From Henriciella sp. AS95 (GTDB lineage: Bacteria > Pseudomonadota > Alphaproteobacteria > Caulobacterales > Hyphomonadaceae), in assembly GCF_038900055.1 (NCBI RefSeq), contig NZ_JBBMQM010000001.1:3410001-3474000 (forward strand): a stretch of DNA of 64,000 nucleotides. Reading direction: 5' to 3'. The position numbers and the translations under genes were made by a program. Below are positions 1-64,000 of the stretch, one piece after another (position 1 is the stretch's first letter; the number at the start of each line of letters is the position of its first letter). Under the pieces are notes generated by a model that did no database searches, was not told where the DNA came from, and saw nothing but the letters and a program-made list of their open reading frames with translations.

Positions 1-1123
1 CGACCTCTGCGCCGGCATTTGCGAATGGACGGCGGCGAACGGACCGGACGCGCTAAAAACAGAAGAGCGCGATCTCCAGAATGGCAAAAAAGGCCGTGTC
101 GCCTATTCCCCGATCGGCGTGATCTACGGCATCCAGCCCTGGAACTTCCCGACCTATCAGGTGATCCGCTATGCCGTCGCCAATCTCATGGCGGGCAATG
201 GCGTCCTCCTGAAGCACGCTGAAAACGTCACCGGCTCCGGCCTTATGATCGAGAAGATCATGAAAGAGGCTGGCCTTCCGGAGAACCTCTTCACCGTGCT
301 GCGCATCAGCCACGATCAGTCCGACGATGTCATCGAACATGATCTCGTGCGCGGCGTCACCATGACAGGCAGCGCCGGTGCAGGCGCCATCATCGCCGAA
401 AAAGCCGGCAAGGCGCTCAAGAAGACCGTTCTCGAGCTTGGCTCGAACGATGCCTATATCGTGCTGGAAGACGCTGACCTTCAGAAGGCGGTCAAGCAAT
501 GTGTCATGGGCCGCGTCTACAATAATGGCGAGACCTGCGTCGCAGCCAAACGCTTCGTGGTTGTCGATGCCATTTATGACAAGTTCCGCGACGCCTTCGT
601 CGAGGCCATGAAAGGCGTCAAACATGGCGACCCGACCGGCAGTGACGCCGATATCGGCCCGATGGCCCGCGAAGACCTTCGCGATGATCTCCATGAACAG
701 GTCGAGAAGAGTGTCGCCAATGGCGCGAAGATCCTCTGCGGCGGCGAAGTGCCAGATCAGGACGGCTGGTGGTATCCGGCAACGGTTCTGGACAATGTGA
801 AGCCCGGACAGCCCGCCTATGATGACGAACTGTTCGGCCCTGTCGCCTCGCTCATCCGCGCAAAGGATACAGACGACGCCATGCGCATCGCCAATGACAG
901 CCGGTTCGGCCTCGGCGGCGGTATCTTCACCGAAGACACCGACAAGGCGATCGAGCTTGCCGAGAAGCATTTCGACACCGGCATGGTGTTCGTCAATGGC
1001 TTTGGCATGGCCCAACCCGACATGCCATTCGGCGGTGTGAAGGATTCAGGCTATGGCCGCGAACATGGCGGCTTCGGCATGAAGGAATTCGTCAACGCCA
1101 AAGCCATCAATGTGATGAGCTAG
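1..1123 (+). CDS. NAD(P)-dependent aldehyde dehydrogenase, succinate-semialdehyde type (5' truncated)
   Basis: The reading frame is open to the first base, so the N terminus lies outside the window. It encodes the C-terminal ~370 residues of an aldehyde dehydrogenase. The Rossmann-side motif QPWNFP, the catalytic-glutamate motif VLELGSNDAY, the nucleophile motif NNGETCVAAKRF and the late motif PFGGVKDSGYGRE are all visible. The internal pattern (GPMAREDLRDDLHEQVEK) is closest in my memory to E. coli Sad/YneI, which oxidises succinate semialdehyde to succinate in the cytosol. Substrate assignment is inference; membership of the ALDH superfamily is certain. The usual ELGG is ELGS here. Stop is TAG at 1121-1123. 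Confidence 0.93.
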   Translation, partial: DLCAGICEWTAANGPDALKTEERDLQNGKKGRVAYSPIGVIYGIQPWNFPTYQVIRYAVANLMAGNGVLLKHAENVTGSGLMIEKIMKEAGLPENLFTVLRISHDQSDDVIEHDLVRGVTMTGSAGAGAIIAEKAGKALKKTVLELGSNDAYIVLEDADLQKAVKQCVMGRVYNNGETCVAAKRFVVVDAIYDKFRDAFVEAMKGVKHGDPTGSDADIGPMAREDLRDDLHEQVEKSVANGAKILCGGEVPDQDGWWYPATVLDNVKPGQPAYDDELFGPVASLIRAKDTDDAMRIANDSRFGLGGGIFTEDTDKAIELAEKHFDTGMVFVNGFGMAQPDMPFGGVKDSGYGREHGGFGMKEFVNAKAINVMS

Positions 1124-1156
1124 ACAGCCACGCGCTCCAAGACCCGCAAAGAAAAA

Positions 1157-1189
1157 CCCCCATTCCGGCCATAGCTTCCGGAATGGGGG
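1157..1189 (-). terminator. Rho-independent terminator between convergent genes
   Basis: A perfect 12-bp stem (1157-1168 with 1178-1189) encloses a 9-nt loop. Five A residues at 1152-1156 become a U-run on the minus strand, so it chiefly ends the BlaI/M56 operon. It could also stop the aldehyde dehydrogenase transcript, though no T-run follows on the plus strand. Confidence 0.8.
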
Positions 1190-1215
1190 CTGGGCGGGTC
1201 GCTTGGGCGTCAGGG

Positions 1216-2661
1216 TCAGCGTGACCCGCCTGCGAACAGGACAAGACCTTCAGCCATCATGGGATCATGTGGCTGGTATTCTGTCTCGCCTGTTTCCTCG
1301 TTTATCGCTTTTTTCCAGTGTTCGAGGTGGAGGTGCGGGCCGGTTGCGCGTCCCGACATCCCGACAGCACCAATTTTCGTGCCGACAGAAATTTCCTCCC
1401 CGACTTCGACATCCCGATCAGACAGCTGCGCAAACCGCATCTTGCTGCCGTCATCGAACGCAATCTCGACGGTTTCCCCGTAATTTGGCTTGTAGCCGGA
1501 GAAGACCACCGTGCCGCAGGACGGCGTATAGACCGGCGTTCCTTCGGGTGCGCCGATGTCGGTGCCTTTATGCCAGCGCTCTTTCTTGCTGAACGGGTCC
1601 TTGCGGTTTCCGAACTTGCTCGTGATCTTTGCCTTTTCAGACTCCAGAACCGCATGCTCGAAAACGATCGACTGGCTCGCCCTGTCATCGCGCGCCGGCA
1701 TGACATCCTTGCCCGCTTCGGCCAGCGCAAAGGGCGACAGGGCGAGCGCGACGACGCTAGCACTCATCGCCATGATCGGCCGCGACCGCGTCGGACGGGT
1801 CTCCAGCAAACGCGACAGCCGCTTTGGCAGGCTGCGTTTCTTCGGCAGGATAAAGGCCGCGACAGGCAGCGTGCGGGCGGGCGCACTGATGCGGGCCGCA
1901 TAGGCCAGTGTGCGCGCATAGCCGAACCGGTCTCCGCTCACCTCTGAGGCGATCTCGTCGCACACCGCTTCTCTCCAGAAGTCGAGTTCACGGCGCATCA
2001 TCCAGGCAAAGGGCGAGAACCAGAACAGGTCTGCGACCAGCCGCTCCAGCGGCCGCGTGACAAGATCTCCGCGCTGCAGGTGGACGCACTCATGGATCAC
2101 GATCTGACGAAGGTCCGAGGGATTATTCAGCGCTTCGGGAACGTAGACCGACCGCTCCGCCAGGCCGGCGATAAACGGTGAGCCCCCGTCGATCAGACGA
2201 ATAAGAGGGGCCCGCTCGAGCCTCAGATTGCTCAGGGGAAGGGCAATCGATTGCTCACGATGAGGCATCGAGCGGGATTTCAGCTGTTGGAGCCGGACCT
2301 GGCCCAGCGCGGACGCGCCAAGACGGAAGGCCCAGCCAACAATGAGAACACCCAGAAGAGCCGGCGCCGTCCACGCCCAGTCCGGGGCGGACACGGCACT
2401 CTGCAGATTGACCGACGCCGAAGCGACAGCCCCTGCGGCGGGCTCAACATAGGGAAGATCAGGGATTGCCGATGGCAAATCCTTCGGCAGCAGCTTCAGC
2501 AGTGGAATGATGGCAAGTGGCAGCACGGACAGCACTGCCGCGCCCCGCCAGACCGTCTGCGCGAAACGCGCACTCACCCGGCCATTGGTGATCAGGCTCG
2601 CAAAGCCAGCCAGGAAACCGGTCCAGAGCAGGACGAAAACAACAAACCATGCAACGCTCAT
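1216..2661 (-). CDS. BlaR1-like M56 membrane metalloprotease fused to an M23 (LytM-like) domain
   Basis: 481-residue polytopic protein. Hydrophobic segments lie near residues 3-22, 40-57, 98-115 and 297-315. The M56 zinc-protease motif HECVH (H190, E191, H194) sits on the cytoplasmic side. Where BlaR1 carries a penicillin-binding sensor, this protein has a periplasmic M23 domain at about 345-450 with zinc ligands in HKGTD (H364, D368) and GPHLHLEHW (H443, H445). The catalytic histidine usually found in the HLS motif is replaced: the sequence reads FAQLS (Q412), so the domain may bind peptidoglycan or another ligand without cutting it. It starts 2 bp after the blaI-like stop, so the two are one operon. 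By analogy with BlaR1 it would sense an envelope signal and cleave the repressor; that is inference. Confidence 0.88.
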   Translation of the reverse strand: MSVAWFVVFVLLWTGFLAGFASLITNGRVSARFAQTVWRGAAVLSVLPLAIIPLLKLLPKDLPSAIPDLPYVEPAAGAVASASVNLQSAVSAPDWAWTAPALLGVLIVGWAFRLGASALGQVRLQQLKSRSMPHREQSIALPLSNLRLERAPLIRLIDGGSPFIAGLAERSVYVPEALNNPSDLRQIVIHECVHLQRGDLVTRPLERLVADLFWFSPFAWMMRRELDFWREAVCDEIASEVSGDRFGYARTLAYAARISAPARTLPVAAFILPKKRSLPKRLSRLLETRPTRSRPIMAMSASVVALALSPFALAEAGKDVMPARDDRASQSIVFEHAVLESEKAKITSKFGNRKDPFSKKERWHKGTDIGAPEGTPVYTPSCGTVVFSGYKPNYGETVEIAFDDGSKMRFAQLSDRDVEVGEEISVGTKIGAVGMSGRATGPHLHLEHWKKAINEETGETEYQPHDPMMAEGLVLFAGGSR

Positions 2662-2663
2662 GA

Positions 2664-3059
2664 CTATTTCCCCTTCTTCGCGCGTTCGGCATCCTCAGCA
2701 GCATTGATGATGGCATCGAGCTCATCGAGCTCGGCCTCCGACAGGTGTGGACTGTCTGCAAAAAGCGCCGCTGGCAGCGGGCCTTTCAGATCAAGCACCT
2801 GACGGGTGAGCTGCCTGACAAGGCCGCCCAGCGTTTCCACCCGGTCGAGCACGGCGACATAGAACGCCGCGGACTCCGAGGACTCCCCGTCCCGCTTGAC
2901 CCAGCCCTTATTCTCCATGCGGTTGATCACCGTCCGCGTAGTCGACAGTTGCCAGTTCTGCTCCGGCCCGATGGCCTCATGAATTTCGCGTGCGGTCCGC
3001 CGTCCGGCCGACCAGAGATATTTGAGAATGACGAGTTCTGACCCGTTTGGTTTAGACAT
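2664..3059 (-). CDS. BlaI/MecI/CopY-family transcriptional repressor
   Basis: 131-residue winged-helix repressor of the BlaI/MecI family. The DNA-binding part spans about 8-75 (ILKYLWSAGRRTAREI, then LSTTRTVINRMENKGWV) and the C-terminal helices would dimerise. In the known systems the partner membrane protease (BlaR1) inactivates the repressor by cleavage; here the partner is the downstream M56-M23 protein. Two TACA-N2-TGTA type boxes lie just upstream of the start, which points to autoregulation. No beta-lactamase gene is in the window, so the regulon beyond this operon is unknown. Confidence 0.9.
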   Translation of the reverse strand: MSKPNGSELVILKYLWSAGRRTAREIHEAIGPEQNWQLSTTRTVINRMENKGWVKRDGESSESAAFYVAVLDRVETLGGLVRQLTRQVLDLKGPLPAALFADSPHLSEAELDELDAIINAAEDAERAKKGK

Positions 3060-3083
3060 GCTTTCTTCCTGACCCTTAAAAGC

Positions 3084-3113
3084 GTTACATGTGTAGTGTG
3101 TGACAGATGTAAC
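3084..3113 (-). promoter_or_regulatory. Probable BlaI-type operator, two boxes
   Basis: A 7-bp inverted repeat (gttacat/atgtaac) frames two boxes of the BlaI type, TACATGTGTA at 3086-3095 and GACAGATGTA at 3102-3111, whose starts are 16 bp apart. The site lies 25-54 bp upstream of the repressor start codon, where a promoter would be. The box form TACAnnTGTA is the established half of BlaI/MecI operators. Confidence 0.7.
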
Positions 3114-3345
3114 GGGATTCTGTCAATATAAATTAGAGTTAATTTTGGCGGGTCGGCCTTGCGATGCGCCGCGCCGTGGATAGGCCTTGTCCGACGGGGC
3201 GACACTCGCTGAACCTGCACGGTTGCGCGCTGCCTGTGTTTCCTGTATTGCCCACCGCTTCGAAAGGACGGCGCAAGGCCGCTCCTGTCAGGCTGTCACC
3301 GGCGAGATCGCTCGCAGGCGGACTTCAGGGCGAAAGGAAAAGACA

Positions 3346-4038
3346 ATGTCTCAACAAATCAGTTTCAATGTGGAAATGCGTGAGCGCACCGGCAAAGGCG
3401 GCGCACGTGAAGCTCGCCGCAACGGCATGGTGCCAGGCGTCCTTTATGGCGGCGGCCAGGATCCGGTTGCGATCAGCCTCAAGCTCAACGAAGTGATCAA
3501 GGCCATCAACACCGGCCAGTTCCTCACCTCCACGGCAAACCTCGTGCATAGCGGCAAGAAGCAGCTCGTGATCCCGCAAGCGATCCAGATGCACCCGGTG
3601 ACCGACATCCCGATGCATGTTGACCTCTACCGCGTCAACGAAAGCCAGATCATCTCTGTTGAAGTGGCCGTTCACTTCCACAATGAAGAGAAGGCGCCTG
3701 GCCTCAAGCGCGGCGGTGCGCTCAACGTTGTGCGTCACGCCGTCGAACTCAACGTTCGCGCTGACTCCATTCCGGACTCTCTGGAAGCTGACCTCACCGG
3801 CCTCGACATCGGTGACAACGTCAAGATTTCCGACATCAAGCTGCCGGAAGGCGCCGAGCCGACCATCACTGACCGCGACTTCACCATCGCGACGATTACC
3901 GGCCGTATGGCTGAAGTTGTCGAAGAAGGTGATGAGGAAGCACCAGAGGCCGGCGAAGTCGAAGCCATCAACCAGTCTGATGAAGAGGGTGAAGGCGACG
4001 ACGGCGAAGGCGAAGGTGAAGGCGAATCCAAGGAATAG
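3346..4038 (+). CDS. rplY: 50S ribosomal protein L25/general stress protein Ctc
   Basis: 230-residue CTC-type L25 that binds 5S rRNA in the large ribosomal subunit. The N-terminal L25 fold (about 4-95, with GKGGAREARRNGMVPGVLYGG) is followed by the C-terminal TL5/Ctc domain (about 96-190) and an acidic low-complexity tail rich in E, G and D. The frame is open upstream to 3187, but ATG 3346 is chosen because a purine-rich site (AAAGGAAAAG) precedes it and the protein then starts like its family (MSQQISFNVEMRERTGKG). It opens the conserved rplY-pth-ychF gene order. Confidence 0.95.
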   Translation: MSQQISFNVEMRERTGKGGAREARRNGMVPGVLYGGGQDPVAISLKLNEVIKAINTGQFLTSTANLVHSGKKQLVIPQAIQMHPVTDIPMHVDLYRVNESQIISVEVAVHFHNEEKAPGLKRGGALNVVRHAVELNVRADSIPDSLEADLTGLDIGDNVKISDIKLPEGAEPTITDRDFTIATITGRMAEVVEEGDEEAPEAGEVEAINQSDEEGEGDDGEGEGEGESKE

Positions 4039-4051
4039 TTTCCTGGCTAAA

Positions 4052-4073
4052 GGGCTGGCTCTCGGGCCAGCCC
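4052..4073 (+). terminator. Hairpin in the rplY-pth gap
   Basis: An 8-bp perfect stem (gggctggc/gccagccc) with a 6-nt loop lies 14 bp after the rplY stop. No T-run follows, so it is more likely an attenuator or RNA-stabilising hairpin than a full terminator. Confidence 0.35.
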
Positions 4074-4118
4074 CAATCGCCGCCGGAACCTGATCGGCTG
4101 CGAGACACGGAGCCTGTC

Positions 4119-4733
4119 ATGCACATACTTGCAGGCCAGGGAAATCCCGGTCCCAAATATGCCGGCAACCGGCACAATCTCGGTTTCATGGTTATCGACC
4201 GCATTGCGGCCGACTACAGTTTCGGTCCGTGGAAAAAACGCTTCCAGGGCGAAGCGGCCGAAGGCACCGTGAACACCAGCAGCGGCCTGCAAAAAGTCCT
4301 GCTTCTGAAACCCCAGACATTCTACAATGAGAGCGGCCGCTCAGCCGGTGAAGCGTCCCGCTTCTACAAGCTCGCGCCGACCGATGTGACAGTCTTCCAC
4401 GACGAGATCGATCTCGCGCCCGGACGCATGCGGGTGAAACGCGGTGGCGGTCATTCCGGCAATAATGGCATCCGCTCCATGATCGCGCATCTCGGGCCAG
4501 ACGTGCGCCGCATCCGCCTCGGCGTCGGCCACCCCGGCGACAAGTCACTGGTCATGCCTTATGTGCTGGCAGACTTCGCGAAAGCTGAAAAAGACTGGGT
4601 CGAAGCCCTGCTCGACGCAGCCTCGCGGGCCTTGCCGCTTCTGCTGGAAGAAGGCGATGAGCGCTACCAGACCGAAGTCCTGCGCCTCGCCCCTGCCCCG
4701 AAATCAGACCCGAAACAGGCCGGCAAAGACTAG
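4119..4733 (+). CDS. pth: Peptidyl-tRNA hydrolase
   Basis: 204-residue Pth that releases peptides from peptidyl-tRNA dropped by ribosomes. The family motifs are in place: GQGNPGPKYAGNRHNLGF near the start with N9 and catalytic H19, PQTFYNESG with the substrate-binding Asn, HDEIDL with the catalytic Asp, and GGGHSGNNG with the second Asn. GQGNPG replaces the more usual GLGNPG. The gene follows rplY by 80 bp on the same strand, the standard bacterial arrangement. Confidence 0.96.
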   Translation: MHILAGQGNPGPKYAGNRHNLGFMVIDRIAADYSFGPWKKRFQGEAAEGTVNTSSGLQKVLLLKPQTFYNESGRSAGEASRFYKLAPTDVTVFHDEIDLAPGRMRVKRGGGHSGNNGIRSMIAHLGPDVRRIRLGVGHPGDKSLVMPYVLADFAKAEKDWVEALLDAASRALPLLLEEGDERYQTEVLRLAPAPKSDPKQAGKD

Positions 4734-4771
4734 CGCTGCCGACGAGGACATCGCGACATTGATATTTGGCA

Positions 4772-4825
4772 CTTTCTTCCCCCGCCAGCGGGAGAAGTGG
4801 CCGCGCATGCAGGTCGAAGGGGGCC
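4772..4825. repeat. Interspersed palindromic repeat, family B, copy 1
   Basis: A 54-bp element (starts ctttcttcccccgcc, ends gtcgaagggggcc) that recurs with few changes at 10993-11044. It is built of short complementary blocks (cttcccc/gggaag types). It sits in the gap after pth. Small palindromic elements of this sort are common between genes in alphaproteobacteria. Confidence 0.75.
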
Positions 4826-4843
4826 GATCAAAAAGCGCCCCGC

Positions 4844-5800
4844 CTATTCTTCTTCTTCCGTATCGTCCACGACCGGGCCGGTCCGCAGCGTCCGCGTATT
4901 CAGCAGAGAGCGCGGAATCTGTCCCGGCGGGCACGTCTCGGCATAAACCGGCGAGAGCTGCGCATTCCCGATGGCGGGCATACCCGGCGTTGACGCCTGC
5001 TCAGACCGGAACACCCAGGCCAGCAGGATCATCAGGGCGATACCGGCGAGAATGGGTCCCAGAATGTGCCAGCCAATCTCCTGACCGTCCTCGGCACGGG
5101 CCGCCATATTGGGCGCGCGATACGGGATCGATGGCGGATTCAGCTCTGGACGTGCTTTCGTCGCAGAGGCGGTTTCGCTTGCGGCCGGCGCTGCCGTTTC
5201 CACCGGAGCCACCGGGGCCTCAGGCGCTGCAGCCACAGGCGGCGCCGCTGTTTTCTTCGCTGCCGGCTTGGCTTTCGCCTTGGTTTTTGGCTTGCCAGCC
5301 AGCGAAATCGGATCTTTCGGGTGCGCTTTCTTCCAGGCGTCCTTGCCGGCTTTGTCACGCGGCTCGAGAAGCAGGAAATCCTTCAGGTCCTTGCGCTTGT
5401 GCGCCTTTTCCAGTTCGCCGAGCAGCGCGTAGAAGCCGTTCGGCGTGCGCTTGGGGCCAATGCCAGTCAGGCTGGCGCGCTCATCCTTGTCGAACGGATC
5501 GTCCGGCACGGTCGCATCGAGGCCGGCCTGCATCAGCGCCTTCGGGCGTGAGCGGGCCAGGTGCGCCATGGCGTGTACCCAGTCACTGTCCGGCTTGCTC
5601 GTGTCGCAGGAGGATTTCGACCACAGGACCAGCACCTTGCCGGCCTTGTTGGCGTCATTCAGGTCACGGGCTGTCGGCGTCGTGTGCTCGCGCGCCTTGT
5701 CGAGGCGCACCTTGAATTTCAGCGAGCGCAGCCGCTTGGCCACGTGCTCTGCCTTGGTCATGTCCGGCTGTGCCGCAACAATCATGATGTCGTAGGCCAT
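4844..5800 (-). CDS. TIR-like domain protein with a C-terminal membrane anchor
   Basis: 318 residues. The N-terminal ~135 residues look like a TIR domain: YDIMIVAAQ as the first strand, VLVLWSKSS as the central strand, then SDWVHAMAHLARSR at the position of the usual WVxxEA motif. There the glutamate that TIR NAD+-cleaving enzymes need is M78, so enzymatic activity is doubtful. A Lys/Ala/Pro-rich linker (about 165-230) leads to one membrane span (about 245-265) and an acidic C terminus. The start is ATG 5800 because GGAGG lies 6 bp upstream; an in-frame GTG at 5812 overlaps that site. It lies opposite to and between pth and ychF, breaking an otherwise conserved gene run. The TIR assignment is by pattern recognition. 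Confidence 0.65.
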   Translation of the reverse strand: MAYDIMIVAAQPDMTKAEHVAKRLRSLKFKVRLDKAREHTTPTARDLNDANKAGKVLVLWSKSSCDTSKPDSDWVHAMAHLARSRPKALMQAGLDATVPDDPFDKDERASLTGIGPKRTPNGFYALLGELEKAHKRKDLKDFLLLEPRDKAGKDAWKKAHPKDPISLAGKPKTKAKAKPAAKKTAAPPVAAAPEAPVAPVETAAPAASETASATKARPELNPPSIPYRAPNMAARAEDGQEIGWHILGPILAGIALMILLAWVFRSEQASTPGMPAIGNAQLSPVYAETCPPGQIPRSLLNTRTLRTGPVVDDTEEEE

Positions 5801-5949
5801 GTGAACCTCCACACTTCAATTTGGCGGTTTCATGCAAGCTCTGCGCCGCAAATGTCCATTAAATACCAGTTGAGGCGGACAAAACACCCTGTCTTCCAGC
5901 GCGAAATGCGCTATGCCGCGCGCCAGTAAGCGCGAAGAAGGAGCGATCC

Positions 5950-7047
5950 ATGGGGTTCAAGTGCGGTATTGTCGGTCTGCCAAATGTTGGCAAGTCCACC
6001 CTGTTCAACGCTCTCACCCAGACCGCAGCTGCGCAGGCCGCGAACTATCCGTTCTGCACGATCGAGCCGAATGTCGGCGAGGTTGCCGTACCGGAGCCGC
6101 GTCTTGAGAAGCTCGCCAAGGTCGCTGGATCGAAAGAGATTATCCCGGCCCGCATGAACTTCGTCGACATTGCCGGCCTCGTCGAAGGCGCCTCCAAGGG
6201 CGAAGGCCTCGGCAACCAGTTCCTCGCCAATATCCGCGAGACCGACGCGATCATCTATGTCCTGCGCTGCTTTGAGGATGATGACATCACCCACGTCGCC
6301 GGCCGCGTCGACCCGATTGCCGACCTCGATATCGTCGAAACCGAGCTGATGATCGCCGACATGGAAAGCCTCGAAAAGCGCCGCGCTGGCGTCGAGAAGA
6401 AAGCCAAATCCGGCGAGAAGGAAGCCAAGGAAACCCTCGCCCTGCTCGATCTCGCCCTCGCCGAACTGAATGAAGGCCGCCCCGCCCGCAATGCCGATGT
6501 GCCGAAGGAAGACATGAAGGCCTGGCGCATGCTGCAGCTGCTGACCGCCAAGCCGGTCCTCCTGGTGGCCAATGTCGATGAAGACAGCGCCGCCACCGGC
6601 AACAAATATTCCGAAATGGTGATGGAGCGCGCCGAGAAGGAAGGCGCTGAAGCCGTCGTCATCTCCGCCCAGATCGAAGCTGAAATGGCCGTTCTCGCGC
6701 CCGAAGAGCGCGCTGAATTCCTCGAAATGCAGGGACTCGAAGAGCCGGGCCTCAACCGCCTGATCCATTCCGGCTACAAGCTGCTCGGCCTGCAGACCTA
6801 TTTCACCGTCGGCCCCAAAGAGGCGCGCGCCTGGACGATCCGTCATGGCTGGACCGCCCCGCAGGCGGCCGGCGTCATCCATGGCGACTTTGAAAAAGGC
6901 TTCATCCGCGCTGAAACCATCGCCTTTGACGACTTCATCGCCAATGGCGGCGAATCCGGCGCCAAGGAAGCCGGCAAGATGCGCCAGGAAGGCAAGGAAT
7001 ACATCGTCAAGGAAGGCGACGTCCTGCACTTCCGCTTCAACGTCTGA
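5950..7047 (+). CDS. ychF: Redox-regulated ATPase YchF (Obg-like, OLA1 family)
   Basis: 365-residue P-loop NTPase that binds the ribosome and prefers ATP to GTP. Visible are the P-loop GLPNVGKST (9-17), the switch II motif [18 protein letters not shown] in place of the guanine-specifying NKxD (the reason the family accepts ATP), a central coiled coil, and the C-terminal TGS domain (from about [13 protein letters not shown] to the FRFNV end). The preceding gap carries an SD-like AAGGAG. Family assignment is secure; it completes the rplY-pth-ychF order. Confidence 0.97.
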
Positions 7048-7065
7048 CCTTCCTTCAACGCGCTT

Positions 7066-7148
7066 TGCCACGGCTTGACCGTGGCACCCATCTCCCAAAG
7101 CTCTCCAACCGCGTGAGGGAGATGGTCCCCATGGACAAGCCATGGGGA
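7066..7148. repeat. Three-stem palindromic intergenic element, family A, copy 1
   Basis: Two perfect hairpins, 7066-7073/7079-7086 with loop CTTGA and 7126-7134/7140-7148 with loop ACAAG, are enclosed or joined by a third 9-bp pairing (7088-7096 with 7117-7125). The same architecture is found at 10188-10272 with different stem bases that still pair. Confidence 0.75.
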
Positions 7149-7197
7149 GACGCAGAACAGGGTTGGCACGCCTGTTTCTTCGCCTACCATCCCTCCC

Positions 7198-7689
7198 ATG
7201 CCCAAACTTCTCATCGTCTATTTTTCCCGCACAGGCGGCGCCGAGCAGATGGCGAAAGCCGCCCATGAGGCCGCAGAGGGTGAAGACGGATGCGAGACCA
7301 CCCTCAAATTCGCGACTGAAGCAGGCCCCGAGGACCTCCTCGCCGCCGACGGCTACATCTTTTGCGCGCCTGAAAACCTCGCCGCCATTGCTGGCGGCAT
7401 GAAAGAGTTCTTCGACCGCGCCTATTATGAGGTCCTCGGAAAGATCGAGGGCCGCCCCTACGCCCAGATGATCTGCGCAGGCTCAGACGGCGAAAACGCG
7501 ATGAAGCAGACCGCCCGCATCGCAAAAGGCTGGCGGCTGAAAATCGCGCAGGAGCCCTTCATCATCTGCACGCATGCCCAGACCAAGGAAGACATCCTCG
7601 CCGACAAGACAATCAGCGAGGATGAGCTTCAAAAATGCCGGGACCTCGGCGCGGCCATGGCCGCCGGGCTGGCAATGGGCGTGTTCTGA
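7198..7689 (+). CDS. Flavodoxin-like/NAD(P)H-dependent FMN reductase family protein
   Basis: 163 residues with a flavodoxin fold. The first strand and FMN-phosphate loop are LLIVYFSRTGGAEQMAKAA, like flavodoxin SxTGxT. Further marks are the mid-domain YIFCAPENLAAIAGGMKEFFDRAYY and ICAGSDGENAMKQ. Proteins of this type carry FMN and act as small cytosolic electron carriers or quinone/flavin reductases. The partner and substrate are unknown. It follows ychF after a family A repeat and is probably transcribed separately. Confidence 0.75.
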   Translation: MPKLLIVYFSRTGGAEQMAKAAHEAAEGEDGCETTLKFATEAGPEDLLAADGYIFCAPENLAAIAGGMKEFFDRAYYEVLGKIEGRPYAQMICAGSDGENAMKQTARIAKGWRLKIAQEPFIICTHAQTKEDILADKTISEDELQKCRDLGAAMAAGLAMGVF

Positions 7690-7703
7690 GGCCTTAGATC
7701 GCC

Positions 7704-8096
7704 CTAGCGCGGCTTGTCAGCCTCCTGATACAGGGACAGCATGTGCCCATCCAGGTCCTTGAAGTCAGCCGTCAGCCCGCCATCCGGCGCATGCGAGACG
7801 GGCGTGACGATGGTTACCCCCTTTGAGGCGAGGCCCTCCACCACGCCTTCGATTCCGCCTTCGGCCAGCTCAAACACCGGGATCGGACTGTCGCCCCGCG
7901 TGCCTGGCGCCTGGAAGAAGATGAGGCTGACCCCGCCGGCATCCTGTCCCATCAGCCAGTCCGCCCCGCCGCTTTCGCCCGGCTCACCCGGCATACGATT
8001 GAGGTCGAGACCGAGCGTCTCCTTGTAGAAAGCTTCTGTGCGATCAATGTCCGTCACGTTGAAAACAATCGCCCCAATTCTCATGGATCCGAGCAT
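7704..8096 (-). CDS. VOC superfamily (glyoxalase/bleomycin-resistance-like) protein
   Basis: About 130 residues. The pattern of two beta-alpha-beta-beta-beta units is clear: IGAIVFNVTDIDRTEAFYKETLGL at the start and DFKDLDGHMLSLYQ at the end. The start is ATG 8096, which overlaps the stop of the upstream sigma gene by one base (TGATG), with AAGGAG upstream; a TTG at 8099 is possible. The substrate is unknown. The tight overlap means it is translated together with the sigma-factor gene. Confidence 0.8.
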   Translation of the reverse strand: MLGSMRIGAIVFNVTDIDRTEAFYKETLGLDLNRMPGEPGESGGADWLMGQDAGGVSLIFFQAPGTRGDSPIPVFELAEGGIEGVVEGLASKGVTIVTPVSHAPDGGLTADFKDLDGHMLSLYQEADKPR

Positions 8097-8728
8097 CAAA
8101 TGATCTCCTTTTCTGACTGCTCGGCCATGGGTTGCCGCGCCCCGGGCTTTTGTGAGCTTGCGAGCACGAATAAATGTCCGTCAGGATCATGGCTTGCGAG
8201 AAACCCGCCGCGCCGCCCCAGCTGATCGATCATGCTGCGCCGAAGCGCGCCGAATGGCAGCGCCCCTTCGAGCGCGGTTGACGCCTTGCCCGGCGGCAGC
8301 CCCTTAATCGCCCGTTTGAGCCGGCTGATGCGCTGTCGCAGCGCCGTATCGGACAGGCCGAGCAGCCAGCCAATTTCAGGCCGCGTGGCCCCTGCAAAGG
8401 CGAGCATCGCCACCAGCCGCAAAGATCTTGGAAGCCCCGACACGTCCGGCATCCCCTCAATCTCGATCGCTTCGGACTCCTCGCCCGCCCGCGCGCTCTG
8501 CCAGTCACGCTCCCGCGCCTTGCGCCGCACGGCCCCGCGCGCGCTCATCCGCGCCTTGTTGCGGATCACACCGGCGAGCCAGGCCCGCGCCTGCCCAGAC
8601 GCAAAGTCGGCCCGGCCCGCCTCGACCGCAGCCAGAAGCGCCGCCTGGACGAGGTCATCGGCCTCAGCGGCGTCGCGCGTATAGCGCCGCGCGATCACTC
8701 CCAGAGATTGCGGCACATCCCCGCTCAT
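8096..8728 (-). CDS. ECF-type sigma-70 family RNA polymerase sigma factor
   Basis: 210 residues. Region 2 (about 10-75: SLGVIARRYTRDAAEADDLVQAALLAAVEA) is typical of ECF factors, and region 4 (about 105-145: LRLVAMLAFAGATRPEIGWLLGLSDTALRQRISRLKR) carries the helix-turn-helix. A ~65-residue C-terminal extension follows, longer than a minimal ECF factor. ATG 8728 is preferred to GTG 8734 because GAAGAGG stands 5 bp upstream of it. No anti-sigma gene is adjacent; the only co-transcribed gene encodes the VOC protein. Confidence 0.82.
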   Translation of the reverse strand: MSGDVPQSLGVIARRYTRDAAEADDLVQAALLAAVEAGRADFASGQARAWLAGVIRNKARMSARGAVRRKARERDWQSARAGEESEAIEIEGMPDVSGLPRSLRLVAMLAFAGATRPEIGWLLGLSDTALRQRISRLKRAIKGLPPGKASTALEGALPFGALRRSMIDQLGRRGGFLASHDPDGHLFVLASSQKPGARQPMAEQSEKEII

Positions 8729-8754
8729 TGCCACCTCTTCCTGTTCCCTATATG

Positions 8755-8768
8755 TTCAAGCGCTTAAA
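8755..8768. promoter_or_regulatory. Short palindrome between divergent sigma and rmuC genes
   Basis: TTCAAGCGCTTAAA is symmetrical about AAGCGCTT with one mismatched pair. It lies in the 79-bp divergent gap. It could be a shared operator; nothing else supports this. Confidence 0.25.
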
Positions 8769-8807
8769 CCCGCCGAGTCAAGCGCGAATCGCGATAGGAG
8801 TTCAGGC

Positions 8808-10172
8808 ATGCAGACACTCGTCCAGATCGGCTCCGTGGGCCTCGACCTCATCCACCTCATCCTGTTCGTGCTCGCCGCAGGCCTTCTGGGCTTCCTGTTC
8901 TGGATGCGCGGTGAGGTGCGCAACCGTGCCGGCGAGGTCGAGCGCGACCTTGCCCACACCCAGGATATGCTCGAAACCGCCGAGATCGACCGCGAACGCC
9001 TGTCGCAGGAATTGAAGACGCAGACCGCCGTCGCCCAGGACGCCAAGATCGCTCTAGCAAAAGCCGAAGCCCGCGCCGAAGAAGACGAGAAGCGCTTCGC
9101 CGACCTCGCCCAGGGCGTGCTGCGCAAGGCAAATTCCCAATTCCTTCAACTGGCTGACGAGACCTTCAAGAAACACCGCGAAGGCGCGCAGGGCGAGCTG
9201 AAAGAGCTGATGAAACCGATCGGCGAGAATTTCGACGAGTTCAAGAAACGCGTCACCGAGATCGAGAAAGTCCGCGCGGAGGACAAATCAGCGATCAAGG
9301 AACAGGTCGAGGCCATCGGCAAGAGCCTGATGCTCAACACCGCCGAGACCGGCAAGCTCGTCAACGCCCTCACCGCCCCGAAAGGCGGCGGGCGCTGGGG
9401 CGAGATGACGCTTCGCAATGTCATGGAGCAGGCCGGCCTCTCAGGCCATTGCGACTTCGACGAGCAGGTCAGCGACCAGACCGAGGATGGCCGCCAGCGC
9501 CCTGACGCCGTCATCCACCTGCCGGGCGGGCGCCAGATCGTCATCGACTCCAAGGTCTCGCTCGACGCCTATATGAGCGCCGTCTCGTCCGGCGACCCGC
9601 AGCAACGCGCCGTGCACCTGAAGTCCCACGCCACCAGCGTGCAGCGCCATATCGATACGCTGGCCTCGAAGAACTACCAGTCAAACCTGGATGAGCGCGT
9701 CGATTTCGTCGCCATGTTCATCCCGGGCGAGAACTTCTTCGCGGCCGCCCTCGAACACGCGCCGAACCTGCTGGAGCGCGCCTATTCCAAGAACGTCATC
9801 GTCACCACGCCGTCGACCCTGATCGGCCTCGCCAAGACGGTCTCCTATGTCTGGCGGCAGGAAAAGATGGCCCAGAACGCCCGCGAGGCCGCCAAGCTCG
9901 GCGAGCAGCTCTATGAGCGCATCGCAGTGCTTGCTGGTCATATGGAAAGCGTCGGCAAGTCGCTGAACGGCGCGGTTACCCATTACAACAAGATGTCCTC
10001 GTCGCTCGACAAGCGCGTGCTGCCCACCATGCGCCGCTTCGAAGAGCTCTCCATCGCCCCGCCAGACAAGACGATCGCCGAGCCAAAACGCATTGAAGCC
10101 ACGGCAGACGAAACCGACCGCACGCCAGAGCTGGATTTCGATGGCAAAGGCAGCAAGGAAGACGCGGCCTAG
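8808..10172 (+). CDS. rmuC: DNA recombination protein RmuC
   Basis: 454 residues. One N-terminal membrane span (about 12-33), a long coiled coil (about 35-185), then the conserved RmuC nuclease-like domain: GGGRWGEMTLRNVMEQAGL, DAVIHLPGGRQIVIDSKVSL, VDFVAMFIPGENFFAAAL and VIVTTPSTLIGLAKTVSY. RmuC limits inverted-repeat recombination in E. coli. The start ATG 8808 gives the expected membrane-anchored N terminus. Next downstream are a family A repeat and def. Confidence 0.95.
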   Translation: MQTLVQIGSVGLDLIHLILFVLAAGLLGFLFWMRGEVRNRAGEVERDLAHTQDMLETAEIDRERLSQELKTQTAVAQDAKIALAKAEARAEEDEKRFADLAQGVLRKANSQFLQLADETFKKHREGAQGELKELMKPIGENFDEFKKRVTEIEKVRAEDKSAIKEQVEAIGKSLMLNTAETGKLVNALTAPKGGGRWGEMTLRNVMEQAGLSGHCDFDEQVSDQTEDGRQRPDAVIHLPGGRQIVIDSKVSLDAYMSAVSSGDPQQRAVHLKSHATSVQRHIDTLASKNYQSNLDERVDFVAMFIPGENFFAAALEHAPNLLERAYSKNVIVTTPSTLIGLAKTVSYVWRQEKMAQNAREAAKLGEQLYERIAVLAGHMESVGKSLNGAVTHYNKMSSSLDKRVLPTMRRFEELSIAPPDKTIAEPKRIEATADETDRTPELDFDGKGSKEDAA

Positions 10173-10187
10173 TTTTTAGGGGCGCCT

Positions 10188-10272
10188 CCCCGTGGCTTGA
10201 CCACGGGGTCCATCTCTAGCCACCGCGACAAGTCCAGCCTTAGGAGATGGGCACCGCGGTCAAGCCGCGGTG
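10188..10272. repeat. Three-stem palindromic intergenic element, family A, copy 2
   Basis: Hairpins 10188-10195/10201-10208 (loop CTTGA) and 10252-10259/10265-10272 (loop TCAAG) with a joining pairing 10210-10216/10244-10250. Loops and layout match the copy at 7066-7148; stem bases differ but remain complementary. Confidence 0.75.
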
Positions 10273-10336
10273 AAGCGTCATCGGTACGGCAGCGGTGATT
10301 ATTGATTTTCAAACCCCTTCGCCTTATCTCAGCGGC

Positions 10337-10864
10337 ATGGCTATTCGCGAAATCATTACCGTCCCGGACCCGCGTCTGAAGGAAGTCTCAAAGCCCGTCG
10401 AAGGCGGTGTCACGGATGAAATCCGCGCGCTGATGGATGACATGCTCGAGACCATGTATGACGCGCCGGGCATCGGCCTCGCCGCCATACAGATTGGCGT
10501 GCCCCTGCGCGTCATCGTCATGGACCTCGCCGGCGAAAGCGAAGAGCCAGCCCCGCGCTATTTCGTGAACCCGGAAATCCTGCCGCTGACCGAGGACAAG
10601 GCCCCCTATGAGGAAGGCTGCCTGTCCGTCCCCGACGTCTATGAGGAAGTCGAGCGCCCGACCGAGTGCCGCATCCGCTATCTCGACTATGATGGCGAGC
10701 AGAAGGAAGAAGTCGCCGAAGGCCTGTTCGCCGTCTGCATCCAGCACGAGATGGACCACCTCGAAGGCACCCTCTTCATCGACTATCTCTCGCGCCTGAA
10801 ACGCCAGCGCGCGGTTGAGAAGGTCCGCAAGGCTACCCGCCTGAAAGCCAAGGTCGGAGCCTGA
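10337..10864 (+). CDS. def: Peptide deformylase
   Basis: 175-residue iron/zinc enzyme that removes the formyl group from nascent proteins. All three family motifs are present: [10 protein letters not shown] (motif 1), EGCLSVP with the metal-binding Cys (motif 2), and HEMDH with two metal-binding His and the catalytic Glu (motif 3). The frame is open from 10295, but ATG 10337 gives the family start ([18 protein letters not shown]). def is followed by fmt, the standard pair controlling formylation and deformylation of initiator methionine. Confidence 0.97.
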
Positions 10865-10878
10865 ACCAGCCTCCGCTC

Positions 10879-10898
10879 ATCCCCGCGAAGGCGGGGAT
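10879..10898. repeat. Palindromic intergenic repeat, atccccgc/gcggggat type
   Basis: An 8-bp perfect stem with GAAG loop, of a kind very frequent between alphaproteobacterial genes. It begins the repeat-filled def-fmt gap. Confidence 0.55.
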
Positions 10899-10951
10899 CT
10901 GGTTCAGAAAACCTCTACGTTTCTATTGTACCCCCTCCGCCCTGCCGGGCA

Positions 10952-10973
10952 CCTCCCCCGTGAACGGGGGAGG
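10952..10973. repeat. Palindromic intergenic repeat, cctcccccg/cgggggagg type
   Basis: A 9-bp perfect stem with TGAA loop, followed by AAAA. It is a second repeat type inside the def-fmt gap and could weakly terminate minus-strand transcripts. Confidence 0.55.
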
Positions 10974-10992
10974 AAAACCCAGCGGCACGCGC

Positions 10993-11044
10993 CTTTCTTC
11001 CCCCGCCTGCGAGGGAAGTGGCCGCGAAGCGGTCGAAGGGGGCC
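10993..11044. repeat. Interspersed palindromic repeat, family B, copy 2
   Basis: Same element as 4772-4825 with a few changes and a shorter middle. It ends 57 bp before the fmt start. Confidence 0.75.
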
Positions 11045-11101
11045 ATTCCAACTTCACCGCAACATCTTGCCTAATCTCCCCGCCACGCTAGACCCCGCCC
11101 C

Positions 11102-12055
11102 ATGACGAAACCGCTCCGCATTGCCTTCATGGGAAGCCCGGATATTGCCGTGCACGTGCTCGCCGCGCTGATCGAGGCGGGCCATGAGATCGCCTGCGTC
11201 TATTCCCAGCCGCCCCGCCCCGCCGGACGCGGCAAGAAGCTGACGCCGACCGCCGTGCATCGCTATGCCGAGACCCAAGGCCTGGACGTGCGCACGCCCA
11301 AATCCCTGAAGCCCGCCGAAGAGAAAGCCCGCTTCGCCGCGCTGGGCCTCGATGCCGCTGTCGTCGTCGCCTATGGCCTCATCCTGCCGCAGGCGGTGCT
11401 CGACGCCCCGCGCCTTGGCTGCATGAACATGCACGCCTCGCTGCTGCCGCGCTGGCGCGGCGCCGCGCCGATCCAGCGCGCCATCATGGCGGACGATGAG
11501 ATGACCGGCGTGCAGGCCATGATGATGGAAGCCGGGCTTGATACCGGCCCCGTCCTCGCCACCGAGGAAGCGCGCATCTTCCCCTTCGAGACCGCCGGCA
11601 GCCTGCATGACCGCCTCGCTGAGCTGGCCGCAGACCTCGCGCCCCGTGCGCTCGAAGGCCTCGCCGACGGCAGCCTGAAACCTGTCCCGCAAGCCGAAGA
11701 CGGCGCGACCTACGCCGCCAAGATCACCACCGACGACCGCCAGATCGACTGGAGCAAACCGGCCTCGGACGTCGATTGCCAGATTCGCGGCCTCTCGCCC
11801 TTCCCCGGCGCCTGGTTCAACTGGACACCAAAGGACGGCGATGAGCCGATCCGCGTGAAAGCGCTGATGAGCAAGCTGTCCGACCAGACCCATGACGCCG
11901 CCCCCGGCACGCTGCTCGACGACAGCCTCCTCGTCGCCTGCGGCGACGGCCATGCCGTCCGCCTGCTCAATCTGCAGAAGCCCGGATCGCGCGCCATGGA
12001 CGCGGACGACTTCCTGCGCGGCAACAGGATCGAGGCCGGGAGCGGCTTCGAATGA
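11102..12055 (+). CDS. fmt: Methionyl-tRNA formyltransferase
   Basis: 317 residues. It formylates initiator Met-tRNA using 10-formyl-tetrahydrofolate. The N-terminal catalytic domain shows [18 protein letters not shown], the flexible-loop region [19 protein letters not shown], and the folate/catalytic motifs [19 protein letters not shown] and GLDTGPV. The C-terminal tRNA-binding OB-like domain begins near [12 protein letters not shown]. The stop overlaps the following GNAT start by ATGA, so they are translationally coupled. No clear SD precedes ATG 11102. Confidence 0.97.
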
Positions 12056-12540
12056 AGGACATCTGGATCCGCCCGGCCCGCGCTGAGGACGCCGATGCCA
12101 TCATTGCCCTCAACGATGCAGCCTTCGGCACGCCGGACGAATCGAAAATCGTCGCCCAGCTCCTCGCAGATGGCGACAGCCTCGCCTCGCTCGTCGCGCA
12201 TGATGATCGCGAGATCCTCGGCCATATCCAGTTGTTCCGTATCCTGATCGATGGCGATGATATCGCCGCTGGCCTCGGGCCGATGAGCGTCACGCCAGAG
12301 CGCCAGAAATCCGGCATAGGCCGTGGACTGATCAAACTCGGCATGACGATGATGGAAGGTCAGGGCCGCGAGCTCGTCTTCGTGCTGGGCCACCCTGATT
12401 ACTACCCGAAATACGGCTTCTCGCCCGGCGTCGCCGCGCGGTATGAAGCCCCATGGTCAGGCCCTGCTTTTATGGGGATCGAACTTAGCAACACCGCGCC
12501 CCGCACCGGCGCGCTCACCTATCCGAAAGCGTTTAACTGA
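12052..12540 (+). CDS. GNAT family N-acetyltransferase (YhbS-like)
   Basis: 162 residues of the GNAT fold. The N-terminal [21 protein letters not shown], the central [21 protein letters not shown] with the acetyl-CoA pyrophosphate loop (Q/RxxGxG), and the late [13 protein letters not shown] are typical of the YhbS group. The acceptor is unknown. Its ATG overlaps the fmt stop (ATGA), making it the third gene of a def-fmt operon. Confidence 0.85.
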
Positions 12541-12543
12541 AAG

Positions 12544-12780
12544 CTATTTGAGCCGAAATTCCTTCTTCAAGATTTGGAACAATTCTTCGGCAGCGCTTTG
12601 ATCAATCTGTATTGTCTGACTTAGCTTCCCTGGGACCTGCCTGTTATTTGATCCGTAGGTATTGAGTTGTAGTATTTTTTTACCATCCGACTCAGCAGTG
12701 AGGTAGCGCGCTACGACGCGAGTAGGATGCAAACTTTTGAAACTGCGATCGTCCGCTTCAAACCTTGAAATTACCGCCAT
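12544..12780 (-). CDS. Small hypothetical protein inserted between GNAT gene and truA
   Basis: 78 residues, start MAVISRFEADDRSFKSLHPT, rich in charged residues, with no signal peptide or membrane segment. The DNA is clearly more AT-rich than its neighbours and lies on the opposite strand inside an otherwise plus-strand run, which suggests a separate origin. Its ATG is only 14 bp from the truA ATG, so their promoters overlap. It resembles small conserved proteins I have seen without a known function; no function is assigned. Confidence 0.65.
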   Translation of the reverse strand: MAVISRFEADDRSFKSLHPTRVVARYLTAESDGKKILQLNTYGSNNRQVPGKLSQTIQIDQSAAEELFQILKKEFRLK

Positions 12781-12794
12781 AGACCTGCTCCACC

Positions 12795-13544
12795 ATGCAA
12801 AGAGTTAGACTTATAATCGAATATGATGGCCGGCCTTATGCGGGCTGGCAACGCCAGGACGAGCTTGCGACGGTCCAGGGCGCTCTTGAACGGGCCGCCG
12901 AAGCCCTCGACGGGGCCCCCGTCACCGTGCACGGCGCTGGCCGCACCGACGCCGGCGTCCACGCCACCGGTCAGGTCGCCCACCTCGACCTCTCCAAGCC
13001 GCGCCCGGTCCGCAAGATCGCTGACGCGCTCAATCATCACCTGCGGCCGGACGCTGTCAGTGTCCTGAAAGCCGAGGAGGTCGACGAGGACTTCCACGCC
13101 CGTTTCAGCGCCAAAGGCCGCGCCTATCGCTACCTCATCCTGGTCCGGCGCGCGCACCTCACCTTCGACCGGGGCCTGATCTGGCGCGTGCCCGTGAAGC
13201 TGGACGTTCGCAAGATGCAGGAGGCCGCTGACCACCTCATCGGCGAACACGACTTCTCCACCTTCCGTGATGCCGGCTGCCAGGCCAAGAGCCCGATCAA
13301 GACGCTCGATACGCTGAATGTCAGCGCCTATGACAACCGGATCGAAGTGACGACAACGGCCCGCAGCTTCCTGCACAGACAGGTCCGTTCCATCGTCGGC
13401 AGCCTTGTCGATGTCGGCCGCGGCATGCAGGAGCCGGGCTGGATGAAAGACATCCTCGAAGCGCGCGACCGCACCGCCTGCGGGCCCGTCGCCCCGGCGG
13501 ACGGGCTCTACCTCGAGCGCGTCATGTATGATGGAGACGCATGA
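12795..13544 (+). CDS. truA: tRNA pseudouridine(38-40) synthase
   Basis: 249 residues. TruA converts uridines 38-40 of the tRNA anticodon arm to pseudouridine. The start RLIIEYDGRPYAGWQRQ is typical, the catalytic aspartate lies in GAGRTDAGVHATGQ, and the C-terminal FLHRQVRSIVGSLVDVGRG is the other family signature. The stop overlaps the next gene (ATGA). Confidence 0.97.
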   Translation: MQRVRLIIEYDGRPYAGWQRQDELATVQGALERAAEALDGAPVTVHGAGRTDAGVHATGQVAHLDLSKPRPVRKIADALNHHLRPDAVSVLKAEEVDEDFHARFSAKGRAYRYLILVRRAHLTFDRGLIWRVPVKLDVRKMQEAADHLIGEHDFSTFRDAGCQAKSPIKTLDTLNVSAYDNRIEVTTTARSFLHRQVRSIVGSLVDVGRGMQEPGWMKDILEARDRTACGPVAPADGLYLERVMYDGDA

Positions 13545-14083
13545 GAGACCGGCGCCGCATCGTCATCTCCGGCTGCTCATCGGGCGGCAAGTCCACCCTC
13601 TTGAATGAACTCGCCCGGCGCGGCTTTCAAACCGTTGACGAGCCCGGCCGAAACATCGTCCGCGAAGCTCTGGCAACAGGTTCAGATGCCTTGCCCTGGG
13701 TGAACCCCGAAGCCTTCGTCCGCAAGGCCATCGAATACGCGCACGAAACGCTTGCCGCCGCCCGCGCCCATGACGGCCCCGTCTTCTTCGACCGCTCCGC
13801 CGTGGACGCCGCCGCCCACTTCGAACGGCTCTCCATTTCGATGCCTGCCGATCTGAAGACGCTCTGCGAAACCACGCTCTACTCCAGCCCCGTCTTCATG
13901 GCCCCGCCCTGGCGGGCGCTCTACCAGCAGAACGAGGAACGCCCACTCCCCTTTGAAACCGCCGTTCTGGAATACAACTACCTCCGCATCGCCTATCCGG
14001 CGCGCGGCTATGCGATGATCGATTTGCCGAAAACGAGCGTGGCAGCGCGAGCTGACTTCGTCCAAAATTCATTGGGCCTGTAA
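13541..14083 (+). CDS. P-loop ATPase (AAA_28-like small kinase/NTPase)
   Basis: 180 residues with a Walker A motif GCSSGGKST (about 11-19) right after the first strand, EPGRNIVREAL following it, and FFDRSAVDAAAHFE as a Walker B/DR element, as in the small NTPases that resemble shikimate or nucleoside kinases. The substrate is unknown. ATGA overlap with truA couples its translation. Confidence 0.75.
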   Translation: MRDRRRIVISGCSSGGKSTLLNELARRGFQTVDEPGRNIVREALATGSDALPWVNPEAFVRKAIEYAHETLAAARAHDGPVFFDRSAVDAAAHFERLSISMPADLKTLCETTLYSSPVFMAPPWRALYQQNEERPLPFETAVLEYNYLRIAYPARGYAMIDLPKTSVAARADFVQNSLGL

Positions 14084-14098
14084 CACACAGCTTCATGG

Positions 14099-14162
14099 TG
14101 AGCGGAGTCGAACCACGAAGCGTCGAAGCAAACATCACGCCCTCGTCCTTCGACTTCGCTCA
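14099..14162. repeat. Inverted repeat of the TGAGCGAAGTCGAA type
   Basis: The arms tgagcggagtcgaa (14099-14112) and ttcgacttcgctca (14149-14162) pair with one mismatch. A single arm of the same sequence is found at 42308-42321. It stands between convergent genes and may act as a bidirectional transcription stop. Confidence 0.6.
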
Positions 14163-14181
14163 GGATGAAGGCTGCGTAGTG

Positions 14182-14676
14182 CTAAAGCCGTAATTCCATC
14201 GCCCAGTTGTGGATCGTGACGCCGTCCACTTCCAACTCGCGCCGGTGCAGCACCTCATATCCAGCCTTGGAAAAGACAGGCTTCGCCGCCTCACTCGCCT
14301 CTGTGTACAGCCGCTCAATGCCTTGCATTTGCGCCTGCCATTTGACCACCGAGAGCAGCAGTGTCGCGATCCCACGCCGTGCAAAGGCCGGGTCGCAATA
14401 GAGCATGTCGACATGGCCATCGGCCTCAAAATCGGTGAAGGCAACCGCGCGGTCATTCTCATCGACGGCGATAAAAGTCCTTCGGCCATCGGTGTACATC
14501 GCGTCCAGACGCTCCGCCGTCACACGCGGCCCGCCCCAGGCGGCAACCTGTTCGGCCGTATAATATTGTGGTCCGATCACGGCGACCGCCGCGCGGAAAA
14601 TCTCCTCAAGGCGCGCGGAATCTCTCTTCCTGTAGGGGCGAACTTTGGCGTTTTGCGCCTTCAAATCGTCTTGCAT
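14182..14676 (-). CDS. GNAT family N-acetyltransferase
   Basis: 164 residues. The GNAT core is seen in VRPYRKRDSARLEEIFRAAV, the strand-loop YCDPAFARRGIATLLLSVV with the RRGIA acetyl-CoA loop, and the C-terminal LYTEASEAAKPVFSKAGYEV. The acceptor is unknown. The gene is monocistronic, facing away from the following secreted-protein gene; its SD is weak. Confidence 0.85.
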   Translation of the reverse strand: MQDDLKAQNAKVRPYRKRDSARLEEIFRAAVAVIGPQYYTAEQVAAWGGPRVTAERLDAMYTDGRRTFIAVDENDRAVAFTDFEADGHVDMLYCDPAFARRGIATLLLSVVKWQAQMQGIERLYTEASEAAKPVFSKAGYEVLHRRELEVDGVTIHNWAMELRL

Positions 14677-14725
14677 CTTTTTCCGGGCCGAATAGGATTC
14701 TCAGAATATCAGAGGGGATACACCG

Positions 14726-15361
14726 TTGAAATTGAAAAGCTATACTGCACTGGCCGTCCTCGGACTTTCAGCAGCCATGACGGCGCAGGCCGGCACCTAT
14801 GAGGACAGCGTCCAGTGTGTCGGGGCCATCAAGACGATCACTGGCGGCTGGCCCGCCGAGCACCCGTCCAAGGCGCAGGCTGACGCCGTCGCCTCAGGCT
14901 GGACGGACTATGCGACCGCGTGGAGCGGCAACACCCCCGAAAAGGTCCAGGCCGACATCGCTGCTTCGGTGCAGGAAATCCAGACTTACGCCATCTCCGT
15001 AAAGGGTGATCAGGCGAAAATGCAGGCCTATCTCGGCCCGATGTCTGCGCGCTGCCAGACGGTTCCTGAGATGCCGGTCTCTCGCGGTGTCTGCAAGAGC
15101 CTGTCGGACGGTGAAATCGCCTCCTCCGATATGGCGTACAATCTGAACGCCTATAATATGGGCTTCCAGTCGGGCGATGAGCTGACAGCCACCCAAAAGG
15201 CGATGGCTGCTGCCGAGGAGCGCAGAGCCCAGGCAGAAGCGGCAAGCACCTATTACGCGAATGCGCCAGGCGCGACCTCAGAAGATCTTCTGTCGCTGCT
15301 GGAGGCCACAGCCGAAGAGCGCACGGCGATGTTTGATCAATGCGTTGAGCAAATGGAATAA
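14726..15361 (+). CDS. Secreted protein of unknown function
   Basis: 211 residues starting at TTG 14726, with GAGGGGA 8 bp upstream. A clear Sec signal peptide (MKLKSYTALAVLGLSAAMTAQA, counting the TTG as Met) ends in an AQA cleavage site. The mature part has four cysteines, suggesting two disulphides, and a helical Ala/Glu-rich C terminus. I do not recognise the family. Its own promoter must lie in the 49-bp gap after the divergent GNAT gene. Confidence 0.7.
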   Translation: MKLKSYTALAVLGLSAAMTAQAGTYEDSVQCVGAIKTITGGWPAEHPSKAQADAVASGWTDYATAWSGNTPEKVQADIAASVQEIQTYAISVKGDQAKMQAYLGPMSARCQTVPEMPVSRGVCKSLSDGEIASSDMAYNLNAYNMGFQSGDELTATQKAMAAAEERRAQAEAASTYYANAPGATSEDLLSLLEATAEERTAMFDQCVEQME

Positions 15362-15465
15362 TTGATGCGGGTCTCGGGCTGACGGGTCGCCTCGACCTGT
15401 CAGCTCTTCTTCCGCCGCATCAGCTTCAGGCCGGAATATCCCGCCGTTTGGGCCATTCCAACCGT

Positions 15466-15924
15466 CTACTCGCCATCAAGCGCGGCTTCGAAATCCTCGA
15501 CCGGAAACTGCGCCCTGTCGCACATCCAGGTCGAATAGACGCCTTCGCCGCCCTTCGCCAGCAAGAGCAACTCCGTATCCGGACGATAATTGACGCCGCA
15601 GGCCGGCATGCCTGCATCGGCTGATTTGACCAGCACATAGCGCGACATCTCACCCTTCAGCACGCGCTGGACTTTCATCTGCGTGATATGCTCCCCGATA
15701 ATAAATGGGGACGGCGGATCGGTGGGTTCAGACTCCAGGTCCCAGACCTCACCCACCTCGACAACCGCAATCAGGTCATATCCTTCCGCCTGCTGCGCCG
15801 CGCTCTGCGAAGGCGGACAGGAACAGGCTGCCGCCTGCCCAGCACCAAGGCCCAGACAGGCCAGCCCGCCCATCGCTACATGTCTGAATATTCCCACCGC
15901 TCTCTCCACCCTGTACCCCGTCAA
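15466..15924 (-). CDS. Secreted CSCPP-start protein (TIMP/NTR-like N terminus)
   Basis: Up to 152 residues. After a hydrophobic leader ending GQAAA, the mature chain begins CSCPPSQSAAQQAEGYDLI, the arrangement seen in bacterial proteins that resemble the N-terminal strand of TIMP/netrin-like OB domains, where a free N-terminal Cys is functional. Further cysteines occur late (ACG, WMCD). The start is uncertain: TTG 15924, GTG 15909 and GTG 15897 are in frame and the last gives the neatest signal peptide. The function is unknown; the NTR comparison is inference. Confidence 0.6.
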   Translation of the reverse strand: MTGYRVERAVGIFRHVAMGGLACLGLGAGQAAACSCPPSQSAAQQAEGYDLIAVVEVGEVWDLESEPTDPPSPFIIGEHITQMKVQRVLKGEMSRYVLVKSADAGMPACGVNYRPDTELLLLAKGGEGVYSTWMCDRAQFPVEDFEAALDGE

Positions 15925-15967
15925 GCGAACAGTAAGTCGCTCCGGCCATGAGTGGTCAAGGCCAAGC

Positions 15968-16819
15968 TCAGACCTTGCCGCCCGGCAGGCGTGGTTTCAG
16001 CCAGTCGAGGACGGTCGCCAGCGCCTTGTCGGCGTCATAGTCATTGAGCAGCTCATGATAGCCGCCCGGAAACTCGACAAGCTGCTTGTCGCCCTCGCCA
16101 ATCGTTTCGATGAAGGCCCGGCTGCCTTCAATCGGGGTCACACGGTCCGCATCGCCGTGGACGACCAGCACCGGCACATCCCAGTCCGGAAACTGCTCCC
16201 ACGCCCGCTCCAGCACCTTGAAAACCGTCGCGCCGAGCCGGGCCGCCGGCGGCCTGGTAATCACCATCGGGTCATTGCGATACGTTTCCACCACGGCCGC
16301 ATCTCGCGAGATCGCATCGTCATCGAGCGGCGGCGTCAGGCGTGCGGTTGGCGCAATCGAGGCGACAAGCCCCGCAATCGCCTTCAGCACCGGGTTAAGC
16401 TCGATCTTCAGCGCCGGCGCGCTGAGCACCGTCCCGCTGACCCCCTCCGGCCTGTACGCCACACTCGCCGCCGTGATCAGTCCGCCAAGCGAATGACCCA
16501 TCAAAAAAAGTGGCTCTTCGCGCTCTTCCAGCATGTCCCGCGCCGCCAGATGATGCGCCACGGCGCGCTTCATATCCGTCGCCCCGCGCGCACCGGGAGA
16601 ACGGCCATGCCCCTCCGCGTCGAAGGCGTAAACATTGATATCCAGCGCGTTCAAATTCGGGATGAGGCGGTTATAGCTCGTTACAAATCGACCGGCATAT
16701 TCGCCATATCCATGCTGCAGGAGCAGGTTCGCGCGCGGCGTGGCAACCTCCCACGCATAGCCCTGAACCTTCTCACCAAACGTCCAGCTCTTTGCCTGTT
16801 TCGACATATCGGACTCCAT
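15968..16819 (-). CDS. Alpha/beta hydrolase, monoacylglycerol lipase/lysophospholipase type
   Basis: 283 residues. The nucleophile elbow GHSLGG, the oxyanion region LLLQHGYGEYAGRF, the catalytic Asp in VVHGDADRVTP and His in GGYHELLND form a full Ser-Asp-His triad as in PldB/monoglyceride lipases. DAEGHGRSPG is the typical family loop. ATG 16819 overlaps the upstream stop (TAATG); an internal ATG at 16807 has GGAG at a good distance and may be used instead. It is in a three-gene minus-strand operon with the next two genes upstream. Confidence 0.88.
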   Translation of the reverse strand: MESDMSKQAKSWTFGEKVQGYAWEVATPRANLLLQHGYGEYAGRFVTSYNRLIPNLNALDINVYAFDAEGHGRSPGARGATDMKRAVAHHLAARDMLEEREEPLFLMGHSLGGLITAASVAYRPEGVSGTVLSAPALKIELNPVLKAIAGLVASIAPTARLTPPLDDDAISRDAAVVETYRNDPMVITRPPAARLGATVFKVLERAWEQFPDWDVPVLVVHGDADRVTPIEGSRAFIETIGEGDKQLVEFPGGYHELLNDYDADKALATVLDWLKPRLPGGKV

Positions 16820-17841
16820 TACGGTTTCACGCGCAGCGTATAGCGCACGGGTTGGTGGTCAGTGATCTGGAAATCGAGATCGAGCCCCGCCGCGCTCACC
16901 ACCTCGACATTCGGCGAGACCAGCAGGCCATCAATGATCGTGCGATAATTCTCATCGCGCGCATAAGGCCGCTCATTGGTGCGCACCGTTGGAACACTCG
17001 GATCAACCGCCATCTGCCAGCCCTCGGGCAGCTCGTCCCTCGGGAAATCATGGATCCAGAACAGCGCGCTCTCGTCAGACGTTGAGGCAAAATCGGTCGG
17101 CGTGAGCCGCATGTTCCAGTCTCCGCCAATCGCGACCGCCCGGCCAGCGGCGTACTTTTCTTCGGCAAGGGCGATCACCTGTTCCAGCTGTTTCATGCGG
17201 GTATTGGCCCCCTCATCAAAAGCCGAAAGATGCACGTCGACCACCGTCCACGGCTGACCGGCATGCTCGAACTCCAGCACCTGCATATGATAGCGCCGCT
17301 TGATGAAGCCCATGATCGTGCCCGGCTCGTCCGGCAGGCGGACGATCTTCGGCGCGTCAGCATCCACGCGCCAGAACACACCAAGCCCATGTTTCAGCGA
17401 CAGCCTGCCGGGCAGAAGCCGTGTCTTCACGTCCGGCGTAAACTGAGAGCTGTAGCCGGCCAGCGCCTTGCGCACGCCCGCCTGGACATCGACCCCGCGA
17501 TTGAGCAATCCGCCGCGCGCCAGTTCCTGGAACAGGAACACATCCGCATCCTGTTCACCGAGCACACGTTCGATACCGGCAAGGTTCTTCTCGACCACCG
17601 CCTTGCTCGGCGGCAGCAACATGTCGCCGCCATCGGCCTTGAAGTCAGATTCGGCGCCAAGCCCCGCATAGCCGGCATTCCAGATCATGATTTTGAGCGT
17701 GTCATCACTGGCCGCGCCCGTCGCCGGCACCGCCGAGACATCCGCCCGAACCTTGCTATCGCTCAGCGTCACGATCCACACCGCCGCGACGTAAGCCACG
17801 AGCAGCGCGACGACTATGAGTGCAATCCACAAAACTTTCAC
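16819..17841 (-). CDS. Membrane-anchored endonuclease/exonuclease/phosphatase family protein
   Basis: 340 residues from GTG 17841, which overlaps the stop of the upstream gene (GTGA). One N-terminal membrane span (about 3-22) tethers a periplasmic EEP domain: MIWNAGYAGLG, FLFQELARGG, VVDVHLSA, GGDWNMRLTP and the terminal ITDHQPVRYTL correspond to the metal and phosphate-binding motifs (N, E, D/H, D-N, H). Family members cleave phosphodiesters in nucleic acids or lipids. Linkage to a lysophospholipase-like gene makes a lipid headgroup role plausible, but this is inference. Confidence 0.8.
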   Translation of the reverse strand: MKVLWIALIVVALLVAYVAAVWIVTLSDSKVRADVSAVPATGAASDDTLKIMIWNAGYAGLGAESDFKADGGDMLLPPSKAVVEKNLAGIERVLGEQDADVFLFQELARGGLLNRGVDVQAGVRKALAGYSSQFTPDVKTRLLPGRLSLKHGLGVFWRVDADAPKIVRLPDEPGTIMGFIKRRYHMQVLEFEHAGQPWTVVDVHLSAFDEGANTRMKQLEQVIALAEEKYAAGRAVAIGGDWNMRLTPTDFASTSDESALFWIHDFPRDELPEGWQMAVDPSVPTVRTNERPYARDENYRTIIDGLLVSPNVEVVSAAGLDLDFQITDHQPVRYTLRVKP

Positions 17842-18851
17842 ACCGCTCCCTCGGCTGTTGTCTGCCGCAATTTTGCGCGCGCCTCGGGCTTGTTGAACCG
17901 TTCGGCGCTCCACTGGAAGATACCGAGCAGCGCTGCAACGCCGCCCCACTGATCGCTCATTCGCGACAGAAAGCCAAGCAGCGCCTGATCATCGACCAGT
18001 CTCAGCCAGATATCGGTGTAGCGCGAATTATAATCGGGCGCGGCCGCAAAGAAGTCTTCCCGCATCGGCGCCATCACCTCCAGCACATCGCCGATGAACG
18101 TGCTGTACTGGCCGGTATAGACCCAGATGCCCGTGATCACGACGAGGGCCAGCGCGGCAAAAGTGGTCACGTAGGTGGCGTATTTGGCCTCCTGCGCGAA
18201 AGCATGGCTGAGCGGCGTGTAGCGGACCACGAGGTTGAACGCGAACAGCCCCGCCGCAAAAACGAAGACCGGGGACATACTGCCTTCCAGCCGCTTCAGC
18301 ACAGCCTGCGCATCCAGGAAGGTCAGGTTCAGACCGGTCGTCTGATCGGCGATTGGCAGGCCGCCAAGAGTCTGCGCGCGGCTCAACACCTGCTCGGCTT
18401 CCACGGAAAACTTGTTTGCATCGATAACCGCTTCGCTGATCATCAGCGCCGCCAGCACGCAGAGCCCCGCGAAAACAACCGTGCTGAAGATGCCATAGAC
18501 CATATAGGTGGCTGTCAGGCGCCGCTTCTCGCCCGGCAAACCGTTCAGACCCTTATAGACGCCATAGGCATACACTGCGACCAGCACCAGGATGAAGGCC
18601 GGGATCGTAATGTCCGGATAGTCTGTCAGAACGGATCGGACGGAGACTTCCTCGCAGACCTCGTCAATGGCAGCGAGAAACAGGGCGGCGGCGGAGATGA
18701 GGAATATTTCGCCGAACATCCCGCTCAGTTTCAGCGAGTCTTCGCTGTCTCCGAACAGCATGGAATGCTCACGCTTCCAGATCGGGCCGGCCACGATATA
18801 GGCCAGCACCACCGAAATGACGGCGATGAGCCAGCACCAGACAATCAGCAA
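17838..18851 (-). CDS. Polytopic membrane protein of unknown function
   Basis: About 337 residues with roughly seven hydrophobic segments (for example VWCWLIAVISVVLAYIVAG, FLISAAALFLAAI, IPAFILVLVAVYAYGVY, VFAGLCVLAALMI, VFVFAAGLFAFNLVV, FAALALVVITGIWVY). I chose TTG 18851 because GGGGAGG stands 5 bp upstream; another TTG at 18896 has no such site. It is the first gene of an operon with the EEP and hydrolase genes. I do not recognise the family. Confidence 0.6.
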   Translation of the reverse strand: MLIVWCWLIAVISVVLAYIVAGPIWKREHSMLFGDSEDSLKLSGMFGEIFLISAAALFLAAIDEVCEEVSVRSVLTDYPDITIPAFILVLVAVYAYGVYKGLNGLPGEKRRLTATYMVYGIFSTVVFAGLCVLAALMISEAVIDANKFSVEAEQVLSRAQTLGGLPIADQTTGLNLTFLDAQAVLKRLEGSMSPVFVFAAGLFAFNLVVRYTPLSHAFAQEAKYATYVTTFAALALVVITGIWVYTGQYSTFIGDVLEVMAPMREDFFAAAPDYNSRYTDIWLRLVDDQALLGFLSRMSDQWGGVAALLGIFQWSAERFNKPEARAKLRQTTAEGAV

Positions 18852-18919
18852 TGCACCCTCCCCGGTCGGTTGCGCAAAAACTGCTACAATTCCCAAGGCA
18901 TGGCAATCATTTGAAAGCC

Positions 18920-19402
18920 CTACGAAATCGCCTCGCGCAACAGGTAGAGAGCCTCTTCTGCAAACAGGCGCATATTCTGTCCGCGATCGGACAGTCCCGT
19001 CTCCAATGTACGCGACACCTCGACGCCCTCACCCACCAGCGCCACGCAGGTATGCCCGGCCGCATCACCATAACCATTGCCATCCGGACCCGCCGCACCC
19101 GTCTCGCAAAGCCCCCAGTCTGCTCTCAGCCGCTCGCGGATCTTGCCCGCTGCAAAACGCGCATGAGGCTCGCTGGACGAGCGCATCTCGCCAAGGTCTT
19201 CCTTGCTGAGCCCCATCAGCCCGCGAAAGGCGGCCGGCGCATAGATCACCCCGCCGCCGCGGAAATAGGCCGACGCCCCGGCCTGGGCGAGCAGCGCCGC
19301 CGAAATGAGCCCGCCGGAAGACGACTCCCACACGCCCACCGTCTCACGCCGGGCCTTCAGAATCGTGCCGATCTCCTCGGCAATGGGAAGAAGTGTCTGC
19401 AT
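18920..19402 (-). CDS. CinA C-terminal domain protein (nicotinamide-nucleotide amidase family)
   Basis: 160 residues matching the stand-alone C-terminal domain of CinA (PncC), which deamidates nicotinamide mononucleotide to recycle NAD. ESSSGGLISAAL matches the ES(C/S)TGG motif and TGAAGPDGNGYG the GIAGPxGG motif. The stretch around YAPAAFRGLMGLSKED replaces the more usual NxxK region, so substrate and activity may differ. A strong SD (GAAGAGG) precedes the ATG. Confidence 0.78.
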   Translation of the reverse strand: MQTLLPIAEEIGTILKARRETVGVWESSSGGLISAALLAQAGASAYFRGGGVIYAPAAFRGLMGLSKEDLGEMRSSSEPHARFAAGKIRERLRADWGLCETGAAGPDGNGYGDAAGHTCVALVGEGVEVSRTLETGLSDRGQNMRLFAEEALYLLREAIS

Positions 19403-19526
19403 GAGACCTCTTCAACCAGCTCGACCAGCTTCCAGCAAGCGGAATGAAGCCTGACGCTCGGACAGGCATTGAATTTTGCCGCCATTCAGTTGATGTGCGC
19501 GCCTGTAAAGCTCAGGACGTTCCGGC

Positions 19527-19997
19527 ATGCGATATTACGAAGACATTGAACCCGGCACGGTCACGCACTCGCCGCGCACCTACAAGGTCACCCGCGAGGA
19601 AGTGATCGACTTTGCCAGCAAGTATGACCCCCAGCCCTTCCACCTCGACGATGACGCCGCGAAGAACACCTTTTTCGGCCGCCTCTCAGCATCCGGCTGG
19701 CACACCTCCGCGATGATGATGCGGCTGATGGTCGAGACGATGCAGCACGGCGAACCGCAGGCCGGCCTTGGCTCGCCGGGCGTTGAAGACCTGAAATGGA
19801 TCAAGCCGGTTTACCCCGGAGACGAGTTGCGCCTGGAGATGGAAGTCCTGTCCAAGCGCCGTATGAAGTCTCGGCCAGACATGGGCCTCACACGGTCTAA
19901 TAACCGCGTCTACAATCAGGATGGCGACCTCGTCCTCAGCATGATCGGCTACGGGCTCATCCGCGTGAAAGACCCGGACGCGCCCATCGAAAACTAG
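19527..19997 (+). CDS. MaoC-like hot-dog-fold dehydratase
   Basis: 156 residues. The hydratase motif with the catalytic Asp and His is seen in DFASKYDPQPFHLDDDAA, followed by GWHTSAMMMRL and the strand WIKPVYPGDELRLEMEV. Members hydrate (R)-enoyl-CoA thioesters or related CoA compounds in fatty acid or dicarboxylate metabolism. The substrate is unknown. It is a single gene between divergent and downstream transporters. Confidence 0.88.
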   Translation: MRYYEDIEPGTVTHSPRTYKVTREEVIDFASKYDPQPFHLDDDAAKNTFFGRLSASGWHTSAMMMRLMVETMQHGEPQAGLGSPGVEDLKWIKPVYPGDELRLEMEVLSKRRMKSRPDMGLTRSNNRVYNQDGDLVLSMIGYGLIRVKDPDAPIEN

Positions 19998-20054
19998 GCC
20001 GCGCGAGGCGCTCTCGCCTCCCCGTCCCGGCGGAACCATGCCACCGGGCACGCA

Positions 20055-21107
20055 TTGACTCCCGTACCGTGTCCGCACGCCTGGGAGCGCTCACCCATTT
20101 CCATTGAACTCGCCTTTATTGTCTTTGCCATTGCCACACTTGTGGTCGCTGGCGCAGGAATCCGCATCACAACACTGGCGGACCGGCTTGCCGATCGCAC
20201 GGGGCTTGGCGAAGCCGTGTTTGGCGGCATCCTTCTGGGGGCGAGCACGTCCCTGTCCGGCATTGTCACATCGCTGACAGCAGCGCTCGACGGTCAGGCC
20301 TCTCTGGCCGTCTCCAACGCTGTGGGCGGCATCGCGGCGCAGACGACTTTCCTCGTTCTCGCCGACCTCATCTACAGGCGCGTCAATCTCGAGCACGCCG
20401 CCGCCGATGCGAACAATATGCTGATGGCCGCGACGCTGATGCTGCTCGTCAGCCTGCCGCTCGCGGCGGCCTTCTCCCCAGAGTTCACCATTTTCGCCAT
20501 CCACCCGGTCTCTCTGCTGCTCTTCCTCGTCTACCTCTTCGCCGCGCGGGCAGCGGTCTCCATGAGAAACCGGCCCATGTGGCGGCCTCAATCGACAGAC
20601 GAGACTCGATCCGACGACCCCGATGAAGCAGCGGCGTCCCGCCATTCCCTGACATCCATGCTCGTGCGGTTCACCCTGCTCAGCCTGGTTCTGGCCGTGT
20701 GCGGCTATGGCATTGCGCGCTCGGGGTCGGTCATCTCTGCAGAGTTTGGCATTTCGCAGACCGTGGTCGGGGCGCTCATGACGGCGGTCGCAACCTCCCT
20801 GCCTGAGCTTGTCACCACGCTCGCCGCCGTGCGCCGCGGCGCCCTGCAACTTGCCGTCGGCGGCATTATCGGCGGCAATGTCTTCGACGTCCTGTTCCTG
20901 TCGATTTCCGATGCCGCCTATCGGGACGGCTCCATCTATCACGCCATGACGCAAGCCGACGAACTGATGATGGTCGGCGCGCTCATTATCACCGCCATTC
21001 TGCTCATGGGCCTCATCATGCGCGAGAAGCGCGGCATCGGCTTTGAGGGCATCGCCATACTGGCAACCTATGGCGGCCTTATCGCCATACAGCTCTCAAT
21101 GAGCTGA
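20055..21107 (+). CDS. Cation antiporter of the CaCA (Na+/Ca2+ exchanger) superfamily
   Basis: About 340 residues, 9-10 membrane spans. The two alpha repeats are clear: GEAVFGGILLGASTSLSG in the first half and VVGALMTAVATSLPELVT in the second, the latter followed by GGIIGGNVFDVLF. The acidic residue normally found in the first repeat (SxPE) is changed to SLSG, whereas the second keeps SLPE. This asymmetry suggests altered ion coupling. The start is uncertain: TTG 20055 is the annotated opening, but homologue-like sequence begins only at about residue 16 (SIELAFIVFAIATLVV). Confidence 0.8.
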   Translation: MTPVPCPHAWERSPISIELAFIVFAIATLVVAGAGIRITTLADRLADRTGLGEAVFGGILLGASTSLSGIVTSLTAALDGQASLAVSNAVGGIAAQTTFLVLADLIYRRVNLEHAAADANNMLMAATLMLLVSLPLAAAFSPEFTIFAIHPVSLLLFLVYLFAARAAVSMRNRPMWRPQSTDETRSDDPDEAAASRHSLTSMLVRFTLLSLVLAVCGYGIARSGSVISAEFGISQTVVGALMTAVATSLPELVTTLAAVRRGALQLAVGGIIGGNVFDVLFLSISDAAYRDGSIYHAMTQADELMMVGALIITAILLMGLIMREKRGIGFEGIAILATYGGLIAIQLSMS

Positions 21108-21112
21108 CGCGG

Positions 21113-22102
21113 CTAGGCCGACAGTTCGAACCGTTTGCGATAGGCATGCGGCGGCGTACCGGCGATCTCCCGGAAAGCCGCGCGAAACGTCTCGACAGAC
21201 CCAAACCCCGACTGCGCCGACACATCGATCAGGCTGAGCTCGGTCTTCTCCAGAAGCCCCATCGCCCGAAACACCCGCTCGCGGCGCAGCCATTTCAGCG
21301 GCGTGACGCCCGTCCCCTCGCGAAACCGGCGCAGAAAAGTCCGCTCGCTCATCCCGGCTTCTTCAGCCAGCTCGGATATCGTCAGCGGCTCTCCCAGCCG
21401 TTCGCGCGCCCAGTCCAGCACGCCGGACACCGATTGCCCGGCCCGCTCCTGATAGGGCGCCTCGACATATTGCGACTGCCCGCCATCGCGGTGCGGCGGT
21501 GTCACCAGGCTGCGCGCAATCGTATTGGCCATCTCGGCCCCATAATCCTGGCGAATGATATGCAGGCTGCAATCGACCGCCGCGCTGGAGCCGGCAGACG
21601 TGATCACATCGCCTTCATCGACATAGAGCACATCCTCGACGATCTCGATCTTCGGAAACTGGCGCTTCAGCTCGGGCAGATCACGCCAGTGCGTCGTCGC
21701 CTTGCGCCCATCCAGCAGGCCGGCATTCGCCAGCACGAAAGCGCCCGTGCAATATGACACCACGCGCGCACCGGCCTCATAGGCGGCGCGAACCGCATCC
21801 AGCATGTCCTGAGGCGGGCGCTCGTAAATATCGCGCCAGGCCGGCACGATGATCGTATCGGCGCCCGCGACCGCGTCATAGCCATGCGGGGGCTGCATCG
21901 TCATGCCACCAATCGTGCGGATCGGCTCGACCGGTCCGGCCACGGTGAAATCATACCAGGGCACACCGATGATCTCTGGCCGTGCCCAGCCGAAAATTTC
22001 CACGGCGATGCCAAACTCGAGCGGCCACAGCCGGTCATAGGCCAGCGCGACGACGCGCTGGGGCTTGCGTGAAACAGGCGAATTTTGTGTTTTTTCCAAC
22101 AT
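21113..22102 (-). CDS. GlxA-type AraC regulator with DJ-1/PfpI domain
   Basis: 329 residues from ATG 22102. The N-terminal DJ-1/PfpI domain (about 15-185) has the nucleophile elbow SYCTGAFVLANAG, and the C-terminal AraC/XylS double helix-turn-helix (about 225-325) contains LTISELAEEAGMSERTFLRRF and LSLIDVSAQSGFGSVETFRAAF. Such regulators sense small metabolites. An in-frame ATG at 22129 exists, but a large inverted repeat spans 22101-22139 and fits better as a control site ahead of a start at 22102. The target genes are unknown. Confidence 0.88.
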   Translation of the reverse strand: MLEKTQNSPVSRKPQRVVALAYDRLWPLEFGIAVEIFGWARPEIIGVPWYDFTVAGPVEPIRTIGGMTMQPPHGYDAVAGADTIIVPAWRDIYERPPQDMLDAVRAAYEAGARVVSYCTGAFVLANAGLLDGRKATTHWRDLPELKRQFPKIEIVEDVLYVDEGDVITSAGSSAAVDCSLHIIRQDYGAEMANTIARSLVTPPHRDGGQSQYVEAPYQERAGQSVSGVLDWARERLGEPLTISELAEEAGMSERTFLRRFREGTGVTPLKWLRRERVFRAMGLLEKTELSLIDVSAQSGFGSVETFRAAFREIAGTPPHAYRKRFELSA

Positions 22103-22139
22103 TGGCGGAAATCTACCACATAATGGCATTTACGCCAAT
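22101..22139. promoter_or_regulatory. Inverted repeat at the start of the GlxA-type regulator gene
   Basis: attggcggaaat (22101-22112) and atttacgccaat (22128-22139) are inverted with one mismatch around a 15-bp centre. The location at the regulator's own start, facing a divergent gene, suggests an autoregulatory operator. Confidence 0.45.
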
Positions 22140-22208
22140 AGCGGGTAACATGTCGCGACCCCATCCTTTGGTCATCGAACAAATTGATCGCATCAAAAGG
22201 AGTATCCC

Positions 22209-22475
22209 ATGGCACAATTTACCCTCACCGCCAGCCTCGCCGCATTGGCCGTCGCTACCCTGTCAGCCCTCAACGCGCAGGGCACGCATACGTCGCCTAC
22301 CGCCAAGCCAGATCGCGCACACGCCTACACGACGCTTGCGCTGGTCTATCATGAGCGCGGCGACAAGAATGAAGCCCGCGACGCGCTGGAAAAAGCCCTG
22401 CGCGCCGATCCGGGCAATGTTGCAGCCCTGAAACTGATGGAGCTCTACCGCTATCGCGGCCCGCAGGCGAAGTAA
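22209..22475 (+). CDS. Small exported protein with one TPR unit
   Basis: 88 residues. The signal peptide (about 1-24, ATLSALNAQG region) is followed by a single tetratricopeptide repeat: AHAYTTLALVYHERGDKNEA then RDALEKALRADPGNVAALKL. A strong SD AAAAGGAG is 7 bp upstream of ATG. One TPR alone probably caps or docks onto another TPR protein. The partner is unknown. Confidence 0.78.
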   Translation: MAQFTLTASLAALAVATLSALNAQGTHTSPTAKPDRAHAYTTLALVYHERGDKNEARDALEKALRADPGNVAALKLMELYRYRGPQAK

Positions 22476-22484
22476 CGGCCGGCC

Positions 22485-22928
22485 CTAGTCCACCCGTGTC
22501 AGGGAGAAATAGCCGCTATTGCCATCGCACCCGCACGTATCCGGCCTGAGGCATGGCATGTGCCATTTGCCCTCATACTGCTTGCCGTCCGGCCTGGCCT
22601 CGCCCGAGCAGTGGAACGGTGCCCGCTTCATGACGCCCTCCTGCATGCGCACATCCAGCAGCGCCAGATCGGCTGTGAGTTCGCCCTCAATGTCGGCAGG
22701 CACCCGCATCGCTTCGCGCCCGCCCGTCACATAGGCCATGCTTGCGCGCCCGTCGAAGAAAGCGCCCAGCCGGACAAAATCCACCACAGCCTTGAAATCC
22801 ACCACCGAATTCATCGACGCCATTCGATACGCCAGATGCACCTCCCACAGGCCGGAAGCTTCCGGGGCGGCCTCGGCGATCTCTGCAAGCGAGGAGGTGC
22901 GGGTGAGAGTGCTGGTTCTGCCTGCCAT
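22485..22928 (-). CDS. Hypothetical protein, cysteine-containing C terminus
   Basis: 147 residues, ATG 22928 with AAGGAG upstream. It has no signal peptide. The middle (VVDFKAVVDFVRLGAFFDGRASMAYVTGG) may be a beta-rich domain. The last 40 residues hold four Cys (FHCSG, MPCL, TCGC) that could bind a metal. I do not recognise the family. Confidence 0.65.
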   Translation of the reverse strand: MAGRTSTLTRTSSLAEIAEAAPEASGLWEVHLAYRMASMNSVVDFKAVVDFVRLGAFFDGRASMAYVTGGREAMRVPADIEGELTADLALLDVRMQEGVMKRAPFHCSGEARPDGKQYEGKWHMPCLRPDTCGCDGNSGYFSLTRVD

Positions 22929-22981
22929 ACGAACTCCTTAGGAAGATCGCGTGCAAACATCCAGCTTTGAGCCATTTCGGC

Positions 22982-24400
22982 CTACGGCAGGCCAACCTGT
23001 CCTTCGAGCCCCTTCATCAGCCTTTGCGGATCGAAAGCCTGCCCGGCTCTGAATACGATTTCCACCTCCCGAATTGCTGATGGGTCGGCATCAATATCGC
23101 CATCGACAAGAATCAGATCCGCCAGATAGCCAGGCGCAATCCGGCCGGTTTCCTTGTCCAGCCCGAGTGCGTGAGCACCATTGCGCGACATGATGATGAT
23201 CGTCTGCGACGTGGAAAATCCCGCCTCTCTCAGAAGCTCGAAGTTTCGCTGGTCACCGAAGCCCGGCAGCACATGACGGCCGGTATCCGGACCCGCCAGC
23301 AGACGCCCCCCGGCCTCCACGAAGCGACGCTCAAATGCCAGAAGAAGGGTCCAATAGGCTGGACTGGTCGACAGGGATGTTTCGATCTCAGCCATAGCCT
23401 CCGCCCGCGCGCGCGACGCCTCCGCAAGATGGGGCGCGAGCAGGGTGAGCGTTCGGTCATCGGCTTGCGGGCGATGAGGGAAGCGCGACTCCAGAATAGC
23501 CAGAGTCGAGGTCAGCTCGACATCATGACTGACCAGTGTCTCGATAAGGGCATCGATCTGGGGACTGTCCACATCGAGCGCCGCTTTTGCATCGAGGCTC
23601 GGCACGCACGCGCCGCGGGGCTTGTCCTCCACCATATCGCTCGCCGGATGCAGACCATGCTCCAGTCCATCGATGCCCATCTCGGCGGCCTCTGCATACG
23701 TGACCGAACAGAGATGGCCCGTGACACGCAATCCGCGCCGGTGTGCCTGCTCTATGATAGTGGCAGCAATATCGGGGTCGGTATGCCGATACAGTTTGAT
23801 TGTGTTAACACCGCGATCAGCCCATTCATCGACAAACCGACGCGCGGCGTCCGCACTGGCAGGCTTGTCCATCGGTGGATTGCCGTCAGGCCCGGTTACA
23901 TAGGGCGCTGACGCCATGATCCGTGGGCCGGGCGCGGTGCCCCGCTCGACCTGGCGGGCAAGCCTCAGCTCTCCAATCGGGTCGGCGCTGCCAGCCGTCT
24001 GGATCGTGGTCACGCCCGCAGCCAGGTAAAGACGAGCCGCAACGTCGCCCATGAAAGGCGCACCGGGCATGTGCAGGTGATTGTGCATGCCGACAAAGCC
24101 GGGGATGAGAGACTTGCCGCTTCCCTCAACGCGCTTGACGCCTTCGCCTACGATGACCGTGCCGACATCGGCGACCTCAACGATTCGCCCATCCCTGATC
24201 AGGACGTCTTGTACGGAAGGCGCAGCTTCATCACCGGAAAAGACGGTTGCCCCCGTAATCAGGAAATCATCGCCTGGCGCGGCGAGAAACACTGCAAGGG
24301 GATCGTCGGATATCTGCCGCGATGCTGCCGGCAGCGCGACTGCTAGACCGCACAAGGCGGCGAAGACGAGAGCACTCACCCGTGCGAATGGACTGATCAA
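22982..24400 (-). CDS. Exported amidohydrolase (imidazolonepropionase-like)
   Basis: 472 residues beginning at TTG 24400 or GTG 24379, with a Sec signal peptide ending near LPAASRQ. Metal and catalytic motifs of the amidohydrolase superfamily are GMHNHLHMPG (HxH), INTIKLYRHTD (Lys region), VTGHLCS and GLEHGLHP (two His), and LLAGPDTGRHVLPG (Asp). The flanking small beta domain (DFLITGATVFSGDE and APGYLADLILVDGD) is typical. Related periplasmic enzymes hydrolyse dipeptides or amides; the substrate here is unknown. Confidence 0.85.
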   Translation of the reverse strand: MISPFARVSALVFAALCGLAVALPAASRQISDDPLAVFLAAPGDDFLITGATVFSGDEAAPSVQDVLIRDGRIVEVADVGTVIVGEGVKRVEGSGKSLIPGFVGMHNHLHMPGAPFMGDVAARLYLAAGVTTIQTAGSADPIGELRLARQVERGTAPGPRIMASAPYVTGPDGNPPMDKPASADAARRFVDEWADRGVNTIKLYRHTDPDIAATIIEQAHRRGLRVTGHLCSVTYAEAAEMGIDGLEHGLHPASDMVEDKPRGACVPSLDAKAALDVDSPQIDALIETLVSHDVELTSTLAILESRFPHRPQADDRTLTLLAPHLAEASRARAEAMAEIETSLSTSPAYWTLLLAFERRFVEAGGRLLAGPDTGRHVLPGFGDQRNFELLREAGFSTSQTIIIMSRNGAHALGLDKETGRIAPGYLADLILVDGDIDADPSAIREVEIVFRAGQAFDPQRLMKGLEGQVGLP

Positions 24401-24501
24401 TACAAGGCTCCGAATACGCCGCTACAAGTGTAGCAAGCACATTTCGCGATGTTCTTCAAAGCAGTCAAGCCGCTGGTGCCGAAAGAGATGATCAGTGTAC
24501 C

Positions 24502-25332
24502 CTAAGGCCGCAGCAGCTCGTTGATCCCGGTCTTGCTACGGGTGCGCTCATCGACTGTCTTGATGATCACGGCGCAGTAGAGGCTCGGGCTCTTATTGTC
24601 GCCCGATGGCATCGTGCCCGGCACGATCACCGAATAAGCCGGCACTTCGCCCATGTGGACTTCGCCCGTCTGGCGGTCCACGATCTTGGTCGACTGGCTG
24701 AGATAGGTGCCCATGGCGAGCACTGAGCCTTCGCGCACGATCACGCCTTCGGCCACCTCGGCCCGCGCGCCGATGAAGCAATTGTCCTCAATGATGGTCG
24801 GATTGGCCTGCAGCGGCTCGAGCACGCCGCCAATGCCAGCACCGCCCGAGAGATGCACGCCCTTGCCGATCTGCGCGCACGAGCCGACCGTCGCCCAGGT
24901 ATCGACCATCGTGCCCTCATCGACATAAGCGCCAATGTTCACGAAGGACGGCATCAACACCACGCCGGACGCGATATAGGATCCGCGCCGCGCGACCGCA
25001 TTCGGCACTGCGCGCAGGCCTGATGCCTCAAAGTCGTCCGCGCTCCAGCCATCGAACTTGCTCGGCACCTTGTCCCACCAGGTAGACTCGCCCGGTCCGC
25101 CCTTGATCGGGCCATTGGCGTTCAGGCGAAACGACAGGAGCACCGCCTTCTTCAGCCACTGGTTCACCACCCAGTCGCCATCAGCGCCCTTCTCGGCCAC
25201 GCGCGCCTTGCCCGCGTCGAGCATGGCGAGCGCTTCCTCAACGGCCTCGCGCACCTCGCCCTTGGTGTCGGTCGAAACGCCGGCGCGCTCCTCCCAGGCG
25301 GTATCGACAATCTTGGCGAGCTGTGCGGTCAT
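24502..25332 (-). CDS. dapD: 2,3,4,5-tetrahydropyridine-2,6-dicarboxylate N-succinyltransferase
   Basis: 276 residues from ATG 25332 (GGAG 8 bp upstream; the open frame extends further back to 25392). DapD uses succinyl-CoA in the lysine/diaminopimelate pathway. The left-handed beta-helix hexapeptide repeats are evident ([20 protein letters not shown], then [20 protein letters not shown]), and the N-terminal helical domain and SFRLN stretch match the family. In other alphaproteobacteria dapD stands near argB and truA. No dapE or dapC lies next to it here. Confidence 0.97.
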
Positions 25333-25553
25333 CTTGGCCACTCCATACAGGTTCAGTCTGACTGGCCGTCCGTATAGGCGAGCCGCCGGCAAAGGTCATC
25401 CCCTTTAGACGTCATTCCTGTCGCACCGCCGGGGTCGCCTGGGACGAGCACAACTGACGCCTTATCCCCCTCAGGGGCTATGTCGTTTTGTCAGCTATTC
25501 GCTAGGATGCTGCATCGCCTATTGTTTCGGCTTCACACTCGGGGACTCCTGGA

Positions 25554-27317
25554 ATGGCAATTACGATACGCAAGCTCGCCGCGACGCTCTTCCTAGCGGC
25601 GATGACAGCCAGCGCACCATCCGCCAGCGCAGGTGGTCCTTCTGTCCCGTCATGGAACCCGCACGCCGAGCCCGGGCAGTGCGTCCCCATCGAACGCACG
25701 AAATCCTGTGAGCGGACCGATCTTGTCTATCTCGTCAACAAGGCCGACGGATCCGGCACGACGAGAGTCGCGCTGATCGAAGACAGGTCGCTTTCCTTCC
25801 GGAAGATTTCGAAGATGGCCAAGGCGATGGGCGAACCGTTTGATCGGAAAATCAATTCCTATGCAAAAGAGGTGCTCGAGGAGTCGCTCTGGCGCGGCGC
25901 ACGCCTACCGGATGAAGGCAGGACAATCGAGCCGCCGCTCTACCTTTATGTCTACCCGGTGTCCGACAAGGTCGCGCTCATCGAGCCCTATGACAAGGTA
26001 CCAACCCCCGAAACGGACCTGCTCTATTTCGTCGCCCTCGACGGCAAAATCGCTGAACCTGTGCGTCCGGGCATCCGCAGGGACCGGCTGGTCTATATCG
26101 GTGGCCGCCACAGGAACATGCCGGCCCATGTCTTCGAACTTGTCAGTTCCGATAAGGAGCGCGGCACCGCCACATTTCGCCAGTATGATGGTTATGGCAA
26201 CGTCCGCGCCGTCTTTGATAATATCGTCAGGCACAAGCCCAAAGATAATTTCGATTCCTGGGAGCTCGATTTTGTCATCTACGGTCCACAGCATTTCGTC
26301 ACGTCAGCCCTGCATCCAGTAACCGGTGAGCCTGCATCTTTATGGTTTAACGCTGATGGTTCGGTCATGGGCTACCGGCCGCCAGCCGTGCCCAGAAGTG
26401 TGATCCAGATCGGAACAAAGGACCGCTCATGGACCGACCTTTTCTCTCTTGTCGGCGAGTTGCCGGAGTTTACAGGCCTGAAGGATAACCGCCTCTATCA
26501 CCCACTTGATGTAAACGGTAAATTGTGGCCGGCACCTGACAATTTTGTCGGCATGGCGCGCATGTTCGATTGGCCTCATAGGAACAGTGCCGGCGCCCCG
26601 ACGGGCAACAACAATTATCGCGGCTGGCTGCTCGTCTATAACCTCGGGACCGGCTATGGCTACAAGATCGCCGACCGCGACAGGCCGAAGTCCGATTATC
26701 CAGCAATGGTCAGTGCGCCATATGTGCTCAATGCAGAAAAAGACCTCAAGATGCTGGCCGGGTTCCAAACTGCTCCTATCGACGGCTCCAACGGCTATAA
26801 GCGGACGGTCATCAGGCTCTTCGATCGTTATGAAGCCGATGGCGTGACGCCGGCAGCTGGTGCCGTCCCGGCAAGCTGGCGCGAGGTCAATCGCAACTCG
26901 GACAATGGACTTAGGGTCACGGCCACCACAGAGTTGCGCGAAGAGAGCTACGCCACCGCCAGCGAGGCCTTCGCCGCGATGCGGCAGAGGGAATTGGAAC
27001 ACAAGGCAGAGTATGCGCGCCGTCAGGAAATTTACCGCCAGGAAAGGCTGGCCTGGCAGGCAGAGCGCGAAGCGCAAGAGGCCCGCTACCAGGCCGAGCA
27101 GCAGGCCCGCCTTGAACGCGAAGCTGCACAGGAAGCCGAATGGGCCCGCAAACGCGCCCAGTACCGCCCCAAGACCGGCGCCGAGGAATATGCCGAGCGC
27201 ATGGAAGAGTACAAACGCCAGCAAGGTCTTTCATCCGGCGTGCAGGCCCCCTTCAAGCGCCAGACCACCGAATGCTACGATCAGGGCGACGGCACGGAGA
27301 AGTGCTTCACCCGTTAG
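25554..27317 (+). CDS. Large secreted protein of unknown function with a C-terminal coiled coil
   Basis: 587 residues. A Sec signal peptide (about 1-26, ending SASAG) precedes a beta-rich body (about 50-450) with tyrosine and tryptophan-rich strands such as LYLYVYPVSDKVALIEPYD and LVYNLGTGYGYKI. Residues about 470-560 form a highly charged coiled coil (repeats of RQEIYRQERLAWQAER type), and the end has two Cys. The family is not recognised. A strong hairpin follows, so it is a single transcription unit. Confidence 0.75.
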   Translation: MAITIRKLAATLFLAAMTASAPSASAGGPSVPSWNPHAEPGQCVPIERTKSCERTDLVYLVNKADGSGTTRVALIEDRSLSFRKISKMAKAMGEPFDRKINSYAKEVLEESLWRGARLPDEGRTIEPPLYLYVYPVSDKVALIEPYDKVPTPETDLLYFVALDGKIAEPVRPGIRRDRLVYIGGRHRNMPAHVFELVSSDKERGTATFRQYDGYGNVRAVFDNIVRHKPKDNFDSWELDFVIYGPQHFVTSALHPVTGEPASLWFNADGSVMGYRPPAVPRSVIQIGTKDRSWTDLFSLVGELPEFTGLKDNRLYHPLDVNGKLWPAPDNFVGMARMFDWPHRNSAGAPTGNNNYRGWLLVYNLGTGYGYKIADRDRPKSDYPAMVSAPYVLNAEKDLKMLAGFQTAPIDGSNGYKRTVIRLFDRYEADGVTPAAGAVPASWREVNRNSDNGLRVTATTELREESYATASEAFAAMRQRELEHKAEYARRQEIYRQERLAWQAEREAQEARYQAEQQARLEREAAQEAEWARKRAQYRPKTGAEEYAERMEEYKRQQGLSSGVQAPFKRQTTECYDQGDGTEKCFTR

Positions 27318-27714
27318 CAAGGCGACGGGGCGCACTCGAGCCGTATCCGGGAATAGTTTCGCAGGCTCGCAACAGACGACAAGAATAACCCGCACCGAAC
27401 GGCGCGGGTTATTCACTTTCAGCGGGCGACCGCCCGCCCAGGGCAGCAAGACTGGCACTCTTTTTCAGGTGCGAAAGTCTCATGAAAGTATCCCTTTTTC
27501 CTTTGTCCTTTCAGAGCAAGACCAGCTCCTCTTGAGGCGATCAGAAAAGATCTGATCCGACGCAGCTATGAAGGCGGTAGAAAACCGGCAGCGGCTCGAT
27601 TGATTTTTATTGGGCCAGTGAAGTTGACACGCAAAACGCGAAAATTTTTCGGGAATCGACTTTTCTTTTCGTGGATCGCTCTACCTCAACGACAAACCAC
27701 GGACTGGAGTCAGA
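27318..27714. other. 397-bp non-coding gap
   Basis: Holds the terminator at 27383-27414 and presumably the promoter of the ECF sigma gene. A perfect TTGACA at 27624-27629 is present, but I cannot place a convincing -10. I see no gene. Confidence 0.5.
27383..27414 (+). terminator. Hairpin terminator
   Basis: An 11-bp perfect stem (gaataacccgc/gcgggttattc) with a 10-nt loop, 66 bp after the stop of the large secreted protein gene. Only a short T-rich stretch follows. Confidence 0.65.
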
Positions 27715-28296
27715 ATGACGAAGCTCGAATTTGACGCCCTCAACGAGCGGCTTTGTGAAGCGCTGGGAAAATGCGCAGCCGGAGACAAAACAGCTTTCAA
27801 GACAGTGTATGAGCTGACCGCTCCGAAACTACTCAACCTGTTGACCCATCAATTGAAAGACCCGGAAGCGGCGCGCGACGTGATGCAGAAAGCGTTCGTC
27901 TCGATATGGTCGAATGCCGGGAAATTTGACCCGTCAAAGGGCAAGGCATTCACCTGGATGCTGGTCATCATGCGGAATCGCGGCCTCGACTACCTCAGGA
28001 AACGCGCCCGCGCGCCGGAAACTGAGGAGATCGAGCACTCCATCCCCGATACCTCACATCAGCCCGAACAGGCCGCCGAAATCAGCGCAGCCGGCCGCCT
28101 GGTCTCCCGCCATCTGGCAAAACTCCCCTCGCATGTGGCCCAGTCGATTTCCCTGAATGTCGTGTACGGCATGTCGAGCACGGAAATCGGTACCGCTCTC
28201 GATGTGTCACCGAATACGGTAAAGGGATGGATCAGGCGCGGGCTGAAGCAGATGCGAGCCGACATTCCCGGCAATTCGGTCTCCGCCTTCATCTGA
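27715..28296 (+). CDS. ECF sigma factor (RpoE/SigK-like)
   Basis: 193 residues. Region 2 (about 25-95: FKTVYELTAPKLLNLLTHQL, RDVMQKAFVSIWSNAGKFD, AFTWMLVIMRNRGLDYLRK) and region 4 (about 130-180: MSSTEIGTALDVSPNTVKGWIRRGLKQMR) are both intact. It lies convergent to an RskA-like anti-sigma gene that ends 17 bp away, an arrangement that suggests the pair works together although they are not co-transcribed. Confidence 0.9.
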   Translation: MTKLEFDALNERLCEALGKCAAGDKTAFKTVYELTAPKLLNLLTHQLKDPEAARDVMQKAFVSIWSNAGKFDPSKGKAFTWMLVIMRNRGLDYLRKRARAPETEEIEHSIPDTSHQPEQAAEISAAGRLVSRHLAKLPSHVAQSISLNVVYGMSSTEIGTALDVSPNTVKGWIRRGLKQMRADIPGNSVSAFI

Positions 28297-28313
28297 ACGC
28301 ACAGGAGCGTTGC

Positions 28314-29063
28314 TCAGATCGGCCCGACCTTGCCGGTATAGACGATCGGTCCCGTCGGCCCGGCATCCGGGGATCCACCTTCCGGCTCAAGGCTGATTGC
28401 CAGCGTATCCGACCCGGCAAGCAGGTCGGTCGAGATCTGCAGATCGATCACCCCGTCCTCTGACAGCTCCTGCAGCAGGCCCAGCGATTGCGGGCCGTCC
28501 AGCCCATCGCGCAGCAGCCACAATTCCCACACGCCATCTTCAGGCAGCCCCGTATTGGCGAGCCGGCCGGTGACATGGTTTGACGTGCCATCATACAGCA
28601 GGACGACCACGCTGGGCGCCTGCTCGGTCGCCATCAGGGCAAGAAGTTCTTCTCGCGTGCCATCCATCGTTTCGGTCTGTGCGCCGGGAACAGCATGCAG
28701 GCCCGCCGCGATCACGGCGATCAATAGCGAGGCAGCCGTTGCATACTGCCAGGGTCTTTGGGGATGCGACGGTTGCGGGCGGGCCGGACGCCGCGCCGCG
28801 TTCGGCGTCGGTGCAGCAATTGCGGCGGGTGCGTCATCGCCGCCAATCTCAGCCATGATATCATCCAGCAGGCCGGCTGGCGGTTCGATCTCTGGGGCGT
28901 CTTCGCTCAGCGGCGCGAGGAAGCCCTCCATGTCGGACACAAGGTCCCGGAAGGATTCATCTGTACGGTACAGCTGTTCGAACTCCCGGACCTGCGCGTC
29001 CGTGGCATGGCCGAGGAGCCATGCGCTGGCGAGCTCTTCGCGGCGGGTGGACTCATCACTCAT
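28314..29063 (-). CDS. RskA-like membrane anti-sigma factor
   Basis: 249 residues from ATG 29063, which overlaps the end of the upstream sigma-like gene by 8 bp. The cytosolic N terminus (EELASAWLLGHATDAQVREFEQ) is the typical sigma-binding part; one membrane span (about 112-130, ATAASLLIAVIAAGLHAV) follows a Pro-rich linker; the periplasmic C-terminal domain contains VWELWLLRDG, a signature of the RskA/anti-sigma-K domain. It would hold an ECF factor at the membrane until an envelope signal. Which of the two sigma genes it controls is open. Confidence 0.88.
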   Translation of the reverse strand: MSDESTRREELASAWLLGHATDAQVREFEQLYRTDESFRDLVSDMEGFLAPLSEDAPEIEPPAGLLDDIMAEIGGDDAPAAIAAPTPNAARRPARPQPSHPQRPWQYATAASLLIAVIAAGLHAVPGAQTETMDGTREELLALMATEQAPSVVVLLYDGTSNHVTGRLANTGLPEDGVWELWLLRDGLDGPQSLGLLQELSEDGVIDLQISTDLLAGSDTLAISLEPEGGSPDAGPTGPIVYTGKVGPI

Positions 29064-29571
29064 TTGCGTGCCCTCCCTTACCACTTGCCAGCGCCGCCAG
29101 TCTGGACCGGACCTCGGTAGCGCTCATACCAAACGTCTCAGCAAGGACGTTCGGATCGCATGCTTCTAGATAAGCGGCCTTGAGCAAAGCGAAATCTTGC
29201 TCATGCAACTCACCCGGCCTTGGACGGCTCGCAGACCTGATCTTTCCATCCTTGAGCGGAGACTCCAACTGGACCGAATGTCCTTCATTCCTAAGACTGA
29301 AACGAATATTCAGCCCGTTCTGGTGCGCGATCGCTGCAATCTGCTGAAATTCGAGGCCGTTCTGCCCGGAAAGCTGCGTGCGGTGCTCCCAGACATGCAG
29401 GTAGGTCTGCTTCAGGGCGCGCGCCGCCAGTGCATGGTCACCGAGCAAGGCAAATAGCTTTCCGAACAGGCGGTCAGAGGTCAAATGATAGAGCTGTTGC
29501 AAGGCGGCGGCATCTCCCGCGGCGATGCCGTCCATAACGTCCTGCAATTTGGCGCGGTCAATCTGCGTCAT
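29056..29571 (-). CDS. Degenerate ECF sigma-like protein
   Basis: 171 residues. Region 2 similarity is visible (ALQQLYHLTSDRLFGKLFAL, RALKQTYLHVWEHRTQLSG), but the aspartate/glutamate-rich core of region 2.2 (the DVxQE motif) reads ARALKQT and the 2.3/2.4 melting residues are poor. Region 4 is weak (LAETFGMSATEVRSRLAAL). It forms an operon with the RskA-like gene. It may be a diverged sigma factor or a modulator that competes for the anti-sigma factor; this is inference. Confidence 0.68.
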   Translation of the reverse strand: MTQIDRAKLQDVMDGIAAGDAAALQQLYHLTSDRLFGKLFALLGDHALAARALKQTYLHVWEHRTQLSGQNGLEFQQIAAIAHQNGLNIRFSLRNEGHSVQLESPLKDGKIRSASRPRPGELHEQDFALLKAAYLEACDPNVLAETFGMSATEVRSRLAALASGKGGHANE

Positions 29572-29698
29572 CGTCCTGATCGAATTGCCTGCTTAGCCTT
29601 GCCCGTCGCATCAATGCCTGAAGACAAATAGCGTTCAAGTCAAACGGCATTTTCTCTCGCCGAGATTGAAACCGCCAAACGTCGCCAGTCGCTATGCC

Positions 29699-31096
29699 TC
29701 AGGCCGCTCTTACGGGCGTCACCTGGCGCGGCAGTTCCAGCACGGCGCCGCCAATCGACACGGCCAGCTGCGGCGCAACCGTCGTGAAGTCCGTATTGCG
29801 GGACTGGAACAGCTCCGGTGACATCACTTCAAAGGTCCACTCATACGGAATGCCGCGGATCATGTCGGCGACCATGGGCAGCGTGCTACCACCGCCCGTC
29901 GGCAGGATTTCGACCACTTGCTGGCCGCCGCCGGACGCGGCGATATTGCGGGCCCAGTCCATGGCTGGCGTCAGCGCTTCATAGAACTTCTCTGCCAGCC
30001 GGCGCGAGAAGCCCCTCACATGCTGGTCGGACAGGAACTCTTCCAGGCTGAGCTCGATCAGCTGATCGCCCGCCTCGGTCACCACTTTGCCTTGCGCGAA
30101 CAGCGTCTCTTTCAGCTCGCGCTGCTGCGAGCGGATCATCGAGATCGCGCCGCGCGCCGCCGGGTCGTCCGGCAACAGGCCCGCCTTGTACATCAGGATG
30201 CGGCGCAGCTGCATGTCGAGATAATCGCCCGCCTCGCGCAGCACCGTGGCGCTTCCGTCGATCTCTGCAACCACATTGCGACCGGACACACCGGTGGTAA
30301 ACGCCGCAAAGTCCGACGTCCCGCCGCCAATGTCCGCCACGACCACCACGCGCCGACGCGTCGGGCGGATGGAGGCAGCGGCAACCGCCGTGGCTTCCGG
30401 CACGGTCGCCGTGCCCTGTTCGGAAATCTCGAAAATCTGCTCGTCCGGAAACTCGGACGTATCGGGGATCGCAGCGAAGGCCGCCTTCACCGCATCATGC
30501 TCCAGCCCGTCCTCAGAGATCAGCGCCTCGCCGAAATGGTCAAGCAGGATGAAAGCGTGGCGCACCAGTTCCCGCAGCATCGTCTCGCCCCATGCGGCGC
30601 GATCGGCTTTCCAGGCGGGCCGGGTCACCCGGAATAGCGGCGGCCAGGACAGGTTCTGCGTCCCCGCAGCCTGCTCGGCACGCCGCAGCAGATAGGCCAG
30701 ATACAGCGTGATCAGCTGCTTGGCGGTATACTGCCCCGTCGGGTCGATCTCAGCCGGCAGCCTGTCCTCGAGCGCGTCCAGCGCATGTGTCGACAGATAC
30801 TGTTTGGGCGAGGCGAACGGCACGCGCCCGCGCCGTTCATTACGCCGCGCCGACGTCTCAGCCTTGCGGCCAAACCGGACGGCGTTTTCATCAACGAACA
30901 GAAGCGACGGCAGCAAATAGGGATTGTGCGACTGGCCTTCTCCGATGGCGAGCGGGTGGATGCACTGCTCGTCCAGATCGACCAGCTTCTCGGAATCGAC
31001 AATCGACACTTTCGAATAGGCCGTGCCGAAATCGATACAGCCGATGCGCGTCACATCCCGCGCCGCCAATAGTCTCTTGATCCAGCTCGCAGCCAT
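29699..31096 (-). CDS. Hsp70-like (actin/HSP70-fold) ATPase
   Basis: 465 residues from ATG 31096 (GAGGG upstream). The nucleotide-binding motifs of the ASKHA fold are all present: phosphate-1 CIDFGTAYSKVSIVD (22-25 DFGT), phosphate-2 VADIGGGTSDFAAF (about 255-262), and the adenosine motif PTGGGSTLPMVADM (about 399-412). It is shorter than DnaK and lacks the peptide-binding C-terminal domain, since the chain ends about 60 residues after the adenosine motif. The gene follows a winged-helix/GrpE-like gene by 16 bp in one operon. It is probably a specialised chaperone or signalling ATPase with an unknown client. Confidence 0.85.
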   Translation of the reverse strand: MAASWIKRLLAARDVTRIGCIDFGTAYSKVSIVDSEKLVDLDEQCIHPLAIGEGQSHNPYLLPSLLFVDENAVRFGRKAETSARRNERRGRVPFASPKQYLSTHALDALEDRLPAEIDPTGQYTAKQLITLYLAYLLRRAEQAAGTQNLSWPPLFRVTRPAWKADRAAWGETMLRELVRHAFILLDHFGEALISEDGLEHDAVKAAFAAIPDTSEFPDEQIFEISEQGTATVPEATAVAAASIRPTRRRVVVVADIGGGTSDFAAFTTGVSGRNVVAEIDGSATVLREAGDYLDMQLRRILMYKAGLLPDDPAARGAISMIRSQQRELKETLFAQGKVVTEAGDQLIELSLEEFLSDQHVRGFSRRLAEKFYEALTPAMDWARNIAASGGGQQVVEILPTGGGSTLPMVADMIRGIPYEWTFEVMSPELFQSRNTDFTTVAPQLAVSIGGAVLELPRQVTPVRAA

Positions 31097-31112
31097 TCGT
31101 CCCTCTACCTGC

Positions 31113-32069
31113 CTAGTCCAGTGGTGTCGCCAAACCCCGAAGGATGACGAGTTCGTCGCCATCCCTTACGCGGATTATGGGCTGTTTCATGACGATGGCA
31201 TCTTCGCCGTCATCCATGTCTTCGGTCGCTTCGAAATAGACCGGATCGAAGGCCACTGTCTCATTACGTTTGTGTAGGGCTTCAAGGCCCCGCTTGCTCG
31301 CCGCCATGCGCAGATTCTGGAACACATTCTCCGCCGCCAGCGACACCTGTTTCAGCGCTGCTTCGCCCTGCCCGTCCAGCGTCTTCTCCAGCGCGCCAAA
31401 CCGCCCATCGAAAGCCGGCATCGCCTGCAGCGCCATGGCCAGCATCGTCTCGCTCTCGCTCCAGGCCGCCTCGGCCATCAGGTCTTTTTCAGCGGTTTCC
31501 GGTTTGGGTTTGGCAGGCTTCACAGCCGTGTCGCTCGCGGGCGCTCCACCCTTCCCGGTAAAGAACGCTTTCAGCGCGCTGCCATCGGCGCCAACGCGCT
31601 GTCGTACCCCTGCCAGAAGCGCATTCATCGCGCCGAGCTTCATCGACACCTGCGGCACGTCCATCGGAAAGTCGCTCGCAAGGAACGCCCACCCCTCATC
31701 GGTCAGCTCATGCGTGAACGGCGCCTTGGTCGTCTTCACCAGACCAAGACCGGACAGGCGCTTTCGGTGCCAGCCCGTCATCCGGATCCCATAGCGCGCG
31801 CCAAGATCGGCCGCCTCTTTCAAAGGGCCGCCTTCCGCCATGAGCGCGACCAGCACGCTGCGTTCCACGGGTGTCAGATCTGCCAAGGCCTGTTCCTCAT
31901 CCACAAACGCGCCGCGCTGCCAGGAGCGCCAGATACGCAGACTGCCTTCTTCGGATTCGAGCCGCAACAGCAAGGGTGTTTCATCTGTGGAAGCCTGTGC
32001 ACGCAGTCTATCCCCCGGCCTCGGCCACCTCCGCCCGCATGCTTGACGGCCAGCCAGCGCAGACGTCAC
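31113..32069 (-). CDS. Winged-helix protein with a GrpE-like C-terminal domain
   Basis: Up to 318 residues. A winged helix occupies about 62-130 (LTPVERSVLVALMAEGGPL, MTGWHRKRLSGLGLV, HELTDEGWAFLAS). After a Lys/Pro/Ala linker and helices (about 195-260), the C terminus (about 262-318) resembles the beta wing of GrpE: VAFDPVYFEA for the GrpE FDPxxHEA, then VMKQPIIRVRDGDELVILRG for the GxxxxGRxLRPA strand pair. With the adjacent Hsp70-like ATPase this suggests a nucleotide-exchange partner. The 5' end is unsure: GTG 32069 has no SD and is 8 bp from the opposite gene. The GrpE similarity is my own alignment by eye. Confidence 0.6.
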   Translation of the reverse strand: MTSALAGRQACGRRWPRPGDRLRAQASTDETPLLLRLESEEGSLRIWRSWQRGAFVDEEQALADLTPVERSVLVALMAEGGPLKEAADLGARYGIRMTGWHRKRLSGLGLVKTTKAPFTHELTDEGWAFLASDFPMDVPQVSMKLGAMNALLAGVRQRVGADGSALKAFFTGKGGAPASDTAVKPAKPKPETAEKDLMAEAAWSESETMLAMALQAMPAFDGRFGALEKTLDGQGEAALKQVSLAAENVFQNLRMAASKRGLEALHKRNETVAFDPVYFEATEDMDDGEDAIVMKQPIIRVRDGDELVILRGLATPLD

Positions 32070-32077
32070 ATCGGTGA

Positions 32078-33130
32078 ATGTTCGACGCGTCCATCAAGCA
32101 GATCGTGAAAGCCCATTTTCCGGGCGAGACTCTCGACAAGGCAGTGCGCATGCAGGGCGGCGTCTCAGCCGATGTATACAAGCTACAGCTGTCAGCAGAG
32201 GGCGCACCGGCACGAGACCTCGTCCTGCGCATTCACGGCCAGACCCATGGCGGACACCCGGCCGGCCTGGAATTCCAGCTTCTGCAATTTGCGTATGACG
32301 CCGGGCTGCCCGTCCAGACACCGGTACTGGTCGACACAAGCTGCACGCATCTGCCCGCACCCTACCTCATCGTCAGCTATGTCGACGGCACAACAGAGAT
32401 CAGCGAAGGCAATCTGGATGAGACCCTCGGCGTGATGGCGCGGGTCATGTTTGCCTTGCACGCCACATCCACCAAAGCCCTACCCGACCTACCGGAGCGG
32501 ACAGACCCCATCCCCGACCTGATCGGCTTTCTGCCTTCGACGGAAGAGAACCAGGCCTTTCGCGCCTGGCTCGAAGCGCTGAAATCTGCCCCCTATGCTG
32601 GCGCGCTCGTGCCGCTGCACGGCGATTTCTGGCCCGGCAATCTTGTCTGGCAGGGCGACTGCTTGGCCGCCATTCTGGACTGGGAAGACGCCGCCATCGG
32701 CGACCCGCTCTCGGATGTTGCCTGCACCTGCCTCGAACTGCGCTACCTTTTCGGCGGCGCGGTCATGCAGCGGTTTGCGGACGCCTATCGCGCACACGCG
32801 CCAATAGACCCCGAACGCCTCACCCTCTGGCTCGCCTATGTGTCTGCCGCCGCGCTGCGCTATATGGGTGACTGGCGACTCGCGCCTGACCGCGAAGCCC
32901 ACATGAGAAAAGAAGCCCTCGCGACCCTCAAGGAGGCCCGGACGGCCCTCGGCACGCAGAGCGGGATGACGCTAACCGTCCACCTGGATGGAAATCAGAT
33001 AGGCAAGGACGGCGTCGGTGCCGATGGGTCCGAAATCGAAATCGGGCATATCGGGATGGCCAACATGGATGTGTTCACGGAAATCATCGGCCAGCGCTTC
33101 CGGGTCATAATCAGCGAGCACGGTTCTTAG
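32078..33130 (+). CDS. Phosphotransferase family protein (aminoglycoside/choline kinase-like)
   Basis: 350 residues of the APH/ChoK kinase-like fold: glycine-rich loop region VRMQGGVSADVYKLQL, Lys/Arg strand VLRIHG, hinge YLIVSYVDG, catalytic loop PLHGDFWPGNLVW and the metal-binding Asp in AAILDWEDAAIGDP. This group often phosphorylates small alcohols or sugars; the substrate is unknown. The last ~52 residues (about 299-350) are read antisense to the 3' end of the cytochrome c gene, and family similarity appears to end near residue 290, so this tail may be a recent loss of the original stop codon. Confidence 0.85.
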   Translation: MFDASIKQIVKAHFPGETLDKAVRMQGGVSADVYKLQLSAEGAPARDLVLRIHGQTHGGHPAGLEFQLLQFAYDAGLPVQTPVLVDTSCTHLPAPYLIVSYVDGTTEISEGNLDETLGVMARVMFALHATSTKALPDLPERTDPIPDLIGFLPSTEENQAFRAWLEALKSAPYAGALVPLHGDFWPGNLVWQGDCLAAILDWEDAAIGDPLSDVACTCLELRYLFGGAVMQRFADAYRAHAPIDPERLTLWLAYVSAAALRYMGDWRLAPDREAHMRKEALATLKEARTALGTQSGMTLTVHLDGNQIGKDGVGADGSEIEIGHIGMANMDVFTEIIGQRFRVIISEHGS

Positions 33131-33400
33131 CGGCGGGGCATCGGTCCGCGGGCTTTCGTCGTCCGCGCCGATGGCATGACAGGACGTGCATTGCACCTCG
33201 ACGATGTCGCGTCCGTTCGCGATAAGCGCCGCATCGCCTTCGGCCGCTTCGTTCAAATCGTCCGGAGCGGAAATTTCCGGCGCTGACATGTCCTCAGGTA
33301 CAGTGTCCTGACCACTGCAAGCCGTGACGCCCGCCACGGCGAGGCCAGCCAGCAGCCCGATACCCACGTGTTTTGCGGTCCATCTGCTTATCTGCCTCAT
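32972..33400 (-). CDS. Lipoprotein c-type cytochrome
   Basis: 142 residues from ATG 33400, with AAGGAGG 7 bp upstream. A lipobox ends at C28 (AVAGVTAC). The haem site is CTSCH (71-75) and the likely distal ligand is M118 in HPDMPDF. A small periplasmic electron carrier anchored to a membrane by lipid. Its 3' end overlaps the convergent phosphotransferase gene by 159 bp. Confidence 0.88.
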   Translation of the reverse strand: MRQISRWTAKHVGIGLLAGLAVAGVTACSGQDTVPEDMSAPEISAPDDLNEAAEGDAALIANGRDIVEVQCTSCHAIGADDESPRTDAPPLRTVLADYDPEALADDFREHIHVGHPDMPDFDFGPIGTDAVLAYLISIQVDG

Positions 33401-33463
33401 GCCAATCCTCCTTCGGGCCAGACTCCCTTTATGACGGAGAGACCGCGTGCCGCGCAACCGCCT

Positions 33464-34213
33464 CTAGCCCTGCCCGGCCGCCACGTCTTGTTCCGGGCCA
33501 AGCGCCTTCAGGACGCCTTGCAGGAAGCCCGTCAGGTCGCTCGTCAGATAATCGACATGCGGATGCGCCGCATCGTCGGCGCCGGCCGGGCGGGCCTCGA
33601 CCGGTTCATGACTCCAGTCCTTGTCGGAGCCAACCAGAACCGTCGTAAACCCCATCGCATGCGCCGGGGCGAGATTGCGCTCCATATCCTCAAAGAAGAC
33701 AGACCGCTGCGGGTCGACATCATGCGCCTTGCAGAACGCGTCATAGGCCGCCTGCGACGGTTTGGGATGATAGCCAGCGTCCTCGATCCCGAACATCTCG
33801 TCGAAATGGTCGAACAGCTCCATGTGCCGGGTCACGCGCTCGGCATGCCCGCGAGAGCCGTTTGTATACACCAGCTTGCGCCCCGGCAGTGCCGCGATCG
33901 CCTCGCGCAGGTTCGGCATCGGCGGAATGACTGAAAGATCGATTTCGTGGACATGCGCCAGGAACTCCGCCGGGTCCATGCCGTGCATCGTCATCATGCC
34001 CTTCAGCGTCGTGCCGTGCTTGGCATAATACTGCTTCTGCAGGGCTCTGGCTTCAGCCCGCTCCATGCGAAGGAATCGCGCAACGAAATCCGTCATGCGC
34101 TGGTCAATCTGGGCGAAGAGATCGCATTCTGCCGGGTAGAGCGTGTTGTCGAGGTCAAACACCCAGATATCGCGCCCCTCGATCCGGCTCATGTCGAGAT
34201 CGGGCAGGATCAA
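33464..34213 (-). CDS. Pyrimidine 5'-nucleotidase (HAD-IA family)
   Basis: 249 residues. The HAD motif 1 is WVFDLDNTLYP, motif 2 LVYTNGS, motif 3 KPS in HPKPSQAAYD and motif 4 SVFFEDMERNLAPAHAMG. FDLDNTLYP with this spacing is characteristic of the pyrimidine 5'-nucleotidase group that lies near argB and dapD in alphaproteobacteria. It starts with TTG 34213, overlapping the stop of the upstream gene (TTGA); ATG 34192 is an alternative. Confidence 0.9.
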   Translation of the reverse strand: MILPDLDMSRIEGRDIWVFDLDNTLYPAECDLFAQIDQRMTDFVARFLRMERAEARALQKQYYAKHGTTLKGMMTMHGMDPAEFLAHVHEIDLSVIPPMPNLREAIAALPGRKLVYTNGSRGHAERVTRHMELFDHFDEMFGIEDAGYHPKPSQAAYDAFCKAHDVDPQRSVFFEDMERNLAPAHAMGFTTVLVGSDKDWSHEPVEARPAGADDAAHPHVDYLTSDLTGFLQGVLKALGPEQDVAAGQG

Positions 34214-35259
34214 GAGTCGGCCTCGGCGAAGTCACGCTCGAAGAATTCGAACATCAGGCGGCGATTTTCCGCCGGCGGCGTCGCCTTGAACAGGCCGGTG
34301 CGATAGGCCGCCGCTTCGCAATCCTTGCGGCCAAGGATCGCAAAACGAACCCGCGCCACGCAGAACGGATCAGTCGCATTCTTCAGCGTCCGCAGTTTTC
34401 CGCCCTCTTCCATCTCTGCAAAGACAAAATGCTCCGCCGTCAGCAATGGCTCATCGATCACCCGCGCACAGCCACCCGACTCCAGCATCCACCAGCCCCG
34501 GCTTTCCCAGCCTTCGCCACGCCGCCGCGCAATGGCCGACCAGATGCGGTTGCGTGTGCGGTTACACAGCGTCAGCCCGATATTGCGGCCCCGTTCCTGC
34601 GCGATCTGCTCCAGCACATCGATGAGATCATCATCGGACGTCTCGGCCGGCAGATTGTTCTGCGACAGGAATTCGCCAATCGCGGTGCGCGTCTTGCGGC
34701 CGATATCGCCATCGATGTTTCCGTTGAACACGCCAGCATCCGCCAGCAGCCGCTGCACGCCAGCCGCTGCTGATTTCTTGGCGTCATAATCCTCGGTTTC
34801 GGTGAAGCTCGTGCTCCAGCTCGACTTGTTCTCGACCAGAACCGGCCGGAAGTCGCGCGGCTCAAGCCCCATGGCCGAACAGTCCTGCGGGCTCTCGACA
34901 GAGAAGCTGCCGGACGAGTCCACGCAAAGCGGGACATCCCCGCCCCAGACCTTGCGGCCGCCGCGATGCGCGGTCGATGAGCGCCCGAAAAGATAGTGCA
35001 CGCCGGGGCGCAGCTCACCGGCCAGCGCCAGTTCACACGCGCCGGGCCGCAGCCGCTTCCAGCCATCGACGACAACGCCCTGGCCTTCATACCGCGCGAC
35101 GGCGGCCTCGATCACATAGGAGGTCCGGTTGCACAGCGTCCAGCCCTTCTCGCGCCCCTGCGCATCGGCGCTGCCAGCGCCAAAACCGGCCAGCCCGGCA
35201 ACAAGCCAGAGGCCAAGACCTGCGATAACGGATTTAGAGAACAATCGTACCTGCACCAT
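34210..35259 (-). CDS. Exported DUF1036 duplicate with an internal peptidoglycan-binding-like domain
   Basis: 349 residues from ATG 35259, overlapping the argB stop by 26 bp. After a signal peptide (ending SADAQG) two DUF1036 units are seen, starting [20 protein letters not shown] and [20 protein letters not shown]. Between them lies a PG_binding_1-like unit: [20 protein letters not shown] then [15 protein letters not shown]. So one unit is followed by a cell-wall-binding repeat and a second unit. The function is unknown; it is in the argB-nucleotidase operon. Confidence 0.82.
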
Positions 35260-36133
35260 GTTCAGTAAATAGCTCCATGAGCAGGGCATGTTTCGCCCGG
35301 CCGTCCAAGATGACAGCCCCTCCAACGCCATTCTTGACCGCTCCGGCGGCCGTTTCAAGCTTCGGAATCATTCCGCCTGAAACTGTGCCGTCGGCGATGA
35401 GGGACGCGACCGCGTCCGCTTTGATCTCGCGCATCAATTCACCGGACTTGTCCTTCACGCCCACCACATCGGTCAGCAGCAACAGGCGGCTCGCGCCCAG
35501 CGCCTCGGCAATCGCGCCCGCCGCCGTGTCCGCATTGACGTTGTAGCGCTTGCCCTCGCCGTCGAATCCGACCGGCGCAATGACAGGGATGAAGTCATGA
35601 TCATAGTCGGTCAGCAAATTCAGCACCGACACATCAATCGCTTCCGGCTCGCCGACATAACCAAGATCGATCACCTGCTCGACATGGCTGTCCGGGTCCT
35701 TGCTCGTGCGCGTGGCCCGGCGCACGCGCATCAGGTCCGCGTCCGATCCAGACAGGCCAACCGCCTTGCCGCCCGCCTTGTTGATGGCGCGCACAATCGA
35801 CTTGTTGATCGGCCCGGAGAGGACCATTTCGACCACTTCCATGGTCGCATCATCGGTGACACGCAGGCCATCGCGAAACTCCGACTGGATGCCAAGGCGC
35901 TCCAGCAATTTCGCTATCTGCGGCCCCCCGCCATGCACGACGACGGGGTTCACCCCCATATGCTTCAGCAGCACAAGATCGCGCGCAAACGCTTCGGCCA
36001 GCGCCTCATCCACCATGGCATGGCCACCATATTTGATGACCACGGTCTTGTTGTCATAGCGCTGGATGTAAGGCAGCGCCTCGGAAAGCGTGGCCGCGGT
36101 AAACTGGCCAGGATTCGGTGTCGTTTCACTCAT
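35234..36133 (-). CDS. argB: Acetylglutamate kinase
   Basis: 299 residues. ArgB phosphorylates N-acetylglutamate in arginine synthesis. The amino-acid kinase fold is clear: [10 protein letters not shown] at the start (phosphate Lys), [18 protein letters not shown], the Asp/Asn-rich FIPVIAPVG and [18 protein letters not shown], then LLLTDVVGV. First gene of a minus-strand operon with the DUF1036 and nucleotidase genes. It is often near engB in alphaproteobacteria; here 11.9 kb separate them. Confidence 0.97.
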
Positions 36134-36218
36134 GGAGCTGGCGTGTAGCGGAGTTTTGTGGCCGGGTTAAGCCCACAGCGTTATTGAACGACCGATCTCG
36201 CAGCTAAAGCAGCAAAAG

Positions 36219-36247
36219 GACGGGAGCGACCACCTGCCGCTCCCGTC
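36219..36247 (-). terminator. Rho-independent terminator
   Basis: A perfect 10-bp stem (gacgggagcg/cgctcccgtc) with a 9-nt loop. On the minus strand it is followed by CTTTT, ending the small secreted-protein gene that stops at 36260. Confidence 0.78.
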
Positions 36248-36259
36248 GAAGAGGGTAAG

Positions 36260-36529
36260 TTAGAACGCGTGTTTATCGGGACAATACATTCGGGCACAGC
36301 CTACGGGAGGGTACCCATTAATGAGACATTCTTCATATGCCATGGGCTGACAGTGCCTCGCCACCACCGGTGCAGCGAATGACTGATTTGTCGGCTGACT
36401 TTCAACATCCAGATATTGCGCCAGAACATTTGGTGCCGGGTTGTCGGCCAATGCTGCAGATTCGCCTGAGAATGCTGCCCCTATCCCTGCGGTCAGCGCG
36501 ACCGTCAGAACGGCTAGTTTTGTGATCAT
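36260..36529 (-). CDS. Small secreted cysteine-containing protein
   Basis: 89 residues from ATG 36529 (AAAAAGGA upstream). The signal peptide spans about 1-29 (MITKLAVLTVALTAGIGAAF, then cleavage near ALAD). The mature part of about 60 residues has four Cys near the end (HCQP, ECLI, GCARMYC), enough for two disulphides. The DNA is more AT-rich than average. Function unknown. Confidence 0.7.
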   Translation of the reverse strand: MITKLAVLTVALTAGIGAAFSGESAALADNPAPNVLAQYLDVESQPTNQSFAAPVVARHCQPMAYEECLINGYPPVGCARMYCPDKHAF

Positions 36530-36751
36530 TTGAATGTCCTTTTTCCTGACACCAACAAGTTTGTTGGCCGGAACACCGTATGACAAAATCGGACAAAATC
36601 TATACTTTAGTTTTATATTTTTTGGTAATGCGGCCCTATTTTCAACCAAAATAATAATTTTTTGTCGTGTTCAAGAAATTTGAAAACGCTCTTTCCAAGC
36701 CCTCCGCCTGGTGCAACGATCCATGCCGTCATAAAGCTGGGAAGGGATGCC

Positions 36752-37249
36752 ATGACACACACCAGATCGATCCGCCTCGCCTTGCTCACCGCGACCCTCA
36801 CGCTGACTGCCGCCTGCTCCACCACTGCGCCGCCCGCCATCGACGAAACCGCCGAAGCTGCCGCGATTGACCAGGTCCGCGCCAACTTCACGGCCGCCAT
36901 GGCCGCGCAGGATTTCGCCGCCCTCGGCGCGCTCAGCCATCCGGCGTTTGAGCAGGTCATGCCCGGCGGCCCGGCGCACCTTGAGATGTTTGCCGCCGCC
37001 ACAGACGGCCCCTTCCCGCCCGGCTACAGCCTCGACATCACACCGAAAGAGCTGGTCATCATCGATGAAGACTGGGCCTATGAATACGGCACCACAATCG
37101 CCTCATACCTGCCGGAAGGCGCAGACGTCCGCGTGGAGATTCCGAACACCTACCTCATGATCCTGAAAAAGCATGAGGGCGCGTGGAAGCCCTATCGCGA
37201 AGTCGCGAGCAGCCTCGCCCCGCCCGGCGGATTTCCGGCGGCAGACTGA
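36752..37249 (+). CDS. Lipoprotein with an NTF2/SnoaL-like domain
   Basis: 165 residues from ATG 36752 (AAGGGA upstream; the frame is open further back to 36662). Lipobox LTAAC gives C22. The body (about 35-150) matches the NTF2/SnoaL-like cone fold: IDQVRANFTAAMAAQDFAAL, LSHPAFEQVMPGG, then strands DWAYEYGTTIASYLP and NTYLMILKKHEGAWKPYRE. Periplasmic ligand-binding or scaffold role is likely; no substrate can be named. Confidence 0.78.
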   Translation: MTHTRSIRLALLTATLTLTAACSTTAPPAIDETAEAAAIDQVRANFTAAMAAQDFAALGALSHPAFEQVMPGGPAHLEMFAAATDGPFPPGYSLDITPKELVIIDEDWAYEYGTTIASYLPEGADVRVEIPNTYLMILKKHEGAWKPYREVASSLAPPGGFPAAD

Positions 37250-37281
37250 TCCCTGCCACCGCCGGATCCGGACTGCGCCAA

Positions 37282-37872
37282 TCAGGCGGCCACAAGCCCT
37301 TCCGCCTGCATCGCCTGCTTCACCGACGGCCGCGCCGCGATCTTCTCATGATACGCCTTCAGCTTCGGCCAGCTATCGAGCGGCAGCTTGACCACGCTGG
37401 TCCAGTTCAGGATGACGAAGCCATAGGCGTCGGCCACCGTGAAATCGTCCCCGGTCAGGAAGGCCTTGTCACCGAGCCAGGCTTCGAGCTGGCCCAGCTT
37501 GGACTTCAGCTTCTCCGTCTCGGCCTCGCCGGCATTGCCGCCAAAGTACGGCGCGAACGCCTTGTGCAGCTCGGTGCCGAGGAAGGATAGCACCTCAATC
37601 ACGCGCGCCCGTTCAAGGCCGGAGGCTGGCAGCAGGCTGTCATGGCCTTCGCCGAGATAGGTCAGGATGGCGATATTCTCGGTCAGCACCTCGCCGCTAT
37701 CGAGCTCCAGCGCCGGCACATAGCCGCGCGGATTGATCTTGCTGTAATCCGCCCCGCTTTCCGTCTTGCCGTTCTTTTTGTCGACTTTTTCAAGCGTCAC
37801 AGGCTTTCCAAGTTCGTTGATGACGATGTGCGAGGACATCGAGCAGGCACCGGGCAAATAATAAAGTTTCAT
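37282..37872 (-). CDS. Glutathione S-transferase, beta class-like
   Basis: 196 residues from ATG 37872, with GGAAGG upstream. The thioredoxin-fold N-terminal domain begins MKLYYLPGACSMSSHIV, whose Cys (C10) is the residue used by bacterial beta-class GSTs, and YVPALELDSGEVLTENIAIL holds the cis-Pro and glutathione-binding motif. The all-helical C-terminal domain contains FTVADAYGFVILNW (N-capping box). Detoxification or reduction in the cytosol; the natural substrate is unknown. Confidence 0.92.
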   Translation of the reverse strand: MKLYYLPGACSMSSHIVINELGKPVTLEKVDKKNGKTESGADYSKINPRGYVPALELDSGEVLTENIAILTYLGEGHDSLLPASGLERARVIEVLSFLGTELHKAFAPYFGGNAGEAETEKLKSKLGQLEAWLGDKAFLTGDDFTVADAYGFVILNWTSVVKLPLDSWPKLKAYHEKIAARPSVKQAMQAEGLVAA

Positions 37873-38028
37873 CGGGAGGGTCCTTCCAGCTTTTTCATGA
37901 GCCGATGACATGATGCCGCCCATGCGCGGCCACAAGACCGGGCCGAAAAGTCTGACCTCGTCAGCACATCAGAAAAAACCATATCGGGTCTGACGCGTTT
38001 GTTTTCGACACTTGATATGGAGCCCCAC

Positions 38029-38577
38029 ATGATCCGCGCCCTCGCCCTTGCCGCCACCTCTGCCATCGCCCTTTCCGCCTGCTCCTATCTCTCGCAGCCG
38101 GACTACCGCGAAGAGTCCACCCCGCCTCAGACCGTCGCCTCCGTCGACCTCGAGAAATATGCCGGCCTCTGGCATGAGATTGCGCGCTACCCCAACAGCT
38201 TTGAGAAAGGCTGCACCGACACCACCGCCGAATACGGCCTGCGAGACGACGGCCGCATCTCCGTCACCAATTCCTGCACCAAGGAAAAGACCGGCAAGCG
38301 CGATGTCGCCGAAGGTGTCGCCAAACCGGTCGAAGGCTCGAACAACTCAAAACTCAAAGTGAAATTCGCCCCCGAATGGGTCCCCTTCGCCTGGGGCGAC
38401 TACTGGATCCTGCACCTGGAACCCGACTACAGCGCCGCCCTCGTCGGCAGCCCCAACGGCAAATACCTCTGGATCCTCGCCCGCGACGAAGCCCCCGACC
38501 AGACCGTCATCGACCGGATCCTGAAGAAGGCCGAAGCGTTGGGGTATGAGACTGGACCGCTGGAGTTTGCGGGGTGA
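38029..38577 (+). CDS. blc: Outer-membrane lipocalin (Blc-like)
   Basis: 182 residues from ATG 38029. Lipobox IALSAC gives C18. Lipocalin motifs: YAGLWHEIARYPNSFEKGC (structurally conserved region 1, GxW), then TDTTAEYGL and WGDYWILHLEPDYSAALVG, then LWILAR (region 3). Blc-type lipocalins bind lysophospholipids and fatty acids on the inner face of the outer membrane. A copy of its last ~40 codons exists at 42146-42270. Confidence 0.92.
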   Translation: MIRALALAATSAIALSACSYLSQPDYREESTPPQTVASVDLEKYAGLWHEIARYPNSFEKGCTDTTAEYGLRDDGRISVTNSCTKEKTGKRDVAEGVAKPVEGSNNSKLKVKFAPEWVPFAWGDYWILHLEPDYSAALVGSPNGKYLWILARDEAPDQTVIDRILKKAEALGYETGPLEFAG

Positions 38578-38780
38578 TGCGCAAAAAATTCCAGTGCCTC
38601 AAAATCCCGAAAGCAGACGTTCCGATGCGGCGGCAAGGAAGGGCAATCATTCGCCGGAAGCGGACAGGGGGGCGCTGAGCGGCGTGTTTTCCACAAAGAA
38701 GGACCGCCACAAAACCACAATATCTTGCGCTTTTGAGCGAACCGCATCCCTTATATAGAAAAGGGCGTGCGTCCTATTAA

Positions 38781-39089
38781 ATGGGTTCGGAACAAGACGC
38801 GTGGGTGCGAATGGGCGAGACTCTCGAAGAATTCGGCGAACGGACGCATTATCGGACGCTGCTTGCGATGGAAGAACATGCAGGGCATTCGGTCGCCTAT
38901 CTGCTGCACGAACTTGGTTACACCGATCTGTTCAAGCTCGCCGACGAGAATCCTGGCAATATTTACTATATGCCATTCATTGGACCTAAGCGTTTCGTAA
39001 AGATCGTCGAATGCCTGCAATCGCGCGGCCTCGATTTTGACTACGACGCTTTTCTGCCCTTCGCCAAGCTATCGCCCGAAGAGAGCTAG
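38781..39089 (+). CDS. Small protein with an RpoA-CTD/HhH-like fold
   Basis: 102 residues, ATG 38781. Residues about 42-88 read like the helix-hairpin-helix of the RNA polymerase alpha C-terminal domain: LLHELGYTDLFKLADE, then NIYYMPFIGPKRFVKIVEC and LQSRGLDFD. The DNA is AT-richer than the neighbours. The stop overlaps the stop of the opposite gene by 2 bp (CTAG). I cannot name a function; a nucleic-acid-binding role is inference. Confidence 0.6.
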   Translation: MGSEQDAWVRMGETLEEFGERTHYRTLLAMEEHAGHSVAYLLHELGYTDLFKLADENPGNIYYMPFIGPKRFVKIVECLQSRGLDFDYDAFLPFAKLSPEES

Positions 39090-39970
39090 ACCAGATTGCC
39101 ATCCGATGATGAAAGGCAGAATACGCGTCGCCCGTTCGCGTGGGTGCGATCGTGATCGTGTGGAAACATCAGGCCGAAGGGCGGGATGGAGCTAGTGTGA
39201 GCCTCTGCGATTGTCTTTAATTCAATATACAGCGCGTCGGCTAATTTCTTTGTTATGCCATATCCCTTTCGTTCACGACGCCCGTCTGCAGAAAGCTCCG
39301 GAAATATTCGATCTTCGAAGAATGTGCGGCTCACACTCGCATTGTGTTTATGCCACAGATTGTTAATCATAGCTGCCAGTTCGTCAGGCGTTGCCATGTC
39401 GTAGATGTCTTTCACCAATGCAGCATTTGCAGACCAGATGGAAGCAATTAGCATCCCGTCGAGAAAGCCGTCTTTCGTTGATACGTGATCATCAGTGTAA
39501 TTCGTTACGGGCCTGAACTGCAGCGCTGTCGCCGCACGGACGACATTATGCGCGCGCAGATAGATGAAAGGCGATGTCGGATCGCCGCTGACAATATCGT
39601 CAATCTCGGGGCGCTTGATGAGGTTAGGGCCAACGTAGAGCGTGCGGTTCTTCGGATTGACCGCACGGGCGTTCGCAACGAACTTTTGAAGACCATCGAT
39701 CAGTTGAGAGATGTTGAGGTGGCCCCATGAGCCTTTGGCCACGAACAGTTTTCTGTTGCGGTGTTGAAGAACTTCTTCGCCCGTGACCGAACCATCCGTC
39801 AGTCGGTATAAGACCTCCAGTTGGGATTGGGTAAACCGCCGTTTGGCAGGTTCGATCTTTGGGTCGGTATATACGCTGTAGGATGCGTTTCGTTTGTTTT
39901 TCTTTTTCTGGTCATCCAGTGACGCCTGCTTAGGCGGAACAGCCATCACCTTTGTTCTGGGAAACATCAT
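39086..39970 (-). CDS. Hypothetical protein in the AT-richer accessory stretch
   Basis: 294 residues (ATG 39970; ATG 39946 also possible). Lys/Arg-rich N terminus (QKKKNKRNAS), then a globular part with HNVVRAATALQFRPV, WSANAALVKDIYDMATPDEL and a late HDHDRTH cluster. No membrane segment, no recognisable domain. Convergent with the 102-residue HhH-like gene and sharing its stop bases. The two could be a functional pair acquired together, but only proximity and base composition say so. Confidence 0.65.
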   Translation of the reverse strand: MMFPRTKVMAVPPKQASLDDQKKKNKRNASYSVYTDPKIEPAKRRFTQSQLEVLYRLTDGSVTGEEVLQHRNRKLFVAKGSWGHLNISQLIDGLQKFVANARAVNPKNRTLYVGPNLIKRPEIDDIVSGDPTSPFIYLRAHNVVRAATALQFRPVTNYTDDHVSTKDGFLDGMLIASIWSANAALVKDIYDMATPDELAAMINNLWHKHNASVSRTFFEDRIFPELSADGRRERKGYGITKKLADALYIELKTIAEAHTSSIPPFGLMFPHDHDRTHANGRRVFCLSSSDGNLV

Positions 39971-40269
39971 CCATCAACCCTCGAATTCTTTCGAAAATCA
40001 TTAATTATATTGAATGCAGGTTCAACCTTTGAATTCCCCTGAAATCCGCTTGACAAGCTGAGATTGTAAATAAGTGGGCACATGTAGAAAGAGCAATCTC
40101 CGAAAATCTTCCGAAACAGTCGAAACCGCACAAAATTGCTGGAAATCACATCCAAAGGAGAAAACATTTTCGAAAGCGGCAAACGCAATTCGAACGATCA
40201 CAAGCGTTGTGGCGGCGCTATCGAGCACGGGCGACACTGCGGGCACTCTCAAAGAAAGGAGGTGATGAA
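39971..40269. other. 299-bp gap ahead of the tiny membrane-peptide gene
   Basis: AT-rich. Contains a short frame ending at TGA 40263-40265, directly at the ribosome site of the next tiny gene, and an opposite short frame ending at 39967. Neither looks like a protein. It is the likely place for a leader RNA or antisense RNA. Confidence 0.4.
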
Positions 40270-40362
40270 GTGATCTCGATTATCGGTTTCGGAATTGGCT
40301 GCGCCAGCCTGGTCGTCGGTGGTATTGGCCTAGTCCTGCAGATGCGCGACAAGCGCGGCTAG
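40270..40362 (+). CDS. Putative 30-residue single-span membrane peptide
   Basis: GTG 40270 to TAG 40362. The ribosome site AAAGGAGGTGAT (40256-40267) is a full match to the 3' end of 16S rRNA, at a usable distance from GTG, and a UUCG-loop terminator follows 31 bp after the stop. The peptide is ISIIGFGIGCASLVVGG plus hydrophobic IGLVL, then the charged tail QMRDKRG: one membrane helix (about 3-24) with a positive end. Size and form resemble type I toxin peptides and small membrane regulators. No homologue can be named. Confidence 0.5.
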   Translation: MISIIGFGIGCASLVVGGIGLVLQMRDKRG

Positions 40363-40393
40363 AGGCAGCGTGTCTTCAACAATCAACAAGCTC

Positions 40394-40417
40394 GGGCCGG
40401 TTCGCCGGCCCTTTTTT
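40394..40417 (+). terminator. Rho-independent terminator with UUCG tetraloop
   Basis: GGGCCGG (40394-40400), loop TTCG, CCGGCCC (40405-40411), then six T residues. A textbook intrinsic terminator closing the tiny membrane-peptide transcript. Confidence 0.9.
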
Positions 40418-40588
40418 GGCTCCATTTCGATCACTAGCTCAAGGAACGCCGCCCTACAAATTGCGCGAGAGTTCAAAACCGGATGGCGAAAACGGGGTAA
40501 TCGCGCTCGGTATACAAGAGCCCGACCCGTTGATCGGACACTCCGACAGTGATTGCAAGAGTCTGTTTCTGCCCCCATTGCGGACGAC

Positions 40589-41132
40589 GCAATCCATCCA
40601 CCTCCCCCAGCGCCCGTCCTATTCTCCTCCCCATGCTCAACTCGGAGACCCTTCGCATCTGCAACCAAAGAGTACCGGTCCGGTGCTGTGGGTCTATCTT
40701 GCCTGCCTCAAGCTCACGCTGAACAAGGCGTGGGCCGAGGGGCGTGACGGGGTGATCTGGTCGCTCAAACCCAATGGCGTCATCTCCATAAAATACTGGG
40801 GTGAGAGCGCGGCCGAGCGCGCCCGGCGCGGCGGCCTGCCGCCCGGTTTCGACCACGCCCCCTGGACCCGCCTCAAGACCGGCTTCGAGCCGCACCGTCT
40901 CGCCCATCTTGAGGGCGCGCGCTCGCGCGGTCTTGCCCTGACCGCGCTCTTCGCCGCGGGCGCAGGCCGCCTTGCCCACGCTGGCACCGCGCCGTCTTCA
41001 GCCTCATCCCTGATGCCCCTTGCCGGCCTCCCACAGTCCGGCACGCCTCCCCCCCACCCGCCTGGAGTGAGCGTTCACACAAATAAGCCCGTCGCCGCGC
41101 CCGAAACCCCGGGTCTGCGGCCGCTCGTGCTG
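40589..41132 (+). repeat. Duplicated ~540-bp segment, copy 1 (left boundary)
   Basis: Directly repeated at 44038-44566. Shared parts: the upstream gcaatccatcc...ccccagcgcccgtc, the coding core (from PVLW to PWTRL), and the downstream GAGTGAGCGNTCACACAAA with the final GTCTGCGGCCGCT. The two copies enclose 2.9 kb with the hydrolase, a lipocalin remnant and the ParA cassette. Confidence 0.8.
40633..41070 (+). pseudogene. Frameshifted paralogue of the 44082-44498 gene
   Basis: ATG 40633 opens like the intact copy (MLNSETLRICNQRV against MLDWPTIQRCHQIV), but about 10 bp present in the other copy are missing near 40675, so the conserved core (VYLACLKLTLNKAWAEGRDG, IWSLKPNGVISIKYWGESAA) is in another frame. 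The TGA at the aligned end (41068-41070) is back in the first frame, implying a second indel. The intact version is 138 residues. Product unknown. Confidence 0.7.
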
Positions 41133-41217
41133 GTCTTGCCAACGACGGACGCCCTTGCCATCCGCGCCGCTTGTCGCTTGTCTGCTCTTCAAACAGGACA
41201 AAAGGCGAGGACGCGCG

Positions 41218-42141
41218 ATGAAGAGATGGATATTGGGGCTGGCTCTGGCCCTCATATGGACAGGCCCCGCCGCAGCGCAGACCGCCGACACAGCGCCCAC
41301 CGCCCAGATCGTGCCCGCCGTCCCCGGTCAGCAGATCTATCTGCCCACGGTCGATGAGACCGCGCCCGACACCGAACAGTGGAACCGCGTCTTCGGACAG
41401 GTCTGGGTCCGCAACGTCTCAAAGCCGTCGCTCTACCCGGTGATGCCCAAGAATGGACGCGGCAATGGCCAGGCCGTCATCATAATGCCCGGCGGCGGCT
41501 TCTCATTCGTCTCCATCGAAAGCGAGGGCTTCTGGGTGGCCGAACGCCTCGCCGCCGAGGGCTACACGGCCTTTGTCCTCAAATATCGCCCCCGTCCGAC
41601 CCCAGAAGCGCCGGACGCCTTTCTGGTGCAGATCAGCCGGGAGTTTCAGGCGCTGGGCCGGGTGGAGGAGAGGCTGGACCCGGCCGCCGATACGCCCGTC
41701 CACGCCCGCGATATCGCCTATGAGCCGGCCGCCGACGATCTCGCCGCCGCCATTGCGCTCGTCCAGAGCCGCGCCGATGAGTGGGGCCTCGCCCCGGACC
41801 AGATTGGCGTGATCGGGTTTTCGGCGGGGGCCATGGCGTCCATTCAGCTCATCGAGGACTATGAGGAAGCCTCCGCGCTCGCCCATGTCGGCCTGATCTA
41901 TCCGCCCATGTGGCTGTCGATCGAGGGCGGGCCGCGCCCGGACCTGTTCTTCGCGATCGCCGTTGATGACCCCCTCTTCGCCCGCAATGACCTCTCCATG
42001 GTGCAAGCCTGGCTCAAGCAGAGCGACGATGTGGAGTTTCACCTCTATTCAGGCGGCGGCCACGGCTTCGGCATGCGCCCCCAAGGCACAACCAGCGACC
42101 TCTGGATCGAGCAATATCTGGCGTGGCTGGCGGCGCGGTAG
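41218..42141 (+). CDS. Exported alpha/beta hydrolase (BD-FAE/esterase-like)
   Basis: 307 residues from ATG 41218, with a signal peptide ending PAAAQ. The oxyanion motif PGGGFSFVS, the nucleophile elbow IGFSAGAMA, and the late GGGHGFG with the catalytic His are those of acetyl-esterase/feruloyl-esterase-like dienelactone hydrolase relatives. AIAVDDPLF holds the probable catalytic Asp. Likely a periplasmic carbohydrate or xenobiotic esterase. It lies just right of the first duplicated segment. Confidence 0.85.
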   Translation: MKRWILGLALALIWTGPAAAQTADTAPTAQIVPAVPGQQIYLPTVDETAPDTEQWNRVFGQVWVRNVSKPSLYPVMPKNGRGNGQAVIIMPGGGFSFVSIESEGFWVAERLAAEGYTAFVLKYRPRPTPEAPDAFLVQISREFQALGRVEERLDPAADTPVHARDIAYEPAADDLAAAIALVQSRADEWGLAPDQIGVIGFSAGAMASIQLIEDYEEASALAHVGLIYPPMWLSIEGGPRPDLFFAIAVDDPLFARNDLSMVQAWLKQSDDVEFHLYSGGGHGFGMRPQGTTSDLWIEQYLAWLAAR

Positions 42142-42145
42142 GTTT

Positions 42146-42310
42146 ATGGCGGAGGGCAAAGACCTCTGGATCCCCGCGCGGGCCAAAGCCCCCGACGACG
42201 CCCTCATAGAGACGATCAAGACCCACGCCGAAGAACTGGGCTATGAGGCAGGGCCGCTGATGTTTGTGGGGGAGGTGAGGCGCCCGCCATCCCTCACGCC
42301 GTCACCCTGA
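42146..42310 (+). pseudogene. Lipocalin 3'-end remnant
   Basis: The frame from ATG 42146 encodes EGKDLWIPARAKAPDDALIE and EELGYEAGPLMFVG, which match the last ~40 residues of the lipocalin at 38029-38577 (NGKYLWILARDEAPDQTVID, EALGYETGPLEFAG) in protein and DNA. The rest of the lipocalin is absent: the hydrolase stop is 4 bp upstream. The reading frame then runs on to 42310 in unrelated sequence. Best read as a fragment left by a deletion or recombination. Confidence 0.75.
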
Positions 42311-42321
42311 GCGAAGTCGAA
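42308..42321 (+). repeat. Single arm of the TGAGCGAAGTCGAA repeat
   Basis: Matches the repeat arms at 14099-14112 and 14149-14162. It lies between the lipocalin remnant and the ParA cassette. Confidence 0.5.
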
Positions 42322-42366
42322 GGGCTAGGGCATGCGATGCCGCATGCCAGAAAGATCAATAACGAG

Positions 42367-42816
42367 CTATTGTGAGCGATGCTGCTGTTTCCAAAAACCA
42401 TCGAACTTTTGCTCAATAAGTCCGTAAGCTTTTGCTTTGCTTCCAACAGTGGTTGTTTTCCCAACATACTCAGCGACTATTTGTTTGAGCTCCGTCAGGC
42501 GAACATTTCCATCGGATTTTAGCTGCTCCAGCGAATCAACAAACAGGCTGTGACTTGAGCCAGCAGATTTCAAGGAATGAACGTGTTTTGCGACCGTTTG
42601 TTGACGGACGACCGCCGGTTTTTTCTTTCTTACCGGCTTGGTTGCGGCTTCTTCACGAAGTTTTCTGACAAGCTGATCGACCGACGAATTCTTATGTGCG
42701 TTCAGAAAGGCCACAGTCTTTCTGACACCTAATCTAGGATGCTTACTTGCTGCGCCTGGCATTGCCTCTTCGATGTCCTGAAGAGAGCGAATAAGATCGC
42801 CAACGCTGTAGCCCAT
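42367..42816 (-). CDS. Hypothetical partner of the membrane ParA-like ATPase
   Basis: 149 residues. Start MGYSVGDLIRSLQDIEEAMP; a central basic segment KPVRKKKPAVVRQQTVAKHV (about 70-85) suits nucleic acid or acidic-lipid binding; the C terminus is helical (LTELKQIVAEYVGKTTTVGS). It follows the ParA-like gene by 29 bp in the same direction and shares its AT-rich composition. ParA proteins usually work with a small partner of this kind (ParB or cargo adaptor), so that role is suggested by context only. Confidence 0.65.
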   Translation of the reverse strand: MGYSVGDLIRSLQDIEEAMPGAASKHPRLGVRKTVAFLNAHKNSSVDQLVRKLREEAATKPVRKKKPAVVRQQTVAKHVHSLKSAGSSHSLFVDSLEQLKSDGNVRLTELKQIVAEYVGKTTTVGSKAKAYGLIEQKFDGFWKQQHRSQ

Positions 42817-42845
42817 TTTAGCCCCTCCGAAGCAAAGTAATGGGC

Positions 42846-43976
42846 CTATTCGGCCGCATTAGCCAGTGGTTTGTTTAGCCTTAGGTCGATCGCAATTTCT
42901 TGCGCTAAATTATCAAATGTGGCTCGCACGATGTCGCCCGGTGCTCCTGGAAGTAGATATCCAATATTAGCGCCTTCCGGTCTCCCAATGTGTACTGTGT
43001 CTTTTACAAACTGCGTGTAGATTTTCGCGGTGGGCGCCTGCGCAGCGAGCGCGTCAATGATCTCTTCGTAAGGTAAATTTTCCGAGCCCGACGGCTCACG
43101 ATCCATCCTCGTCATGTTGCAAACCACCCCCAATATCTCGAAGTTGCTTCGAATTCGGCGCTGCAGCATTTCCAAGTAGTTCAACATCTTGCTGATAGGC
43201 CGCACAGACAGCGGTTGGAGCTTTGTCGGGATGAGGACGAAGTTCGAAGCCTTGAGCGCGTTCACTGAAGCTAAGCTCAAGCGAGGTGGGGCGTCCATTA
43301 TGACTACGTCATAGTGCTCCCAAACTTTGACCATTCCAGATCTCAACGTGCGGGCTAATCGACTTCGAGCATCATCGCGCGTATCATTCATCATCCAGCG
43401 CATCATTTCGTTGTCTTCTACGTCTGTTAGACCATACTCAGCTGTTACGATATCCACTCGGTCCAAGCCTAGCGTTTTGGATACGAGTTGGTCTTTCGAT
43501 TTTATTGCGCGTGCGTTTCTCAAGAGATCGCCCACGAGATTTTCTGATCCCTCCATCCGAACTCGCAGCAGATCCGACAACGATCCTTGATAATCCAAAT
43601 CCACCAACAGAACTCGGTAGCCTAGTCTTTCGCGCGATAAGGCAGCCGCTAAGTTTGCTGCAATCGTTGTTTTTCCAACGCCGCCCTTGAAATTCATTAC
43701 TGTTAGAACTGGAGGTCCATTCGGATTCGAAACTTTCGTACCCTTTCGAAACGCCCAAATCGGACGTCGAGACCGCACGAACGCTCGAAGCTCCAAATAG
43801 CTCGGCAGTCCGAGAACGATTGCCCGAAGCCAGCCAACAAAACCAGCGAATGAACGGAAAATGGCATCCCTAACTGGATTGAAGATCAGCAGAATCAGTC
43901 CCGTAAGGACACTTCCTATCAGCACGTTCAACCCGTTTGTGCTCAACCAATCATAGATCCCAGCCACTCGCCCCAA
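42846..43976 (-). CDS. Membrane-anchored ParA/MinD-like ATPase
   Basis: 376 residues. N-terminal hydrophobic segment (about 17-32, NVLIGSVLTGLILLIF) and a second amphipathic one (about 44-57) precede the ParA domain: deviant Walker A NFKGGVGKTT (95-104) with the signature Lys, DLDYQGSLSDLL (Walker A'), VVIMDAPPRLSLASVNAL (Walker B and switch II), LIPTKLQPLSVRP. Chromosome- and plasmid-partition ParA proteins are soluble; a fused membrane anchor is unusual. Codons and base composition differ from the core genome. It lies between two copies of a duplicated segment. The cargo is unknown. Confidence 0.82.
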   Translation of the reverse strand: MGRVAGIYDWLSTNGLNVLIGSVLTGLILLIFNPVRDAIFRSFAGFVGWLRAIVLGLPSYLELRAFVRSRRPIWAFRKGTKVSNPNGPPVLTVMNFKGGVGKTTIAANLAAALSRERLGYRVLLVDLDYQGSLSDLLRVRMEGSENLVGDLLRNARAIKSKDQLVSKTLGLDRVDIVTAEYGLTDVEDNEMMRWMMNDTRDDARSRLARTLRSGMVKVWEHYDVVIMDAPPRLSLASVNALKASNFVLIPTKLQPLSVRPISKMLNYLEMLQRRIRSNFEILGVVCNMTRMDREPSGSENLPYEEIIDALAAQAPTAKIYTQFVKDTVHIGRPEGANIGYLLPGAPGDIVRATFDNLAQEIAIDLRLNKPLANAAE

Positions 43977-44081
43977 CCTCAGAATTCTGTTCTTTTATAA
44001 GAGTAATAGAAAAATGGATTTTTCCACAACCGTAGAAGCAATCCATCCCCCTCCCCCAGCGCCCGTCGCATACTCCTTCCC

Positions 44082-44498
44082 ATGCTCGATTGGCCGACCA
44101 TTCAGAGATGCCACCAGATCGTGCCCGTCCAATACTGGCCGGTGCTGTGGTTCTATCTTGCCTGCCTACGGATCACGCTGGCTGAGGCGTGGGCGGATGG
44201 CTGTGACGGGCTTGTCTGGTCGCTGAAGCCCAATGGGGTGATCTACATCAAGCATTGCGGAGAGAGCGCGGCCGAGCGTGCCGCGCGCGGCGGCCTGCCA
44301 TCCGATGTCGACGCCGCGCCCTGGACCCGTCTTGCCCCGCTGCATCTCGGCCCGCTCGCGGCCCTCTTTGCGGACGAGCCAGCGCTTGCAGCGCATCTGC
44401 ACGGGTCCCGCGCGGCTTTCGCACGGCGCCTGGCCGCCCTGACCAAGCACGCCCCACAGCGCCAGACTGGCCCCTCGCCCTGCCTCCACCCACCTTGA
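44082..44498 (+). CDS. Hypothetical protein, intact copy of the duplicated gene
   Basis: 138 residues. Conserved core FYLACLRITLAEAWADGCDG, VWSLKPNGVIYIKHCGESAA, then GGLPSDVDAAPWTRL; the C terminus is Ala/His/Arg-rich and of low complexity. The same core in copy 1 keeps amino-acid identity despite base changes, a sign that the protein was under selection. The family is not recognised. The stop codon abuts a palindromic site. Confidence 0.6.
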   Translation: MLDWPTIQRCHQIVPVQYWPVLWFYLACLRITLAEAWADGCDGLVWSLKPNGVIYIKHCGESAAERAARGGLPSDVDAAPWTRLAPLHLGPLAALFADEPALAAHLHGSRAAFARRLAALTKHAPQRQTGPSPCLHPP

Positions 44499-44510
44499 GT
44501 GAGCGCTCAC
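44499..44510. promoter_or_regulatory. Palindrome GTGAGCGCTCAC, possible TetR-type operator
   Basis: A perfect 12-bp palindrome just after the 138-residue gene. The other copy has GTGAGCGTTCAC at 41067-41078, one base off symmetry. Sequences like TGAGTGAGCGCTCAC are often bound by TetR-family repressors; no such gene is nearby. Confidence 0.35.
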
Positions 44511-44572
44511 ACAAAATCTGATCGCCTGCCGCGCTCCACACCCGGAGTCTGCGGCCGCTGGTGCTGCACGCG

Positions 44573-45043
44573 CTACGCGTCCAGCGCCCGCTCCATGAAC
44601 ACGGAATGCGGGTCGGCGTGATAGCCTTCGAACGGCCCGCGAAACACAAAGCCATTGCGCTGATAGAGCCGCCGCGCCGGAGCAAAGGCCGGCTGCGACC
44701 CGGTTTCCAGCATCAGCCTGGAATAATACCGCTCCCGCGCCTCGGCCATGATGTGCTTCAGCATTGTCTGGCCGAGCCCCGCCCCGCGAAACTGCGCCAC
44801 GGTGTGCATCGACTTGATCTCGCCCGACCGTCCATCCGACAGCCCCTTCAGCGCACCGCAGCCGACCAGCTTGTCGCCGTCCCGCATCTCCCACACGGTC
44901 ATGTCAGGCCGCTTCAACCCATCGATCAGCAAGGCATGCGAGCTTTCCGGCGGCGATGTCTCGAGCATCAACGCCTTGTGAGACGCGATCAGCTCGCGAA
45001 AGTCGCTCCTGTCGAGATCTGCTGTCTGAATGCTCACGGCCAT
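44573..45043 (-). CDS. GNAT family N-acetyltransferase
   Basis: 156 residues from ATG 45043 (GAGG upstream; a TTG at 45052 is also in frame). GNAT marks: LVGCGALKGL, IKSMHTVAQFRGAGLGQTML with the RGAGLG acetyl-CoA loop, LMLETGSQPAFAPARRLYQRNGF. This ETG...FAPAR...RNGF pattern is common to YiaC/PhnO-like acetyltransferases. Acceptor unknown. Confidence 0.88.
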   Translation of the reverse strand: MAVSIQTADLDRSDFRELIASHKALMLETSPPESSHALLIDGLKRPDMTVWEMRDGDKLVGCGALKGLSDGRSGEIKSMHTVAQFRGAGLGQTMLKHIMAEARERYYSRLMLETGSQPAFAPARRLYQRNGFVFRGPFEGYHADPHSVFMERALDA

Positions 45044-45116
45044 CGCCCTCAATTGTCCTAAAGACCCGCGTTTCTGGCAAGTGGTGAATGACGGGAACTG
45101 TCGATGTTCAATCTTC

Positions 45117-45150
45117 GTTCATCTGACAGTCAGGCAGGGTTTGTTAACCC
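45117..45150 (+). promoter_or_regulatory. Shared upstream motif, copy 1
   Basis: 34 bp that match 46107-46140 at 27 positions without gaps (GTTCATCT, then GTCAGGC, GGGT, TGTTAA). It lies 38 bp ahead of the lipoprotein start. A common promoter or control site is likely. Confidence 0.55.
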
Positions 45151-45187
45151 TTGTTTCATGACAGGAAATCCCGAACGGAGACAATCC

Positions 45188-46057
45188 ATGACCAAAGCCC
45201 GCAAGCCTCGCCTCGCTCGCTGGTGCGCCGGCCTTGGCCTTATCGGCGCCGGCCTGATGGCCAGCGGCTGCACGACCTATGGCTATGACGGCTATTACAC
45301 CGCCAGCGCCGACGCCTATTACAGCGATGGCTACAATGCTGGCGACCCATACTATTACGGCGACAGCTATTACGGTGCCGACTATTATTATGGCGGCGAG
45401 GGCTATTATTACGGCGACACCGGCTATTATGACCGCAGCGGCGTCTTCTTCACCTACTCGCCGACCTATGTGACCGGCTATTCGTCAGGCTACTATCGCC
45501 ACAATCGCAATCGCTATCTCCAGCTTCGCAGCCAGGGCCGCAATCATCGCGGCAACCGGCATGCGAACTATCGTGACCAGCGCCGCGACCATGACCGGGG
45601 TGACCGTCATCGGGGCGACCGCGACCATCGCAGGGATCGTGGTGATCGCGGTGATCGCGACCATCGGTGGGACCACGCTGACCGGGGTGATCGAGGCCAC
45701 CGGGACCGCGATCGCGGCGACCGCCATCGTGACCGCGGAGACGACAATGCCAGGCGCACCGGCCCGGGCGGCCTGAAGGTCTATGGCCAGCCAGGCGGCG
45801 ACCGCGGCAGGCAGAATGATAATCGTCGCGGCGAAGCCAGGCCTGGCGAACAGGCCCGCCGCGCCTATCAGGCCAATCGCAGCCAGAACCAGACCCGCCC
45901 GCAAAGCCCTCCCCGCCCGAGCCAGAGCCGGCCACAGGACACCACTCCGTCCAGCGACAATCGCCGCGCCGATCGCGGAAACCGTGGCAATCGGGGCGAT
46001 AGGGGCAACCGGACCAATCCGCGTGCAGACCGGCTTCTCGGCGGCAAGCGAGACTAG
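45188..46057 (+). CDS. Tyr/Gly-rich lipoprotein with an Arg/Asp polyampholyte region
   Basis: 289 residues from ATG 45188 (GGAG upstream). Lipobox LMASGC gives C28. The next ~80 residues are rich in Tyr, Gly and Asp (YYYGDSYYGADYYYGG), followed by ~90 residues of Arg/Asp/His/Gly repeats (RDRGDRGDRDHRWDH) and then a Pro/Gln/Asn/Arg-rich tail. The chain is almost wholly disordered, with alternating opposite charges. It should be carried to the outer membrane. No homology by family is claimed. Confidence 0.8.
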   Translation: MTKARKPRLARWCAGLGLIGAGLMASGCTTYGYDGYYTASADAYYSDGYNAGDPYYYGDSYYGADYYYGGEGYYYGDTGYYDRSGVFFTYSPTYVTGYSSGYYRHNRNRYLQLRSQGRNHRGNRHANYRDQRRDHDRGDRHRGDRDHRRDRGDRGDRDHRWDHADRGDRGHRDRDRGDRHRDRGDDNARRTGPGGLKVYGQPGGDRGRQNDNRRGEARPGEQARRAYQANRSQNQTRPQSPPRPSQSRPQDTTPSSDNRRADRGNRGNRGDRGNRTNPRADRLLGGKRD

Positions 46058-46106
46058 ACACGATCCGGCCTTCGAACCGGCCCTCTCTTGAAATTCGTGA
46101 CGATCT

Positions 46107-46140
46107 GTTCATCTTGCGGTCAGGCTGGGTCTGTTAATGC
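46107..46140 (+). promoter_or_regulatory. Shared upstream motif, copy 2
   Basis: Counterpart of 45117-45150, 39 bp ahead of the next lipoprotein start. Same distance to both genes supports a regulatory role. Confidence 0.55.
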
Positions 46141-46178
46141 CTTGAACACACGCAGGATTACGGAGTGGGGGGACCACG

Positions 46179-46691
46179 ATGAACGTTCAAGCGGCGCCGG
46201 CGCGCAAGACGCGCGCAAAGCTCGGTCTGGCCGCGATGGCCGGTCTCCTGATGACCGGTTGCACCGCGACTGAGCTGGAAGCCATATCCGCCGGCCTCAG
46301 CCAGGGCTTCGCCGAAGCCTCCTACAATCAGCCCTACGGCTCAGCCTATCAGGCCCCCGGCTACACGCCGTCGCCTTATACCGTCTCCAATGGGTACTGG
46401 ACGCCCAACACATTCGGCACCTATGGCGGTTGGCCAACCGGCACATCATACGGTCAGAGGGTCGGCTACAATAGCTGTTCCCATAGCGGCAGCTTCTATA
46501 CCTGTGACACGAATGGTGATGGCTATGCCGACATGTACGGCAATACCGAAGACGGCTCCTACGCCTCATCCTCGCTGCGCGTGAACGGGCGCGGCGAAGC
46601 CTTCACCTGGGGCGAGAATGGCTGGGAGCGCAATCGCGCCTATGACGGACCACGCCAGCCTGACGAAATTATCATACACGACGGCGACTGA
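46179..46691 (+). CDS. Tyr/Gly-rich lipoprotein with one EF-hand-like loop
   Basis: 170 residues, ATG 46179. Lipobox LLMTGC gives C28, the same position as in the upstream lipoprotein. The mature part begins with a Gly/Tyr/Pro-rich stretch and contains DTNGDGYAD (110-118), an EF-hand/dockerin-type calcium loop, next to two Cys (C100, C109). It probably arose by duplication with the upstream gene, since the start, lipobox and upstream DNA are alike. Function unknown. Confidence 0.78.
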   Translation: MNVQAAPARKTRAKLGLAAMAGLLMTGCTATELEAISAGLSQGFAEASYNQPYGSAYQAPGYTPSPYTVSNGYWTPNTFGTYGGWPTGTSYGQRVGYNSCSHSGSFYTCDTNGDGYADMYGNTEDGSYASSSLRVNGRGEAFTWGENGWERNRAYDGPRQPDEIIIHDGD

Positions 46692-46705
46692 GGTATAGTC
46701 CCTGA

Positions 46706-47266
46706 ATGAATCAGTGGATCGTCTTCCTGCGCGGCGTGAATGTCGGCGGCAATAACAAGCTCCCCATGAAGGATTTGTGCGACGCGATGCAGGCAGCCGC
46801 GTTCGATGATGTGCAAACCTACATTCAGAGCGGCAACATTGTTTTCAAGTCGCTCCATACGTCCGCAGACGCCGTCGGCGATGCCATCACGGGCCTAATA
46901 GAAAAGACATTCGGCTTCGCCCCGCGCAGCCATGTTCTGTCGGCAGAACAACTGTCAAAGGCGCTCGACGCCAATCCCTTCGCCAGGAAGGGCCAGAATG
47001 ATCCGAAAACCGTTCATTTCTTCTTCCTCGCCGAAGCGCCTGGCCACAAGGCTGACCTCGACGCCCTCTATGACCTGAAAGCCAGATCAGAGCGCACCGA
47101 GCTTATCGATGACGTGTTCTACCTCTACGCCCCGGATGGCATCGGGCGCTCGAAGCTTGTAGACAAGATCGAGAAATGGATCCCCGTGCCGATGACCGCG
47201 CGAAACATGCGTTCCGTCTACAAGGTCGCGGCGATGGCAGGTTTGGAAATCAATGCTCCAGACTAA
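46706..47266 (+). CDS. DUF1697 family protein
   Basis: 186 residues. The start IVFLRGVNVGGNNKLPMKDL and VQTYIQSGNIVF are the DUF1697 signature; the C-terminal NMRSVYKVAAMA region also matches. A conserved cytosolic family of unknown function. It begins 15 bp after the lipoprotein stop. Confidence 0.9.
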   Translation: MNQWIVFLRGVNVGGNNKLPMKDLCDAMQAAAFDDVQTYIQSGNIVFKSLHTSADAVGDAITGLIEKTFGFAPRSHVLSAEQLSKALDANPFARKGQNDPKTVHFFFLAEAPGHKADLDALYDLKARSERTELIDDVFYLYAPDGIGRSKLVDKIEKWIPVPMTARNMRSVYKVAAMAGLEINAPD

Positions 47267-47320
47267 AGCCCTCACTGAATCCAGTTTCCAATGGAATGAA
47301 CGCTGCAAAACGCATATATT

Positions 47321-47620
47321 ATGACTATGGATCTGAAATCGGCGATCAATATTTTGAAGTCCCACCGCGACGCCCTTCGCGAAAAAGGTGTGGTCAGCAT
47401 GTCTATAATCGGATCGGTTGCCCGAGGTGAATCGACACCGCAAAGCGATATCGATATCGTTGCCCGTATTGAGAACGAAACTTTTTCTGTGCTGGATAGA
47501 GCGCAATTGGTCATTGACCTCGAAGACTGGCTCGGTGCGGACGTCGACTTTGTGAGAGAGCCGACCTCAAAACCGTATTTACAAGCCGAAATCGACCGGG
47601 ACCGCATCCTTGCTTTCTAA
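47321..47620 (+). CDS. mntA: MntA-like minimal nucleotidyltransferase antitoxin
   Basis: 99 residues. The nucleotidyltransferase motif is GSVARGESTPQSDIDI (31-46, catalytic D43 and D45) with a third acidic residue in ADVDF (D74/D76). In type VII toxin-antitoxin systems this enzyme adds AMP to a tyrosine of the HEPN toxin. Its stop overlaps the TTG start of the HEPN gene by 11 bp. AT-richer than neighbours. Confidence 0.88.
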   Translation: MTMDLKSAINILKSHRDALREKGVVSMSIIGSVARGESTPQSDIDIVARIENETFSVLDRAQLVIDLEDWLGADVDFVREPTSKPYLQAEIDRDRILAF

Positions 47621-47987
47621 TCGCGAAGCGCATCTCGTCGGCGAGATATTCGAAGAGTCGGAAAAGGCACTGTCGTGGACCGCTGAGAAGGACGAGCAAT
47701 CCTTTCTTCGCGATGAGCCACTGGTGTATGCCACGGAGAAAGCGATCCAGAATACTGTTGAGGCCTGCATCCAACTTGAAGGAAAGCTGGATACCGGGCG
47801 CTTTGAAGCGCTGTTTCCGAACTACACCCTAAGAGCTGTAAAAAAGATCGGCAATTCCTTGCGCCATAACTATGCCGGCGTCACAGCAACCGAGGTCTAC
47901 GCGACAATCGGGGACTTTGTCGGGCCGATTCATTTGCGCGCCAGTGAGTTGCTTGACCAGCACCGCGCGCTTCATGGTGATCGCTAA
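47610..47987 (+). CDS. hepT: HepT-like HEPN toxin
   Basis: 125 residues beginning with TTG 47610 inside the mntA end. All-helical HEPN (DUF86) fold; the active motif RX4HXY reads GNSLRHNY (81-88). The His (H86) and the Tyr that MntA modifies (Y88) are kept, but the catalytic Arg is G81. Either R85 substitutes or the RNase activity is lost. Paired with mntA it forms a type VII toxin-antitoxin operon. Confidence 0.85.
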   Translation: MLSNREAHLVGEIFEESEKALSWTAEKDEQSFLRDEPLVYATEKAIQNTVEACIQLEGKLDTGRFEALFPNYTLRAVKKIGNSLRHNYAGVTATEVYATIGDFVGPIHLRASELLDQHRALHGDR

Positions 47988-48003
47988 ACCTTTAGAAAGC
48001 CGC

Positions 48004-48648
48004 TCATAGCGTCAGCTGCAGGATTTCTGCGCGCAGCTCGGGCAGGCCCCAGCCTTTCTCAGACGACGTTACGCGAATAACCGGGTGCGCCGCCGGGTGC
48101 TTCTTCAGCGCGGCTTCAATCTTCGCCTTGGTCTTGTCGGCCTCGGTTTTCTTCACCTTGTCGGCCTTGGTCATGACGATCTGATAGGTCACAGCCGCCG
48201 AGTTCAGCATGGCCATGACATCGAGGTCGGTGTCCATCAGGCCGCGGCGGCTATCGACCAGCAGGAAGACGCGGCGAAGGTTGACCCGCCCCTGCAGGTA
48301 GCGAAGCGTCAGGCGCTGCCACTCATGCGCCTGGGTTCGCGAGACCTTGGCATAGCCAAAGCCTGGCAGGTCGACGAGCCACATCTTGCCCTCGCCGAGG
48401 TCAAAATAATTGAGCTCCCGCGTGCGCCCCGGCTCCTGGGAGGCGCGGGCGAGGTTCTTGCGATTGAGGAGGCCATTGATCAGCGAGGACTTGCCGACAT
48501 TGGACCGCCCCGCAAAGGCGATCTCGGGCCGGTCGGCCTCCGGCAGCTGGGTCAGCGCCGCTGCACCGAGCACGAAATCACAAGGGCCCGCGCACAGGAC
48601 GCGGGCCGCTTCAATCGTTTCCTCGGAGAATTCAGGCGTCTCGCTCAA
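48004..48648 (-). CDS. engB: Ribosome biogenesis GTPase EngB (YihA/YsxC)
   Basis: 214 residues. TrmE-Era-EngA-like GTPase needed for 50S assembly: G1 GRSNVGKSS, G3 DLPGFGYA, G4 TKAD, G5 TSSEKGWG. It starts at TTG 48648, overlapping the yidC stop (TTGA), so it is translationally coupled. Confidence 0.97.
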   Translation of the reverse strand: MSETPEFSEETIEAARVLCAGPCDFVLGAAALTQLPEADRPEIAFAGRSNVGKSSLINGLLNRKNLARASQEPGRTRELNYFDLGEGKMWLVDLPGFGYAKVSRTQAHEWQRLTLRYLQGRVNLRRVFLLVDSRRGLMDTDLDVMAMLNSAAVTYQIVMTKADKVKKTEADKTKAKIEAALKKHPAAHPVIRVTSSEKGWGLPELRAEILQLTL

Positions 48649-50483
48649 GCTTCTTCCTTGCTTCGGCCCAATAGCCGACCAATCAACTTGTCGAGTTCGG
48701 TTTCAACCCCGTTTCGCCGCATGATGAAGTATTGCTGGATCAGCGACAGCGTGTTCGACCACACCCAGTACATGACGAGGCCGGCAGCAAATCCGCCAAA
48801 CACGAACATGAAGATAATCGGCAGGAAGCGCATGATCATCTTCTGCGTCGGATCGGTTGGCGGCGGCGAGAGCGACTGGATGCCAGCCATCGTCACACCG
48901 TAGAGGATCGGCAGGATACCGATGCCGATGACAAGACCGATGACCGGGATCGCTTTCACGTCTGCCGCAGCCCATGGCAGCAAGCCGAACAGATTGCCGA
49001 TCGCGGTCGGGTCAGGCGCCGACAAATCCTTGATGAACCAGAAAGATGCGTGGCGCATCTCGATGGTCACGTAGAGCGTCTTGTAGAGCGCGAAGAAGAC
49101 CGGAATCGTGAACAGGATCGGGATACAACCCGCGATCGGATTGGCCTTTTCACGCTGGTAGAGCTTCATGATCTCCTGCTGGCGCCGCTGCGGATCGGCC
49201 GCGAAACGCTCCTGGATTTCCTTCATCGGCTCGGTGAGCTTCTTCATCTTCGCCATCGACTTGTACGACTGGTTGTACAGCGGCACGAGCGGCAGACGGA
49301 CCAGAACGGTCAGCGCCAGAATGGCCCAGCCGAACGTGCCAACCTTGCCTTCCAGCCATGACAGCAACGCGAAGAGCGGCTTGGTGATGTAGTAGAGGAT
49401 GTTCCCCCAGTCGATTGCATCATCGAACCGCGGAACGCCTGCATCTTCATAGCCATTGAGGACAGCGTTTTCCTTCGCACCGGAGAAGATGCGGTTCTGA
49501 ACAGTAATGGTCTCGCCCGGCTGCAGCGTCCGGCCCGCGCTGGCCGCTGTCAGCTGCAGGACAGGTCCGGTTTCGCGCGACAGGCGCTGATACTGGCCGG
49601 CAAACTCATATTGCTGTTCAGGGATCAGCGTCGTCATCCAGTATTTGTCGGTGAAGCCGACCCAGCCGCCCTCGCTCGCGCGGCGCGCGCCCTGGTCATC
49701 GGCATCCTTGATGCCCTTGCCCTTGTCGAGGTTCTTGAAGTTGCGCCAGGTGAGCTTGCCGTCGAACACGCCAATGAACCCCTGAAGGGCCATGCCTGAC
49801 GTGCGTGAGCTGCCGGGGTCTGTTGCTTCCAGGAAGCCTTTCCATTCCCCGTGCCGGCGGATCGAGCCAAGCGGAGAGAGCGTGCGCACCTCAGACCCGG
49901 CATTGGTCACGCGGTCGGTGAAGGTGAACATGTAGTTATCGTCGACACTGATCGTGCGCTCGATCGAAATACCCTCATTCTCATAGGTGAGCGTGATCGG
50001 CGACGCGGTGGTCAGCTCGCCGCCGCCCTGCTGCTGCCAGCGGGCCGTTGGACCAGCCACCGGCGACGTGCCGTCGAACCAGTACCAGCTGGCATAGTAG
50101 CCAAACTCGGCATTGGTCGGGCGAAGCAGGCGCAGCTCATTCACGCGCTCCACCGTTGTGAAGTGATCCTTCAGCTGCAGATCGTCGAGGATCGAGCCGG
50201 TCAGGCGGATCGAACCATCAACACGGTCAGCGTCAAAGTCGACGCGCTGATTGACCGACAGCGCTTCGTCGACCGTTGCAGCAATTGTCGGCGGCGCTTC
50301 GACCGCTTCGTTCGCCTCTGGCGTTGCAATCTCCTGCTGCGCCTCGGCGGCTTCCTGCGCGGCGCGGCGTTGCTCTTGCTGCGGATTGAGAACAAGCGCC
50401 TGATAGCCAAATACAAATGCGATCATCAGCACCATGGCGATGATGAAATTGCGCTGGTCCTGAGGGTCCATCCCCTGATTCAT
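48645..50483 (-). CDS. yidC: Membrane protein insertase YidC
   Basis: 612 residues. N-terminal anchor (about 11-30), the large periplasmic P1 beta-sandwich domain (about 60-370), then the five-helix insertase core with the hydrophilic groove region (NQSYKSMAKMKKLTEPMKE and PIAGCIPILFTIPVFFALYK). It inserts inner-membrane proteins with or without SecYEG. Its ATG overlaps the rnpA stop. Confidence 0.98.
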   Translation of the reverse strand: MNQGMDPQDQRNFIIAMVLMIAFVFGYQALVLNPQQEQRRAAQEAAEAQQEIATPEANEAVEAPPTIAATVDEALSVNQRVDFDADRVDGSIRLTGSILDDLQLKDHFTTVERVNELRLLRPTNAEFGYYASWYWFDGTSPVAGPTARWQQQGGGELTTASPITLTYENEGISIERTISVDDNYMFTFTDRVTNAGSEVRTLSPLGSIRRHGEWKGFLEATDPGSSRTSGMALQGFIGVFDGKLTWRNFKNLDKGKGIKDADDQGARRASEGGWVGFTDKYWMTTLIPEQQYEFAGQYQRLSRETGPVLQLTAASAGRTLQPGETITVQNRIFSGAKENAVLNGYEDAGVPRFDDAIDWGNILYYITKPLFALLSWLEGKVGTFGWAILALTVLVRLPLVPLYNQSYKSMAKMKKLTEPMKEIQERFAADPQRRQQEIMKLYQREKANPIAGCIPILFTIPVFFALYKTLYVTIEMRHASFWFIKDLSAPDPTAIGNLFGLLPWAAADVKAIPVIGLVIGIGILPILYGVTMAGIQSLSPPPTDPTQKMIMRFLPIIFMFVFGGFAAGLVMYWVWSNTLSLIQQYFIMRRNGVETELDKLIGRLLGRSKEEA

Positions 50484-50914
50484 GTCGACGGTCCGTGATC
50501 TTCAGATAAAGGAATGGGGCCCGGCCCCTCGCCAGACCCCCTCTTCAAGGTTGCGGCGAGGCTTATCAGCGCGCTTTCCATATCGTCAAGCAAACGCTGC
50601 CACCCAATGTCAGCGGTATCGAGGCGAGCGATGAATACATAGTCCACCCCGTGCACCCCATGCTGCGGCAACAACAGGCGTGAAGCCTCCTTCAGCCGGC
50701 GCTTGGAGCGATTGCGGATAACGGCATTGCCAATCTTTTTTGTCGCAGTGAATCCGGCACCGATGGTCGGCGGTTCCTCGTCAATCGCGCGGCGCTGGCG
50801 GGCCTGAACGACAAGGCTCTTGCGCCGCTCTGCGTGTCCGCCGCGCACAAAAAGAAACTGAGGCCGCACGGTAAGCCGTACGACCTCAGATCTGGTATTC
50901 AATGTCTCAGCCAT
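50480..50914 (-). CDS. rnpA: Ribonuclease P protein component
   Basis: 144 residues. Binds RNase P RNA and pre-tRNA leaders. The RNR motif is RNRSKRRLKEASRLLL, and LTVRPQFLFVRGG and DYVFIARLD are the expected flanks. The C-terminal extension is Gly/Pro-rich. Lies between rpmH and yidC; yidD, usually found here, is missing, because rnpA and yidC overlap. Confidence 0.96.
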   Translation of the reverse strand: MAETLNTRSEVVRLTVRPQFLFVRGGHAERRKSLVVQARQRRAIDEEPPTIGAGFTATKKIGNAVIRNRSKRRLKEASRLLLPQHGVHGVDYVFIARLDTADIGWQRLLDDMESALISLAATLKRGSGEGPGPIPLSEDHGPST

Positions 50915-50944
50915 GGGGAAACCCCATATGGTACTGCGTGCCCC

Positions 50945-51079
50945 TTAGGCAGACAGGACCTTGCGGCCTTTGGCACGGCGACGTGCGAGCACCTTGCGGC
51001 CATTCTTGGTGGCCATGCGCGAACGGAAACCGTGGCGGCGGGCGCGCTTGAGACGCGAAGGCTGGAATGTACGTTTCAT
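50945..51079 (-). CDS. rpmH: 50S ribosomal protein L34
   Basis: 44 residues, [18 protein letters not shown] start and [12 protein letters not shown] end, matching L34 for its full length. ATG 51079 to TAA 50945-50947. Found directly upstream of rnpA, the usual bacterial order. Too short for long-frame gene finding. Confidence 0.98.
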
Positions 51080-51251
51080 GGGCTTACGCCTTAAGCAATT
51101 GTGTTGACCGAATTCGGAAACCGCGGCTGATACAGGCTGTAGCGGCGAGGGTCAAGGGCGCGATGCCAGTCCCACACGCATCACGGCACTTTGATCGGCG
51201 CGAGCCAGCTCGTGAAGTGTTATCGTGTCCGTGTCTGCCTATATCAGGCCC

Positions 51252-52046
51252 ATGACACAACACACCAGACGCCATAATCGGTCCGCCCCAAGCCTGTTTG
51301 CCGGCCTCGCCCTCCTCTTGGCATCACCTGCCGCATTTGCCCAGACCGCCGGCGCGTCAGACGACGCCTGGATGGACATCCTCGAGACCTATGTCCACGA
51401 GAGCGAGGATGGCATCAACCGTGTCGACTACGGCGCTCTGAAGGCCAACGCCGCCGATGTCAGCAAGCTCGACGCCTATATCGAACAGTTTGCCGATCTC
51501 GATATCGATGCCCTGCCCCGCGACGAGCAATTCGCCAGCTGGGCCAATCTCTATAACGCCGTCACCGTTCGCTATATTGTCCGGAAGTATCCCACCTCCA
51601 CCATCAAGCCATGGTACTCATCCGGCCCATGGAAGACGATCAAGGTGATGGCAGACGGCCGTGAGGTCTCGCTCGACGCCATTGAGCATGAAATCCTCCG
51701 CGCCCAATGGGAAGGCGACCCGCGCCTGCATTATGCCATCAACTGCGCCTCGCTCGGCTGTCCGAACCTCATGGACCGGCCCTGGGAGGCAGAAACCCTG
51801 GACGAGGACCTCAATGCCGCCGCCCGCGCCTATATCAACCATCCTCGCGGCGTCAGCGTCACCGGAAATGGCCTTCGTGTGTCCTCGATCTATGACTGGT
51901 TCAAATCTGACTTCGGCGGCACCGACGCGCAGGTGATCGACCACTTCCTCATCTATGCAGACCCTGACCTTGCGAGACAGATTGAAGCCAACCCCGACAT
52001 TCGCGGATATGGCTATAACTGGTCGCTCAACGATACCTCAAAATAA
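51252..52046 (+). CDS. Exported DUF547 protein
   Basis: 264 residues from ATG 51252. Signal peptide ends AAFAQ (about 1-31). DUF547 motifs: QFASWANLYNAVTVRYIV, HEILRAQWEGDPRLHYAINC, SLGCPNLMDRPW, and IYDWFKSDFGG. A cysteine-His arrangement in this family suggests a transglutaminase-like fold, but activity is unproven. It opens a cluster with TVP38 and MerA-like genes. Confidence 0.9.
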   Translation: MTQHTRRHNRSAPSLFAGLALLLASPAAFAQTAGASDDAWMDILETYVHESEDGINRVDYGALKANAADVSKLDAYIEQFADLDIDALPRDEQFASWANLYNAVTVRYIVRKYPTSTIKPWYSSGPWKTIKVMADGREVSLDAIEHEILRAQWEGDPRLHYAINCASLGCPNLMDRPWEAETLDEDLNAAARAYINHPRGVSVTGNGLRVSSIYDWFKSDFGGTDAQVIDHFLIYADPDLARQIEANPDIRGYGYNWSLNDTSK

Positions 52047-52088
52047 GCCAGACGCACTGGCACACACGCCAAGAAGGAACCGGACCCA

Positions 52089-52847
52089 ATGTCCGAAACA
52101 GTCACCGCCCAGCCGGAACAGACCAGTCGATCCCTCTGGATCCGGCTCTGGCCGCTTTACGTCATTGTTGCGGGCCTCGTTGCAGCCTGGGCTTTCGGCC
52201 TGTTCGACTATCTCTCAGTAGAAACGCTGCGCGAACAGAACGCCACGCTGCAGGCCTTTGTGGCAGAGAATCTCATCCTCGCTTTTGCGATTTATATCGC
52301 CGTCTATGCGCTCGCGACCCTGTTCATGCTGCCCGGCGCCCTCTGGGTCACCATTGCCGGTGGCCTGCTCTTCGGCCTCGTCGGCGGATCGATCGCAACG
52401 GTCATCGGCGCGACGCTCGGTGCCAGCCTGCTGTTTCTCGCGGCCAAGACGTCGCTCGGCAGAATCCTGCGCGACAAGGCGGGCAGCTTCGTGAAAAAAA
52501 TGGAGGCCGGCTTCAATGAAAACGCCATCTCCTACATGTTCGCGCTGCGCCTGCTGCCCGTCGTACCCTTCCCCGTTGCCAACATCGCGCCGGCCCTGCT
52601 CGGCGCTAAATACAGGGATTTTCTGCTGACGACGGCACTCGGCATCATTCCAGGCGTTGTGGCCTATACATGGATCGGAGCGAGCCTCGGGGCGACCTTC
52701 GATGCAGGCGAGACGCAATCCCTGTTCGATGTGATCGGGAATTTCTTCCCGGCCTTCCTCGCGCTCGGCGCGGTTGCTCTTCTGCCTGTGGCCTACAAGA
52801 AATTCTTCGGCCGAAAGGCCGCACAGCTAGAGAAAGCCGCTCAGTGA
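52089..52847 (+). CDS. TVP38/TMEM64 (DedA superfamily) membrane protein
   Basis: 252 residues with about six membrane spans. Family signature: TLFMLPGALWVTIAGGLLFG and the second half RLLPVVPFPVANIAPALLG. These proteins are thought to be lipid scramblases or transporters. AAGGA upstream. The stop overlaps the start of the next gene by GTGA. Confidence 0.93.
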   Translation: MSETVTAQPEQTSRSLWIRLWPLYVIVAGLVAAWAFGLFDYLSVETLREQNATLQAFVAENLILAFAIYIAVYALATLFMLPGALWVTIAGGLLFGLVGGSIATVIGATLGASLLFLAAKTSLGRILRDKAGSFVKKMEAGFNENAISYMFALRLLPVVPFPVANIAPALLGAKYRDFLLTTALGIIPGVVAYTWIGASLGATFDAGETQSLFDVIGNFFPAFLALGAVALLPVAYKKFFGRKAAQLEKAAQ

Positions 52848-54283
52848 CAACAGACTCGCCAAACCACTTGAAAGCAGACCTCGTCGTGATCGGCGCCGGC
52901 TCGGCCGGACTCTCGGCGGCCGCTGGAGCCGCCATGCTCGGCCTCGACGTCGTCCTGTTTGAGAAAGGCGAATTGGGCGGTGACTGCCTGAACTCCGGCT
53001 GCGTGCCCTCCAAGGCGCTGCTATCGGCTGCCAAATATGCCGCCGCTGCGCGCGAAAGCAGCAAATATGGCATCACAACCGTTGAACCGGTCACTCACTG
53101 GCCGAGCGTCCAGCAACATATCCGCAAAGCCATAGACACGATCGCGCCCGTCGACAGCCAGGAGCGGTTCGAAGGCCTGGGTGTCAACGTCATCCGCGAA
53201 CACGCACACTTCACCAACCCCAACACGGTCGCCTCTGAAAGCACCATCGTTCAGGCGCGCCGGATCATCATCGCGACCGGGTCTGTTCCGGCCATTCCGC
53301 CCATTCCGGGCCTCGATACGGTCGATTATCTCACCAATGAAACCATCTTCTGGACGAGAGAACTGCCGGACCATCTCCTCATTCTTGGGGCGGGCCCCAT
53401 CGGAATGGAGATGGCGCAGGCTTTCAGGCGGCTTGGCTCGGCCGTCACCGTCATCGAAATGGACAAGGCGCTGGCCCGGTCTGACAGCGAGCATGCAGAG
53501 ATCGCCACCGCAGCCCTGCGCGACGAAGGCGTCACCATTCTCGAGAAACACAAGGCTGTTGCCGTATCAAAGGCCAACGGGACAATTTCCGTCGAGGTCG
53601 AAGACGAAAGCGGGCGCAAGACTGTGACGGGCTCGCACTTGCTCGTCGCGACCGGCCGCAAGTCCGTTACCGATGGCCTCGCGCTTGAAGCGGGCGATGT
53701 CGAAACCGACCGTCAGGGCATTCTGGTCACTGACAAGCTGCGCTCTGTTTCGAACAAGCACGTCTGGGTCCTTGGCGACGTCGCCGGCAAGGGACAGTTC
53801 ACGCATCTGGCCGGTTGGCACGGCTCTGTCTTCATTCGCCGGGCGCTGTTCAAGCAGGGCAGCAAATCATCTTCGCTGCCCCTCCCCGCCGTGACCTATA
53901 CCTCCCCAGAGGTCGCCCAGCTCGCCATGACAGAGGACGAAGCGCGCGCCGAATATGGCGACGATATCGATGTCTCCCGCTTCGGGTTCGATGAGAATGA
54001 CCGCGCCATCGCCGAAGGCAAAACCAAGGGCGAATGCAAGCTCATCATCCGCAAAGGCAAACTTGTCGGGGCGTCCGTGGTTGGCGAAGGCGCTGGCGAT
54101 ATCATTCAGCTGGCCACCTATGCCATGTCCAATGGCATGAAGGTCCAGTCCTTAACCAACTTCATCTCCCCCTATCCGACGCGGACCGAAGTCGTGAAAC
54201 GGGCGGCCAGCGCTCACTTTACCGACACCGTCTTCGGCAAGCCCGCCCGGATGCTTGTCAGCTTGCTTCAGCGCATTCCTTAA
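52844..54283 (+). CDS. MerA-like FAD/pyridine-nucleotide disulphide oxidoreductase
   Basis: 479 residues from GTG 52844 (overlaps TVP38 stop). FAD-binding VVIGAGSAGLSAAAGAAML, redox-active disulphide GGDCLNSGCVPSK, NAD(P)-binding LILGAGPIGMEMAQAF and FAD motif VWVLGDVAG. In place of the HPTxSE of lipoamide dehydrogenase the C terminus has SPYPTRTEVVKRAA, lacking the catalytic His. Such variants linked to TVP38 are widespread, and their substrate is not known. It is not a mercury reductase on this evidence, since the N-terminal metal-binding domain is absent. Confidence 0.9.
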   Translation: MTTDSPNHLKADLVVIGAGSAGLSAAAGAAMLGLDVVLFEKGELGGDCLNSGCVPSKALLSAAKYAAAARESSKYGITTVEPVTHWPSVQQHIRKAIDTIAPVDSQERFEGLGVNVIREHAHFTNPNTVASESTIVQARRIIIATGSVPAIPPIPGLDTVDYLTNETIFWTRELPDHLLILGAGPIGMEMAQAFRRLGSAVTVIEMDKALARSDSEHAEIATAALRDEGVTILEKHKAVAVSKANGTISVEVEDESGRKTVTGSHLLVATGRKSVTDGLALEAGDVETDRQGILVTDKLRSVSNKHVWVLGDVAGKGQFTHLAGWHGSVFIRRALFKQGSKSSSLPLPAVTYTSPEVAQLAMTEDEARAEYGDDIDVSRFGFDENDRAIAEGKTKGECKLIIRKGKLVGASVVGEGAGDIIQLATYAMSNGMKVQSLTNFISPYPTRTEVVKRAASAHFTDTVFGKPARMLVSLLQRIP

Positions 54284-54298
54284 CCTATCTCCCAGCCA

Positions 54299-55696
54299 GT
54301 GGCTGACGCGGCGAAACCTTCTTCCGGCAGGAGCCGGTCCGGCCTGTTCGACAGCCTGTCGGTCAGGCTGTTTCTCGTCACCATGGCTGCCATTCTCGTC
54401 GTCGAGTTCCTGGTCTTCCTGCCCAGCGCTGCCAATTACCGCGCCAACTGGCTCGATCAGCGGGTTCAGGCTGCCCGCATCGCGGCGCTGTCGCTTGAGG
54501 CCGCGCCCAGCCGGATGGTGTCAGAAGAGCTTTCCGAAGACCTGTTGATGCGGGCCGAAGTCCTCGCTGTCGCCGAGCTCAGCGATGACATGCGAGAGCA
54601 GATCCTGCCGCCCGCCATGCCGCTGTCGGGCACCATGAAGACCGTCGATCTCATGGAAGAAGGCATGATGGGTTCGATCATGCAGACCCTGGATACCTAT
54701 CGCGCCGAAGACGGCCGCCTGCTGATCGTTCGGGCTATGGGCTCAGCGCCCGGCCGCACGCTTGAGATCGTCTTGCCTGAAGCGCCGCTGAAAGAAGGCC
54801 TCAGCAACTTTGGCTGGCGTGTGTTCTGGCTGTCGCTCCTGATATCCCTGACAGCTGGCGGGCTGATCTACCTCCTGCTCTTCCTGCTTGTGGTTCGCCC
54901 GATGCAGCGCGTGACCGCGTCCGTCATTCGTTTTCGTGAAGACCCGGGAAGCTGGACCAAGCGCCTGTCGACGACCAGCCGCAAGGACGAGATTGGCCGC
55001 GCGCAGAACGCTCTGGCCGATATGGAAAGCGCCGTGTCCGATACGTTCCGCCAGCGTGAACGGCTCGCCCAGCTCGGCGAGGCCGTCGCCAAGATCAATC
55101 ACGATTTGCGCAACTCCCTTGCGACCGCGCAGATCGCCTCTGACGCGCTTTCAACATCCAATGACCCGCGCGTCCAACGGGCCGCCCCTCGCCTCGAACG
55201 CGCCCTTGAGCGTGCCATCAAGCTGGCCAGCGAGACCTTGAAGTATGGGCGCTCCACCACGCCAGCCGCGCGCCTGCAGCCCGTCCTGCTCCATCAGGCC
55301 ATTGAAGAAGCCGCCCGGGAGGCCCTGCCCGGCGATGACCGCATCGCCTTTACCAACGAGACCGACCCGGCGATCACCATCAAAGCCGATCCGGACCACC
55401 TCCACCGTATCGCCGCCAACCTCATCCGCAACGCCGCCGAGGCCATGCCCGAAGGGGGCGCGCTCAAGGTGAGCGGCGCGGATCGTCAGATCGATTTTGC
55501 CGATACAGGCCCCGGCTTGTCAGACAAGGCTGAGTCAAACCTCTTCAAACCTTTTACCGGCACGACCCGCAAGGATGGCTCAGGCCTTGGCCTTGCCCTG
55601 TCGCGAGACTTGGCCCGCTCCATGGGCGGAGACCTTACGCTTCAGCGGACAGGACCTGACGGCACCGTCTTCCGGCTCACCCTGCCTGAGGACTGA
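54299..55696 (+). CDS. Membrane sensor histidine kinase (orphan)
   Basis: 465 residues, GTG start. Two spans (about 22-42 and 173-198) frame a ~130-residue periplasmic sensor; HAMP follows (about 199-250). H-box AVAKINHDLRNSLATAQ (H268), N-box IAANLIRNAAEAM, G1 DTGPGLS and G2 GSGLGLALSRDL. The HDLRN form is that of NtrB-like kinases. No response regulator is adjacent. It starts 15 bp after the MerA-like gene, so may be co-transcribed. Confidence 0.92.
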   Translation: MADAAKPSSGRSRSGLFDSLSVRLFLVTMAAILVVEFLVFLPSAANYRANWLDQRVQAARIAALSLEAAPSRMVSEELSEDLLMRAEVLAVAELSDDMREQILPPAMPLSGTMKTVDLMEEGMMGSIMQTLDTYRAEDGRLLIVRAMGSAPGRTLEIVLPEAPLKEGLSNFGWRVFWLSLLISLTAGGLIYLLLFLLVVRPMQRVTASVIRFREDPGSWTKRLSTTSRKDEIGRAQNALADMESAVSDTFRQRERLAQLGEAVAKINHDLRNSLATAQIASDALSTSNDPRVQRAAPRLERALERAIKLASETLKYGRSTTPAARLQPVLLHQAIEEAAREALPGDDRIAFTNETDPAITIKADPDHLHRIAANLIRNAAEAMPEGGALKVSGADRQIDFADTGPGLSDKAESNLFKPFTGTTRKDGSGLGLALSRDLARSMGGDLTLQRTGPDGTVFRLTLPED

Positions 55697-55711
55697 GGCT
55701 GAAAGCTGAGC

Positions 55712-57508
55712 CTATTCCTCCAGCGGTTTGGCAACACCCTCTCGGCGCGGATCTGCCCCGCCCTCCAGGTAATTGCTGCGCACGACAATAACGTGCAGCC
55801 CGGAATTTTCGCCCGTACGCTCTTCGACAATATAGCCCATGGCGTCCAGCGTTGCGGCCCATTCTTCACCCTTCGGAACGTCGACTTCCACACCGACCGT
55901 CTGGCCACGCGCAATCACGTTAGGAAGATTGATCGCCTCCTGCGCCGATAGCCCCCACTTCAGCACGCCAATCAGCGTCTTGGAGACATAAGCCACAATG
56001 GAATTGCCGCCCGGCGAACCGGTCACCATCAACAGCTCGCCATTCTCATCAAAGACGATCGTTGGCGACATGGATGACCGCGGGCGTTTTCCCCCATCAG
56101 GGGCATTGGCGACGAGCTGGTTATTGATGCGTGGCTGGCGGGAGAAGTCTGTCAGCTGGTTGTTCAGCAAATAGCCGTTGACCATCCGTGAATTGCCAAA
56201 GGCGGACTCCACAGTGGCCGTCATCGAGACCGCATTGCCATACTGGTCGACAATGGAAATGTGCGTCGTGCCCGGCGTCTCCTCGGTCATGTCGCGGCCC
56301 CACATATCGATCATCGGGCCACGGCCAAGCACTTCGCCAGGATCGCCCGGTTGCGGCGTCGCATCCAGCGCAAAGGCCTGCGCCGCCCGCGCATCGAGAT
56401 ATTTCGGGTTGATCAGGTCTTCGGTCGGTACCTTCACGAAGTCGGCATCGGCCACATAATGGTCCCGGTCAGCATAGGTGAGACGTTGGGCCTCGACCCA
56501 GGCCATCAGCACATCTTCTTCGGCCAGGTCGCCGTCCCAAGGCAGCGAGCGTTCATACAGGCCGAAGATCATGTTCTGCGTAACCCCGCCCGAACTTGGC
56601 GGCGGCGCAGAGCAGATGCGAACCGCTTCGTGGTCACCGCAGACGGCCGGGTGAAGCTTCACCTTATAGTCAGCGAGGTCGGCCAGCGTCATCGCGCCCG
56701 GGATCGGCTCACTGGACACAGCCGCCACAATGGCTTCAGCGTTCGCGCCCTTGTAGAAACTGTCCGATCCATCCTTCGCAAGCGCCGACAGAGTGGCGGC
56801 ATAGTCAGGATTGGTCCGCGCCGTTCCGACGGTCAGCGGCTGGCCATTGGGATAGAAATAGGCTGCGCTTGCCGGGTCGACATCAAGCCGCACCGCTTCG
56901 CGCAGGCGCTCATTCGCGAGCAGGCCGGCCAGACGGGGCGACACTTCAAAACCTTCAGTCGCGAGGTCTATCGCCGGCTGAAACACGCTCGCCCAGTCAG
57001 CCCGGCCATACATCTCATGCGCCGACTCATACAGTTTCGGCATGCCGGGAACACCGGTCGAGCGACCGGACTGCCAGGCGGTGACATAAGGCATCACACT
57101 GCCATCCTGCATGAACAGGTTTTCGTCTGCAGCCGCCGGGGCCGTCTCGCGCCCGTCAAAAACGGTCAGCTCGTCTGCGTCATGGTCGTAATAGACCATG
57201 AAAGCCCCGCCGCCGATGCCGGAGCTTTGCGGCTCGACCAGGCCCAGCACAGTATGGACGGCGATCGCCGCATCGATCGCATTGCCGCCTTCGCTGAGGA
57301 TCTTGAGGCCAGCATCGACCGCTCGCGGGTCCGCCGCCGCCACCATGGCGCCTTTCGTCCAGGCCGGACGGTCAGCCACCTCGGCCGTTTCGACAATTTC
57401 AGTGTCCGCTGCGTTTGGCTCTGCGGCATCAGTGGCGACCGGCGATGAAGGCTGGCAGGCTGCAAACGCAAGCGGTGCGGCCCAGACTGAGAGGTATTTC
57501 AATTTCAT
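55712..57508 (-). CDS. ggt: Gamma-glutamyltransferase lipoprotein
   Basis: 598 residues. Lipobox AFAAC gives C18. The autocatalytic cleavage site is PGTTHISIVDQYGN, where the first Thr after the GT becomes the N-terminal nucleophile; the small subunit has GSPGGNSI. SSGIGGGAFM at the start of the large subunit binds the glutamyl part. It cleaves glutathione and transfers the glutamyl group. Preceded by a small exported protein gene with ATGA overlap. Confidence 0.95.
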   Translation of the reverse strand: MKLKYLSVWAAPLAFAACQPSSPVATDAAEPNAADTEIVETAEVADRPAWTKGAMVAAADPRAVDAGLKILSEGGNAIDAAIAVHTVLGLVEPQSSGIGGGAFMVYYDHDADELTVFDGRETAPAAADENLFMQDGSVMPYVTAWQSGRSTGVPGMPKLYESAHEMYGRADWASVFQPAIDLATEGFEVSPRLAGLLANERLREAVRLDVDPASAAYFYPNGQPLTVGTARTNPDYAATLSALAKDGSDSFYKGANAEAIVAAVSSEPIPGAMTLADLADYKVKLHPAVCGDHEAVRICSAPPPSSGGVTQNMIFGLYERSLPWDGDLAEEDVLMAWVEAQRLTYADRDHYVADADFVKVPTEDLINPKYLDARAAQAFALDATPQPGDPGEVLGRGPMIDMWGRDMTEETPGTTHISIVDQYGNAVSMTATVESAFGNSRMVNGYLLNNQLTDFSRQPRINNQLVANAPDGGKRPRSSMSPTIVFDENGELLMVTGSPGGNSIVAYVSKTLIGVLKWGLSAQEAINLPNVIARGQTVGVEVDVPKGEEWAATLDAMGYIVEERTGENSGLHVIVVRSNYLEGGADPRREGVAKPLEE

Positions 57509-57774
57509 TCGGATGCTTCAGCCTCGTCCTGATCGTCTGATGTTGGGTCTATCGCGGTCTTCGGGTTTGCAGCGATAAAGGCTTTGATTTCGTCGATATT
57601 CGCCCTGACGCAAGTGTCGATTGCCGCTGTGTCGCCGACTTCGGCATCGGCAAGGCACGCCTCGAGGCCCGGCATCTCGGCGCTATCGCCAGAGACGGCG
57701 ACCTGCGCAAATGCTGGAGACGCGGCAGCCGCAAACAGAGCAAGCGCTACAGTCTGGCGAAGAGTCGGTTTCAT
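57505..57774 (-). CDS. Small exported protein upstream of ggt
   Basis: 89 residues from ATG 57774 (a GTG at 57777 is in frame). Signal peptide ends SPAFAQ; the mature ~65 residues hold two Cys (EACL, DTCV) in an acidic helical context. Its stop overlaps ggt (ATGA), so they are co-translated. Unknown role. Confidence 0.72.
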   Translation of the reverse strand: MKPTLRQTVALALFAAAASPAFAQVAVSGDSAEMPGLEACLADAEVGDTAAIDTCVRANIDEIKAFIAANPKTAIDPTSDDQDEAEASE

Positions 57775-57853
57775 CACATCTGCATCCCTGATGACCTTGG
57801 CGGAGGGTTTGCTTCACCCTACAAGCGGCTGCAACAAATAAAAGGATGGATGT

Positions 57854-58846
57854 ATGTCACGACCGGGACCCCGAAACCTGATCACCGATGTGGATGGTAT
57901 TCAGGTTGGAAATGCCGAAGACTTTGAGGCGCTGACCGGCACGACCGTCATTCTGGCTGACAAACCTGTGACCGCAGCCTGCGCTGTCGCTGGCGGTGGT
58001 CCCGGTACGCGTGAGACGGACCTGCTTCGCGCCGACACCATGGTTGAGCAGGTTGACGCGGTCGTCCTGTCCGGTGGCAGCGCCTATGGCCTCGCTGCAG
58101 CGGATGGCGTAACAGCGCGCCTCGGTGCCATGGGCCGCGGCTATGGACTGAAAGACCTGCCGGGCGTGCCGAAGACTCCCATCGTCCCGTCCGCAATCCT
58201 TTATGACCTCGCCAATGGCGGCAAGAAGGACTGGGGCCAGACCCCGCCCTATCGCCAGCTCGGCGAAGAAGCGTTCGAGAATCACAACAAGCATTTCGGG
58301 CTCGGCAATGTCGGCTGCGGCATCGGCGCCAATGCGGGCGCGCATGCGGGCGGGCTCGGCTCGGCCTCGCTGATCACCAATGACGGGATCACCATGGGCG
58401 CCGTCGCTGGCGTCAACTGTTTCGGCTCGGTCTTCATGCCAGAGACGACCTGCTTCTGGGCCTGGCCCTTCGAGATCGGCAACGAGTTTGGCGGTCACCG
58501 CCCCCCTGCGGACTATCAGTGCGACCCCGAAGAATGGGGCGACGCGAAAATGAACCCGCAGATCGGCCAGAACACCACGATTGCCTGCATCGCGACCGAT
58601 GTCGCCTTGACCCCGGCGCAGGCCCACCGCGTCGCGCAGATGGCCCTGTCAGGGTTTTCCCGCGCCATCCGGCCCGTGTTCGCCCCATTCGACGGGGATG
58701 CGCTCTTCGTGATCTCAACTGGCAAGATTCCACTCGAAGATCCGACACCCATCGCGCTGACGCGGGTCGGGGAACTGGCAGCGTCCACCCTTGCCCGCGC
58801 CATCGCACGCGGGGTATATGAAGCTGATCAGAAGGTTACAGCATAA
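57854..58846 (+). CDS. P1 family (DmpA/S58) aminopeptidase
   Basis: 330 residues. N-terminal [43 protein letters not shown] and the nucleophile region [13 protein letters not shown] (autoproteolysis before the Thr/Ser) are those of the DmpA-type N-terminal nucleophile peptidases. Substrates may be D- or beta-aminopeptides. AAGGAT precedes ATG. Confidence 0.92.
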
Positions 58847-58898
58847 GCGCTTGCATCCTCATGCGCGCGCCGCTATGTGTCCGCCCTCGCAACGGTTT

Positions 58899-58975
58899 GC
58901 ACCCGTAGCTCAGCTGGATAGAGCACCAGACTACGAATCTGGGGGTCAGAGGTTCGAATCCTCTCGGGTGTGCCA
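58899..58975 (+). tRNA. tRNA-Arg (ACG)
   Basis: 77 nt with encoded CCA. Acceptor GCACCCG with CGGGTGT (G1-U72 pair), D arm AGCTCAGCTGGATAGAGC, anticodon stem CCAGA/TCTGG with loop CTACGAA (anticodon ACG at 58933-58935), T arm AGAGGTTCGAATCCTCT. A T-run follows and would end transcription. Confidence 0.97.
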
Positions 58976-58995
58976 TTTTTCTTGAAAAGTGTAGG

Positions 58996-59244
58996 TCAGG
59001 CGTCGGTGCACAGCCGGTTTTTCGCTGTGCTTTTAAGTGATTTCAAACGGTCGATTGTGTCCTGGTACAGTGCATCGTCAGAATCAGACACGTCGTGTTC
59101 TTGCTGATACTTCGTCCAGCTTGCTTCGACTGCGGTAATTTCCTGTTCGACATCCTCAATATAGGCTTCGAGATCGGCGTTGGTATCAAGACCTGATGGC
59201 AGCCCGAAATGGCTGACATAGGCGCTACGTATAGTGAATTTCAT
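58996..59244 (-). CDS. Small acidic hypothetical protein next to tRNA-Arg
   Basis: 82 residues, start [20 protein letters not shown]. Helical, acidic middle ([20 protein letters not shown]), one Cys near the end. ATG 59244 has a weak SD. AT-richer than the core. Its place beside a tRNA gene fits an acquired element. Function unknown. Confidence 0.5.
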
Positions 59245-59391
59245 TCGGTGTTGTATTTCGCTTTTTTTCTTACCCGTGCAGTAAAAATATGCGTAACGAC
59301 ATCAACTGTTCCGAATTATTTCACAGGGACATGCTTTATATCGGTAGACGCAAGATTTAGATGAAATCTCTACCTGAAAGCGCAGTATTGC

Positions 59392-59880
59392 CTACACATC
59401 TTCACCCGGCGTAATGCGTGAAATGACATGCCGGATCGCCAGGAACAGGCGAACCACCGTGGCAACGAGCAGGGCGCAAACGACAACGGTCTGCGCAAAG
59501 ATCACCTCATACATGATGCGGTACCAGCCATCTGGCATCTTATCGAACTCACCGACCGGCAAGACCAGCATGAGCAGCAGGATCACCGCGCCGACAAGGC
59601 TGATCGTTGACAGCCACGCGACCTGCGAAATGCTCTTGTACACATCATAGTCGAAATCCGCTTCGGCCTGCCGCGTGAGCCCGAGAAGCGTCAGCATCAG
59701 GGCCAGCGTTGTCGCAGATGCGCCCGCAATGGCGGACCCGAGATACAGCCCCGTACCGGTAAGCGCCTGAATCAGATTCGTCGCTTCGGCTTCACTGTAA
59801 ATATTACCAATGGCGAACCGTGCGCCGATCCCGATCAGGATGATCAGGCCCGACATCAAGTATACAGAAATATTCTTCAA
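59392..59880 (-). CDS. Four-span membrane protein of unknown function
   Basis: 162 residues from TTG 59880, with GGAGG 5 bp upstream; the open frame continues to 60147 but that part is low-complexity. Membrane segments: about 5-24, 37-62, 83-104 and 126-148. Charged ends. Paired back-to-back with the following plus-strand gene. The family is not recognised. Confidence 0.65.
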   Translation of the reverse strand: MKNISVYLMSGLIILIGIGARFAIGNIYSEAEATNLIQALTGTGLYLGSAIAGASATTLALMLTLLGLTRQAEADFDYDVYKSISQVAWLSTISLVGAVILLLMLVLPVGEFDKMPDGWYRIMYEVIFAQTVVVCALLVATVVRLFLAIRHVISRITPGEDV

Positions 59881-60007
59881 TTCTTCCTCCCAGCATTCAT
59901 CCTCCTTCTTGAATGCCGGAACAGCAGGCGAAGTTCCTCCCTTCCTCCCTCCCTTTCTCCCAGGCCCCGAGCGGGCAACCCGCCTCTCGCTGACGCGTTC
60001 GTCATGT

Positions 60008-60703
60008 GTGGATGATAACGAGCTCGATAATCTTTCGCTGAGCAGCGAGACGACACGCATCGGAGACGCTGAAATCAGTGCGCTTCGCGAGCGCATCCTG
60101 GACAACGGCCTTTGCGCGCAGGACTTCCGCACCCTGCTCGACGGCAATCCAGGCGCCTTTCAGCGGATCTTCGGCGAGTGCGTGCTTTTGAAAATAGAGT
60201 TCGACGTCGCGCTCTTCGGCGAACACTCTCATCTGGTATTTGTGCCGCATCATGGCGAGCAGCCGGAAATTATCACGGGGTTTCCAAAACATGGAAAGCT
60301 CCGCGTGAACGGGCCAATCGAGTGGCATGGCAGCGTCCATTCCCCGCTCCGCAGGAAGGGTTCCCGCCAACGCGTTGGTGTGATCGCGGACCCGTTCTCC
60401 CATCAGGACTGGCTGCGGGTCAGCATACTGGCCCGAGCCATCGACGAGGCGCGCCTGAACTATAACTTCGTCACACAGAACTCGAACTCGGTCGTCGCGA
60501 CACTGGCCGACGCCGCCAATACAGGCTTTGTCGACCTGCCCGGAGGCGGCCTGAATCTTGGCTCAAGCAATCTGCTCTACGATGAATTGATGGGCGGATG
60601 GCAGTGGCCGCGCTTCCTCATTCGGGGCGGCACCTCTCATTCCGGCGCCGTCGCAAGCCCTGCGCCTCGAAGCCTGCCTGATGAAGCCCGCTCCAATGGC
60701 TGA
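60008..60703 (+). CDS. Hypothetical protein, possible permuted papain-like fold
   Basis: 231 residues from GTG 60008 (no SD; the frame is open from 59810, so the start is uncertain). The motif FVTQNSNSVVATLADAAN followed by PGGGLN and SNLLYDELMGG resembles papain-like toxins and amidases with Asn in place of the nucleophile Cys, and GPIEWHGS could hold a catalytic His. This is inference. Transcribed together with the following baeRF gene. Confidence 0.5.
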   Translation: MDDNELDNLSLSSETTRIGDAEISALRERILDNGLCAQDFRTLLDGNPGAFQRIFGECVLLKIEFDVALFGEHSHLVFVPHHGEQPEIITGFPKHGKLRVNGPIEWHGSVHSPLRRKGSRQRVGVIADPFSHQDWLRVSILARAIDEARLNYNFVTQNSNSVVATLADAANTGFVDLPGGGLNLGSSNLLYDELMGGWQWPRFLIRGGTSHSGAVASPAPRSLPDEARSNG

Positions 60704-60770
60704 CATGCTGCGGGAAAAAGCGGAACGTCAACGCGAACTGGCCGTTCTTTCTACAGACCTAGAAACCTGA
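60681..60770 (+). CDS. Tiny ORF before the baeRF gene
   Basis: ATG 60681 (or 60696) to TGA 60768-60770: 29 codons, MADMLREKAERQRELAVLST at the core, a charged helix. It starts inside the end of the previous gene and ends 1 bp before the baeRF SD AGGAGA. It may be a coupling leader peptide or a real small protein. Confidence 0.3.
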   Translation: MKPAPMADMLREKAERQRELAVLSTDLET

Positions 60771-60781
60771 AGGAGACGACC

Positions 60782-61867
60782 ATGACGACCCCGCTATCCC
60801 TTGAAACGTTCCGCCAGGCCTTCGCTGACTTCTCCGACAAGACGACGAGCGTCTATATCCCCCGCCCAGCCGTACAGACCGGTGGTGAGAAGTGGCGGAT
60901 CCTGCGCAAGAACGTCGTCGACGCTGTGACGGACCACAGCCCGAATGCGAAATTTATCTGCGATCGCATCGCATCATTCGAACTGGCGGACTTCCGCGGC
61001 AACGGCATCGCAATCTTTGATGATGGCGAAAACCAGCGGATGGCGCATCTCAATGCTCGCCCCGTGGCCTCCATCACGACAGGCGAACCGCCCTTCATTC
61101 TGCCCCTGCTCGCTGACTATCAGAGCCGTGAGACCCATTGGGTCCTGTTTGTCACCAAGGACGAGCCAAAGCTCTACCTGTATTCAGGCGGCAGTGTCGC
61201 CGATATGAGCGACAGGCTGGACGCCCCGAAATACCGCTCCGTTGAAGCGCGCCGCTACGTTCAGGATGACGTTTTCTTCCATTCGGGCTCACGCGGCTCA
61301 GCGCGCGATAGCGACAGCCAGTCAGTCTATCACGCCCTCGGGTCTGACCAGAGCCAGGAGCGCGAGAAGACCGACGAAGCGTTTTATCACGACACGTTCG
61401 ACGCCGTCACAGAGGCACTGCCCCCGCAGACGAAATCACTCCACCTCATCGGCGATGAAGGAACGGTCGGGCGCTTTGCCGAGATCGCTTCGCATGGTCA
61501 GTTTGAGCTGACACAGCACCATCATGGCGGCAGCGAGAACATTGAACAGAAGATCGTGGAAATCTTCGCAGATGAGACGGCCGCAGATGACCAACTGCCA
61601 GAAAGCCAGAACCTGCCAGACCTGCAATCAGCGGCGGCAGCCGGCCAGCTCGGAACGCTCTACGTGCCGATCGAACATTCGCAACTGGAAGAAATGCATG
61701 ACCAGGCCGATGAACATGTCCGCCTGCGCAGCTATGAAACCGACGATGCTGAAGCCGTCGAAAACCGCACGGCGATGCTCGCCCTCGCAAATGGCGCCGA
61801 TATTCACTGGTACGCCGCGTCTGACCACGACGCCGTCGCCGAGCTTCGCGCAGACATGCGCTGGTAG
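60782..61867 (+). CDS. baeRF-family protein (bacterial eRF1-like)
   Basis: 361 residues. The N-terminal ~20 residues TTSVYIPRPAVQTG open the RNase-E-like/eRF1 middle fold; GNGIAIFDDGENQRM and FILPLLADYQSRETHWVLFV then LYLYSGG are the strand pattern of baeRF; FYHDTFDAVTEALPPQTKSL and LHLIGDEGTVGRFAE are the next unit; the C-terminal QLGTLYVPIE to HDAVAELRADMRW is the eRF1 domain-3-like part. No GGQ motif is seen. Proteins of this family are proposed to act on ribosomes in biological conflicts. AGGAGA precedes ATG. Confidence 0.72.
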   Translation: MTTPLSLETFRQAFADFSDKTTSVYIPRPAVQTGGEKWRILRKNVVDAVTDHSPNAKFICDRIASFELADFRGNGIAIFDDGENQRMAHLNARPVASITTGEPPFILPLLADYQSRETHWVLFVTKDEPKLYLYSGGSVADMSDRLDAPKYRSVEARRYVQDDVFFHSGSRGSARDSDSQSVYHALGSDQSQEREKTDEAFYHDTFDAVTEALPPQTKSLHLIGDEGTVGRFAEIASHGQFELTQHHHGGSENIEQKIVEIFADETAADDQLPESQNLPDLQSAAAAGQLGTLYVPIEHSQLEEMHDQADEHVRLRSYETDDAEAVENRTAMLALANGADIHWYAASDHDAVAELRADMRW

Positions 61868-61872
61868 GACGC

Positions 61873-63051
61873 TCAGGTCTCGCTAGCCTTTGCCGACAGG
61901 CCGAGGCTGGCGAGAACCTCTTCAGTCTGCTCTCCGAGAAGCGCTGCAGGCTGGATATTCCGCGTGGCATGTCCCACAAAGCGGACCGGGGGCTGGACTT
62001 CCCAGTACCCGCCTTCGCTGGGGTGTTCGCGCCGCTGGAAGAAATTCACGGCCTGCATGTGCGGGTCGTTTTTCACGTCTGAGATATCATTTGCCCTGGC
62101 GGCGGGAATATCAGCCTCGCCCAGCATCTCCAAAAGCTGCTCGGTTGTGTAGTTCACAAAGTGCGCCTGCACCCGCGACATCATATAGTCCTGATTGAAG
62201 TATCGGCCGCGATAGTCATTGATCCGCTCGTCTTCCAGCTCCTGCGCCTGACCAATCACATCAAACAATCTCACCCAGCGCGCATCGACATAAGGCGCGA
62301 TGGTGATCCAGCCATTCTGCGTGCGAACGGGCTGACGCGAGGGATCCACCTGGCGCTGATAGCAATACGGCCCGACCGGAGGGTCGAACACCGCTTCGTA
62401 GAAATGCTCTTCGAAAAGAAAGCTCGTCACGCACTCGAACATCGGCACCTCAACGTGCACTGCTTCACCCGTTCGATCACGATGATGAAGCGCGGCGAGC
62501 GTCGCATACATGGCGTGCAGGCCCGACACCTTGTCGGCAAATGCTGTCGGAATGAAGCGCGGGCGCTCATTGCCGTCGACACGCGGCAGAAGGCTGGTGG
62601 CGCCCGATAGTGACTGGATCAGGTCATCATAGGCCGGCTTGCCAGCATAGGGCCCTTCCGAGCCAAAGCCGAGGCAGTGCACATAGACCACATCGGGCTT
62701 GATCGCCTTCACCTCCTCAAAGGTAAGGCCGAGGCGGGCCACAGCATCCGGGCGAATATTATGGATGAAAACGTCGCTCGTCTCGATCAGCTTGCGGATG
62801 GCGGCCTGCCCTTCATCGGACTTCATGTCCCAGACAACCGATTTCTTTCCGCGATTGATCGTGAGGTGACACGGCCCCATGCCCCGCGTCTTCGCGTATT
62901 TGCCGACATTGCGGAAATCATCGCCCTTGGGCGGCTCCAGCTTGATCACTTCGGCGCCCATATCGGCCAGAGTCTGCGTGCAGTAAGGCCCGAAAATGAC
63001 CGTGGTCATGTCCGCGATACGGATATCGTTCAGAAGCGAGGTTCCAGGCAT
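61873..63051 (-). CDS. CaiB/BaiF family CoA-transferase
   Basis: 392 residues, class III CoA-transferase. Family marks: RIADMTTVIFGPYCTQTLAD at the start, EVIKLEPPKGD, the catalytic Asp in PAYDDLIQSLSG, and the small C-terminal lid (FVGHATRNIQPAALLGEQTEE). It transfers CoA between carboxylic acids; the substrate is unknown. ATG 63051 with GGAG upstream. A single gene by spacing. Confidence 0.95.
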   Translation of the reverse strand: MPGTSLLNDIRIADMTTVIFGPYCTQTLADMGAEVIKLEPPKGDDFRNVGKYAKTRGMGPCHLTINRGKKSVVWDMKSDEGQAAIRKLIETSDVFIHNIRPDAVARLGLTFEEVKAIKPDVVYVHCLGFGSEGPYAGKPAYDDLIQSLSGATSLLPRVDGNERPRFIPTAFADKVSGLHAMYATLAALHHRDRTGEAVHVEVPMFECVTSFLFEEHFYEAVFDPPVGPYCYQRQVDPSRQPVRTQNGWITIAPYVDARWVRLFDVIGQAQELEDERINDYRGRYFNQDYMMSRVQAHFVNYTTEQLLEMLGEADIPAARANDISDVKNDPHMQAVNFFQRREHPSEGGYWEVQPPVRFVGHATRNIQPAALLGEQTEEVLASLGLSAKASET

Positions 63052-63261
63052 AGATATTGAACTCCGATTGGCGCTGCGGCTCAGCCATTTTCCGGCAATT
63101 GTCTACGCTCGACCCCGCCTCTGGCAAGGCTGACGGCACGTCAGATGCCACAAGGGACGAAGTCCGGGCTTCGCGCGGATTCCAATATTTCTCGACAGCG
63201 GGTCCGCCGAGCAAAGTGCTGACGCGTTCTGCAACAAATATTACAGAAGACAGGCCAAGTC

Positions 63262-63280
63262 TTAAATACCGAATATTTAA
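63262..63280. promoter_or_regulatory. AT-rich 7-5-7 dyad, distal
   Basis: Perfect inverted repeat TTAAATA/TATTTAA with CCGAA between, in the gap ahead of the lipoprotein gene. Confidence 0.4.
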
Positions 63281-63343
63281 AACTACTCACGCCTCGAACG
63301 AATTCATCGAGTGGATATCTTTACCCACGCGAAAAAATCCCGT

Positions 63344-63362
63344 TTAACCAAGATATGGTTAA
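63344..63362. promoter_or_regulatory. TTAACCA/TGGTTAA dyad, proximal
   Basis: Perfect inverted repeat with AGATA between, 21 bp before ATG 63384. Has TTAA half sites as in CtrA boxes but with 11 bp rather than 7 between them. Confidence 0.45.
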
Positions 63363-63383
63363 TTGCCATGTGGTGGGGATATT

Positions 63384-64000
63384 ATGGTTTTGCGTAAGCG
63401 CAGTGAATTTCGTTTTTCAATTCTGACAGTTGGCCTGGCGTCGGCTGGCATGGTCGCCGCGTGTGGCGGTGGCGCCGCCGCCCCCGGACCTGTCACAACA
63501 GCCGGCACTGGAACATGCACCAGTTTCGCCTCACCCGGCTCAAGCGCCGCCATCGCCGTAGAGTGCATGGACCGCGCCGACGATTCTGACCTTTCAGGCC
63601 GCGAGTCTGCCCTCGCCTATTATCATGCCGCAGCCGCCTACAATGACGTTTCGAACTTTGCCGAAGCCGCGCGCGCCCTCGACGCCTCATTCGAAGAAGT
63701 GGCTGCGAACGACTCCTGGCTGACGACACCCCCTGCCGGGCAGAGCGAAGCGGAGCTCGACGCCTGGGTGAAGAGCCGGGCTGGCTTCAGGCTCGGCCGC
63801 GCGACCGAGTCGGCCATCGCCTATCAGGGGCTGGCCAGCCGGTATGATGCAGGGGCGAACCTGCCGCCCGCGACGATCTGCGCCAACCGTACCGAATGCC
63901 TGTCCAAGGCCGTCACGCGCATGTCAGCCGCCCAAAGCGCCCTCAGCGCGTTCGCCGCGACAGCGACGACACCACCAACCGCTGAGTACGACAATTACTA
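63384..64000 (+). CDS. Lipoprotein, cut by the window end
   Basis: 205 codons are visible, open to the last base. ATG 63384 follows GGGG at a loose distance. The N terminus has Arg/Lys, a hydrophobic stretch and lipobox MVAAC (C27). The mature part begins with Gly/Ala/Pro/Thr linker, then helical segments (SALAYYHAAAAYNDVSNFAE, ARALDASFEEVAA) resembling TPR-like helix pairs, and four more Cys. Role unknown. Confidence 0.75.
   Translation, partial: MVLRKRSEFRFSILTVGLASAGMVAACGGGAAAPGPVTTAGTGTCTSFASPGSSAAIAVECMDRADDSDLSGRESALAYYHAAAAYNDVSNFAEAARALDASFEEVAANDSWLTTPPAGQSEAELDAWVKSRAGFRLGRATESAIAYQGLASRYDAGANLPPATICANRTECLSKAVTRMSAAQSALSAFAATATTPPTAEYDNY

Follow-up and report, generated by a model that had tools for sequence, protein, structure and literature searches.

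A short Hsp70-type ATPase encoded beside a winged-helix protein with a GrpE-like C-terminal domain in Henriciella

The gene pair, its ATPase and the predicted winged-helix module

The window, a 64,000-nucleotide stretch of the Henriciella sp. AS95 genome, contains two neighboring open reading frames on its minus strand. The downstream gene (29699-31096, minus strand, start ATG at 31096) encodes a 465-residue ATPase beginning MAASWIKRL, and the upstream gene (31113-31886, minus strand) encodes its presumed partner. The 16 bp that the initial annotation gave as the spacing of the two frames are present at 31097-31112. The next minus-strand ORF after the ATPase reads as sigma-factor-like; when translations were read by eye, two sigma-factor-like genes and an anti-sigma-like gene were found to adjoin the pair at 27715-29571. 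Comparison of the window with the Henriciella pelagia copy gave a dN of 0.112 and a dS of 0.712 for the partner and a dN of 0.068 and a dS of 0.753 for the ATPase, indicative of purifying selection on both genes.

Searches with the single ATPase sequence gave E 0.19 against Pfam HSP70, below cut-off, and E 2.9e-5 against NCBIfam HscA, far below cut-off. The PADLOC model PDC-M61B matched it with an E of 6.4e-65, which assigns the ATPase to the B component of that PADLOC candidate. A profile built from nine ATPase relatives matched 127 distinct PDB sequences at E <= 0.01 (best E 6.8e-12), and all 60 listed of these 127 were named Hsp70, Hsc70, BiP or DnaK. The GGG adenosine motif and the residues that we take to be the equivalents of Hsc70 D10, K71, E175, D199 and T204 were identical in all 87 ATPase relatives, while other motif positions vary, G258 being replaced by A in 78 of the 87 and R326 being retained as R in 74. 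The ATPase ends 62 residues past GGG403, the last nucleotide motif, approximately where an Hsp70 nucleotide-binding domain (NBD) would stop, and therefore has no room for a C-terminal peptide-binding domain. These results agree with the initial description of a short ASKHA ATPase that carries the nucleotide motifs and lacks the peptide-binding domain. Judged by its sequence, the protein is an Hsp70 NBD with conserved catalytic residues and no peptide-binding domain. The AlphaFold model of the ATPase was poor (pLDDT 34).

The partner had been described as a 318-residue protein, a length that corresponds to a GTG start at 32069 and that now appears unlikely. In an alignment of the window with three homologues the start codons (TTG, GTG, TTG and TTG) share one column that follows an AGG box; for the TTG at 31886 in the window, the preceding sequence is GAGGA. 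The H. pelagia copy (L042) carries an in-frame TAG two codons before the aligned start, so the first 60 residues of the 318-residue version are impossible in that genome. Locus L043 offers a possible alternative start as well, an in-frame ATG that precedes the aligned column by a few codons. The aligned start column and the L042 stop codon favor the TTG, and most likely the partner is a protein of 257 residues that carries an N-terminal winged helix. Upstream DNA from four winged-helix loci, once aligned, contained no long conserved block besides the ribosome-binding site.

The predicted winged-helix module occupies 31650-31886 (minus strand), its limits being approximate. An AlphaFold model of the partner built from two sequences (mean pLDDT 48) placed residues 1-70 in a helix-helix-strand-strand arrangement of the winged-helix type, with pLDDT values of 44-81 by block, and many of the 50 Foldseek matches listed were winged-helix repressors at E 0.08 and up. 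The module together with its helical tail was homologous to a 217-residue protein of locus L046 (hhalign E 1.9e-10 over 105 columns). This locus, from genome G035 of the same family as the window, is one of two weak partner matches found outside the pair, the second lying in G058 (L010, E 2.1e-4). Genes for a 284-residue weakly DpdF-like protein (E 0.0033), the 217-residue winged-helix protein and a 1032-residue mad8-like (E 2.6e-18)/HerA-like ATPase stand together at L046 278-4887, which is possibly a defence operon. Because the winged-helix homologue sits between the DpdF-like and mad8/HerA-like genes there, the partner looks like a module of defence-type operons joined to a GrpE-like domain.

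Pairing and distribution of the two genes

The wider ATPase family was assembled as 87 distinct sequences, with duplicates removed by a shared 100-residue stretch and eight fragmentary ATPase places left out. A homologous partner was encoded by the ORF upstream of 36 of these, seven being of the winged-helix form and 29 being small partners of roughly 110-190 residues. The remaining 51 had no partner, which means that a partner is not a general requirement of the ATPase family. The winged-helix C termini matched the small partners with an hhalign E of 1.9e-9, and by this similarity the two forms are one family of common ancestry. The winged-helix partner lay directly upstream of the ATPase in all seven loci, which include six genomes besides that of the window. 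Among the small partners in long loci, six of seven overlapped the ATPase by 4 bp; the exception, L137, probably has an ATPase start that was placed too far downstream. In the ATPase tree the seven winged-helix ATPases formed a single clade (100/100), and the labels winged helix, small and none required three changes against a mean of 30.8 when shuffled, with some branches being long.

The partner profile found 40 places in 39 genomes among the 398 genomes of the order. At 39 of these places an ATPase match followed downstream, at spacings ranging from a 19 bp overlap to a gap of 98 bp; in two cases (G1034:C249 and G1026:C83) that ATPase is a fragment. The fortieth, G963:C92, was a 24-bit match with no ATPase there. 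Seen from the partner, the gene pairing is tight. The initial annotation had made its reading depend on the two genes being neighbors elsewhere, and neighbors they are, both in the six further winged-helix genomes and, within 100 bp, at 39 of the 40 partner places.

Within the genus the pair is patchy: of 29 genomes searched, four had it, counting that of the window. The ATPase was found in nine of 105 genomes of the family and 48 of 398 genomes of the order. One other family (f3) accounts for most of the latter (39 of 48), its genomes often carrying at least two to four copies, the copy numbers being lower bounds since only four candidates per genome were scored. Beyond the order no strong match came to light. 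Among 385 genomes of the class, PDC-M61B matched the window's genome with an E of 2.2e-64 and 43 others weakly (best E 1.6e-7), mostly over short stretches. The sole match at E <= 1e-8 among 398 genomes of the phylum was the window's own genome, and in a different class of this phylum, represented by 78 genomes, no PDC-M61B match reached E <= 1e-10. Plasmid and phage tblastn searches with the window ATPase, and plasmid tblastn searches with two of its relatives, returned no match; scans of viral contigs with four-row ATPase and partner alignments found no relatives. One scan of genome contigs found the H. pelagia copy alone.

GrpE likeness of the partner C terminus

The C-terminal domain of the partner (31113-31499, minus strand) contains the strings VAFDPVYFEA and VILRG, which the initial annotation had quoted as resembling the GrpE beta wing. 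The Pfam GrpE model gave no match, and so none above cut-off, on any partner scanned, and a PDB search with partner profiles returned two chance-level aspartokinase matches, nothing else and no GrpE. The domain was also compared by hhalign with a profile of 30 alphaproteobacterial GrpEs, using shuffled, reversed and unrelated-family controls. The 36 partner domains aligned collinearly with GrpE over 95 columns (probability 78.9%, E 1.6e-5 for one comparison, score 38.2), the match running from the helices through a 'GE-FDP-H' turn to the wing. Control scores were lower: 98 scored shuffles reached at most 19.5, the reversed alignment 14.1, and 13 unrelated families (of 15 built from the same loci) at most 18.0 against the 36-partner profile.

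Shallower alignments gave lower scores. The seven winged-helix C termini scored 22.1 against GrpE, with one of 100 shuffles higher at 24.1, seven small partners scored 22.9 (best shuffle 20.8), and the union of these two sets scored 29.3 (best shuffle 18.9). The register on GrpE was the same for the winged-helix set, the small-partner set, their union and the 36-partner set. GrpE scored 15.5 against the full-length winged-helix family and 18.0 against a four-member small-partner set, as compared with 21.1 against one unrelated family, so it takes a deep domain alignment to bring the likeness out. The AlphaFold model presents the domain as a long helix (residues 175-199) followed by five strands, in the order expected, with pLDDT values of 29-47 by block. 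Foldseek of this poor model returned no GrpE among the 50 matches listed.

These data bear on the possibility that the GrpE likeness arose by chance or convergence, in which case the partner would be a winged-helix protein with a helical/beta tail docking on an ASKHA ATPase. The lack of a GrpE match in Pfam or PDB, the shuffle that outscored the seven winged-helix sequences and the low full-length score would all fit this explanation. What renders it improbable is the behavior of the score, which rises with alignment depth in a constant register from 22.1 and 22.9 to 29.3 and 38.2, while the best shuffles, at 24.1 and 20.8 for the two shallowest sets, reach 18.9 and 19.5 for the deeper ones and the unrelated families stay at or below 18.0. 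We therefore take the C-terminal domain to be homologous to GrpE at the level of profiles. The part of the original claim that stands is thus the one carried by the deep alignment, and a likeness recognizable by Pfam or PDB searches, or strong in shallow sets, did not emerge. An ordinary GrpE is encoded elsewhere in the window's genome (G000:C1:3325632-3326129).

Genomic contexts, a putative nucleotide switch and known systems

The neighborhoods of the three ATPase classes were compared using marker genes detected by tblastn at E <= 1e-6, many loci being only 2.3-4.6 kb long, so that absences there mean little; the names AAA_31 and BBP2_2 derive from Pfam on locus L120. A CpsD/BY-kinase-like AAA_31 gene lay within 4.5 kb of 28 of the 29 small-partner pairs, and a BBP2_2 outer-membrane barrel gene near 23 of them. 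Among the 51 partner-less ATPases, an AAA_31 gene was close by in one case and a histidine kinase gene in 21. Those near a histidine kinase (L121, L123, L129, L136 and others) often have an OmpR-like regulator as well. Three ATPases of the family without a partner (L056, L057 and L058) appeared on reading to lie in polysaccharide clusters, the marker test confirming L056 alone. MORN-repeat genes adjoin two partner-less ATPases, one at L125 7544-8911 whose TIR_2 match (E 1.5e-5) falls marginally short of the cut-off and one at L119 8238-9701 that reads as TIR-like and has no Pfam TIR match.

None of the seven winged-helix pairs had a polysaccharide or histidine kinase marker nearby by the same tblastn test, in which many loci span only 2.3-4.6 kb, and no target gene common to the seven loci was noticed. 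The H. pelagia pair lies between HAD-like and dapD-like genes (names by reading). A YjeF_N gene adjoins the pair in L043 and, by reading, in L044; an ARPP-1 gene is near the pair in L054 and, by reading, in L055; and the L118 pair stands between relaxase and phage-type integrase genes. Reading alone also placed Anbu peptidase-, transglutaminase-, alpha-E- and ATP-grasp-like genes near the pair at L043 2665-6584 and L044 11796-15778. A 220-residue ORF that reads as HEPN-like (Pfam HEPN E 0.14) is located upstream of the pair at L054 11653-12312, in two sister genomes.

The small-partner neighborhoods raise the possibility that the window pair has been repurposed from regulating polysaccharide assembly, the NBD and GrpE-like partner controlling, in the relatives, the tyrosine-kinase-type AAA_31 protein. 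The AAA_31 and BBP2_2 linkages described above are consistent with such a role, as is a published case from Myxococcus xanthus, where the Hsp70 homologue StkA is reported to act as a negative regulator of exopolysaccharide (PMC4319316). However, with polysaccharide markers near none of the seven winged-helix loci, this explanation fits the relatives and not the window, for which we consider it highly unlikely.

The main rival explanation is an anti-phage defence pair of the PDC-M61 type, in which the winged helix would sense invading DNA and the ATPase would switch the response. PDC stands for phage defence candidate (PMC11514479), and our literature search found no paper naming PDC-M61. The strong PDC-M61B match of the window ATPase favors this explanation, and two PDC-M61A models match some partner C termini: PDLC04727 that of L043 (E 4e-4), with matches in two of six winged-helix members, and PDLC04730 that of the partner domain in L120 (E 0.0013). 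Of the 482 and 487 positions that make up these models, the partner matches cover approximately the last 70 only. The L118 copy between relaxase and integrase genes, the homology of the winged-helix module to a protein encoded beside a HerA/mad8-like ATPase, and the patchy occurrence in the genus (four of 29 genomes) are likewise in keeping with defence. Nevertheless, the partners of the window, L118, L131 and L134 had no PADLOC A-model match, no defence genes were noticed on reading the ORFs at 24000-38000, and the absence of PDC-M61 from the papers found leaves the candidate itself undescribed. PADLOC also applies the PDC-M61B label to ATPases of polysaccharide clusters and to those linked to histidine kinases, so the label is not specific. 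A genome search with PDLC04730 gave no match in five genomes and none in the control genomes either, so that an absence is not shown by this result. Overall, we regard the defence explanation as rather unlikely.

Since the two A models weakly match some partner C termini, PDC-M61 itself may be a GrpE-like/NBD pair. Filing the window pair as PDC-M61 was considered and rejected, given a window partner with no A-model match and a candidate that no paper found names.

The established role of Hsp70 and GrpE is in a protein-folding machine. For the pair described here classical folding is unlikely, because the ATPase has no peptide-binding domain, and the gene pair suggests a chaperone-type on/off switch used outside protein folding. 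We think it probable, with modest confidence, that the pair is a dedicated nucleotide switch in which an NBD-only ATPase and a diverged GrpE are coupled to the DNA binding or assembly of the winged helix. From the sequences we infer a complex of ATPase and partner, an exchange activity, DNA binding by the winged helix and a regulated target, and, as the initial annotation had it, an action on transcription or DNA. The ATPase would hydrolyse ATP slowly, and the GrpE-like domain would dock on or wedge into it and reset it from ADP to ATP. Through this nucleotide cycle the winged helix would change its state on DNA, with effects on its DNA binding or assembly, most likely in transcription control. 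The small-partner form would use the same cycle for polysaccharide assembly, perhaps through contact with the AAA_31 protein.

A broader proposal, which we offer tentatively as possible and short of probable, is that fusion joined a GrpE-type exchange factor to a DNA-binding winged helix, that the chaperone-free Hsp70 NBD serves as a timer or switch for a DNA-bound regulator, and that a wider GrpE-like/NBD-only module, of which the pair represents one branch, acts elsewhere in polysaccharide assembly, making Hsp70-GrpE a general signalling switch. A recurring pair that retains ATPase and exchange factor and has lost the peptide-binding domain would mean that the nucleotide cycle alone is reusable as a switch, attached here to a winged helix and to polysaccharide genes in the relatives, and the unexplained PADLOC candidate PDC-M61 would gain a testable meaning.

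The initial annotation had known of no named system of this kind. A literature search of titles and abstract starts likewise found neither a GrpE-like/winged-helix fusion nor this gene pair; the statement needs amending in that PADLOC's undescribed candidate PDC-M61 holds this ATPase. PDC-M61 shares the ATPase family as its B component and has A models weakly matching some partner C termini, but these models, at 482 and 487 positions, differ from the window partner, which they do not match. CnuD of the CoCoNuT systems resembles the present ATPase as an Hsp70-like module outside protein folding in defence-type operons, whereas it possesses a peptide-binding part, is expected by its authors to have very low ATP hydrolysis, and is described in a main text from which GrpE is absent (PMC11090510). 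StkA is similar as an Hsp70-like regulator tied to exopolysaccharide, a link that the small-partner relatives may share, but it is a 540-residue DnaK homologue whose next genes are SCP2-like and PhaE-like, not GrpE-like (PMC4319316). According to a GrpE review, all Hsp70s characterized so far have one topology, with the N-terminal nucleotide-binding domain first (PMC12987570). A further comparison is with DnaK-GrpE itself, with which the pair shares an Hsp70 NBD of conserved catalytic residues and a partner with GrpE-type profile similarity, and from which it differs in that the peptide-binding domain is missing, the partner is either fused to a winged helix or small, and the ordinary GrpE is encoded elsewhere.
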